The notes beneath the pieces are model-generated. The model worked only from the letters and a program-made list of their open reading frames with translations. It was not told the DNA's origin and searched no databases. DNA of 36,827 nucleotides from Gammaproteobacteria bacterium (GTDB lineage: Bacteria; Pseudomonadota; Gammaproteobacteria; GCA-002705445; GCA-002716945): contig JAURQW010000026.1 of NCBI GenBank assembly GCA_030835925.1, positions 1 through 36,827 on the forward strand, written 5' to 3'. Within the stretch, counting starts at the first letter, position 1. Each line of letters opens with the position of its first letter. Below are positions 1 through 36,827 of this stretch, one piece after another. Position numbers and translations under genes: made by a program.

Positions 1-63
1 AATATTAATGGCATTAATAAATATGCCAACAATAACTTATATACAACATGGAGTTTTACTGTA

Positions 64-465
64 ATGACTGATTGTTTATTTTGTAAAATACAACAGCCCG
101 GCTATGAAAAAGAAATTGTTGATCAAAACGAATTTTTTATAGCAACTAGAGACAGTTATCCTGTAACACCTCTACACACTCTTATAATCCCAAGACGATG
201 TTTTGCTTCTTATTTTGATATGAATAGTGACGAGCAAGCAGCAGTATTTAGTATCCTAAAAAGTCAGCGAGATCAAATTAGAGAGATCGATCCTACTGTG
301 ACAGGGTTTAATGTTGGAACCAATGATGGCAAGGATGGAGGGCAGTCTATTTTTCATCTACACATTCATTTATTCCCAAGGAGAAATGGTGATATTGAAA
401 ACCCAAGGGGTGGTGTCAGAGGCATTATTCCTTCAAAACAAAAGTATATACGTAAAAATGATTAA
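64..465 (+). CDS. HIT family hydrolase
   Basis: Small soluble protein of the histidine-triad superfamily, which hydrolyses or transfers nucleotidyl groups (for example Ap4A or AMP-lysine-type substrates). The 133-residue product carries the triad FHLHIHLFPR, with His98, His100 and His102; the middle or last histidine is the nucleophile in the family. A CLFCKI segment at residues 4-8 matches the N-terminal zinc-site pattern seen in many HIT proteins. Length is normal for the Hit/HinT group. The ATG at 64 follows GGAG about 10 bases upstream. The exact substrate cannot be told from sequence. The next gene is over 100 bases away on the same strand, so it is probably transcribed alone. Confidence 0.93.
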   Translation: MTDCLFCKIQQPGYEKEIVDQNEFFIATRDSYPVTPLHTLIIPRRCFASYFDMNSDEQAAVFSILKSQRDQIREIDPTVTGFNVGTNDGKDGGQSIFHLHIHLFPRRNGDIENPRGGVRGIIPSKQKYIRKND

Positions 466-578
466 CCAACTAATCTGATAGCATATAAGTAAAATACTGA
501 TTATTTATTATGAGTTTTCATCAAAATCAATCTTGTAAAAATGTTGATTAGCGTCATACTGAAAGAAGGAGGATACTT

Positions 579-647
579 ATGATAATATCTATTCTTGTTT
601 TTTTATTCTTAATCTGGTTATTTTGTTGTGCTTTTAAGGAGAAATAA
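579..647 (+). CDS. possible 22-residue membrane microprotein
   Basis: A short reading frame starting at ATG 579 behind a near-perfect Shine-Dalgarno AGGAGG (568-573) and ending at TAA 645-647. The predicted peptide is MIISILVFLFLIWLFCCAFK followed by EK: one hydrophobic segment of about 18 residues, two cysteines and a charged tail, like known bacterial single-pass microproteins. Its last codons contain the AAGGAG that serves as ribosome binding site for the next gene (start 650), so the two may be translationally coupled. No family is recognised. Alternatively it is only a leader that positions the ribosome binding site. Confidence 0.42.
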   Translation: MIISILVFLFLIWLFCCAFKEK

Positions 648-649
648 AA

Positions 650-1039
650 TTGAATGAAATAAGCTCAAAAAGAGTCATTGACTGGGATAATCAACTTAGG
701 AAAGAGAGAGATCTTAAAAATCAACTTGGGGACTCATGGTCATTAAGTCAGGTTAAAGAGCTCACAGGAAGCTTTAGAAGATTGACTGTAAAAGATAGAA
801 GTATTATTGGTAAAGGTGTTTTGGAACAATGTGAAGAATTTTATGTTAGTTTAGACGCTCTCGGCAAGAATGCTTACAGTCAAATATGTAAAAAGCGAAG
901 CGCTGCACACTTCTCTATTAATCGTGAAAATTCAAATTTAGATGACGACCCTGCTTATAAAGAATTTGCTAAATATGATAAAGAACTAGAAGAGTTTAAA
1001 AAAAATAATGGATGGGACAAATTTAATACTAAGGACTAA
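650..1039 (+). CDS. hypothetical protein
   Basis: I do not recognise this 129-residue protein. It is highly charged, Lys/Glu-rich at both ends and likely mostly helical, with no signal peptide or membrane segment, so probably cytoplasmic. Two cysteines sit near residues 61 and 80. The start is TTG at 650, supported by AAGGAG at 636-641 eight bases upstream; the overlapping ATG at 654 is out of frame. It lies 2 bases after the candidate microprotein and 3 bases before the next unknown gene, so these three are probably one small operon. Confidence 0.7.
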   Translation: MNEISSKRVIDWDNQLRKERDLKNQLGDSWSLSQVKELTGSFRRLTVKDRSIIGKGVLEQCEEFYVSLDALGKNAYSQICKKRSAAHFSINRENSNLDDDPAYKEFAKYDKELEEFKKNNGWDKFNTKD

Positions 1040-1042
1040 CTA

Positions 1043-1444
1043 ATGCGAGTTATATTTTTTTTTGTTTTAACATTTCTACCGATATCATCTATTTCTTATG
1101 CATCAACTTATGAACATAAAAGCTTTTTATGCAGCACGCAGAGTCATTCGGTAAAAGGTGGTTTTGTGTTTGTAAATAATATAGAGGTGATTAAATACAA
1201 TATACTTATTAGCAGTAATGGTAAAAACTTTATTAAAAAAACGTTACATTGTTATAAGACAATTGATGATAGAGTACTCATTTCATTAGATAGTTTAGTC
1301 AATGGTTGTGGTCAATATCACTCATATATTAACTCTAAGTCTTTAAGGTACAATGTTCCGTTTAAAGATAAAATATTATATGCGCAATGCAAATATTATG
1401 ATTCAAATCTAGAATCTAAGCTTAAGGAGTCAGTTAATAAATAA
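1043..1444 (+). CDS. hypothetical exported protein
   Basis: A 133-residue protein of unknown function with a clear N-terminal signal peptide: hydrophobic stretch at residues 3-17, then a likely signal peptidase I site after SYA (about residue 21). The mature part has four cysteines (near residues 30, 69, 89 and 116), which could form two disulfides in the periplasm. The ATG follows AAGGA at 1031-1035 with a 7-base gap, and the preceding gene ends only 3 bases upstream, so they are likely co-transcribed. No domain recognised. Confidence 0.7.
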   Translation: MRVIFFFVLTFLPISSISYASTYEHKSFLCSTQSHSVKGGFVFVNNIEVIKYNILISSNGKNFIKKTLHCYKTIDDRVLISLDSLVNGCGQYHSYINSKSLRYNVPFKDKILYAQCKYYDSNLESKLKESVNK

Positions 1445-1495
1445 TCTATCCATAACCATAGAAAATATAAATAATATCACAGACACTAAAGCATC

Positions 1496-1517
1496 TTCTA
1501 TTGGCGAGGCAATAGAA
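1496..1517. other. perfect stem-loop between convergent genes
   Basis: TTCTATTG (1496-1503) and CAATAGAA (1510-1517) are exact reverse complements around the 6-base loop GCGAGG. The stem lies in the 121-base gap between a rightward gene ending at 1444 and a leftward gene ending at 1566, where a bidirectional terminator would be expected. There is no T-run after it on either strand, so intrinsic termination is doubtful. Confidence 0.35.
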
Positions 1518-1565
1518 ACTTCATAATTCCAGATAGTCACTAGCCCATGGCATACATAAAAATGA

Positions 1566-2144
1566 CTATGTTTGCTCTATACATTTAGCATCATTATTTT
1601 TTACTGAATTAACATAGCTGCTGACTCTGAATATTTCTATATCTTCAGATAACTTGCTATTTCTAACTATGTCGCCTTCAAGCCATACCTTAATCTCATG
1701 ATTATTCAGAAGCACAGGTTTTCTATGATGAATTTCTTTAAACTTACTATTGGCCGTTTCGGTAATTACAGCACATCCATTGTCATTGTATATGCCAGCA
1801 ATATGTATAATCTTATTCCTATTCGTATGATAATAGGGTACTTTTTTATTCTCTCTTCTTTCCCAGTCAAACCATCTCTTCCATTCATACCAACCGTCTG
1901 TTAAAAAAACACATCTTCTTGACTCTTTAAAAGATGGCTTCTCATTTAAAGTTTCAATTCTTGCGTTAATTATATTCATAGGCTTTTTTGCCCAACTAGG
2001 GGAATATGACCATTTCATTATAATTGGACCGCTAGCTAAGACAAGAACATCAGAAGATGGAGATATATTGTAATTAGGCACGATATCTAGATCATAAAGC
2101 TCTTTTATTTGTTTCTTATTTTTTAGTGTAAATCTACCGCACAT
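1566..2144 (-). CDS. yedK: SRAP domain protein (YedK/HMCES family)
   Basis: SOS-response-associated peptidase family protein; members crosslink to abasic sites in single-stranded DNA through an N-terminal cysteine and so shield them. The sequence begins MCGRFTL, giving Cys2 after Met removal. The other conserved sites are visible: Asn60 in INARIE, Glu87 in GWYEWKR, and His140 in HHRKPVLL. At 192 residues it is somewhat shorter than E. coli YedK (about 220), mostly at the C-terminus. It is convergent with the unknown gene upstream and divergent from the radical SAM gene, so it stands alone. I see no LexA box in the short upstream region. Confidence 0.92.
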   Translation of the reverse strand: MCGRFTLKNKKQIKELYDLDIVPNYNISPSSDVLVLASGPIIMKWSYSPSWAKKPMNIINARIETLNEKPSFKESRRCVFLTDGWYEWKRWFDWERRENKKVPYYHTNRNKIIHIAGIYNDNGCAVITETANSKFKEIHHRKPVLLNNHEIKVWLEGDIVRNSKLSEDIEIFRVSSYVNSVKNNDAKCIEQT

Positions 2145-2221
2145 TTGATTTTCTTAGGTTAATGACATAGACATATATAAATAAATATTGTTACAATCAT
2201 TGTAGTATTGGAGTGCATATA

Positions 2222-3220
2222 ATGATAGAGCTAAAAAATAATATTTCTAGGTTTTTTAAAAATATATTATTTAATATTATGCGAAAGCGCAAAGAGGTCT
2301 TTCCGAAAATATTATCAATTGAATTTACTAGCGCCTGTAATGCTAAATGTATCATGTGTCCACAGCCTGACATGGAACGAAAAAAAGAAAACATGTCTCC
2401 TGAAATCTTAGATAAAATTATACAATCATGCAAAGGCAAACCATTAAAAAAAATTAACTTATTTTGGATGGGAGATTCAACCGTTGATAAAAAAATGATT
2501 GAAAAGATACGTATAATCAGAAAGGAACTACCAAAAGTAAAACTTTATTTATCAACAAATGCTCAACTACTAGGAGAAGAACGTTCAAGAATATTATTGG
2601 ATGAAGACTTGTTGGATGTTATTAATTTTGATATTGATGGGTTAACCAAATCAACGTTTGAAGGAATAAGAGTTAGGCTAGATTTTGATGTTGTTACTAC
2701 TAATGTTAAATACTTTTTAAATTATAAAAAATCACTAAATAAAACTAAGCCAGAAACAAGAGTCACTATTATTGATATGAAACCTACTAAAGATGAAGTC
2801 GCAGAATTTGTTGAATATTGGAGCCCGCTTGCAGATAAAGTAGATATTAATCACTATAATACTTGGGGTGGGACACAAGATGAACTTAACTATGATGATT
2901 CTCATAAAGATTCAAAACATCAAGATAAGCTTAAAGAAAGCCAAAATGAAAAATTTGATTTTGCTTGCACACATCCTTGGGAAGAGATGGTAATTGGAGC
3001 AGACGGTAGAGTTGGGCTTTGTTGTTTAGATCATGAGTTGAGCGAGCAAGTAGGAGATGTTAAATCGCATACTTTGCAACAAATCTGGCAAGGTGAAATC
3101 ATAAATGAATATCGATCTAAACAATTAAAACTTGACTACCATTCAATAGGTAGTTGTAAAGATTGTAATGCACATACATATCAAAAAAATAAACTTTGGG
3201 CAAGATTACAAAAGGCCTAG
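2222..3220 (+). CDS. radical SAM/SPASM domain protein
   Basis: Radical S-adenosylmethionine enzyme of unknown substrate. The CNAKCIMC motif (Cys39, Cys43, Cys46) binds the [4Fe-4S] cluster that cleaves SAM. A C-terminal SPASM-type region holds further cysteines in FACTHPW, GLCCLDH and CKDCNAH, which would bind auxiliary clusters. SPASM enzymes modify peptides, proteins or sugars. The length (332 residues) fits the stand-alone class. I prefer ATG 2222 because GGAG at 2210-2213 lies 8 bases before it; the in-frame GTG 2213 overlaps that site. No peptide substrate gene is obvious nearby. The aldolase-dehydrogenase starts 61 bases downstream on the same strand, and any functional link is open. 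Confidence 0.88.
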   Translation: MIELKNNISRFFKNILFNIMRKRKEVFPKILSIEFTSACNAKCIMCPQPDMERKKENMSPEILDKIIQSCKGKPLKKINLFWMGDSTVDKKMIEKIRIIRKELPKVKLYLSTNAQLLGEERSRILLDEDLLDVINFDIDGLTKSTFEGIRVRLDFDVVTTNVKYFLNYKKSLNKTKPETRVTIIDMKPTKDEVAEFVEYWSPLADKVDINHYNTWGGTQDELNYDDSHKDSKHQDKLKESQNEKFDFACTHPWEEMVIGADGRVGLCCLDHELSEQVGDVKSHTLQQIWQGEIINEYRSKQLKLDYHSIGSCKDCNAHTYQKNKLWARLQKA

Positions 3221-3281
3221 CATCATATCTCTTTTATAATAACTTCTTTTAAGGTAAAGTAGAGTTTTCGAAGGACATGCT

Positions 3282-5312
3282 ATGAAAAATAACTGGTCAG
3301 AACATGAATCAGAACAATTTATAAAAAAATATACGGCTAGAGGACACACAGAAGCGCTTGCTCTGAGAGTATATACGACTCAACTATTAGGCAAAAATCC
3401 AAAACTAGTTCTTCATGGCGGTGGCAATAGCTCTGTAAAAACTGAAGTAAAAGACATTGATTCTAAAACTTATAAAGTTCTATGTGTTAAAGGTAGTGGT
3501 TGGGATATGGGCGATATTGAGCCGGAAGGTCTGCCAGCTGTTAAGTTGGATCCTTTGTTGAGCATGATAAATAAAAAAAAGTTGTCTGATGAAGATATGG
3601 TAAATTTTCAAAAAAGAAATTTACTTAATATTAAGTCCCCAAACCCTTCTGTTGAAACTTTTTTACATGCTTTTTTGCCACATAAGTTCGTTGATCATAC
3701 TCATGCTGATGCAATTCTAGATATTACAAATCGGCCAGATGGCTTGAAGCAGTGTAAAAAAATATTTGACCAAAAAGTTGGTTATGTGCCATATATTATG
3801 CCTGGTTTTTTGTTAGCAAAAAAAGTATATGAAACTTATCTGGAAAACCCAGATGTAAATTGCTTAATCCTATTAAATCATGGGATTTTTACATTTAGTA
3901 ATAGCGCAAAAGAATCTTATGATCTAATGATAAAAAATGTGACTATTGCTGAATCAGCTATAAGAAAAATGAAAAACAAAAAGCTCAGACAAATTAAGCC
4001 TTTTAAAAATACTTTGAGGCCTGCTGATATTGCCCCTGTTCTTAGAGGACTTCTCACAGATAAAAAGAAAAATGATTCATTTGTTATAAATTATAGAATT
4101 AATAAAGACATTAAATATTTTATGAATGGTATAGATGTAAAAAAATATTCAAAACGCGGTACAGTCACGCCGGATCATGTTATAAGAATTAAGCCTTACC
4201 CGCTCATTATTGATATTGACTCAAAAGATGATCTAACTAGCTTTTCAAAAAAAGCTGATATTGAATTAAAAAAATATAAGACTAGTTACATCAGTTATTT
4301 TAAAAAAAATAGCAAAGGCAAGGGATTAACTATGTTAGACCCATTTCCAAGAGTAATTTATGTAACGGGAATTGGGATGTTTAGTGTGGGCACTAATTAT
4401 AGTGCTGCATTGATAGCAGGAGACGTAGCTGAAACAAATGCAAGGGTCATCACATCTGTGGAAGAAACATCAACTTTTAAGACTATTAAAGAAAAAGATA
4501 TATTTGACATTGAGTACTGGTCATTAGAACAAGCTAAGATAAATAAAAGCAAAAAAACCCTACAAGGCAAGATAGTAGTGATAACTGGAAGTCTTGGTAC
4601 TATAGGGTTTGAAACTTATAAGTTGTTTAAAGCTCAGGGCGCAGAAGTAGTTTTATTAGATAATAATGAAAGTAAAATTAAGAAAATACAATCATCAATT
4701 CCAGATTTATGTTTACATGCAGATGTAACAAGCAGATCAAGTATTCAAAAGGCCTTTAAGATTATATGTCAGAGATTTGGGGGAATTGACATCTTAATTT
4801 CTAATGCTGGTTCTATTTATGATGGCCCCATAGCTGATGTTTCAGATAATGAACTTAAAAAATCATTTGATGATAATTTTTTCTCTCACCAAATATGTGC
4901 TTCTGAGGCTGTAAAAATATTTCTTTCACAAAAATCTAAAGGTTGTTTGCTTTTTAATATTTCTAAACAATCAGTGAACCCTGGGCTAAACTTTGGGTCA
5001 TATGGATTACCTAAAACTGCACTACTTGGATTATGTAAGCAGTATGCGCTCGATTATGGTAAGTATGGTATTAGATCAAACGGAGTTAATGCTGATAGAA
5101 TTAAAAGCGGAATACTTAATACTTCAATGATTAATAGTAGAGCAAAAGCTAGAAAAGTAACTATGAAAGATTATATGAAAGGCAATTTATTATTAAATGA
5201 AGTAACAGCGTACGACGTAGCAATGGCTTTTTTCCACCTAGCAGTTTCTAAAAAATCAACAGGAGCAGTTTTAACTGTTGATGGTGGCAATATTGCTGCA
5301 TCAATGAGATAG
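3282..5312 (+). CDS. bifunctional class II aldolase / short-chain dehydrogenase
   Basis: Fusion of a zinc-dependent class II aldolase with an NAD(P)-dependent short-chain dehydrogenase (676 residues). The aldolase half shows HGGGNSSVKTE (45-55) for phosphate binding, Glu125 in SVETFLHAF, the metal histidines in DHTHAD (139, 141) and His200 in LLNHGIF. The dehydrogenase half shows a dinucleotide motif TGSLGTIG (435-442, with Thr where many relatives have Gly), NAG at 508-510, Ser561, and the catalytic YGLPK pair Tyr574/Lys578. Databases usually call such fusions rhamnulose-1-phosphate aldolase/dehydrogenase. No rhamnose genes are present; instead it ends 2 bases from mtnA, tail to tail. Aldol cleavage of 5-methylthioribulose-1-phosphate followed by oxidation or reduction of the aldehyde is therefore an attractive inference. 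Confidence 0.9.
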   Translation: MKNNWSEHESEQFIKKYTARGHTEALALRVYTTQLLGKNPKLVLHGGGNSSVKTEVKDIDSKTYKVLCVKGSGWDMGDIEPEGLPAVKLDPLLSMINKKKLSDEDMVNFQKRNLLNIKSPNPSVETFLHAFLPHKFVDHTHADAILDITNRPDGLKQCKKIFDQKVGYVPYIMPGFLLAKKVYETYLENPDVNCLILLNHGIFTFSNSAKESYDLMIKNVTIAESAIRKMKNKKLRQIKPFKNTLRPADIAPVLRGLLTDKKKNDSFVINYRINKDIKYFMNGIDVKKYSKRGTVTPDHVIRIKPYPLIIDIDSKDDLTSFSKKADIELKKYKTSYISYFKKNSKGKGLTMLDPFPRVIYVTGIGMFSVGTNYSAALIAGDVAETNARVITSVEETSTFKTIKEKDIFDIEYWSLEQAKINKSKKTLQGKIVVITGSLGTIGFETYKLFKAQGAEVVLLDNNESKIKKIQSSIPDLCLHADVTSRSSIQKAFKIICQRFGGIDILISNAGSIYDGPIADVSDNELKKSFDDNFFSHQICASEAVKIFLSQKSKGCLLFNISKQSVNPGLNFGSYGLPKTALLGLCKQYALDYGKYGIRSNGVNADRIKSGILNTSMINSRAKARKVTMKDYMKGNLLLNEVTAYDVAMAFFHLAVSKKSTGAVLTVDGGNIAASMR

Positions 5313-5314
5313 TC

Positions 5315-6403
5315 TCACTTTTTACTAGTCGAATGATAATTTGACAAACCTTCAGCTGAACTCTCAAAAATTCCTTTCTCTGTTATGAGTTTGGTTATTA
5401 ATCTTCCAGGTGTAACATCAAAAGCAGGATTCAGGGCAGTGCAGTCTTTGGGAAAAATTCTTATTCTTTTTAATACATTACTGTCATCTATGCCAACGAC
5501 GTGAGTCAGTTCATCTGGTGCTCGATACTCAATCATATTTTTAGAAACTTTATCATTTTTAGAATCTATTGTGGTTCCAGGAAGGGCTACATAAAATGGA
5601 ATATTGTTATCAAAAGCAGCTAATGCTTTTAAGTATGTGCCAATCTTATTTATCACATCACCGTTCGCTAATACCCTATCTGTGCCTGTAATGCACATAT
5701 CAACCTCGCCCTGTCTCATTAATAATCCGCCAGCATTATCTGAAATTATAGTATTTGGTACACCCTCATTTGTTAGCTCATAGGAAGTCAGAGAAGCACC
5801 TTGATTTCTTGGACGTGTTTCATCGACCCAAACATGGATTTTAATACCATCTTTTAGGGCATGATAAATTGGAGATGTGGCTGTACCCCAATCAATAGTA
5901 GCTAACCATCCTGCATTACAATGTGTAAGTATATTTACCTTTTCTATATCATTTTTTTGTATGTATTCTGAAATGATCTTTTTTCCATATAGGCCTATTA
6001 GTCGACAGCATTCTTCATCTTCAAGACAAATATTTTTTGCTATCTCTAGAGACGCTTCGTAACGATCCTTTTTTTGTAAACTATTGAGTTTATCATTCAT
6101 TATAGTTACTGATGATTTAAGGTTAACAGCTGTTGGTCTAGTGGCAATTAACCTTTTAGAAGATTCTATTAGATTTTTATCTGATGGATCATCTTTCATT
6201 GCTAAAACTATTCCAAATGCTGCAGCCCCTCCAATCAATGGCGCGCCTCTTACTTGCATTGTTTTAATAGCAGTGATTATATCTTCTAGTTTATATAAAG
6301 ATATAATATCTAATGAATGAGGTAATTTTGTTTGATCTATAATTCCAACTGATTTGTCTTCATTAAACCAAATTGTTTTATAACTTTTATTATCAATCCT
6401 CAT
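5315..6403 (-). CDS. mtnA: methylthioribose-1-phosphate isomerase
   Basis: Converts 5-methylthioribose-1-phosphate to 5-methylthioribulose-1-phosphate in methionine salvage. Hallmarks are RGAPLIGGAAAFG, the catalytic cysteine region THCNAGWLAT, and GTDRVLANGDVINKIGTY with the catalytic aspartate. Length from this start (362 residues) is typical. I chose ATG 6403, giving MRIDNKSYKTIW, which resembles family N-termini; the in-frame TTG at 6430 would add nine unusual residues and a larger overlap. The gene overlaps the end of mtnP by 11 bases and is last in the leftward operon SHOCT-apt-mtnP-mtnA. No mtnB, mtnC or mtnD is visible downstream; the neighbour is the aldolase-dehydrogenase fusion. 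Confidence 0.95.
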   Translation of the reverse strand: MRIDNKSYKTIWFNEDKSVGIIDQTKLPHSLDIISLYKLEDIITAIKTMQVRGAPLIGGAAAFGIVLAMKDDPSDKNLIESSKRLIATRPTAVNLKSSVTIMNDKLNSLQKKDRYEASLEIAKNICLEDEECCRLIGLYGKKIISEYIQKNDIEKVNILTHCNAGWLATIDWGTATSPIYHALKDGIKIHVWVDETRPRNQGASLTSYELTNEGVPNTIISDNAGGLLMRQGEVDMCITGTDRVLANGDVINKIGTYLKALAAFDNNIPFYVALPGTTIDSKNDKVSKNMIEYRAPDELTHVVGIDDSNVLKRIRIFPKDCTALNPAFDVTPGRLITKLITEKGIFESSAEGLSNYHSTSKK

Positions 6404-7274
6404 TTTTTGAAAATAAAACTCTACCAGCAATTGTTTTTAACTTATTTTTAGTTTTTTCTGTCATTTTATCTGGCGCTGTAATTATTGCAGTATCTAGACA
6501 TGTATGTGTATCATCATTCTCATTTACTATGAACTCAAAATTATTAATAATATCTTTGATCATACTTCTAGCTTTCCCAGCATTATCTTGTAATACTTTT
6601 ATAATCATATCAATGTCAACATGATCATGACTAGGATGCCAGCAATCAAAATCTGTTACCATTGCAACAGTGCAATATCTAATCTCTGCTTCTTTTGCAA
6701 GTTTAGCTTCAGGCATATTTGTCATGCCAATTACATCAACACCCCATGACTTATAAAGATTTGATTCAGCTTTGCTCGAAAACTGCGGCCCTTCCATCGC
6801 TAAGTAAATGCCTCCTGATTGGTAGTCAACTTTAAGGCGATCAAGCGCTGAACCACAAAGTCTTATAAGATCATTGCTAGTAGGTTGAGCCATAGATACA
6901 TGAGCAACAATCTCTTCATCAAAGAATGTATTAGTTCGCGTATAAGTTCTGTCTATAAACTGGTCAATTAAAACAAATTTGCCCGGCGGCAATTCTTCTT
7001 TTAAAGAACCTACGGCTGAAACTGAAATGATATCGGTAACACCCTTTTGTTTAAGAGCATCTATATTAGCCCTAAAATTTATATTAGATGGTGAAACAGT
7101 ATGACCCCTGCCATGTCTTGGCATAAAATATACTTCTTGATCATTAAACTTGAGATTTAATATTTGATCAGAAGGATTACCCCATGGTGTTTTGATAGTT
7201 TCCCACGATGATTCAGAAAATCCATCAATTTCATATAAACCACTTCCTCCAATTATGCCTAGTTTTTTTTTCAA
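6393..7274 (-). CDS. mtnP: S-methyl-5'-thioadenosine phosphorylase
   Basis: Phosphorolyses 5'-methylthioadenosine, the by-product of polyamine synthesis, to adenine and 5-methylthioribose-1-phosphate. The protein starts with the phosphate loop GIIGGSGLYEIDG and contains RHGRGHTVSPS, AMEGPQFSSKAES and GMTNMPEAKLAKEAE, all diagnostic of the MTAP branch of the PNP/MTAP family. The DFDCWHPSHDHVD segment includes the base-binding aspartates. It is 293 residues, normal length. It begins 2 bases after apt, which salvages the adenine, and overlaps mtnA, which takes the sugar phosphate, so the operon covers both products. Confidence 0.95.
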   Translation of the reverse strand: MKKKLGIIGGSGLYEIDGFSESSWETIKTPWGNPSDQILNLKFNDQEVYFMPRHGRGHTVSPSNINFRANIDALKQKGVTDIISVSAVGSLKEELPPGKFVLIDQFIDRTYTRTNTFFDEEIVAHVSMAQPTSNDLIRLCGSALDRLKVDYQSGGIYLAMEGPQFSSKAESNLYKSWGVDVIGMTNMPEAKLAKEAEIRYCTVAMVTDFDCWHPSHDHVDIDMIIKVLQDNAGKARSMIKDIINNFEFIVNENDDTHTCLDTAIITAPDKMTEKTKNKLKTIAGRVLFSKNED

Positions 7275-7276
7275 TT

Positions 7277-7819
7277 TTAACCTTCTGCTTTCATAATACT
7301 AAAAACTTTATACCCTTTATTTTCAAGGATACTCGCTCCATTCAAATTATAAAGATCAATAACAAACATGAAGCTGATCCCTTTTAATGACATGTTTTCA
7401 ACTAATTTAGCTGCGGCAATAGCCGTACCACCAGTTGCAATCAAATCATCAACTATTAAAATCTTATCCCTTTTTAAAATACTATTTTTTTGTAGTTCTA
7501 CTTGGTCAAAGCCATATTCCAGCTTATATTTCTTTTTATACACAGGGCCAGGGAGCTTCCCTTTTTTTCTAATAGGTATAAATGGAATTTTATTCTTATT
7601 AGATACAATTGATCCAAAAATAAATCCTCTAGCATCTATTCCAACAATCTTTGTTATTTTTTCTTTTTTAACTATTTTACTAATTTCATCTACAATCTTT
7701 TTTAGTAAATGTGGTTTCCCAATTAATGAAAATATATCTTGAAACATAATACCTTTTTTCGGAAAATCAGGTATCACCCTTATGTTTTTTTTAAGTAGAT
7801 TTTCTAATTCATTTTTCAT
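7277..7819 (-). CDS. apt: adenine phosphoribosyltransferase
   Basis: Makes AMP from adenine and PRPP. The type I PRTase signature ILIVDDLIATGGTA is present with the two acidic residues that hold PRPP-Mg. Upstream segments IPDFPKKGIMFQDI and VGIDARGFIFG are characteristic of bacterial Apt. Length is 180 residues, as expected. It sits 4 bases after the SHOCT-like gene and 2 bases before mtnP, so it most likely recycles the adenine released by MtnP. Confidence 0.96.
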   Translation of the reverse strand: MKNELENLLKKNIRVIPDFPKKGIMFQDIFSLIGKPHLLKKIVDEISKIVKKEKITKIVGIDARGFIFGSIVSNKNKIPFIPIRKKGKLPGPVYKKKYKLEYGFDQVELQKNSILKRDKILIVDDLIATGGTAIAAAKLVENMSLKGISFMFVIDLYNLNGASILENKGYKVFSIMKAEG

Positions 7820-7823
7820 TAAT

Positions 7824-8129
7824 TTATTTCAACTTATCTAGTAATAACTTTTTTTTGTCATTAAATTCAATTTCTGTCAAAATTCCCTCATCTTTTAAAT
7901 TTGATAGCATCCTAATTTGCTTAATTATATCTTCATTGCCGCCTTCTGAAAAACCATAATCAAAGTCTCCTTTCAGTAATCGACTAACAAAAGAATTTTC
8001 TTTCTCATCTAATGTTTTTTTTGAGATATTCATTTTATTATTTGCGTTTGGTCTAGAGACAGTATCTGTCTTAGCAAACTGAGGCAGAGCAAAAACTAAA
8101 ATAAATACAAATATTAAAAATTTAAACAT
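7824..8129 (-). CDS. small exported protein with SHOCT-like C-terminus
   Basis: A 101-residue protein that begins with a hydrophobic signal peptide (residues 2-17, cleavage likely near AKT) and a short disordered linker. The C-terminal 35 residues, IRMLSNLKDEGILTEIEF then a Lys-rich helix, match the SHOCT motif pattern of a helical hairpin that ends many membrane-associated or exported proteins. Function is unknown. It is the first gene of the leftward apt-mtnP-mtnA operon, 4 bases before apt, but the shared transcription need not mean a shared role. Confidence 0.72.
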   Translation of the reverse strand: MFKFLIFVFILVFALPQFAKTDTVSRPNANNKMNISKKTLDEKENSFVSRLLKGDFDYGFSEGGNEDIIKQIRMLSNLKDEGILTEIEFNDKKKLLLDKLK

Positions 8130-8221
8130 TTTTCAAAAGACCCTAAGAATAATTATCATTATTATATTATATTATTTATTAGATAAATTTACTATTTAAA
8201 TAGATGTTGTTATCATGGACT

Positions 8222-8659
8222 ATGGCAATAAAAAATAAAGATAAAATCATAGATATATTAAATGAAATCATGAAATATGAGCTCTCTGGTGTGGTGAGAT
8301 ATACCCACTACGCATTAATGGTTACCGGAAGAGATCGTTTGAGCCTTACACAATTTTTTAAAGAACAAGCAACTGAATCTTTGCTACATGCTCAACAAGC
8401 TGGTGAACTTGTCACTGGTCTGGGCGGACATCCATCTTTGGAAATTTCGATCATTGAAGAATCAAACAAACATAATTCTATCGAGCTCCTTAATGAGAGT
8501 GCAGCGCACGAAAAAAATGCAGTTTCATTATATAAGGACCTTGTGAATGAGGTTGATGGAGAAAGTATATATTTAGAAGAGTATGGTAGAGAAATGATAA
8601 AAACGGAAGAGATACACAGCATAGAAATTCAGAAAATGCTTAAAGATTTCAGTGTTTAG
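8222..8659 (+). CDS. ferritin-like / bacterioferritin-family protein
   Basis: A four-helix ferritin-like protein, about 145 residues. Glu/His positions typical of a di-iron site are visible: Glu in YELSGVVRYTHY, EQATESLLHAQQAG, AAHEKNAVSLY and KTEEIHSIEI. This is the small bacterioferritin-like family common in marine bacteria, which may store iron or oxidise ferrous iron; haem binding is not evident. I prefer ATG 8222 (MAIKNKDK), where homology-like sequence begins; ATG 8204 in frame would add six residues. Its 3' end overlaps the convergent hydrolase gene by 4 bases. Confidence 0.85.
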   Translation: MAIKNKDKIIDILNEIMKYELSGVVRYTHYALMVTGRDRLSLTQFFKEQATESLLHAQQAGELVTGLGGHPSLEISIIEESNKHNSIELLNESAAHEKNAVSLYKDLVNEVDGESIYLEEYGREMIKTEEIHSIEIQKMLKDFSV

Positions 8660-9663
8660 ATTTTTTTCAGAAACTTAATTATTTCTTCAAACGTAATCTC
8701 AGTAGCATGCGGACTGTATTTTACATATACACCATTTGTTGAACACTCTGATAGTTTTGCGGCTGATTCTTTTGGCCCTGTAATTTTTTGATTCGATAAA
8801 GACATGATCTCGCCTCTGTTTGAAACTGTCAGTGTACAGTCATCATTAATTATATGTAGACTTGGGTAGTTTTCAAATTCAAAACCAAAAAACAGAAAAG
8901 GGTTATCATACCCATGTCTTGCTCCCTCTAATGAAATGAGGTTGATATTATTATCATCTCGATTGAATTTTTCATATATGTTGATACAAGCTCTTTCTGG
9001 TGTCAAATCATCATCACGACCCGTTAACATTAATAATGGGTTATTTAACACAGAGTCCTTATCGAATGTAAACCCACAATAAGGGTATATAGCAACACTT
9101 GAATCAAAAATATATCTACCATCATCAATTAAGTCAGTGACCCTTTTAAAGTGGGATAGTATAGGTCCAACACCACCTTGTGACCAACCAATATATGATA
9201 CTTTGTTTATTTTAGGGTGGCTCTTAATTAACTTTAATGCTTTATATGAGTCATTCATAAATGTTATGCCTGACACTTTTGAAAATGTTTTATCATATCT
9301 TATATTTCTTGCTTTATAATGATCTAGTTGAAATACGACATAACCGTTTTTATTGAGTAATTCAACATACGCTTTATGATATTTTCTAACACCACCAGAA
9401 CCATGTGACAAAATCACTGCATCATATTTATCTTTTTTGATTTTTGGGAAACTTAAGTTTCCATATATAATTATATTTGGCTTGCCACTATAATTTAAGT
9501 CATAACTGTCTACTGATTCAAAACATATTTGTTGATTAGACTCGGTATTTATTGTCTTATAAATTTTTGACGAACTATCACATGGATTTATTTTGTTACT
9601 TGTGCACCCTGATATAAAAATCGTTACCAGTAATATCCATATTAGCTTAGTAGTTTTAAACAT
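8656..9663 (-). CDS. lipoprotein alpha/beta hydrolase (dienelactone-hydrolase-like)
   Basis: Predicted serine hydrolase anchored to a membrane. From ATG 9663 the protein has a signal peptide ending in a lipobox FISGC (Cys20). The hydrolase core shows an oxyanion segment LSHGSGG, the nucleophile elbow GWSQGGVGP, an acid in LTGRDDDLTPE and the catalytic His in EGARHGY. That arrangement matches the dienelactone hydrolase-like clan. About 335 residues. The longer start at TTG 9669 adds only two residues. The physiological ester is unknown. It follows ctpA by 13 bases on the same strand and may be co-transcribed. Confidence 0.82.
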   Translation of the reverse strand: MFKTTKLIWILLVTIFISGCTSNKINPCDSSSKIYKTINTESNQQICFESVDSYDLNYSGKPNIIIYGNLSFPKIKKDKYDAVILSHGSGGVRKYHKAYVELLNKNGYVVFQLDHYKARNIRYDKTFSKVSGITFMNDSYKALKLIKSHPKINKVSYIGWSQGGVGPILSHFKRVTDLIDDGRYIFDSSVAIYPYCGFTFDKDSVLNNPLLMLTGRDDDLTPERACINIYEKFNRDDNNINLISLEGARHGYDNPFLFFGFEFENYPSLHIINDDCTLTVSNRGEIMSLSNQKITGPKESAAKLSECSTNGVYVKYSPHATEITFEEIIKFLKKI

Positions 9664-9676
9664 GAGCAAGTAAAAT

Positions 9677-10870
9677 CTATAGTGTAGCAGCTTTCATACT
9701 AGTGGCTATTTTGATAGCCTCGAATAATTGATTGTCTTTATTGTATGGCTCTGGGAGTTTTACATCTTTGTCATTCTCCCTCTCTATTTTTATATCTGGT
9801 TCTATGCCCTGAGTATGAATGTCTCTGCCAAATGGCGTATAGTATCTAGCAGTGGTTAATTTTAAAGCAGAACCATCAGATAACTCCTGGATGGTTTGAA
9901 CAGATGCTTTTCCATAAGATTTAGTTCCAACAATTTTAGCTCGTTTATGATCTTGTAATGCACCAGCTACAATTTCTGACGCAGAAGCAGAACCTTCATT
10001 TATCATTACTATTAATGGCAAACCACTAGAAATATCTTGAGCTGTAGCCTTATATTCTAGTTTAGAATTAAGAGTTCTCCCTTTTGTATAAACAATCTTT
10101 CCCTCTTTTAAAAACAAGTCTGTAATTCCCACAGCTGACCCAAGAACCCCTCCAGGGTTATTTCTCAGATCTAAGATAATAGCCGCAAGCTCTTTATCAG
10201 TACTTTTCTTAAGTGTATAAAGTGCGCTTTTTAAATCATTCGTAGAATTTGATTGAAAGCTAGAAAGCCTCAGATACGCAATATTCTCATCAAATATTTT
10301 TGTCTTGATTCCTTTTGATACAATGATTTGTCTTACAAGGTCAATAACTATAGGAGCGCCAACTTTTTTTCTTAGAATTGTTACTTGAACATTTGTACCC
10401 GGTTCACCCCTCATAAGTTTAACGGCCTCGCCTATATCCATATCTTTTAGGGATTTGTCATCGACTTTTATGATTAAGTCTCCAGCTTCAATGCCAGCTT
10501 TTTGAGCAGGGGTATCATCAATAGGCGAGATAACTTTTACAAAACTATCTTCTGTAGTTATTTCTATACCTAGTCCTCCAAATTTACCAGTTGTCCCAAT
10601 TTTAAGCTCATTGAAGTCATCATTACTAAGAAAAGATGAATGGGGATCTAGTCCAGAAACCATCCCTTTAATTGCAGCTTTAAAGAGTATTTCATCATCC
10701 ACATCATCTACATATTGCTCTTTAATTCTATTAAAAACATCCACAAACTGTTCAATATTTTCAGCAGGAACTCTCTCTGAAGAATGTAAATTATTATTAG
10801 GCAAGCCAATATTACTTATCAATAATATGATAATTAGGCTGAATTGGACTTTTTTTATATAATTGCTCAT
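9677..10870 (-). CDS. ctpA: carboxy-terminal processing protease, S41 family
   Basis: Periplasmic or membrane-attached serine protease that trims or degrades envelope proteins. An N-terminal hydrophobic segment (about residues 10-25) would export it. A PDZ domain follows near residues 85-170 (GGLGIEI, IKVDDKSLKDM). The catalytic domain contains DLRNNPGG, the serine in GSASASEI and the lysine in SYGKASVQ, giving the Ser-Lys dyad of C-terminal processing proteases. Length of 397 is normal for the CtpA/Prc-like type without extra domains. The ATG at 10870 is divergent from the ArsR gene. Confidence 0.94.
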   Translation of the reverse strand: MSNYIKKVQFSLIIILLISNIGLPNNNLHSSERVPAENIEQFVDVFNRIKEQYVDDVDDEILFKAAIKGMVSGLDPHSSFLSNDDFNELKIGTTGKFGGLGIEITTEDSFVKVISPIDDTPAQKAGIEAGDLIIKVDDKSLKDMDIGEAVKLMRGEPGTNVQVTILRKKVGAPIVIDLVRQIIVSKGIKTKIFDENIAYLRLSSFQSNSTNDLKSALYTLKKSTDKELAAIILDLRNNPGGVLGSAVGITDLFLKEGKIVYTKGRTLNSKLEYKATAQDISSGLPLIVMINEGSASASEIVAGALQDHKRAKIVGTKSYGKASVQTIQELSDGSALKLTTARYYTPFGRDIHTQGIEPDIKIERENDKDVKLPEPYNKDNQLFEAIKIATSMKAATL

Positions 10871-10938
10871 AAAATATTTATTTTAAGATAATAATACCAT
10901 TATATTCCTTTATTATCTTATTAGTTTTGTCTAATATA

Positions 10939-10964
10939 GGTATATATTAATAAATATAAATACC
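10939..10964. promoter_or_regulatory. imperfect palindrome, candidate ArsR operator
   Basis: A 26-base imperfect inverted repeat bounded by GGTAT and ATACC lies directly before the arsR start at 10969 and in the divergent region shared with ctpA. Nine of 13 base pairs match. Autoregulation from such a site is usual for ArsR proteins. The region is very AT-rich, so chance symmetry is possible. Confidence 0.3.
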
Positions 10965-10968
10965 AAAT

Positions 10969-11316
10969 ATGGACACTGAAAATCTAGAAAATAATATTAA
11001 TGATAACCTGGCTCATTTAGATCAACAAGTTCAGGATGATGTAGAGACGGCTTCAAGATCCTTGAAGGCAATGTCTCATCCGTTACGCTTAATGATTTTG
11101 TGTAAATTAGGAGAAGATGAATTTAGCGTACAAGATATCGTTGATAATGTAGGCACTTCGCAAAGTAATATATCTCAGCACCTGGCAATACTTAGAGATA
11201 AGGGAATTTTATCTGCAAGGAAATCAGCCAATAAAGTATTCTATAAGGTAAGTGATATTAAAACATTAAAATTAATTGAAATGATGCGCGAAGTATTCTG
11301 TTCGCACCCAAAATAA
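10969..11316 (+). CDS. ArsR-family regulator, persulfide-sensor type
   Basis: Winged-helix repressor of 115 residues. The core KAMSHPLRLMILCKLG and the recognition region SQSNISQHLAILRDKGIL are standard ArsR features. It lacks a CxC metal-binding motif. It has exactly two cysteines, Cys45 in helix 2 and Cys111 near the end, 66 residues apart. This matches the pair in the sulfide-responsive repressors SqrR and BigR (41/107 and 42/108 as I recall) and resembles E. coli YgaV. A role in sensing persulfides is therefore inferred. It lies 13 bases upstream of a rhodanese-domain gene on the same strand. No clear Shine-Dalgarno precedes the ATG. Confidence 0.88.
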   Translation: MDTENLENNINDNLAHLDQQVQDDVETASRSLKAMSHPLRLMILCKLGEDEFSVQDIVDNVGTSQSNISQHLAILRDKGILSARKSANKVFYKVSDIKTLKLIEMMREVFCSHPK

Positions 11317-11329
11317 AAAGAGTAGAAAA

Positions 11330-11737
11330 TTGCTAGAATTTATTGCAGACAATATAATTTTATTTATAGCCCTAGTAATATTGTTATTCTTAATAATAAG
11401 TTTAGAATCAAAGCAGCTTTTTGGAAAAGTAAAGCCAATTAATCATGATAAGCTTACACAGCTACTAAACAGCACAAAGGTTGTTTTATTTGATTTAAGA
11501 GATAATGGTGAATATTTAAAGGGTCATATTGTATCAGCAAAAAATATCACATTTGATGACATTGAATCATACAAGATCAAGAATGAGATTACTTTAGTGA
11601 CCTATGCAGCATCAGATTCAGATGCCCAAAAGGCCGCAACGGCCTTCTTTAGTAAAGGCGTACAAGAAGTTTTTTACTTAGAAGGCGGAATAAATTCTTG
11701 GGTTGAAAATAACATGCCTTTATCAGGAGAAAAATAA
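11330..11737 (+). CDS. membrane-anchored rhodanese-like protein lacking the catalytic Cys
   Basis: YibN-type protein: one N-terminal membrane helix (residues 7-24) and a single rhodanese domain (about 37-130) with FDLRDNGEYLKGHI and YLEGGINSWVENN. In active rhodaneses the loop reads roughly Y-C-R-S-G; here it reads TYAASDSDAQ, putting Ala93 at the cysteine position, so sulfur transfer by the usual route is excluded. The protein has no cysteine at all. The start is TTG 11330. In other Gammaproteobacteria this gene also sits before secB and gpsA, usually with grxC, which is absent here. It may act as a binding or scaffold protein. Confidence 0.85.
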   Translation: MLEFIADNIILFIALVILLFLIISLESKQLFGKVKPINHDKLTQLLNSTKVVLFDLRDNGEYLKGHIVSAKNITFDDIESYKIKNEITLVTYAASDSDAQKAATAFFSKGVQEVFYLEGGINSWVENNMPLSGEK

Positions 11738-11738
11738 A

Positions 11739-12176
11739 ATGGAAGCAAAAGAAATTAAATTTTTTGTTAAAAGAATATTTACGAAGGATTTATCATTAGA
11801 ATCACCTGAATCACCTTCAATATTTGATAATATTAAATCGACACCTAAGGTGGCATTCAATCTAAATACAACTATTACAGAAATAAATGAAACATCCTAT
11901 GATATAACTTTGGAAATAACCGTAAAAGCTGAAACTGATAATACTGTTATTTATATGGTTGAGCTCAAACAATCAGGTCTATTTATAATTGATGGCGCAG
12001 ATGATGAATTAAAAGATGGATTTTTAAATATCAGATGCCCCGAGGTGCTTTTCCCATATGCAAGAGAAACCATTTCATCTCTAATTCAAAAAGCCGGATT
12101 CCCTCCTATATTTATTGCGCCTATTGATTTTAATGCTCTTTATCAACAAGAGCTCTCAAAAAAAACAAAACAATAA
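11739..12176 (+). CDS. secB: protein-export chaperone SecB
   Basis: Cytoplasmic tetrameric chaperone that holds precursor proteins unfolded and hands them to SecA. Family features are clear: KDLSLESPESP near the N-terminus, the long beta region ITLEITVKAETDN, and RCPEVLFPYARETISSLIQKAGFPP followed by LAP-like IAPIDFNALY. I start it at ATG 11739 (MEAKEIKFFVKR, 145 residues) because AGGAGA sits 7 bases upstream; a longer in-frame frame reaching 11703 would overlap the rhodanese gene. The stop codon abuts the gpsA start. Confidence 0.95.
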   Translation: MEAKEIKFFVKRIFTKDLSLESPESPSIFDNIKSTPKVAFNLNTTITEINETSYDITLEITVKAETDNTVIYMVELKQSGLFIIDGADDELKDGFLNIRCPEVLFPYARETISSLIQKAGFPPIFIAPIDFNALYQQELSKKTKQ

Positions 12177-13181
12177 ATGGCTTTGTTTAGAATATTTGGA
12201 GCTGGTGAGTGGGGATTAGCTGTAGCCAATCATCTGTCCATACAAAATAACTTAGTAGAAATATATTTGAGAGATATTGATAAAGTCGATTCATATAAGA
12301 CCAATAAAATTCATAAAAATCTAGATATTAAATTTGGCAAGAATATATCTTTTTTTAATCTTAATAAGGTTAGTGAAATCAGCTATGATATTAACATTAT
12401 TAATATCATAGCCACATCAAGTTCTGGGTTTCTAAATATTATTACAGACAATATTGATTATTTTAAAAAAACACAATCACTAACATGGTTAACAAAAGGT
12501 TTAGATCATACATCAGGCTCTTTTTTTCACCAGATTCTAGATGATCTGCTTCCAGATAAGATAGATAAATGCATTATTTCAGGACCTAGTTTTGCAATAG
12601 ATTTAGTTAATAAAAAAAATATTAAAGTTAGCATAGCGTCTACTGATGATCACTTAACCGAAGTATTGATAAATGCTATGAATACAGATAATTTTACTCT
12701 TCTACAAACTCGTGATTTTATAGGGGTTGAAGTTTCAGGAGTCCTAAAAAATATTTCTGCAATACTAGCTGGTTCATTAACCGTAAACGAGTTTCCGGAT
12801 GAATATGTGCATGAATTGATTTCAATTTCACAACAGGAGGTATATAGAATCTCTAAGTTAATCATGGCTAACAGTCGTGGTTATGAGGTCTCAGATAGTG
12901 AAATGAAAAAAACACTTAATAGCCCAGCATGCCTGGGTGATCTTGAACTTACATGTTTCTATAACACTTCAAGAAATCGTCAACTAGGATTGAAGTTGTC
13001 TAGGGACTGTAACATTAAAAAGCTTCTTTCAAATATCGGCACAGTTGAAGGATATTTGTCAACTGGGACATTATCTAAAAACAAAGTAATCTATAGTGAA
13101 AGCAAAATCATTAAGTCTGCTTATGATATATTATATAATCATATAGAGCCTAGAAGAATTTTAGAAGGCCTATATAACTAA
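12177..13181 (+). CDS. gpsA: glycerol-3-phosphate dehydrogenase [NAD(P)+]
   Basis: Reduces dihydroxyacetone phosphate to sn-glycerol-3-phosphate for phospholipid synthesis. The nucleotide motif FGAGEWGLA (7-15), the WLTKGLD segment, ISGPSFAIDL, the catalytic lysine in SGVLKNISAI, and the substrate region DLELTCFYNTSRNRQLG are all recognisable, though several positions differ from E. coli. Length is 334 residues, as expected. The ATG directly follows the secB stop with no gap, implying translational coupling. It overlaps the convergent ntrC end by 4 bases. Confidence 0.94.
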   Translation: MALFRIFGAGEWGLAVANHLSIQNNLVEIYLRDIDKVDSYKTNKIHKNLDIKFGKNISFFNLNKVSEISYDINIINIIATSSSGFLNIITDNIDYFKKTQSLTWLTKGLDHTSGSFFHQILDDLLPDKIDKCIISGPSFAIDLVNKKNIKVSIASTDDHLTEVLINAMNTDNFTLLQTRDFIGVEVSGVLKNISAILAGSLTVNEFPDEYVHELISISQQEVYRISKLIMANSRGYEVSDSEMKKTLNSPACLGDLELTCFYNTSRNRQLGLKLSRDCNIKKLLSNIGTVEGYLSTGTLSKNKVIYSESKIIKSAYDILYNHIEPRRILEGLYN

Positions 13182-14572
13182 GTGTTTTTGGCTTTACGTG
13201 CTAGAGTATTTCTGCCCCAGCCAAGTAACTTAGCAGCTTCAAGTTTTATTCCATTAGATGCTCTTAGGGACTCATCTATTAATATCTTCTCGATTTCACT
13301 ATTTACCTTTTTGAGAATATTCTTATCTGATCCAATTTCTGATCTTATAAAATCTTCTAGACTAGCTTGCCAGTTTAAATCATGTGATTTTTGATTTTCA
13401 TAAAGACCTTTATCACTAAATATGTCCTGAGGTAAGTCATCCATGCTTATAATTGATGACGCTGACATGACTGTTAGATATCTACAGGTATTTTCAAGCT
13501 GTCTTATATTACCGGGCCAATCAAAGGCCTCTAAAAAAGCCATAGTTTTTTTGTTAATCGTTTTATGTTCTGTATTCAATTCAATGGCAGCAGTTTTTAA
13601 AAAGTGTGAAATAAGAGAAGGTATATCTTCTTTCCTCTTTCTTAAGGGCGGTAATTCAAGTTTAAAAACATTCAACCTATGATATAGATCTTCTCTGAAC
13701 TTTGATGTCTTTATTAATTCTTCAATTGATTGATTCGTTGCAGCGATTATTCTAACATCTGACTTTATAGGTTTGTGCCCACCAACTCTATAGAACTCTT
13801 GACTAGACAAAACCCTCAGTAGCCGAGTTTGAAGTTCAGGATGCATATCGCCTATTTCGTCTAAAAACAAAGTCCCACCAAGAGCCTGTTCAAATCTTCC
13901 TATCCGTTGTGCTTGTGCTCCAGTAAAGGCGCCCTTTTCATGACCAAAGAGTTCTGACTCTAATAGTTCATGTGGTATAGCTGCTACGTTAATTGCTATA
14001 AATGGCTTGTCTTTCCTTAGACTATTGTCATGAACAGCTTGAGCTATTAACTCTTTACCTGTGCCAGACTCTCCTCTTATTAAGACCGTAATATCTGAAT
14101 TTGATATTTTTCCTATTGCCCTGAAAACATTTTGCAAGGATACTGCCTGACCTACGATATTTGATGATTTTTTGATTGTAGAGTCTTCTAAAACACCTTC
14201 GATATTTTCAGCATTCTTCACTGCTTTCATAGCTAATGCTTTAATAGTATCAACATCAAAAGGTTTTGGAAGATATTCAAAAGCACCCCCTTTATAGGCC
14301 GACAACGCATTATCAATATCAGAGTGTGCTGTAATTACAATTGTAGGTAACCCAGGATATCTTTCTGATACTTTTTGTAATAACTCTAAGCCTGATACGC
14401 CAGGCATTTTAATATCAGTAATAATAAGATCAGGTTTTTCAGAATTTAATGCTAGAAGGGCTTCTGATCCATTTGGAAAAGTTTCAATTATAAAATCATC
14501 TTCCAATGCACTTCTACAGATGGTTCTAATGCTTTCTTCATCATCAACAACCCAAAGTTTATATTTATTCAT
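13178..14572 (-). CDS. ntrC: nitrogen regulation response regulator NtrC
   Basis: Sigma-54-dependent activator of nitrogen-assimilation genes. The receiver domain has the acidic pair Asp10/Asp11 and phosphoacceptor Asp53 in IITDIKMPG. The AAA+ domain shows GESGTGKE, the sigma-54-contacting GAFTGA loop and LDEIGDM. The C-terminal Fis-type helix-turn-helix is KLEAAKLLGWGRNTLARK. Starting at ATG 14572, after GGAG with a 5-base gap, gives 464 residues, matching family length. A longer frame to 14632 would run deep into ntrB. It overlaps ntrB by 8 bases. Confidence 0.95.
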   Translation of the reverse strand: MNKYKLWVVDDEESIRTICRSALEDDFIIETFPNGSEALLALNSEKPDLIITDIKMPGVSGLELLQKVSERYPGLPTIVITAHSDIDNALSAYKGGAFEYLPKPFDVDTIKALAMKAVKNAENIEGVLEDSTIKKSSNIVGQAVSLQNVFRAIGKISNSDITVLIRGESGTGKELIAQAVHDNSLRKDKPFIAINVAAIPHELLESELFGHEKGAFTGAQAQRIGRFEQALGGTLFLDEIGDMHPELQTRLLRVLSSQEFYRVGGHKPIKSDVRIIAATNQSIEELIKTSKFREDLYHRLNVFKLELPPLRKRKEDIPSLISHFLKTAAIELNTEHKTINKKTMAFLEAFDWPGNIRQLENTCRYLTVMSASSIISMDDLPQDIFSDKGLYENQKSHDLNWQASLEDFIRSEIGSDKNILKKVNSEIEKILIDESLRASNGIKLEAAKLLGWGRNTLARKAKNT

Positions 14573-15644
14573 TGTCGCTCCATGGAAGAATAATTGAAAA
14601 TATGGTTTCTTTATTTTTGCTCTTACACTCAATTATCCCTTTGTTTTCAATAATTATTGATTGAGCAATAGTTAGCCCTAAACCCATTCCTTCATTCTTT
14701 GTGGTTACCATAGGATAAAATATCTCTTTCAGTTTCTCTTCAGGTATTCCGATTCCATTATCAATAACATCAATTTTAACAACAAGGTCATGTTTTATAT
14801 CACCAATTGTATATTTAAATATTGGTCTTGTTTTTATGACAATTTTGCCATTCTTATTAATTGCTTGGATCGCATTTCTGAGTATATTAATTAGTGATTG
14901 GATAATTTGATGTCTATCAAGAGTTAGCTGAGGTATACTCGGATCATAGTCTTTGATGAAATTTACATTTACATTATCAACATCATATTTAAATAGTTCT
15001 ATCACATGTTCGGTGACCTCATGAATGTTTATCATTTCTTTATCAGACTTAGGGATGGGAGATGCCATCGCATTAATTAATTTTAGTAATCTTTCAGATT
15101 CTTTCTTAATTATTTTAGTAAATTTTCCTTGAGATTCATCTGTAAGAGTTTTGTCTAACAACTGGGCTGCCCCCATTATACCTCCCAGCGGATTCTTAAT
15201 TTCATGAGATAGGCCTTTAACCATTTCTCTCGTAGCTTTCTGCTGATCTATTAAGTTCTGGTCGAGCGATATATCATATAGCCTCCCAGTTTCATTCATC
15301 TCCATCAAAATATATTGATTGTTTCCAGAATTATAGCTTGATATATTGCAGTCAACCATTCTTTCCAAGCGATCAAAATTCTTAAACTTAAGGTCTCTCA
15401 ACACAACTGATTGAAAATTATCTCTTACTTTTTTTAAATAAGTTGTAAGGCTAACATTCTTGCATTGAAGCTTTTCTATATCTTTCATGGTCGAAGATGA
15501 CCCAAGCAAGTCAATCGCTGACGTGTTCGTATAAATATAGTTAAAATTCACATCAAATATTAAAATCGCAGTTCGCAAATTTTCTAATACGTCATAATTA
15601 ACGTTTATTTCTTTAATATTTTTTTTATGTATATTTATACTCAT
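14565..15644 (-). CDS. ntrB: nitrogen regulation sensor kinase NtrB
   Basis: Cytoplasmic histidine kinase/phosphatase that sets the phosphorylation state of NtrC, under PII control in the classical system. A PAS domain spans about residues 18-120, followed by GLSHEIKNPLGG with phosphoacceptor His147, then N, G1 and G2 boxes NAIQAIN, VIDNGIGIPEE and GMGLGLTIAQS. No membrane segment. It overlaps ntrC by 8 bases and follows glnA by 43 bases, the standard glnA-ntrB-ntrC order. The ATG lacks a well-placed ribosome binding site; an AAGGAGG lies 17 bases upstream inside the stem-loop. Confidence 0.94.
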   Translation of the reverse strand: MSINIHKKNIKEINVNYDVLENLRTAILIFDVNFNYIYTNTSAIDLLGSSSTMKDIEKLQCKNVSLTTYLKKVRDNFQSVVLRDLKFKNFDRLERMVDCNISSYNSGNNQYILMEMNETGRLYDISLDQNLIDQQKATREMVKGLSHEIKNPLGGIMGAAQLLDKTLTDESQGKFTKIIKKESERLLKLINAMASPIPKSDKEMINIHEVTEHVIELFKYDVDNVNVNFIKDYDPSIPQLTLDRHQIIQSLINILRNAIQAINKNGKIVIKTRPIFKYTIGDIKHDLVVKIDVIDNGIGIPEEKLKEIFYPMVTTKNEGMGLGLTIAQSIIIENKGIIECKSKNKETIFSIILPWSDNE

Positions 15645-15656
15645 GATGCTTTATTT

Positions 15657-15680
15657 ACTGCCCTCCTTGCAGAGGGCAGT
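15657..15680 (-). promoter_or_regulatory. stem-loop in the glnA-ntrB gap
   Basis: ACTGCCCTC (15657-15665) and GAGGGCAGT (15672-15680) form a perfect 9-bp stem with a 6-base loop. On the transcribed strand it follows the glnA stop by few bases and precedes ntrB. No U-run follows, so it is more likely a partial terminator or an mRNA-stabilising end that keeps ntrBC expression below glnA. The stem also holds an AAGGAGG sequence that might be hidden from ribosomes. Confidence 0.6.
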
Positions 15681-15687
15681 TACTATG

Positions 15688-17100
15688 TTATAAACTGTAG
15701 TACATTTCAAACTCACAAGGATGCGTTGATTGTCTGAGACGTTGTACTTCTTCGTATTTAAGTGCAATATAAGAGTTAATCATCTTATCGGTGAATACGC
15801 CACCAGCTTTTAAAAAGTCCCTATCTTTATCTAATGCCTCAAGAGCTACATCTAAACCAGGGGCAACAGTTGGAAGCATTTTTTCTTCCTCAGTTGTCAG
15901 TTCAAATAAGTCTTGGTCCATAGCTTCACCGGGGTTGATCTTATTTTTGATCCCATCAAGACCAGCCATCATTAGAGCACTAAATGCTAGATATGGGTTT
16001 GCTGTAGAATCAGGAAATCTTACTTCTATACGTCTAGCTTTATCGCTCATAACATAAGGAATTCTGATAGCAGCTGACCTATTACGAGCTGAATAAGTCA
16101 AGATCACAGGTGCCTCAAAACCAGGTATTAACCTTTTATAGCTATTAGTTGAAGCATTTGTAAAAGCATTTAATGCTCTAGCATGTTTTATTATCCCACC
16201 AATATAATTTAGTGCCTCATCTGACATATTCCCATATTTGTCTCCTGCAAATATATTTTTCCCATCTTTTGATAGAGACATATGAACATGCATGCCAGTC
16301 CCATTGTCTCCAACTAAAGGTTTTGGCATAAATGTGGCTGTTTTCCCATATGCATGTGCGACATTCATTACTGCATATTTATACTTTTGTACTTCGTCTG
16401 CTTTAGAAACTAGTGTATTAAAGACAGTTCCAATCTCACATTGTCCAGCTGTTGCAACCTCATGATGATGTACTTCACACGGTACTCCCATTTCTTGACA
16501 AGTTGTTACCATTGCAGATCTGCAATCTTGTAGTGCATCTACTGGCGGGACAGGAAAGTAACCCCCTTTAACAAGCGGTCTATGTCCCATATTACCTTCT
16601 TCATAAGATTTACCACTGTTATAACAAGCTTCTGTAGAATCTACAGAAAAGAATGAACTTCCTAACTTATCTTCAAATTTTACATCGTCAAAAATAAAAA
16701 ATTCATTTTCTGGACCAAAGAATGCTTGATCAGCTATTCCTGTTTCTTTTAGATACGCTTCAGCTTTTTTAGCAATTGATCGCGGATCTTTTTCGTATGG
16801 TTTACCATCTGCTGGTTCAATAACATCACACGATACTATCAAAGTTGGTTCATCAAAAAAAGGATCCATTATTGCTGTGCTTGGGTCAGGCATTAGAATC
16901 ATGTCTGATTCATTAATATCTTTCCATCCAGCTATAGATGACCCATCAAACATTTTGCCTTCAGCAAAATCAGTTTTGATTCCATCTTCATTAGCAGTAA
17001 CAGTCACATGCTGTTCTTTACCGTTGGTGTTAGTAAAGCGATAGTCAATAAATTTAACCTCTTTCTCCTTTACTATTTTTAGTACATCCTCGACACTCAT
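15688..17100 (-). CDS. glnA: glutamine synthetase type I, with Phe at the adenylylation site
   Basis: Makes glutamine from glutamate, ammonia and ATP. The 470-residue length, [19 protein letters not shown], the [13 protein letters not shown]/glutamate region and [18 protein letters not shown] are those of the dodecameric bacterial GSI-beta enzyme. In that class a tyrosine in a motif like NLYDLPPEE is adenylylated by GlnE to switch the enzyme off. Here the motif reads [12 protein letters not shown], with Phe399 encoded by TTT at 15906-15904, so that control should be lost. Active-site motifs are otherwise intact. It is the first gene of the ntrBC operon and is preceded by a sigma-54 promoter. 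Confidence 0.96.
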
Positions 17101-17138
17101 TTGTTTACTCCTCTACGTTATTTGTGTACTAATATAAC

Positions 17139-17154
17139 TGCATGTATCATGCCA
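17139..17154 (-). promoter_or_regulatory. sigma-54 promoter of glnA
   Basis: On the minus strand the sequence reads TGGCATGATACATGCA. It matches the sigma-54 consensus TGGCAYR-N4-TTGCW at all but one defined position, with the -24 GG and -12 GC dinucleotides at the exact required spacing. Transcription would start near 17127, 27 bases before the glnA ATG. This agrees with ntrBC in the same operon. Confidence 0.82.
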
Positions 17155-17172
17155 ACACATATTATTAAAATT

Positions 17173-17273
17173 TGTAATGATTTAGTGCATATCAATTGTA
17201 GTTTATACATATATGCACTATTATAGATCATTCAAGTGCACTGTTAAAGGACTATATGTGTCATTATAGTGCA
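17173..17273 (-). promoter_or_regulatory. three phased NtrC-like binding sites
   Basis: Three 17-base elements centred near 17181, 17222 and 17265 each contain at least one good half of the NtrC dyad TGCACTA-N3-TAGTGCA. Site 1 (17173-17189) and site 3 (17257-17273) have a perfect TAGTGCA right half; site 2 (17214-17230) has a perfect TGCACTA left half. Centre spacings of 41 and 43 bases equal about four helical turns. Relative to the predicted start near 17127 they lie around -54, -95 and -138, typical of an enhancer. A further AGTGCACT palindrome is at 17235-17242. Confidence 0.6.
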
Positions 17274-17345
17274 TAGTATGATAGTTGATGATTATAGAAT
17301 TCTTTAATATTAAATAAAAAAAATCTAAATCATTAAAAATTACAC

Positions 17346-17351
17346 TATAAT
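17346..17351 (+). promoter_or_regulatory. -10 box for the glycyl-tRNA synthetase gene
   Basis: A consensus TATAAT lies 32 bases before the TTG start at 17384, with AAGG (17371-17374) as ribosome binding site between them. I see no good -35 hexamer at the proper distance, so the assignment rests on the -10 alone. Confidence 0.4.
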
Positions 17352-17383
17352 ATGAAATAAAAATCATCTTAAAGGTATCTCTA

Positions 17384-18745
17384 TTGGCCGCACAAAATAT
17401 GGACGAACTTGTCGCTCTTTGTAAGAGAAGAGGATTTATTTTTCAATCCAATGAAATTTATGGAGGTCTTCAGGGGTTATATGATTATGGTCCCCTTGGT
17501 GTTGAACTAAAAAATAATCTCAAGCAATCATGGTGGTCATCCATGGTATATGACAGAGATGATGTTGAAGGTTTAGATGCATCTATACTGACTCATCCTG
17601 ATGTATTGCGTTTTTCTGGCCATGAAGATACTTTTACTGATCCACTGGTAGATTGTAAAAAATGTAAATCAAGGTGGAGGTTAGATCAAATTACTGACTC
17701 CTCTTGCCCATCATGTGGATCAGCGGATCTTACAGACCCAAGACCTTTTAACTTAATGTTTAAGACAACAGTAGGCCCTGTAGATGATGGTAGTAATTTT
17801 GCATACTTGAGACCTGAAACTGCTCAACAAATTTTTATAAATTTTAAAAATGTTATCGATTCAACATCTAGATCCTTGCCTTTTGGCATAGCGCAGATTG
17901 GAAAAGCTTTTAGAAATGAAATCACACCTCGTAATTTTATTTTTAGAGTGAGAGAATTTGAACAAATGGAATTAGAGTTTTTTGTATTACCAGGTACAGA
18001 TGATGATTGGCACAAAAAATGGGTAGATAGCCGTTTAAAGTGGTGGACAGATCAAGGCATAAAAGCTAATAAGATTAAATTATTAAACATAACTGGTGAT
18101 GATTTGGCACATTATTCTAAATCAACAGTTGATATTATGTATGAATTCCCTCACGGGCTTGAAGAGTTAGAAGGAATAGCTAATAGAACAGATTTCGATT
18201 TAGGTTCTCATAGTAAGAATCAAGACGATCTAGGGTTAACCTCTAACACTCTTAAAAATAATGCTTCTAATACTAAATTAGCCATACAGGATATAGAAAA
18301 TAAAAAGCTTATTGTTCCGTATGTCATTGAACCTTCAGCAGGTGTTGATCGTGGAGTGTTAGCCATATTAAATGAAGCTTTCAATGTTGAAAAACTTGGT
18401 GATGGCAAAGAAAGGATAGTTTTGTCTTTTAAACCACATCTAGCTCCTATAAAGGCAGCAGTAATACCTCTGAAAAAAAACAATGAAGATCTTGTAAACA
18501 AAGCGACTTCTTTAAAAAATATTTTACAAGGCTTGAGGCTCGGCAGAGTAGTTGTAGAAAATACTGGTAATATTGGCAAAAACTATCGCAAGCATGATGA
18601 GATTGGGACGCCAATATGTATCACAATTGATTTTGATACTCTAGAGAAGGACATTGTTACAATTAGAGATAGAGATACAATGAAACAGGAGAAACTCGAA
18701 TTATCTAAAGTAGCTGATTATTTTAGAAACTTTTTATTATCGTGA
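17384..18745 (+). CDS. glyS: glycyl-tRNA synthetase, single-chain homodimeric type
   Basis: Charges tRNA-Gly. This is the class II homodimeric enzyme (GlyQS type), not the alpha/beta heterotetramer usual in Gammaproteobacteria. Evidence is the N-terminal [16 protein letters not shown], a zinc ribbon-like CKKCKSRW...CPSCG near residues 93-119, motif 2 [20 protein letters not shown], motif 3 [13 protein letters not shown], and a C-terminal anticodon-binding domain. At 453 residues it matches the shorter bacterial members. Start is TTG 17384, set by AAGG nine bases upstream; ATG 17399 is the next choice. Its stop overlaps the gmhB start. Confidence 0.95.
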
Positions 18746-19281
18746 TAAAGCAAAAATATATTATTCTAGATAGAGATGGAGTTATCAATAAGGATAGTCC
18801 AGATTACATTAAAACACCTAATGACTTCAGTCCGTTACCTAGGAGTCTTTCAGCTATAAAACTACTTACAGATAATGACTTTAGTATCATAATAATCTCT
18901 AATCAGTCAGGGATAAATCAAGATCTTATTTCGCCATCAAACTTCATCCAAATAAACTTAAAAATGATATCCCTTATTGAGAAGTCTGGCGGAGCAATAT
19001 CTGCCTTATTATATTGTCCATCATTGTCATCTTCTGATAGTTTTAACAGAAAACCTCAACCGGGAATGTATATTGATATAGCTGATAGAATGAATATTAA
19101 TTTGACATCTTGTTATGCTATCGGAGATTCGCCTCGTGACATTGAAGCAGCTCGTGCTGTCAATTGTAAAGCTTTAGGGGTTCTCACCGGCAATGGCAGA
19201 GAGATACAAAAAAATAATAAATACGATATCCCTATATTTAATGATCTATATGAAGCTGCAGAATTTGTAATATCAAAGTAA
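18742..19281 (+). CDS. gmhB: D-glycero-beta-D-manno-heptose-1,7-bisphosphate 7-phosphatase
   Basis: HAD-superfamily phosphatase in the ADP-heptose branch of lipopolysaccharide core synthesis. HAD motif I is [12 protein letters not shown] (nucleophile Asp10, general acid Asp12), motif II is IIISNQSGI, and the C-terminal motif is [10 protein letters not shown]. The region [19 protein letters not shown] is the substrate loop; only one of the usual loop cysteines and no full zinc set is obvious. 179 residues, normal length. The GTG start overlaps the glycyl-tRNA synthetase stop (GTGA), so it is translationally coupled, as in other Gammaproteobacteria where gmhB follows glyS. Confidence 0.9.
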
Positions 19282-19285
19282 TATT

Positions 19286-20314
19286 TTATGGCGCAGGGTT
19301 TGGTATATCATTATGTATATTATTAATTTCATCTATTATCTCATCGCTGAGATCAATATCTATGCTTTCAATGTTTTCTCTTAATTGAGATATTGTTGTC
19401 GCTCCAATAATGTTGCTTGTCAAAAACGGTCTAGTGTTGACAAAAGCTAAAGCCAGCTGAGTTAAAGATAGGTCATATTTTTTTGCAACAGCTAAATATT
19501 TTTTTGTTGCAGTTATGCATTTCTCATTATTATATCTTGTGAACCATTCACCATATAAACCTAACCTCGAATCTTTAGGAATATTATCGATGTATTTACC
19601 TGTTAACATTCCAAAACCCAAAGGTGAGTATGCCAATAACCCGATATTTTCTCTGTAAGATATTTCAGATAAACCTACCTCATAAATTCTATTTAATAAT
19701 CCATATGGATTTTGTATAGATTGCACTCTTGCTAAAGATTTGTTATTGGATACTCTTAGATACTCTTGAACCCCCCATGGTGTTTCATTGGATATGCCTA
19801 CATATCTTATTTTCCCTGACTTAACTGCATCATCAAGAGCAGTCAAGGTTTCTTCAATTGTGACACCGAAATTATCAGAGCAAGTATATCCTAATCGGCC
19901 AAAATAGTTCGTGTCTCTCTCCGGCCAGTGTGTTTGATACAAATCTATGTAATCAGTATTTAATCTTTTTAGAGAATCATCTATTGCTTTTGTAACATGA
20001 TCTTTGCTAAGCCTAGACCCGCCTCTCACATACTCCATCCCTGGTCCAGCGATTTTAGTAGCTAAGAAATAAGAGTCCCTGTTATTATGTTTTTTTATCC
20101 AGCTACCGATATACTTTTCTGTAAGCCCTTGAGTTTCTTTTTTTGGTGGTATTGCATACATCTCTGCTGTATCTATAAAATTAATACCATTCTCTAAAGC
20201 AAAAGATAGCTGCTCATGAGCTTCTTTTTCAGTATTTTGCTCTCCAAATGTCATCGTACCCAAACAAATAGCACTAACTTTTAAACCAGTGTCACCTAAA
20301 ATCTTATACTTCAA
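19286..20314 (-). CDS. tas: NADP(H)-dependent aldo/keto reductase, Tas-like
   Basis: TIM-barrel oxidoreductase closely resembling E. coli Tas: MKYKILGDTGLKVSAICLGT, TMTFGEQN, FIDTAEMYAIPP, ETQGLTEKYIGSW, DLYQTHWPERDTNYFG, GISNETPWGV and the C-terminal NIIGATT. Catalytic Asp, Tyr (in AEMY), Lys (in ATKI) and His (in THWP) are all present. Length 342, equal to Tas. The physiological substrate of this group is unclear; E. coli tas was found by suppression of a tyrosine auxotroph. It is convergent with gmhB, 4 bases apart. Confidence 0.92.
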   Translation of the reverse strand: MKYKILGDTGLKVSAICLGTMTFGEQNTEKEAHEQLSFALENGINFIDTAEMYAIPPKKETQGLTEKYIGSWIKKHNNRDSYFLATKIAGPGMEYVRGGSRLSKDHVTKAIDDSLKRLNTDYIDLYQTHWPERDTNYFGRLGYTCSDNFGVTIEETLTALDDAVKSGKIRYVGISNETPWGVQEYLRVSNNKSLARVQSIQNPYGLLNRIYEVGLSEISYRENIGLLAYSPLGFGMLTGKYIDNIPKDSRLGLYGEWFTRYNNEKCITATKKYLAVAKKYDLSLTQLALAFVNTRPFLTSNIIGATTISQLRENIESIDIDLSDEIIDEINNIHNDIPNPAP

Positions 20315-20414
20315 TATAACCCCCCAAGACAGTGTCTAAATATTATGATAGTATATATTTGCTTATTTATACATATATCTACCAATTAAAACTAGGGGTG
20401 AATACATTAACTTT

Positions 20415-21776
20415 TTGATCAACATTAAAACAATGCTATTGAATTTTAGCAGTTGGCTCCCTGAGTCATTGATGAATAGAGAATATCTTACTAGAGATGT
20501 CATCGCAGGCACCACAATAGCAATGATAATAATTCCGCAATCTATGGCATATGCAACATTAGCGGATGTACCTCCAGTTTATGGATTATATGCAGCCTTA
20601 CTGCCAGTAGCAGTAGCAGCTTTTTTTGGATCTTCCAGGTACTTGGCAACAGGTCCCGTTGCTATGGTTTGCTTATTAACATCTGTGGCCATATCTTCGC
20701 TTTCTTTCGGTGACACTTCTTTGTACATTACCTATGCTGTTATTTTAGCGATGACTGTAGGAGTATTTCAAATTGCATTATCTTTAGTTAGAGCTGGAAA
20801 TGTTTTTGATAAAATACCGGAACATGTCTTGCTAGGATTTACATCTGCAGCTGCTTTGATAATAGCAACTTCACAGTTGAGTAAAGTATTTGGGTTGTCT
20901 AAAATATCTTTAAGTGACTTATCAAACATAAATCAACTCCTCACTGAAACACCAATCAGCTTTGAAGCTTTCTTTCTTTCAATAATAGTTCTGTCTCTTA
21001 TGTATATCATTAAATATAAATTTACAAAATTTATGACTTTTAGTAACCTTGCTGTTTTCTTTGCTGTTTTGTTTTCAATACTCTTTGCATCAAATTATTC
21101 TTACAATGGACCAATTGTTGGTTTTATACCGTCTGGGATTCCCGAAATGACATTGCCGTCTCTACAGGTTTTTACAGGCTCAATCCCTATGTTAATTATT
21201 CATACAGTAATTATCGCCTTCGTAGGATTTATGGAGGCTATTGCAATCGCAAAACAGCTATATGTAAAGAAACCACCAAAAGATCAGAACGGCGTTGAAC
21301 TTTATAAGAATCCTACGCCTGTAGACTCTAACCAAGAGTTATTTGGACAAGGACTATCCAATATTACATCCAGTATCAGCGGAAGTATACCTGTGTCAGG
21401 TTCTTTTTCTAGGTCTGCTGTCAATGAATCTAGTGGAGCATACAGTGGACTATCATCTATAATAACTATGATAGTAGTTGGTGCAACGCTATTATTTGCC
21501 ACACCATTGTTACATAATCTCCCTGAAGCAACTTTGGGCGTTATAGTAATTTTTGCTGTCATACCACTAATTAAAGTCAAAGAATTAAATAAACTATATA
21601 GAGAAAATATAGGTCTTGGTTCAATTGCATGGTTAACATTTTTTAGTACACTTATCTTCCCTATGTTATCAATTGAATTATTCGAAGGAGTTAAAACTCA
21701 TATATGGACTGGCATAATATTTGGTTTTATTCTACACATGCTCTTCGCTAAAAAATATCCTGCTCAAGTAGAATAA
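20415..21776 (+). CDS. SulP-family anion permease without STAS domain
   Basis: Inner-membrane transporter of the SLC26/SulP family, which moves sulfate, bicarbonate or dicarboxylates. The N-terminus has the family signature DVIAGTTIAMIIIPQSMAYA and the substrate-site stretch VYGLYAALLPV. About 11-13 hydrophobic segments fill the 453 residues, with SGSIPVSGSFSRSAVN near residue 330. Typical SulP proteins continue into a cytoplasmic STAS domain of about 100 residues; this one stops just after the last membrane helix. The start is TTG 20415 or ATG 20433; neither has an ideal ribosome binding site. Substrate cannot be predicted. Confidence 0.88.
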   Translation: MINIKTMLLNFSSWLPESLMNREYLTRDVIAGTTIAMIIIPQSMAYATLADVPPVYGLYAALLPVAVAAFFGSSRYLATGPVAMVCLLTSVAISSLSFGDTSLYITYAVILAMTVGVFQIALSLVRAGNVFDKIPEHVLLGFTSAAALIIATSQLSKVFGLSKISLSDLSNINQLLTETPISFEAFFLSIIVLSLMYIIKYKFTKFMTFSNLAVFFAVLFSILFASNYSYNGPIVGFIPSGIPEMTLPSLQVFTGSIPMLIIHTVIIAFVGFMEAIAIAKQLYVKKPPKDQNGVELYKNPTPVDSNQELFGQGLSNITSSISGSIPVSGSFSRSAVNESSGAYSGLSSIITMIVVGATLLFATPLLHNLPEATLGVIVIFAVIPLIKVKELNKLYRENIGLGSIAWLTFFSTLIFPMLSIELFEGVKTHIWTGIIFGFILHMLFAKKYPAQVE

Positions 21777-21777
21777 T

Positions 21778-22413
21778 CTATTTTCTTACAATTATATCAA
21801 ATATAAAATTTTTTCTTTTTTTACCACGCTTTTCATAATTAGTAATTGGTCTGACTCGTCTGTTTCCAAAAGACAAACTTCTACCGGTATGGTTAGATAT
21901 CATCTCTTTTGCACTGTAAGCATAATTTATATGGTCAGTTGCAAAATGTATTAAACCACCTACCCTTAGTTTTTCAAAAAATAACCTTATAGAAAAATTG
22001 TTTAAAATCCTCCTTTTTCTATGTTTATATTTTGGCCATGGGTCTGGGAAAAAAATTAATATCTCATCTAGTGATTTATCATCAAAATACTCTTCTATTA
22101 TTTCAATAGCATCACCTTGGTAAACATGTATATTATCAACATCATTTTCTTTTATATATTTATTTATATTTTTTATACCTAAGGTATATGATTCAATACA
22201 GAAGTAATTACCTTTGAAGTTTTTTTGTAGATCCATCACAGATGATCCAGTACCAAAGCCAATCTCGAGTATATTTTTTTCACTATTGGTTATATTTTTT
22301 ATAAAAGTTTTCTGATCATTAATAGGCTCATTAGATTCTTTTTTGGATAATTGTCTTGATCTATGACTATTGTAAAATTTAGGTTTTTCGGAATTATTTT
22401 TAGTCACAGACAT
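21778..22413 (-). CDS. trmB: tRNA (guanine-N7-)-methyltransferase
   Basis: Adds the 7-methyl group to G46 of many tRNAs. SAM-binding motif [15 protein letters not shown], the signature [26 protein letters not shown], and the C-terminal [10 protein letters not shown] are diagnostic. I start it at ATG 22413 ([13 protein letters not shown], 211 residues), where the minus strand has GAAGGAA just upstream; the frame stays open to 22494 but that would run 95 bases into thiG. The gene overlaps the thiG end by 14 bases, reproducing the thiS-thiG-trmB order of Pseudomonas-like bacteria. Confidence 0.94.
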
Positions 22414-23188
22414 TTCCTTCTTTTGGAGAGGAAGCGCTAGCATGAAATTTTTTTGGAATTCTCCCGGCATGGTAGGCATCATAACCTGACTCAACAGCTT
22501 TTTTCATAGCTGTAGCCATTAATAGTGGATCTTTAGCACATGCTATAGCGGTATTCATTAAAACTCCATCGCAACCAAGCTCCATAACTTTAGAGGCATC
22601 TGATGCAGTCCCAACGCCAGCATCAACTATGATTGGCACTGTAGAATTTTCTTTTATTGTTAGTAAGTTATATTCATTTTGAATTCCAAGACCACTACCA
22701 ATAGGTGACGCCAACGGCATTATTGAGATGCATCCTATATTTTCTAATTCTTTAGCTATTATATGATCATCAGTCGTATAAACCATTATTTTAAAATCAT
22801 CTTTGACTAATTGTTCTGCAGCTTTTAAAGTTTCTGTTACATTGGGATAAAGGGTTTTATCATCTCCTAAGACTTCAAGCTTAACAAGTTTTTCTCCTTC
22901 TAATATCTCAGCTGCTAATTGACAAGTTCTCACAGCATCTTTTGCATTATAACAACCCGCAGTATTTGGTAGAATTGTAAAAATCTTTGGATCTAAATAA
23001 TCTAGCAAATTGGGTAAACTTTTGTCTTGCCCAATATTCATTCTTCTTATTGCAACAGTTACCATTTCTGCTCCGCTATTTAATATTGCCTGTTTGGTTT
23101 CCGTGAGGTCTTTATATTTTCCAGTGCCGACGATTAGCCTCGAATTATACGATTTGTCATTAATAATTAATTTGGACACCTTAACCAC
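22400..23188 (-). CDS. thiG: thiazole synthase
   Basis: Builds the thiazole phosphate of thiamine from deoxyxylulose-5-phosphate, dehydroglycine and sulfur from ThiS thiocarboxylate. The Schiff-base lysine is Lys103 in [16 protein letters not shown]. Other family segments are [45 protein letters not shown] and [22 protein letters not shown]. The length of 262 is standard. It overlaps thiS by 8 bases and trmB by 14. Other thiamine genes are not in the window, and I see no TPP riboswitch upstream of thiS. Confidence 0.96.
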
Positions 23189-23381
23189 CTCCTACAGCAT
23201 TGATAATTTCAACATTATCATTCTCTTTTAAGTTGAATGTATCATATTCAGATTTTGGTACTATTTTCTGATTAACTTCAATAGCAATATATTTGATTTC
23301 AATATTTAGATGCTCAAGCAGACCATCAATTGATATGCTATCAGGAATGATTTGAACATCTTTATTTAATATAATTCTCAT
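23181..23381 (-). CDS. thiS: sulfur carrier protein ThiS
   Basis: Ubiquitin-like sulfur carrier, 66 residues. The C-terminal Gly-Gly needed for adenylation and thiocarboxylate formation is present; the protein ends AVGGG, one glycine more than the minimal tail. [20 protein letters not shown] matches the family beta-grasp core. It overlaps thiG by 8 bases, the normal partner arrangement. Confidence 0.93.
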
Positions 23382-23450
23382 TTTTTCTAGATATTGTCGT
23401 TACGTAGTAAACATTTATTATACTATCTTCAAATATTATTACCTTTATTA

Positions 23451-24119
23451 TTAATCTAAAAATTTTCTAAAAAATAATCTTGATAATAAAGGCAAGAGCC
23501 CAAAGGCAGTCAATAATATAACCAAGTGTAGATCTATGGAAATATCTGATGTTAATGTGCCAATAAGTTTGTCTCCCAAAGAGACTATAATAATAGTACC
23601 CGGCAACATTCCTATTTGGCTTACGATGTAATACTGTATCGTTTTAACAGTTGTCAGCCCCATCACAAGATTAACTAAAAAAAATGGAAACAACGTACAC
23701 ATGCGTAATGCAAAAATATAATAACCACTATTTTTTCTTATGCCATCATTAATAATTTGATATTGGCGGCTATACCTGTTTTCAATAAAATCTCTGAAAA
23801 AGTATCTAGATATTAGAAAAGCAAAAGTCGCTCCTATTGAAGAAGCAAAGGATATAAGAATTATTGCAATTATGTTGTCAAAAATCATCCCAGCAAGCAA
23901 ACCAAGCACTAAAGCAACTGGCAGAGAAAGAGATGTCAGTATGATATAGGAGGTAAAAAAAATTAACTCCACTTTATAGTGGTTTGTTTGTCTATATGTC
24001 TCTATGAATAATAGGTTTTCATTAAGTGTAGTAACAATATAATTTCTAAATTCTGAGAATAGCAAAGAAACAATTATAATAAAGAATATAACAATCAGTA
24101 ATAGCTTGAGGTTTTTCAT
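23451..24119 (-). CDS. VTT/DedA-like membrane protein (TVP38/TMEM64 family)
   Basis: Polytopic inner-membrane protein of 222 residues with about five or six hydrophobic segments, beginning at residue 4. The stretch PVALVLGLLAGMIFDN followed by SFASSIGATFAFLISRYFFRD fits the VTT (SNARE-associated) domain, whose members are linked to lipid scrambling or transport and membrane homeostasis. The loop region RMCTLFPFFLVNLVMG resembles the second re-entrant half. Substrate unknown. It follows thiS-thiG-trmB's promoter side by 69 bases on the same strand. Confidence 0.82.
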   Translation of the reverse strand: MKNLKLLLIVIFFIIIVSLLFSEFRNYIVTTLNENLLFIETYRQTNHYKVELIFFTSYIILTSLSLPVALVLGLLAGMIFDNIIAIILISFASSIGATFAFLISRYFFRDFIENRYSRQYQIINDGIRKNSGYYIFALRMCTLFPFFLVNLVMGLTTVKTIQYYIVSQIGMLPGTIIIVSLGDKLIGTLTSDISIDLHLVILLTAFGLLPLLSRLFFRKFLD

Positions 24120-24253
24120 GGCTGTGACAAAACTCTTTAAATAGATTATCTATAATTTATTATGATCAAATCTATTCTAATCATATCGTAATTTAAAAAA
24201 ATTAGCAGTTAAAACTATGTTAAAATTCTTCATGTACAACTTATATAATAATA

Positions 24254-25138
24254 ATGCTCGATAAAAAGATAAAATCAACTGCTAATGAATTTAACCTTTA
24301 CGCTAAAAAGTACTTATGCTTTAAAAAAGAGAGAACAGATCTTTGGAAAGCCATGCAATATGGGCTTGTGAACGGCGGGAAGAGGATTAGACCTTTTTTA
24401 ATAATAGAGATATCAAAGACTCTAAAAATTAAAAAACACGATTATATGAAATTAGCCTTAGCAACTGAGATGATTCATGCATATTCACTAATACACGATG
24501 ACTTGCCTGGGATGGATAATGATGACTTGAGAAGAGGAAAACCAACAACACATAAAAAATATGGAGAGGCTACAGCTATATTAGCAGGCAATAGTTTACT
24601 TACGCTTTCGTTTGAAATACTCTCAAATAAAAAAATGCATCCTAGTGCACTTGTGAGGTCAAATATTATTCAAGAGCTAGCTATTATATCAGGATATAAG
24701 GGTTTAGCTGGTGGTCAATCTTATGATTTGTTATATGAAAAGAGTAAACGTGTTAGTGAAAAAGAAATAATTATGATGCATGAATTAAAAACAGCTAAGC
24801 TTTTTGAATTTTGTATGGTTGCACCCTTATTATTTACTAACAGTAAATCAGTAAAAAAAATGAATGATCTAAGAACATATGGTAAAAACTTTGGTCTTAT
24901 ATTCCAAGCAACTGATGATCTTTTAGATTTTACTGGAGAAAAAAAGTTATTAGGTAAAAGTGTTCAAAAGGATATGAAAAAAAATAAAGGAAATATTATG
25001 AAATTTAAATCTGCTGATACAGTGAAGGAATATTGTAATGATTTAGCAGTTTCTGCGACCTCACACTCAACTATGTTTAAAGATAAGAGAAATATTTTTA
25101 ATTCATTGATCTTTCATATTATAGATAGGGTTTCATAG
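24254..25138 (+). CDS. ispA: polyprenyl synthetase, IspA type
   Basis: Condenses isopentenyl diphosphate with allylic diphosphates, most likely yielding farnesyl (or geranylgeranyl) diphosphate. The first aspartate-rich motif is LIHDDLPGMDNDDLRRGKPT and the second is FQATDDLLD. GKRIRPFL is the N-terminal substrate site and GLAGGQSYDL the middle motif. Length of 294 fits IspA. The region after the second motif (GKSVQKDMKKNKGNIM) is less conserved than usual, where relatives have D-x-x-x-GK-x-T. No dxs follows; instead a lipoprotein gene begins at the next base. Confidence 0.92.
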   Translation: MLDKKIKSTANEFNLYAKKYLCFKKERTDLWKAMQYGLVNGGKRIRPFLIIEISKTLKIKKHDYMKLALATEMIHAYSLIHDDLPGMDNDDLRRGKPTTHKKYGEATAILAGNSLLTLSFEILSNKKMHPSALVRSNIIQELAIISGYKGLAGGQSYDLLYEKSKRVSEKEIIMMHELKTAKLFEFCMVAPLLFTNSKSVKKMNDLRTYGKNFGLIFQATDDLLDFTGEKKLLGKSVQKDMKKNKGNIMKFKSADTVKEYCNDLAVSATSHSTMFKDKRNIFNSLIFHIIDRVS

Positions 25139-25570
25139 TTGAAATATATTACAATAGTTATCCTATTTTCAGCTTTTATGCAATCATGCGCGACTTTACA
25201 GCCTGCTGATAAAGAAATCAAAATTAATCTATTAACTGTAGACTCAAAGCAAAATCCAATAGATGCTGTGTGTAATCTATATTCATCCTCATCTAAACTA
25301 GATGTTATTGCTCCGAAAAACTTTATGTTTGTTACTCAGTGCTCATCTATAAATATTGTTTGTAAATCTGGTCAGCTAACAGGTGAGTATGGAGTCATAG
25401 GAGAGCAGAGAAATACATCAGCAAATAATTTTATAATAAATTCTGGGATAGGTTATATTTTTGATAGAGCTATAGATGCTGTAACACCACTGGGCTCACT
25501 GATGAACTTAATGTCTAGTGATGAGGAGGACTGCATTACAGAGAGGAATATAACTATTGTTTTAGAATAA
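25139..25570 (+). CDS. hypothetical lipoprotein
   Basis: A 143-residue protein of unknown function with a short signal peptide and lipobox FMQSC (Cys at about residue 17), so probably membrane-anchored. Four further cysteines occur in the mature region (VCNLY, TQCSS, VCKSG, EDCIT), which could pair as disulfides. The region ISNIVC-like after SSINI and the Gly-rich middle resemble small surface lipoproteins with an Ig-like fold, but I cannot assign a family. The TTG start directly abuts the ispA stop, suggesting coupled translation. Confidence 0.7.
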   Translation: MKYITIVILFSAFMQSCATLQPADKEIKINLLTVDSKQNPIDAVCNLYSSSSKLDVIAPKNFMFVTQCSSINIVCKSGQLTGEYGVIGEQRNTSANNFIINSGIGYIFDRAIDAVTPLGSLMNLMSSDEEDCITERNITIVLE

Positions 25571-25591
25571 GAAACTAGTTACTGTATAAAT

Positions 25592-25816
25592 ATGTTTATT
25601 TTAGGTTTAATAGGATTTTTATTTTTTGGAGCTATTGGTTATTTTGCTTATACTTTCGGACAGTGTGTTGGTGTATTTAGTAGATTAGATAAAATCATGG
25701 ACAAGAGAATCTTTGGGGTTATATCCTTATTCTTATATCTATATTTTGTTTATATGAACCAAGCTATGCTTGTGGATGCATTTATGAAGCCAATAAATGA
25801 CTTGAGTGCTACTTAA
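25592..25816 (+). CDS. small two-helix membrane protein
   Basis: A 74-residue protein with two predicted membrane helices (about residues 2-24 and 41-58) joined by a basic loop. No family recognised. It follows the lipoprotein gene by 21 bases and its end overlaps the convergent broken gene by 8 bases. The ATG has no strong ribosome binding site, but the hydrophobic pattern supports a real gene. Confidence 0.55.
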   Translation: MFILGLIGFLFFGAIGYFAYTFGQCVGVFSRLDKIMDKRIFGVISLFLYLYFVYMNQAMLVDAFMKPINDLSAT

Positions 25817-26477
25817 TTATCGTTACTGTTTGCACAGGAGGATTCAAGTAAAGTATACATAAGCCACCACCAGTTGTAGCTTCAAGTGTGTCAGCAACAT
25901 CAAACTTAATTGACACTTTCGGCGAGTCGGTTGCTTTTGGGGTATACGGAATAGCCAGAGCTACAGTGAATGTAAATGTAGATGCACCATCAGTTTTAGC
26001 TATACCATTACTTGTATAAGTTGCCGAAAGATCTGAATAATCTCCACCACCATTTGTATCTGGCACAACCCATGACATCTCACCCAAAGTTCCACTTGGT
26101 GCAGTTTTAGCTGTTGCTGTTGCAGAAGCAGCAGTATTTGATGGAGTTACCACAGTGTTACAAGTAGTCCCACTTACATCTTCGGTACCCTTAACCTTAA
26201 AATTTACATTAACTGTTGATCGTGCATATGTATATGTTCTTCCTAGAGCAATATTAAAGTCATTCAACCATGTACCAACATCTGATCCTATTGCAGCTGA
26301 GGCAATATCAAATTATTTGGACGCAGATCCTAGAACAATAGGGTCGCTACAAGCAGATGATGAACATAATTCAAATTTTGTGACAGTAGTCTTGTATGAT
26401 GTTGGAGTTGCGGTTGCTGCAAATACAAAACTAGGCACTAGCATTAATATTATATATAGAACTTTTAACTTTGACAT
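25809..26477 (-). pseudogene. secreted protein gene broken by an in-frame stop
   Basis: The minus-strand frame from ATG 26477 encodes a clear signal peptide (MSKLKVLYIILMLVPSFVFA) and continues to residue 54 (GSASK), where TAA at 26315-26313 interrupts. The same frame then resumes without any shift (FDIASAAIGSDVGTW) and runs open to 25809, giving about 222 codons in all. The mature part is Thr/Ala/Ser-rich with four cysteines in two pairs (LCSSSAC; later TCNT and GLCILY) and looks beta-rich, like a pilin- or adhesin-type exported protein. One base change would restore it. The ATG overlaps the stop of the barrel gene (TAATG). It may be a recent pseudogene or a sequencing error. Confidence 0.72.
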
Positions 26478-27343
26478 TATGTGCCTCTTCCTACAACTGC
26501 AGCGCCACTAATGCCTTTGACAATATTGTTTTCTCTTCTTACTTTTTCATAAAATCTATCAGATACAGATTTATATGAATATGCATTCTTCGTCATAAAG
26601 ACAATATTCTTATTAGTTGATGAATTGTCACAGCAGACAAGATAAGTTAACTTTACAAATTCCTTGTCATTGGACATAGTGCTGTCATCATGAATTCCCA
26701 TTTCAAGAGTGAATCTTCCAGAGGGCTGTAAATGTAAACTTAAAACCTCTCCATGTTTGATATCATAAATACTCGAATTCCATCTATAGCCTTTGTAATA
26801 TATTTTTGCCCATGGTAGATATGGCATATACATGGCGACTTCTAAATCATGTCCATCTGCAGCTTCTTCAGTAGTATCATTTATACTCTTTTTATTTGTC
26901 AAGGCGCGGTACATATTGAAATTAACGTCATAAACGCTCGATTTTAACTCGAGTCCAAAACCAACTCTAGAATGATTGGTATTAAATTCATGATCATAAA
27001 AAATATTATAACCATACATTAAAGTCTCATTATCTGATAGTTTTCTCCAAACGAACCCTAGATTAATAGTTTCAGATGAATCAAAGCTGGAAAATGAAAA
27101 CTGTGACAAATATTTTTCATTTGAAGTCTCTGAAAACTCAGTCATACCAAGAATTCTATAATCAGTTTTAGAATAATTTCTTATTCGTGTTTCAACTTCA
27201 ATTAATCTTAAATTTGATATGTTTTGTTTTGCCCAGGATTCAATAGTCGTGTCAACATAGCCTGTGACATTATTTAATGCCTCGCCAGAATACGCAGTCG
27301 GATGTATCAAACATATCAATAATAGATACTTACAAATTTTCAT
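26477..27343 (-). CDS. inverse-autotransporter-like outer-membrane beta-barrel protein
   Basis: Exported 288-residue protein with a signal peptide (cleavage near AYS). The central part resembles the barrel domain of intimin/invasin-type inverse autotransporters: LGFVWRKLSDNETLMYGYNI, FYDHEFNTNHSRVGFGLELK and a later AADGHDLEVAMYMPYLPWAK. Alternating aromatic and polar residues continue to LTYLVCCD. Typical members are long, with Ig-like passenger repeats after the barrel; here only about 45 residues follow the barrel. The stop overlaps the ATG of the secreted-protein gene, so the passenger role may have moved to that separate protein. Family assignment rests on motif resemblance only. Confidence 0.75.
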   Translation of the reverse strand: MKICKYLLLICLIHPTAYSGEALNNVTGYVDTTIESWAKQNISNLRLIEVETRIRNYSKTDYRILGMTEFSETSNEKYLSQFSFSSFDSSETINLGFVWRKLSDNETLMYGYNIFYDHEFNTNHSRVGFGLELKSSVYDVNFNMYRALTNKKSINDTTEEAADGHDLEVAMYMPYLPWAKIYYKGYRWNSSIYDIKHGEVLSLHLQPSGRFTLEMGIHDDSTMSNDKEFVKLTYLVCCDNSSTNKNIVFMTKNAYSYKSVSDRFYEKVRRENNIVKGISGAAVVGRGT

Positions 27344-27379
27344 TAGTCTCTCCTTATTTCAACCTAGCATGAAATTATC

Positions 27380-27826
27380 TTACTTCTCAAGCTCTAGAAG
27401 TCGGTCCTTATGAACTAGTCCACCAAAGCTTGAATAACTAGATCTGCTATTATCCTTCGAAAGGACGCGGTGACAGGGAATTATAAGCAAGCATTTATTA
27501 GCCCCACAGGCATTGCCTATAGCTCTAGGAGAACTTGCTATATCTTTAGCGATATCAGAGTAATATTTTGAAGAACCATATTTAATTTGTAATAGTTGTC
27601 GCCAGACCTTTTTTTGATAATGTGTGCCATCTGGATTTACTTTAACTGTAAAAGTTTTTCTATGCCCTTTGAAATACTCTAGTATTTCTTTCTGAGCATG
27701 CATGAGTGTTCGATTGGAAGTTTTATTAATTCTTTTTTGTGTAAATGTTGAATGTATAATTTCACCATTCTTCTCTATTAATAACATTCGAGCCAAAGGC
27801 GTATCAAACACACATTCGTTTGTCAT
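27380..27826 (-). CDS. ogt: methylated-DNA-protein-cysteine methyltransferase
   Basis: Suicide repair protein that takes the methyl group from O6-methylguanine. The acceptor Cys118 lies in IIPCHRVLSK. The upstream helix SSPRAIGNACGANKC carries the arginine finger and DNA-recognition region, and the end SFGGLVHKDRLLELE is characteristic. At 148 residues it has a short N-terminal domain, as in Ogt/AdaB-like proteins. Its start overlaps the end of the MORN gene by 4 bases. Confidence 0.93.
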   Translation of the reverse strand: MTNECVFDTPLARMLLIEKNGEIIHSTFTQKRINKTSNRTLMHAQKEILEYFKGHRKTFTVKVNPDGTHYQKKVWRQLLQIKYGSSKYYSDIAKDIASSPRAIGNACGANKCLLIIPCHRVLSKDNSRSSYSSFGGLVHKDRLLELEK

Positions 27827-28308
27827 ATAACCTTTAAAAACTTTAGTAACCAGAACCCTATAACAGAAAGCATAAAGCCTATAACTATAATATTAATTAA
27901 AAATGTTGCGATTCTAAATTGAAAAGTATCTTGTTTATTATCTGGATTGACAAATTCACCATTGACCCATTTTCCAGTATAAGTGCTACCATCACTATAG
28001 GTCCATTGACCGTCACCAAACGGTCTTCCTTTTTTATATTCACCTTTATATACCTTTCCATTTGGGAAAGTATTCACTCCATAGCCATGAGGAAGATCGT
28101 TCTCCCAACCACCATCATAAGTCCTATCACTTAAAGTTTTTAAAACTCCTTTGCCATGCTTTTTGCCATCTAAAAAATCTCCAGTATAAATATCACCATT
28201 TTCAAAGGTTTGAACTCCGCTAGTCATATCATTATTTTTATAAGAAATGGTTGAATCTACAGATCTTTTGAATGAGTTCGATAAATTTTCTCTCGACATA
28301 ATTTTCAT
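27823..28308 (-). CDS. MORN-repeat protein with C-terminal membrane anchor
   Basis: 161 residues. Four MORN repeats run from about residue 33 to 120, recognisable by G-x-G-V-x-T-F-x-N-G-x-x-Y-x-G-x-F spacing: FENGDIYTGDFLDGKKHGKG, YDGGWENDLPHGYG, NGKVYKGEYKKGRPFGDG and DGSTYTGKWVNGEF. A single hydrophobic helix (about 133-156) ends the protein, so the repeats probably face the cytoplasm from the membrane. MORN proteins often bind membranes or act as scaffolds; the role here is unknown. An in-frame ATG at 28299 is an alternative start. Confidence 0.85.
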   Translation of the reverse strand: MKIMSRENLSNSFKRSVDSTISYKNNDMTSGVQTFENGDIYTGDFLDGKKHGKGVLKTLSDRTYDGGWENDLPHGYGVNTFPNGKVYKGEYKKGRPFGDGQWTYSDGSTYTGKWVNGEFVNPDNKQDTFQFRIATFLINIIVIGFMLSVIGFWLLKFLKVI

Positions 28309-28417
28309 AACCCTAGTATACAGCTATTAGTAGTCTTTGTTATAGGTGTATAACTACAATATAGATCTAGACCTTATATTTATTAGGATTATCAAAATTA
28401 ATTGTCTAAATGTATAA

Positions 28418-30496
28418 TTAAGCTTTCTTAATTTGAGCTAAAACTGTATAGAAGATAGGCCCATCACCCATATCAGTTACATCTTGAGTGTTTAGGGCAT
28501 TGGCGTTTACACCGTTTTTGATCAGAGAACCTTTGTATTGTTTTTGAGTTGAGGCAACACCTTCAAGCATAGAATCTATTATTATAGCATGCGCATAAGT
28601 CTCTCCAATATCATTATAAACTTTACATAAGTCTCCATCTTTTATTTTTCTTTTACTTGCATCTTTACTACTCATTTCAATAGTAGGTCGCGATGCCATA
28701 TTTCTTAATCTTTCAACCGGCACAAAAGAGTTACCGATAAATTGATGTGTTGCCGGACTTAAAATCTGTATTGGATATTTTTTTCTTAAAGTCTTATCAG
28801 TGAACTCTTCAATATGTTCTGGGTAGGCACCCAAACCAATCTTTTCGGTATCTTTGGAATAGATCTGAATCTTGCCATCTTTTGTTGGCCAACCATTTTT
28901 GAGATAATCTCTTTTTTTATTTTCAACATCACCTTTAACCCATCCGTTTTTTTTGAGTTTTTCAAAGGTCACGCCTTTAAATAGAGGATTATGTTCAGGA
29001 TCAATCATATTCTTAATCATGCTTTCATCAGTTTCTTTAAAACATTTATCTTTATAGCCCATATACTTTGCTAGCTCTCTATATAAATCTTGATTTGATT
29101 TACTTTCACCCAATGGTTTAATGGCAGGCTGGGTTAAACTATAGTAATAGTGTCCGTAGGGCGCATGAAGATCCATATGTTCTAGTTGAGTATCTGCTGG
29201 TAAAACAATGTCTGCATAATCGCAACTATCTGTCCAAAAGGTTTCATGAACCACTGTAAACAAATCTTTTCTTTTTAGACCTTTGCGAACACTTATGCTA
29301 TCTGGTGCGCAATTAGCGACATCTGAATTCCAAACAAACAATGACTTAATTGGTGGGTCTAATTTTTTATCATTTAAAGCATTACCTATTTGAATCATAT
29401 TAATTGATCTCGGTTTTTTATCTTTTAAAAGATCAGGTCTTTGCAACTTTCCTAGATCAACATTCCACATCTCTTCAATTGATCCTACAAAACATCCAGA
29501 GCTCTTATTTTTCCAAGCCCCTGTAATCGCTGGAAGCAACATAATCGATCTCACCATCATCCCACCGTTTCTATGTCGATTTAAACCATAGTTTGGTCGA
29601 ATGTATGTTTTTTTGCTTGACGCATATTCCAAAGCTAATTGTTTGATATCTACTTTTTTAATACCTGTAATTTTTGAAACTTTATCTAAAGTATATTTCG
29701 GTAATATTTTTTCTAGAAATTCTTTATAACCAGTTGTATGCTTTTTTAAAAAAGCTAAGTCATGTTTTTTATTTTTAACTATTTCATTCATCATCCCTAA
29801 TGCTAAAGCTGCATCTGTTCCAGGCTTAGGCTGTATATGCCAGTCACTTATAGCTGCAGTTCTTGTTTCTCTTGGGTCAATACAAATTATTTTGGCGCCT
29901 CTTTTTTTTGCTTCTTCAACAAATGGCACCATATGAACATGTGTTGAAACAATATTGGTGCCCCAAAGTATTATTAAATCATTATTGGGAACCTCATCAA
30001 TTGCAGGTCCACAGGCCGCGCCATACGTATAAATTCCAGCCGTTGAAGCGGCTGCTATGCAAATAGTTCTGCCTAATCTTGCAGCTCCCATTTTATTCCA
30101 AAATCTTTCAGACATTCCCCAATAACCAAGCATCCCAAGCGTCCCTGAATAGCTATAAGGTTGTATCGCTTCAGCACCATGTTCTTTTTCAATAGCTTTT
30201 AGTTTTTTAGCAATTGTTTTAAGTGCAAAATCCCATGAGACTTTTTTGAGTTTACCTTTTTGTCCTTTTGGGCCTACCCTTACGTGTGGGTATAAGACAC
30301 GATTCTTATTATAGACCAGATCAAGGTAGTGATTTACTTTATTACAGAGAAAGCCTTTTGTTATAGGATGAGTTTTATCTCCTATGAGTTTAATCGCTTT
30401 TTTAGTCTTTGGATCAACTGTTACCTCTAAAGAGCAGGTATCAGGACAATCATGCGGACAGGTTACTTTGTATTTTTTGAATTTAGACTTTAACAT
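28418..30496 (-). CDS. molybdopterin-dependent oxidoreductase, DMSO-reductase superfamily
   Basis: About 692-residue catalytic subunit using a bis-MGD cofactor and one [4Fe-4S] cluster. The N-terminus has Cys13, Cys17, Cys21 and Cys51 (CPHDCPDTC, GFLC), a Cx3Cx3C spacing typical of the COG0243 branch around thiosulfate/polysulfide- and formate-type enzymes. Further family segments are ICIDPRETRTA, LPADTQLEHMD and the C-terminal cofactor-binding domain with SRPTIEMSSKDA. No Tat signal is seen, so it is cytoplasmic. Start ATG 30496 is preferred; a longer frame to 30559 would intrude into the flavoprotein gene, which it already overlaps by 14 bases. The substrate is unknown. Confidence 0.88.
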   Translation of the reverse strand: MLKSKFKKYKVTCPHDCPDTCSLEVTVDPKTKKAIKLIGDKTHPITKGFLCNKVNHYLDLVYNKNRVLYPHVRVGPKGQKGKLKKVSWDFALKTIAKKLKAIEKEHGAEAIQPYSYSGTLGMLGYWGMSERFWNKMGAARLGRTICIAAASTAGIYTYGAACGPAIDEVPNNDLIILWGTNIVSTHVHMVPFVEEAKKRGAKIICIDPRETRTAAISDWHIQPKPGTDAALALGMMNEIVKNKKHDLAFLKKHTTGYKEFLEKILPKYTLDKVSKITGIKKVDIKQLALEYASSKKTYIRPNYGLNRHRNGGMMVRSIMLLPAITGAWKNKSSGCFVGSIEEMWNVDLGKLQRPDLLKDKKPRSINMIQIGNALNDKKLDPPIKSLFVWNSDVANCAPDSISVRKGLKRKDLFTVVHETFWTDSCDYADIVLPADTQLEHMDLHAPYGHYYYSLTQPAIKPLGESKSNQDLYRELAKYMGYKDKCFKETDESMIKNMIDPEHNPLFKGVTFEKLKKNGWVKGDVENKKRDYLKNGWPTKDGKIQIYSKDTEKIGLGAYPEHIEEFTDKTLRKKYPIQILSPATHQFIGNSFVPVERLRNMASRPTIEMSSKDASKRKIKDGDLCKVYNDIGETYAHAIIIDSMLEGVASTQKQYKGSLIKNGVNANALNTQDVTDMGDGPIFYTVLAQIKKA

Positions 30497-32195
30497 AATT
30501 TTGCTTTTCGACTTTTTGAATAGATATAGCGTTAGTTGGGCAAACTTTCTCACACTCACCGCAACGCACGCACTTCTTATGATCGATTAATAATTTTCCA
30601 TGATAAATGCCAATCCCTTTTTTAGGATTTATTCTTTTATAAGATGTATCCCCATCTCCATGTTCATGAACATCGCTCACCTCAACGATACAATCTTTGA
30701 TGGGTTTAGCTAGTAGGCATTCATCACATAACACACAAAGATCATTATTGATCTCAAATTTATAATGACAAAGATAACATCTCGATGCTTCTTTTTGTGC
30801 AGTATTTTTTTTATACCCTTTTTCAACCTCACGACCAAAAGTTCTTTGACTTAGGTTGATAGTTGGCATTTCTTGTATCGGAATATAATTTAAGTCTAGG
30901 CGTCTGCCTGTGGTTTTAATATCCGTAACCTTAAGATCTGATTTAAATAGATCTCTTTTCATTAAAAACTTATCCACTCGCTTAACAACATCTTTTGCAT
31001 GAGCAATTGCATTGATTAAAGTCGTTGCCCCAGTAGCAAAATCTCCTACGGAGAAAATATTATTTCTTTTATTCTTGCCTAACGTTAGATGCTGTTGCTG
31101 ACCAATAGCAAGAATGATATGGTCTGTTTTAATTTTAAAAGATGATCCTTTGATATCCTCTAAACGATATGCTCCTTTCTTTTTAACTAACTTAGTTTTA
31201 ATTAATTCCAATGCTGATAATCTATTATTCTTTTCAATTAATTTTATGGGTTGAGCATTAAAAATCATTTTTCCATGTTCATTAATAAGTTCCTCAAGTT
31301 CGCCAGGCAATATAATTAAATCATTAGTTGTTCTGCGATAAAAAGTTCTTACAGTTTTTGCTCCAAGTCTAAGTGCAGTTCTAGCACAATCCATACTTGT
31401 GTAACCACCTCCAATTACAACAACATTTTTACCTATATATTTACTTTTATACTCATTAACACGAAGCAAGAAATCCAATCCATCTTCAACATTATATGAT
31501 TTAGAGAACTCATCATTTATTTCATTGGGCTTCAGCGTGCCTAGGGCTAGAAGCACCGCATCATATTTAGCAGCTAGTTCTTCTACTTCTTTGTAAGTTT
31601 TGATATCTTTATTGTAATAAACTTTTATATTTTGCTCTAAGACTTGATTTATTTCTTTATCAATAATATCTCGCGGTAGCCTAAATACTGGTATGCCTTG
31701 ATTAAGCATGCCACCCGGAGAATCATGTCTTTCAAAAATTATTACTTCATGACCACACCTTGTTAATTCTCTTGCTGCCGTTAGGCCAGCTACACCTGAC
31801 CCAATAACTAAAATTTTCTTTCTAGTCTTTTTAGCATAATTTTTTAGTTTAAATTTTTTTATAGAACTAAATTGTTCAGAAGATCTTTTAGAAAAACATA
31901 TTGATATTGGTTCGCCATTAGAATCATCACCATGTCTACACGAATCTTCACATGGTCTTGAACAGACTCTGCCAAGAATACCTGGGAACACGTTATCTTC
32001 TAGATTAATTTGATATGCTTTTATATAGTCTTTATTATAGATTGCTTCTAGGTAGCCTGGTATGTCAGTATCGGCAGGGCATGCCGACCTACAAGGTACA
32101 CTTTTTTCATACCACTTAGTATCTCTTTTATTTTCTGAAGCACCTTTATTTATAGTTAACGCAGATGCGTATCTGCTAAAAAAGCCTTTCTTCAT
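30483..32195 (-). CDS. GltD-like FAD/NAD(P) oxidoreductase with C-terminal ferredoxin domain
   Basis: 570-residue electron-transfer protein. The N-terminal domain has iron-sulfur cysteines (CRSACPADTDIPGY, then VCSRPCEDSCRHG). A FAD motif VIGSGVAGLTAAREL begins near residue 130 and an NAD(P) motif VVVIGGGYTSMDCARTALR near 258. The C-terminus carries an atypical cysteine group (CYLC, CVLCDEC) and a canonical ferredoxin motif CVRCGECEKVCP. It is thus like the glutamate synthase small subunit plus ferredoxin, and passes electrons between NAD(P)H and a partner. The partner is most likely the molybdoenzyme whose gene overlaps its end. No large glutamate synthase subunit is nearby. Confidence 0.88.
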   Translation of the reverse strand: MKKGFFSRYASALTINKGASENKRDTKWYEKSVPCRSACPADTDIPGYLEAIYNKDYIKAYQINLEDNVFPGILGRVCSRPCEDSCRHGDDSNGEPISICFSKRSSEQFSSIKKFKLKNYAKKTRKKILVIGSGVAGLTAARELTRCGHEVIIFERHDSPGGMLNQGIPVFRLPRDIIDKEINQVLEQNIKVYYNKDIKTYKEVEELAAKYDAVLLALGTLKPNEINDEFSKSYNVEDGLDFLLRVNEYKSKYIGKNVVVIGGGYTSMDCARTALRLGAKTVRTFYRRTTNDLIILPGELEELINEHGKMIFNAQPIKLIEKNNRLSALELIKTKLVKKKGAYRLEDIKGSSFKIKTDHIILAIGQQQHLTLGKNKRNNIFSVGDFATGATTLINAIAHAKDVVKRVDKFLMKRDLFKSDLKVTDIKTTGRRLDLNYIPIQEMPTINLSQRTFGREVEKGYKKNTAQKEASRCYLCHYKFEINNDLCVLCDECLLAKPIKDCIVEVSDVHEHGDGDTSYKRINPKKGIGIYHGKLLIDHKKCVRCGECEKVCPTNAISIQKVEKQNYVKV

Positions 32196-32256
32196 ATTTC
32201 CCCCATCTATTACTGTACCAAAATTAATTTTTCTTCACAGTATTTATTGAATTATA

Positions 32257-32278
32257 AACATTAGGATTTTCTAATGTT
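32257..32278. promoter_or_regulatory. perfect palindrome in divergent promoter region
   Basis: AACATTAG (32257-32264) and CTAATGTT (32271-32278) are exact reverse complements separated by GATTTT. The palindrome sits in the 164-base gap between the leftward flavoprotein/molybdoenzyme operon and the rightward DUF1326 gene, a natural place for an operator serving both. No T-run supports termination. Confidence 0.45.
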
Positions 32279-32359
32279 CTTAAATAGATATTAGGACTAT
32301 AGATAGATTTTTAGAAGATATTATGTGATGATTAATATGTTAATTAACAGGAGATAAAT

Positions 32360-32962
32360 ATGAGTTGGAGTTTAAAAGGGGATTATGCAGAAAGCTGTAA
32401 TTGCGATCTAATGTGCCCATGTTTATACCTACAAAGCCCAACAAAAGGTTTTTGTGAGGCAATGCTTGTATGGGATATTAATAAAGGTAATCTAGGTGAT
32501 GTTAAGCTAGATGGCTTAAAAGTTTCCGCATGGTTACATGCGCCAGGTCCAAATCTTACAGATGGTGGATTTCAGTTAGCATTATATATTGATGAAAATG
32601 CAACAGATGAGCAAGCGACTGCTATCGAAGAACTATGGGGCGGAAAACATGGCGGACACTTAGGTGTTATAGCTAGTTTAGTAGGTGAAGTTATTGGTGT
32701 CAAAAGAGCAGCAATTAATTTCAAAAAAGATGGTGCTAAGCAAACATTAGAAGTTAGCGGCGCTGGTGGCTGGGATATGGCTGGTGTTGAAAGTGGAGAT
32801 GGTAAAGTTGCTCAATGTAACTATCATCCGCTTGCAATAAACCCTGGATTTCCAGTTGATGTGAACATGACTAGCAAGCAAGAGTATTCAGATCATGGCA
32901 GAACATGGAATACAACTGCTGATAGAGTTGGTCTGTCAGGACCTTTTGCTTATCAAGCATAA
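32360..32962 (+). CDS. DUF1326 domain protein
   Basis: 200-residue protein of the DUF1326 family, whose function is not established. The cysteine-rich start is typical: YAESCNCDLMCPCLYLQSP then KGFCEAML, giving five cysteines in the first 35 residues and a plausible metal or redox site. The body includes AIEELWGGKHGGHLG, also a family feature. ATG 32360 follows AGGAG by 7 bases. It is transcribed divergently from the molybdoenzyme operon and is followed by a clear terminator, so it is a single-gene unit. Confidence 0.88.
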   Translation: MSWSLKGDYAESCNCDLMCPCLYLQSPTKGFCEAMLVWDINKGNLGDVKLDGLKVSAWLHAPGPNLTDGGFQLALYIDENATDEQATAIEELWGGKHGGHLGVIASLVGEVIGVKRAAINFKKDGAKQTLEVSGAGGWDMAGVESGDGKVAQCNYHPLAINPGFPVDVNMTSKQEYSDHGRTWNTTADRVGLSGPFAYQA

Positions 32963-32979
32963 CTAAAAAATTAATTTTT

Positions 32980-33006
32980 AAAGAGGACTCCGGTCCTCTT
33001 TTTTTT
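32980..33006 (+). terminator. intrinsic terminator after DUF1326 gene
   Basis: AAGAGGAC (32981-32988), loop TCCG, and GTCCTCTT (32993-33000) form a perfect 8-bp GC-containing stem followed by a run of T to 33006. It lies 18 bases after the stop codon at 32962 and is the best-formed terminator in the window. Confidence 0.92.
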
Positions 33007-33031
33007 ATCAAGAATTTATTAAATATTAAAA

Positions 33032-34402
33032 ATGTCAAATAGCGATCTTTATAAAGAACAAATCACAAACGCAATTAATGCGTTCAGTCAAAAAAAATAT
33101 AGTAAAGCTGAAGAGATATGCTCGCGTATACTTTCTCAAAATAATAATGCTGATGCGAATCATATCATTGGATGCATTAGAATGAGTCAGGGTAATTATA
33201 AGGACAGCATTTTATTTATAAAGAAATCCTTAGATATTAATCCTGATGATATTGGAGCTCTGATATCTTTGGGTTGTGCATTAAGTTCTAAGAAAGATTA
33301 CCAAGAATCAATTGTTGCGTTCAAAAAAGTTATTAATTTAAAAGAAGATATATCGCAAGTTCATTTTTATTTGGGTGAAGCCTATAGACAAATTGAAAAA
33401 TTTAATGACGCTCTAGATTCTTTTAAAAAATGTTTATCACTAACTCCAGATCATATTGGTTGTCAGCTAATGGTAGGAATAATATATGAAGAATTAAAAA
33501 AGTTTGATCAAGCCATAAAATTTTATAAATCCTGTATAGAGACATACCCTGATTATATAGAACCACATATTAATCTAGGAATGTGCTTATTACTTACAGG
33601 TAATTATAAAGAGGGTTGGAAAGAATATGAATGGAGACGAAAACTGCCAGCAGAAGTTTATAACTTAAAACTTACTAGCCCTGAATGGACTGGCCAAGAA
33701 CTATTAAATAAAAGAATTCTGATTATTGCTGAACAGTCTATAGGTGAAACTTTTCAATATATAAGATTTGCTAATCAGCTTGCAGTAGAAGGCGCTGAAG
33801 TTGTTTTAATGTCTCAGCCTGAAACACTAAATATTTTAAGACAACAAGATTGGATTAAAGAAGTTATTGAATATAGGGATACTACTGATTATGATTATTT
33901 CACCTATCTCATATCAATTCCAAAAGTATTAGAGTGGAGTCCTGATATGGATACTCAGGTTTTCCCATATCTCAATATTAAAAATGATATCGCAAGTGAA
34001 ATAGTTAATACTCAAAAAAATATTGGAGTGATGATTAACTCAAATAGTTCGCTTTCAAATTATAAGCAAATAAGCGTTCCTCAAGATGGATTGAATCTAA
34101 TTTTTCAGAAGAGCGGACACAATATAATTAATTTGGAGGAATTTGATGACTTTAGTGATTTATCAGGAGTTATGAAAAATTTAGACTTAGTTGTGTCTAT
34201 TGAAAGTGATTTAGTTCATCTTGCAGGCGCACTAAATATAGATACATGGATTATGCTACCAACAGTACCTAAGCATACTTGGGATTTGAGTTACAAAGAT
34301 ACTTCGCCATGGTATCCTTCAGTAAAACTATTCAGACAGGAGATGACTGGTGACTGGTCAGGCGTCATGAACAAAATAGAGGATCAATTATCAGATGTCT
34401 AA
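33032..34402 (+). CDS. TPR protein with glycosyltransferase-like C-terminal region
   Basis: 456 residues. The first 195 or so are about five tetratricopeptide repeats (e.g. ADANHIIGCIRMSQGNYKDS, VHFYLGEAYRQIEKFNDALD). From about 200 a region begins with EYEWRRKLPAEVY, SPEWTGQELLNKRILIIAEQ and SIGETFQYIRFANQL, the pattern found in TPR proteins fused to a heptosyltransferase (GT9)-like fold. The late segment VVSIESDLVHLAGAL matches where such folds bind the donor phosphate, yet several usual Gly/Asp positions are changed, so activity is uncertain. No signal peptide. It overlaps the next TPR gene by 8 bases. Confidence 0.83.
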   Translation: MSNSDLYKEQITNAINAFSQKKYSKAEEICSRILSQNNNADANHIIGCIRMSQGNYKDSILFIKKSLDINPDDIGALISLGCALSSKKDYQESIVAFKKVINLKEDISQVHFYLGEAYRQIEKFNDALDSFKKCLSLTPDHIGCQLMVGIIYEELKKFDQAIKFYKSCIETYPDYIEPHINLGMCLLLTGNYKEGWKEYEWRRKLPAEVYNLKLTSPEWTGQELLNKRILIIAEQSIGETFQYIRFANQLAVEGAEVVLMSQPETLNILRQQDWIKEVIEYRDTTDYDYFTYLISIPKVLEWSPDMDTQVFPYLNIKNDIASEIVNTQKNIGVMINSNSSLSNYKQISVPQDGLNLIFQKSGHNIINLEEFDDFSDLSGVMKNLDLVVSIESDLVHLAGALNIDTWIMLPTVPKHTWDLSYKDTSPWYPSVKLFRQEMTGDWSGVMNKIEDQLSDV

Positions 34403-35156
34403 ATTTTTAATTAAGCAAGCTTTTGCAGAGGCTATGGACCTTCATAAACAAAATAGATTTGATGAAGCCAAAGTTATTTATAATAAAATATTAACAGTAA
34501 ATGATTCAGAACCTAATGCGCACCATTTAATATCTTTGGTATTTATGGCTGAGGGTGATTTTGTTAATGCTAAAAAACATATTGAGGTCGCTATAGAAAA
34601 AGCACCCGAACAAGCAGTGTTCCATAGTAATTATGGTAGCCTGCTTCATTCTATGGGAGAACATCAATTAGCAGTTAACTCAATTAAGAAATCTTTGAAA
34701 TTAGATAAAAAATTATTTCAATCATATTACTCACTTGGAATTATTTATACAGATATGAATGAACATGATAAGGCGGTCGAGAGTTATATCAAAGCTTTGG
34801 AAATCAATAATGAATCCTCAGAGGCGCATAATAACTTGGCCAACTTATTTAGTTATTTGAATAACCCAGAGGCAGAGTATCATTATAAGAAGACAATTGA
34901 GCTGAACTCAAATGAAATTTATCCACGCTTGAACATGTCTAATTATTTAATTAAAAATAATAAATTTGAAGAATCACTGAGGCATCTACAAGAAATACTA
35001 GACATGGGGCTAGAATCGAAAGAAGTCTATAATAGTCTAGGTGTGTCATACAAAGGACTAAATGATGACAAAAATGCATCGAAAATGTTTAAAAAATCAC
35101 TTCAAATAGAGCCTGATTTTTCTTTAGCGCAGAAAAATTTAGATAGTTTAGACTAG
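34395..35156 (+). CDS. TPR repeat protein
   Basis: 253 residues made almost wholly of about seven tetratricopeptide repeats (for example AVFHSNYGSLLHSMGEHQLA, QSYYSLGIIYTDMNEHDKAV, EVYNSLGVSYKGLNDDKNAS). No catalytic domain, signal peptide or membrane helix. The N-terminus resembles that of the preceding TPR gene, suggesting duplication followed by loss of the GT-like part. Starting inside the preceding gene (8-base overlap) implies coupled translation and probably a shared complex. Role unknown. Confidence 0.82.
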   Translation: MSKFLIKQAFAEAMDLHKQNRFDEAKVIYNKILTVNDSEPNAHHLISLVFMAEGDFVNAKKHIEVAIEKAPEQAVFHSNYGSLLHSMGEHQLAVNSIKKSLKLDKKLFQSYYSLGIIYTDMNEHDKAVESYIKALEINNESSEAHNNLANLFSYLNNPEAEYHYKKTIELNSNEIYPRLNMSNYLIKNNKFEESLRHLQEILDMGLESKEVYNSLGVSYKGLNDDKNASKMFKKSLQIEPDFSLAQKNLDSLD

Positions 35157-35231
35157 CCTTTCTTGATAATTTTCTGATATTAAAAAATTTTTTGAAATAT
35201 TTAAATTTTTTCACCCAAAATAAGTAGTACA

Positions 35232-35240
35232 TGTTATAAT
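35232..35240 (+). promoter_or_regulatory. extended -10 promoter for the helicase gene
   Basis: The sequence TGTTATAAT is a full consensus extended -10 element (TG, one base, TATAAT at 35235-35240). The -35 region is poor, which is usual for extended -10 promoters. Transcription would begin near 35247, leaving a leader of about 210 bases before the ATG at 35457. Confidence 0.6.
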
Positions 35241-35456
35241 AGTATCTTAATCACTTTTTCAATAAAAAATCCTATAAATCACTAAAAACTGCTTATTTAC
35301 CAATAATAGCTTGTGTTCTGGTCTACTAACTGTTAAAAAGTAGCCACAGTTGCAAACAATGGTATGTAACTTGAGAAGAGCTACATTAAAATGTTATTGA
35401 ATAACTTATGGTGGATGTCTTCTACTAACTAATTTAATAACATAGCAGAGAAATTA
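35241..35456 (+). other. long 5' leader of the helicase gene
   Basis: About 210 bases without a gene between the predicted promoter and the helicase start. Together with 35157-35240 this makes the longest gene-free stretch in the window (300 bases). I see no tRNA or known riboswitch core. It contains a possible 13-codon reading frame (35391-35432). Long leaders precede cold-induced DEAD-box helicases in other Gammaproteobacteria, so post-transcriptional control is plausible. Confidence 0.45.
35391..35432 (+). CDS. possible leader peptide MLLNNLWWMSSTN
   Basis: A 13-codon frame in the helicase leader, ending 24 bases before the helicase ATG. It contains adjacent Trp codons followed by Met. 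An AGAAGAG sequence about 11 bases upstream is a weak ribosome binding site. Tandem rare-amino-acid codons recall attenuation leaders, but a helicase is an unusual target, and a short frame like this arises easily by chance. Confidence 0.2.
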   Translation: MLLNNLWWMSSTN

Positions 35457-36827
35457 ATGACTAATTTTGACAGATTTGGACTATCCAAAAATCTAAATCG
35501 AGCCCTTTTGGATATGGATTTTAGAGATCCAACCCCTATACAATCACAAGCAATCCCAGTTGCCTTAGAAGGTAAAGATATTCTTGGCTCAGCACAGACT
35601 GGGACAGGGAAAACTGCTGCTTTTTGCATACCTATGGTTGAGCTATTAACAAGAAATACAAATATGACTGCACTAATTATGACGCCTACTCGAGAACTTG
35701 CTAGACAGGTTCTAGATGTAGTTACTCAACTCACTGGCAAGAAGAGCTCGATACGTTCAGCATGTCTTATTGGTGGTGAAGCCATGGGCAAGCAACTAAA
35801 TCAGTTAAGAAAAGGACCTAGGATTATTGTTGGAACTCCTGGCAGAATTAATGATCATTTGGAAAGCGAAACTTTAGATTTAATGGATTGTGGCTACCTG
35901 GTCTTAGACGAGACTGACAGAATGTTAGACATGGGTTTTGGTATTCAAATTGATCAAACTCTGCAATATCTGCCCTCTGAAAAACAAACTCTATTATTCT
36001 CAGCAACACTTCCAGCGAAGATAATGAAATTATCAAATAAATATTTATATAAGCCTGAAAGAATTGCCATAGAGTCTGAAAAAGTATTATTAACTAACAT
36101 TAAGCATGACATTATTAATATAGACCATAATAAAAAATACAAAGAATTATTAACACAACTATCTGATCGTAAAGGCTCAGTTTTAATATTTGCAAAAACT
36201 AAGCATGGTACACAAAGAATGGCAAAAAATTTAACCAATGATGGCTTTAAAGCTGATGCATTGAATGGAAATTTAAATCAAAATAAACGAGATAAGGTAA
36301 TGAACAACTTTAGACTGAAAAAGTTTAAGGTATTAGTTGCGACAGATATAGCATCTAGAGGATTAGATGTGGATCATATTGAGCATGTTGTTAATTATGA
36401 TTTGCCACAAGTAGCCGAAGACTATATTCATAGGATTGGTCGCACCGGTAGGGCTGGTTCCGATGGTTCTGCTGTTTGCTTTATATCGCCTGAGGAAGAA
36501 CCTCTGTGGGATCAAATTAATTATTTATTAAACCCTGAAACTACAAAAAGACCTTCTACTAATAAGAATTCGCGTTCTTCTAGAAAAAGAAGTACTGCTC
36601 GCGAGAATACTGAAAGACCTATACGTAAATCAAATAGAAGTTTCTCAAAAAGTTCTGGACCAAGAAGAAGCTCAAAAAATAATATAGACTCAAAAAAAAG
36701 AAGAAGTGCAGATGGCAATAAATCAGCAAGGCCTACTAGAAATTCAAGCACGAGAAGAAGTGCAGATGGCAATAAATCAGCAAGGCCTACTAGAAATTCA
36801 AGCACGAGAAGAAGTGCAGATGGCAAT
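35457..36827 (+). CDS. DEAD-box-family ATP-dependent RNA helicase, 3' end beyond window
   Basis: Unwinds RNA duplexes using ATP; 457 codons are visible with no stop before the window ends. Motifs in order: Q motif PTPIQSQAIP, Walker A AQTGTGKT (46-53), PTRELA (77-82), TPGR (127-130), motif II LDETD (150-154, so DETD instead of DEAD), FSATLP, ATDIASRGLDV and HRIGRTGRAG. It resembles RhlE/DeaD-type bacterial helicases. The core ends near residue 350, then a basic, disordered tail rich in Arg, Lys and Ser follows and ends in tandem repeats. Such tails bind RNA and can drive condensate formation. ATG 35457 was chosen as the start giving MTNFDRFGLS at the usual distance from the Q motif. Confidence 0.92.
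   Translation, partial: MTNFDRFGLSKNLNRALLDMDFRDPTPIQSQAIPVALEGKDILGSAQTGTGKTAAFCIPMVELLTRNTNMTALIMTPTRELARQVLDVVTQLTGKKSSIRSACLIGGEAMGKQLNQLRKGPRIIVGTPGRINDHLESETLDLMDCGYLVLDETDRMLDMGFGIQIDQTLQYLPSEKQTLLFSATLPAKIMKLSNKYLYKPERIAIESEKVLLTNIKHDIINIDHNKKYKELLTQLSDRKGSVLIFAKTKHGTQRMAKNLTNDGFKADALNGNLNQNKRDKVMNNFRLKKFKVLVATDIASRGLDVDHIEHVVNYDLPQVAEDYIHRIGRTGRAGSDGSAVCFISPEEEPLWDQINYLLNPETTKRPSTNKNSRSSRKRSTARENTERPIRKSNRSFSKSSGPRRSSKNNIDSKKRRSADGNKSARPTRNSSTRRSADGNKSARPTRNSSTRRSADGN
36699..36827 (+). repeat. 54-bp in-frame tandem repeat in the helicase tail
   Basis: The unit begins AGAAGAAGTGCAGATGGC at 36699, 36753 and 36807, an exact 54-base period. Two full copies are identical at every base, and a third is cut by the window end after 21 bases. 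Each encodes 18 residues, RRSADGNKSARPTRNSST. The lack of any silent difference indicates very recent expansion by slippage or recombination. Copy number beyond the window is unknown. Confidence 0.95.

What the first reader, a model, noticed from the sequence alone, without database searches (positions are those of the whole stretch)
28418..32195. Overlapping molybdoenzyme and GltD-like ferredoxin-flavoprotein pair of unknown substrate
The flavoprotein could move electrons between NAD(P)H and a cytoplasmic bis-MGD enzyme. The 14-base overlap argues for a complex. There are no formate, nitrate, sulfur or selenocysteine accessory genes nearby to reveal the substrate, and no Tat signal. A soluble NAD(P)H-linked molybdoenzyme in what seems a streamlined aerobe merits study.
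Basis: inference. Interest (0 to 1): 0.5.

Follow-up and report, generated by a model that had tools for sequence, protein, structure and literature searches.

The report
Molybdenum enzyme with swapped electron-supply module
A small-genome marine sulfur-oxidising bacterium carries a soluble molybdenum enzyme of unknown substrate, fed by an NAD(P)H flavoprotein that looks spliced together: it keeps the enzyme's usual iron-sulfur connector but has a different flavin engine from the one most relatives use.

Summary
The pair is real. Mo gene 28418-30496 (-, 692 aa) and flavoprotein 30483-32195 (-, 570 aa) overlap by 14 nt, and the overlap is conserved. The Mo enzyme is a cytoplasmic bis-MGD (DMSO-reductase superfamily) protein of an uncharacterised clade. 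It is not a formate dehydrogenase: it scores 279 against a cut-off of 666, and relatives in the same family carry a separate true FdsA and FdhD.

In the window's family the reductase is GltD-like instead, but ends in the same ferredoxin domain (mostly 43-54% identical to the FNR-type one, against 21-31% for other GltD-like proteins). So the flavoprotein appears chimeric: a GltD-type NAD(P)H module on a Mo-enzyme-specific adaptor. In 369 gammaproteobacterial genomes the adaptor and the Mo clade occur in exactly the same 10.

Most likely flow: NAD(P)H (NADP(H) favoured by a YRR motif) -> FAD -> adaptor -> [4Fe-4S] -> Mo, probably reducing a small oxidised substrate. Substrate and direction are unproven. 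The genome also holds an rDsr sulfur-oxidation cluster, but the link to it is weak.

The parts
28418..30496 (-). Catalytic subunit, 692 aa, bis-MGD molybdopterin oxidoreductase with an N-terminal [4Fe-4S] site (Cys13, 17, 21, 51)
   Evidence: Pfam; alignments A2, A4; AF2 model pLDDT 92.4
30059..30061 (-). Codon of Cys146, likely protein ligand of the Mo/W
   Evidence: invariant in 46 of 46 rows of A4; aligned with Sec140 of E. coli FdhF and the RHC cysteine of NapA; placed otherwise in phmmer pairwise alignments
30483..32195 (-). Electron-transfer flavoprotein, 570 aa: Fer4_20 + FAD/NAD(P) domains + C-terminal ferredoxin adaptor
   Evidence: Pfam; alignment A1
30483..30779 (-). C-terminal 8-Cys ferredoxin adaptor (residues 473-570), shared with FNR-type partners of related Mo enzymes
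31332..31340 (-). YRR motif (residues 286-288) of the NAD(P) domain, read as an NADP(H) sign
   Evidence: invariant in A1 and A5; motif meaning from PMC7596348 section 18; found in the window protein, not in the genome's DsrL
30483..30496 (-). 14-nt overlap of the two genes
27823..28308 (-). MORN-repeat gene, downstream border of the two-gene unit (not part of it)
   Evidence: lies next to DUF1326 in the empty site of G006 (L177)
32360..32962 (+). Divergent DUF1326 gene, upstream border (probably not part of it)
   Evidence: DUF1326 family present in 24 of 25 family genomes, including ones without the pair

Best explanation
The two genes encode a soluble NAD(P)H-linked bis-MGD oxidoreductase. 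The flavoprotein takes a hydride from NAD(P)H, splits it on FAD and passes single electrons through its C-terminal 2x[4Fe-4S] adaptor to the N-terminal [4Fe-4S] cluster of the Mo subunit and on to the metal, probably held by Cys146, where a small oxidised substrate is reduced. The adaptor is the fixed connector to this Mo enzyme; the NAD(P)H-flavin engine has been exchanged between an FNR fold (most marine gammaproteobacterial relatives) and a GltD fold (the window's family). Shown by computation: domains, pairing, co-occurrence, shared adaptor, chimeric similarity. Inferred: complex formation, direction (reductase), cofactor (NADP(H)), ligand. Unknown: substrate.
For: Domains. Pair conserved with a 14-nt overlap and present or absent as a unit: empty site in G006, where DUF1326 and MORN genes are 156 bp apart (L177); G015 and G013 also keep DUF1326 without the pair (L181, L180). 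Tally over the 61 loci with at least 50% identity and a long enough Mo match: FNR-type 42 plus L079, whose ORF was merged, GltD-type 11, none 5, cut by contig end 2. Flavoprotein body is closest to GltD-like proteins next to 2-oxoacid oxidoreductases (30-33% over 398-455 aa), its C-terminus to FNR partners (51% over 92 aa and 43% over 83 aa), against 24-31% for the 2-oxoacid-linked and 27-28% for DsrL C-termini. Both partner kinds have CxxCDECL[LM] with the usual CP cysteine replaced; the adaptor tree joins them, 95/85. The adaptor profile hits 10 of 369 class genomes, the same 10 that hold the Mo clade (over 1100 bits; next best 608). FNR partners score nearest to AntC, BenC and MmoC, reductases known for moving electrons from NADH to a terminal enzyme (recalled), which favours the reductase direction.
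Against: No substrate evidence of any kind. 5 of 61 loci have no adjacent partner; more distant relatives (32-39%) looked at have none of these partners beside them, so the fold does not require this partner. The reverse direction (substrate oxidation, NAD(P)+ reduction) is not excluded: DsrL-type flavoproteins work both ways (PMC7596348). The adaptor tree has long branches and only 81 columns. The flavoprotein model is poor (pLDDT 55) and no complex was modelled. The Cys146 assignment depends on alignment. The pair is dispensable in the family: no Mo match at 1e-80 in 9 of 25 genomes, some only through incompleteness.
Confidence: 0.6

Rival explanations
1. It is a formate dehydrogenase (NADP-linked CO2/formate enzyme).
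For: FDHs lead the structural list (Z 36, tied with NapA and acetylene hydratase) and TIGR01591 is the best NCBIfam model.
Against: 279 bits against a cut-off of 666, while the family's own FdsA (L027) scores 772. FdhF His141 and the Arg333 region RGQNN are not conserved (Ile147; VGSIEE; their catalytic role is recalled). FdhD is in 18 of 25 family genomes, close to FdsA in several (by coordinates), so formate is already served; G000 itself has neither (83% complete).
Confidence: 0.07
2. It works in the oxidative direction in sulfur metabolism, for example as a soluble NAD(P)+-linked dehydrogenase of a sulfur compound such as sulfite.
For: G000 has a dsr cluster (L184); 8 of the 10 genomes with the Mo clade have dsrA, against 110 of the other 359; MAG and SAG names among relatives include Porisulfidus and Thiothrix.
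Against: G026 and G385 (99% complete) carry the Mo clade with the FNR-type adaptor and no dsrA; G006 has dsrA without the pair; the 10 genomes are only five families, so the counts are not independent; no sulfur gene is a conserved neighbour, apart from a Sulf_transp gene in 6 loci of one lineage. AprAB was not tested.
Confidence: 0.15
3. Assimilatory nitrate reductase-like enzyme (soluble Mo subunit plus NAD(P)H flavoprotein).
For: Same overall architecture as Nas systems (recalled); Cys-type ligand site.
Against: 225 bits against a cut-off of 1100 for NasC. In family genomes the NIR_SIR hits come as one adjacent pair of DsrA/DsrB length, confirmed as DsrA for G000, leaving no clear nitrite reductase; one small extra fragment in G004 was not followed.
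Confidence: 0.05
4. Non-redox chemistry like acetylene hydratase or metallopterin ergothioneine synthase, the flavoprotein only activating the metal.
For: Acetylene hydratase is the nearest solved sequence (3.3e-90 with profile A3); MES is a published acetylene-hydratase-like enzyme that makes C-S bonds (PMC9516567, part 1 of 6 read).
Against: Strict pairing with a full NAD(P)H reductase of either fold points to turnover-linked electron flow; no fused cysteine desulfurase.
Confidence: 0.08

Closest known systems
DMSO reductase / MopB superfamily, Cys-ligated branch (FDH, NapA, acetylene hydratase)
   Same: Three Pfam domains, [4Fe-4S] site, fold (Z 33-37, 18-26% identity in the first 30 rows), Lys53 after the fourth cluster Cys
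   Different: Below every NCBIfam cut-off; lacks FDH catalytic residues; soluble and NAD(P)H-linked through a dedicated adaptor
DsrL and other GltD-like flavoproteins (Nfn, PRK12771, 2-oxoacid-oxidoreductase-linked proteins)
   Same: Fer4_20 + FAD/NAD(P) + C-terminal 2x[4Fe-4S] ferredoxin; YRR motif as in DsrL-2
   Different: 369 bits against the PRK12771 cut-off of 516, where the genome's own DsrL has 686; C-terminal ferredoxin is of another lineage; partner is a Mo enzyme
FNR-type oxygenase reductases (BenC, AntC, MmoC)
   Same: Fold of the partner that most relatives of the Mo enzyme use
   Different: Those relatives carry a C-terminal 8-Cys adaptor, no N-terminal 2Fe-2S domain, and sit with a Mo enzyme; the window's protein has no FNR fold
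Mo enzyme - ferredoxin - FAD oxidoreductase - moaA/glp operons on rhizobial, Thioclava and Methylophaga plasmids
   Same: Related Mo subunit (34-38%) with a ferredoxin and a pyridine-nucleotide flavoprotein as separate genes
   Different: Separate ferredoxin, another flavoprotein; no function is given in the records either

Membership tests
DMSO reductase / MopB superfamily | Molybdop_Fe4S4, Molybdopterin and Molydop_binding domains over Pfam cut-offs | tested here: met
   38.6, 165.3 and 53.7 bits against 22.7, 24 and 26.8
DMSO reductase / MopB superfamily | Bound bis-MGD with Mo or W | not testable with these tools
   moaA over cut-off in 23 of 25 and mobA over cut-off in 19 of 25 family genomes, both in G000, so the cofactor can be made
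Formate dehydrogenase alpha (TIGR01591) | Score over the curated cut-off | tested here: not met
   278.9 against 666.25; control FdsA L027 771.6
Formate dehydrogenase alpha (TIGR01591) | His next to the ligand and Arg in RGQNN (roles recalled) | tested here: not met
   alignment with E. coli FdhF
Assimilatory nitrate reductase NasC (NF047855) | Score over the curated cut-off | tested here: not met
   225.4 against 1100
Acetylene hydratase | Same active-site residues as the solved enzyme | tested here: inconclusive
   best PDB sequence hit; ligand placement differs between alignments
DsrL / PRK12771 | Score over the NF009410 cut-off | tested here: not met
   369 against 516; DsrL of the same genome 685.6
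DsrL / PRK12771 | Encoded with dsrAB | tested here: not met
   dsr genes are on contig C26 with their own DsrL
GltD (glutamate synthase small subunit) | Score over cut-off (TIGR01316/01317/01318) | tested here: not met
   236, 173 and 174 bits against 472, 448 and 483

The most novel reading that the evidence does not exclude
An uncharacterised clade of soluble NAD(P)H-driven bis-MGD reductases in marine gammaproteobacteria whose ferredoxin adaptor is the conserved docking part, onto which two unrelated flavin reductase folds (FNR and GltD) have been spliced in sister lineages; the reaction is a new one for the superfamily.
Probability: 0.45. Interest if true: 0.68.

Novelty: new variant of a known kind. 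Interest (0 to 1): 0.5.

Why it matters
It gives a defined two-gene unit, with a strict genomic signature, for finding a possibly new Mo-dependent reaction in marine gammaproteobacteria. It also offers a natural experiment in how a redox enzyme changes its electron supply: the connector domain stays while the engine is replaced. That can be tested directly by swapping modules between sister-lineage proteins.

Tried and rejected
Formate dehydrogenase, nitrate reductase, GltD and DsrL identities were tested and rejected (see membership tests). DUF1326 as a third component: conserved beside the pair in the family, but present in 24 of 25 genomes, including ones without the pair, and not a neighbour outside the family. 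Genomic context as a substrate clue: conserved neighbours of FNR-type loci look like lineage background (TolB, OmpA/pal-like, QueC, an IMS-type DNA polymerase, ammonium transporter, M48 peptidase); a fatty-acid-desaturase-like gene lies near the Mo gene in 6 loci (cluster 25; 2 members checked with Pfam) but fits no NCBIfam model at 1e-20 (5 such genes scanned), left open. Association with dsrA: suggestive only. Structure of the flavoprotein: pLDDT 55, not used. Fold list: FDH, NapA and acetylene hydratase are tied, so it does not choose a substrate.

Papers. Searches listed no paper whose title or abstract start deals with this pair. Read: PMC9516567 part 1 of 6; PMC10100899 three passages; PMC7596348 passages and section 18; others seen only as listings.

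Full report
Observation. The Mo gene (28418-30496, minus, 692 aa) overlaps the end of the flavoprotein gene (30483-32195, minus, 570 aa) by 14 nt; the overlap is 14 nt in 10 of 11 family rows measured and 8 nt in one, with 3 rows not measured. Domains are as described. The Mo subunit has no signal peptide: its first cluster cysteine is residue 13. The genome held is 918,761 bases in 27 contigs, 83% complete. A dsr gene cluster (dsrA, a DsrB-like gene, dsrC and DsrL supported by models; the rest by order and length) lies on another contig, so this is a small-genome sulfur oxidiser; named relatives are mostly gammaproteobacterial MAGs and SAGs.

Distribution in the family. Of 25 genomes in the order (all one family), 16 have a Mo match at 1e-80; G002 has the first 54 codons at a contig end, and in G024 the gene is broken while the flavoprotein is intact. 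Where the surroundings are held, the pair lies beside a divergent DUF1326 gene and two TPR genes. G006 (99% complete, same genus) shows the empty site: DUF1326 and the MORN gene are 156 bp apart (L177). G015 and G013 also have the DUF1326 gene without the pair. So the two genes come and go as a unit, and DUF1326 (24 of 25 genomes) is probably only a neighbour.

What the Mo subunit is. It belongs to the DMSO reductase superfamily. NCBIfam models all stay far under their cut-offs. Nearest solved sequences are acetylene hydratase and formate dehydrogenases; the AF2 model (pLDDT 92.4) matches FDH, NapA and acetylene hydratase about equally. Cys146 is invariant in 46 of 46 rows and aligns with Sec140 of FdhF and the NapA cysteine, although pairwise phmmer alignments shift it. 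FdhF His141 and the Arg333 region are not kept. A true formate dehydrogenase (L027, 772 bits against 666) and FdhD (18 of 25 genomes) exist separately in the family, though not in G000 as held.

Partner exchange. The single scan of named genomes gave 80 loci. By script, 61 of them have at least 50% identity and a Mo match of 400 or more columns: FNR-type partner 42, GltD-type 11, none 6, cut by the contig end 2. One of the six (L079) does carry the FNR partner in a merged ORF, giving 43 and 5. The other 19: 13 below 50% without such a partner, 2 below 50% cut, 4 fragments (L126, L134, L136, L137). The FNR-type partner has FAD_binding_6, NAD_binding_1 and a C-terminal Fer4 and is nearest to AntC/BenC/MmoC. 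In the Mo tree the GltD-partner rows form one clade (12 rows, 100) sister to a clade of 48 rows that are mostly FNR-partnered (99), the fork joining them having support 86; two betaproteobacterial rows without a partner lie outside (root for drawing only, long outgroup branches).

The shared adaptor. The C-terminal domain of the window's flavoprotein is 43-54% identical over about 80 residues to 13 of the 14 FNR-type C-termini tested and 40.7% to the fourteenth, against 21-29% for GltD-like proteins next to 2-oxoacid oxidoreductases. In a second comparison the figures are 51% and 43% for two FNR types, 24-31% for the 2-oxoacid-linked and 27-28% for DsrL, while the flavoprotein body is closest to the 2-oxoacid-linked GltD-like proteins, 30-33% (POR domains in the neighbouring genes). 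In plasmids only 4 records match the domain, at 28-33%. Both partner kinds share CxxCDECL[LM], with the CP cysteine of ordinary ferredoxins replaced. A strict pattern matched 40 ORFs, all of the two partner kinds, and missed some true partners with Arg or Ala in the motif. A tree of 32 ferredoxin domains joins the two kinds (95/85) apart from DsrL, 2-oxoacid-linked and free ferredoxins, with long branches. A profile of the domain finds it in 10 of 369 gammaproteobacterial genomes at 1e-12; a profile of the Mo subunit over the same-sized sample finds the clade (over 1100 bits, next 608) in exactly those 10, at neighbouring coordinates. The simplest reading is that the ferredoxin is the dedicated connector to this Mo enzyme, and that the NAD(P)H-flavin part was replaced. 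Which of the two engines came first is not settled.

Mechanism. NAD(P)H -> FAD -> two [4Fe-4S] of the adaptor -> [4Fe-4S] of the Mo subunit -> metal. The YRR motif (residues 286-288) is invariant in the family and is described as indicative of NADP in DsrL-2 (PMC7596348). Direction: BenC-type reductases supply electrons from NADH (recalled), so a reductase is favoured; DsrL-type proteins run both ways in vitro, so this is an inference. Substrate: unknown. dsrA is in 8 of the 10 genomes with the Mo clade and 110 of the other 359; the 10 are only five families, and the two without dsrA are 99% complete, so the sulfur link is a lead only.

Verdict. A real, unnamed Mo enzyme clade with an apparently chimeric, exchangeable electron-supply protein; a new variant of a known kind.

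Noticed in passing
G000:C26 (L184:1963-14283): Dsr-type sulfur-oxidation cluster (dsrA, dsrC and DsrL supported by models, the rest by order) in a genome of about 1 Mb; its DsrL lacks the YRR motif.
   Followed up: partly
L045 and L126 (G024): Mo gene broken into two ORFs while the flavoprotein stays open; could be decay or assembly error.
   Followed up: no
L080:4704-9242, L102:1102-9326, L106, L111: A fatty-acid-desaturase-like (PF00487) gene near the Mo + FNR genes, in several loci with a second Mo enzyme and another FNR reductase: a possible pathway clue in a sister lineage.
   Followed up: partly
window 3282-7819: Class II aldolase/short-chain dehydrogenase fusion near IF-2B-like (MtnA-like), nucleoside phosphorylase and phosphoribosyltransferase genes; looks like a nucleoside by-product salvage cluster (inference from Pfam).
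   Followed up: no
window 26477-27343: Inverse-autotransporter beta-domain protein (PF11924), at 42-80% identity or absent beside the pair in other family genomes.
   Followed up: no
L056, L057, L059: Plasmid-borne operons of a related Mo enzyme with ferredoxin, FAD oxidoreductase and moaA or glp, two of them beside an AraC-type regulator; function unknown.
   Followed up: partly
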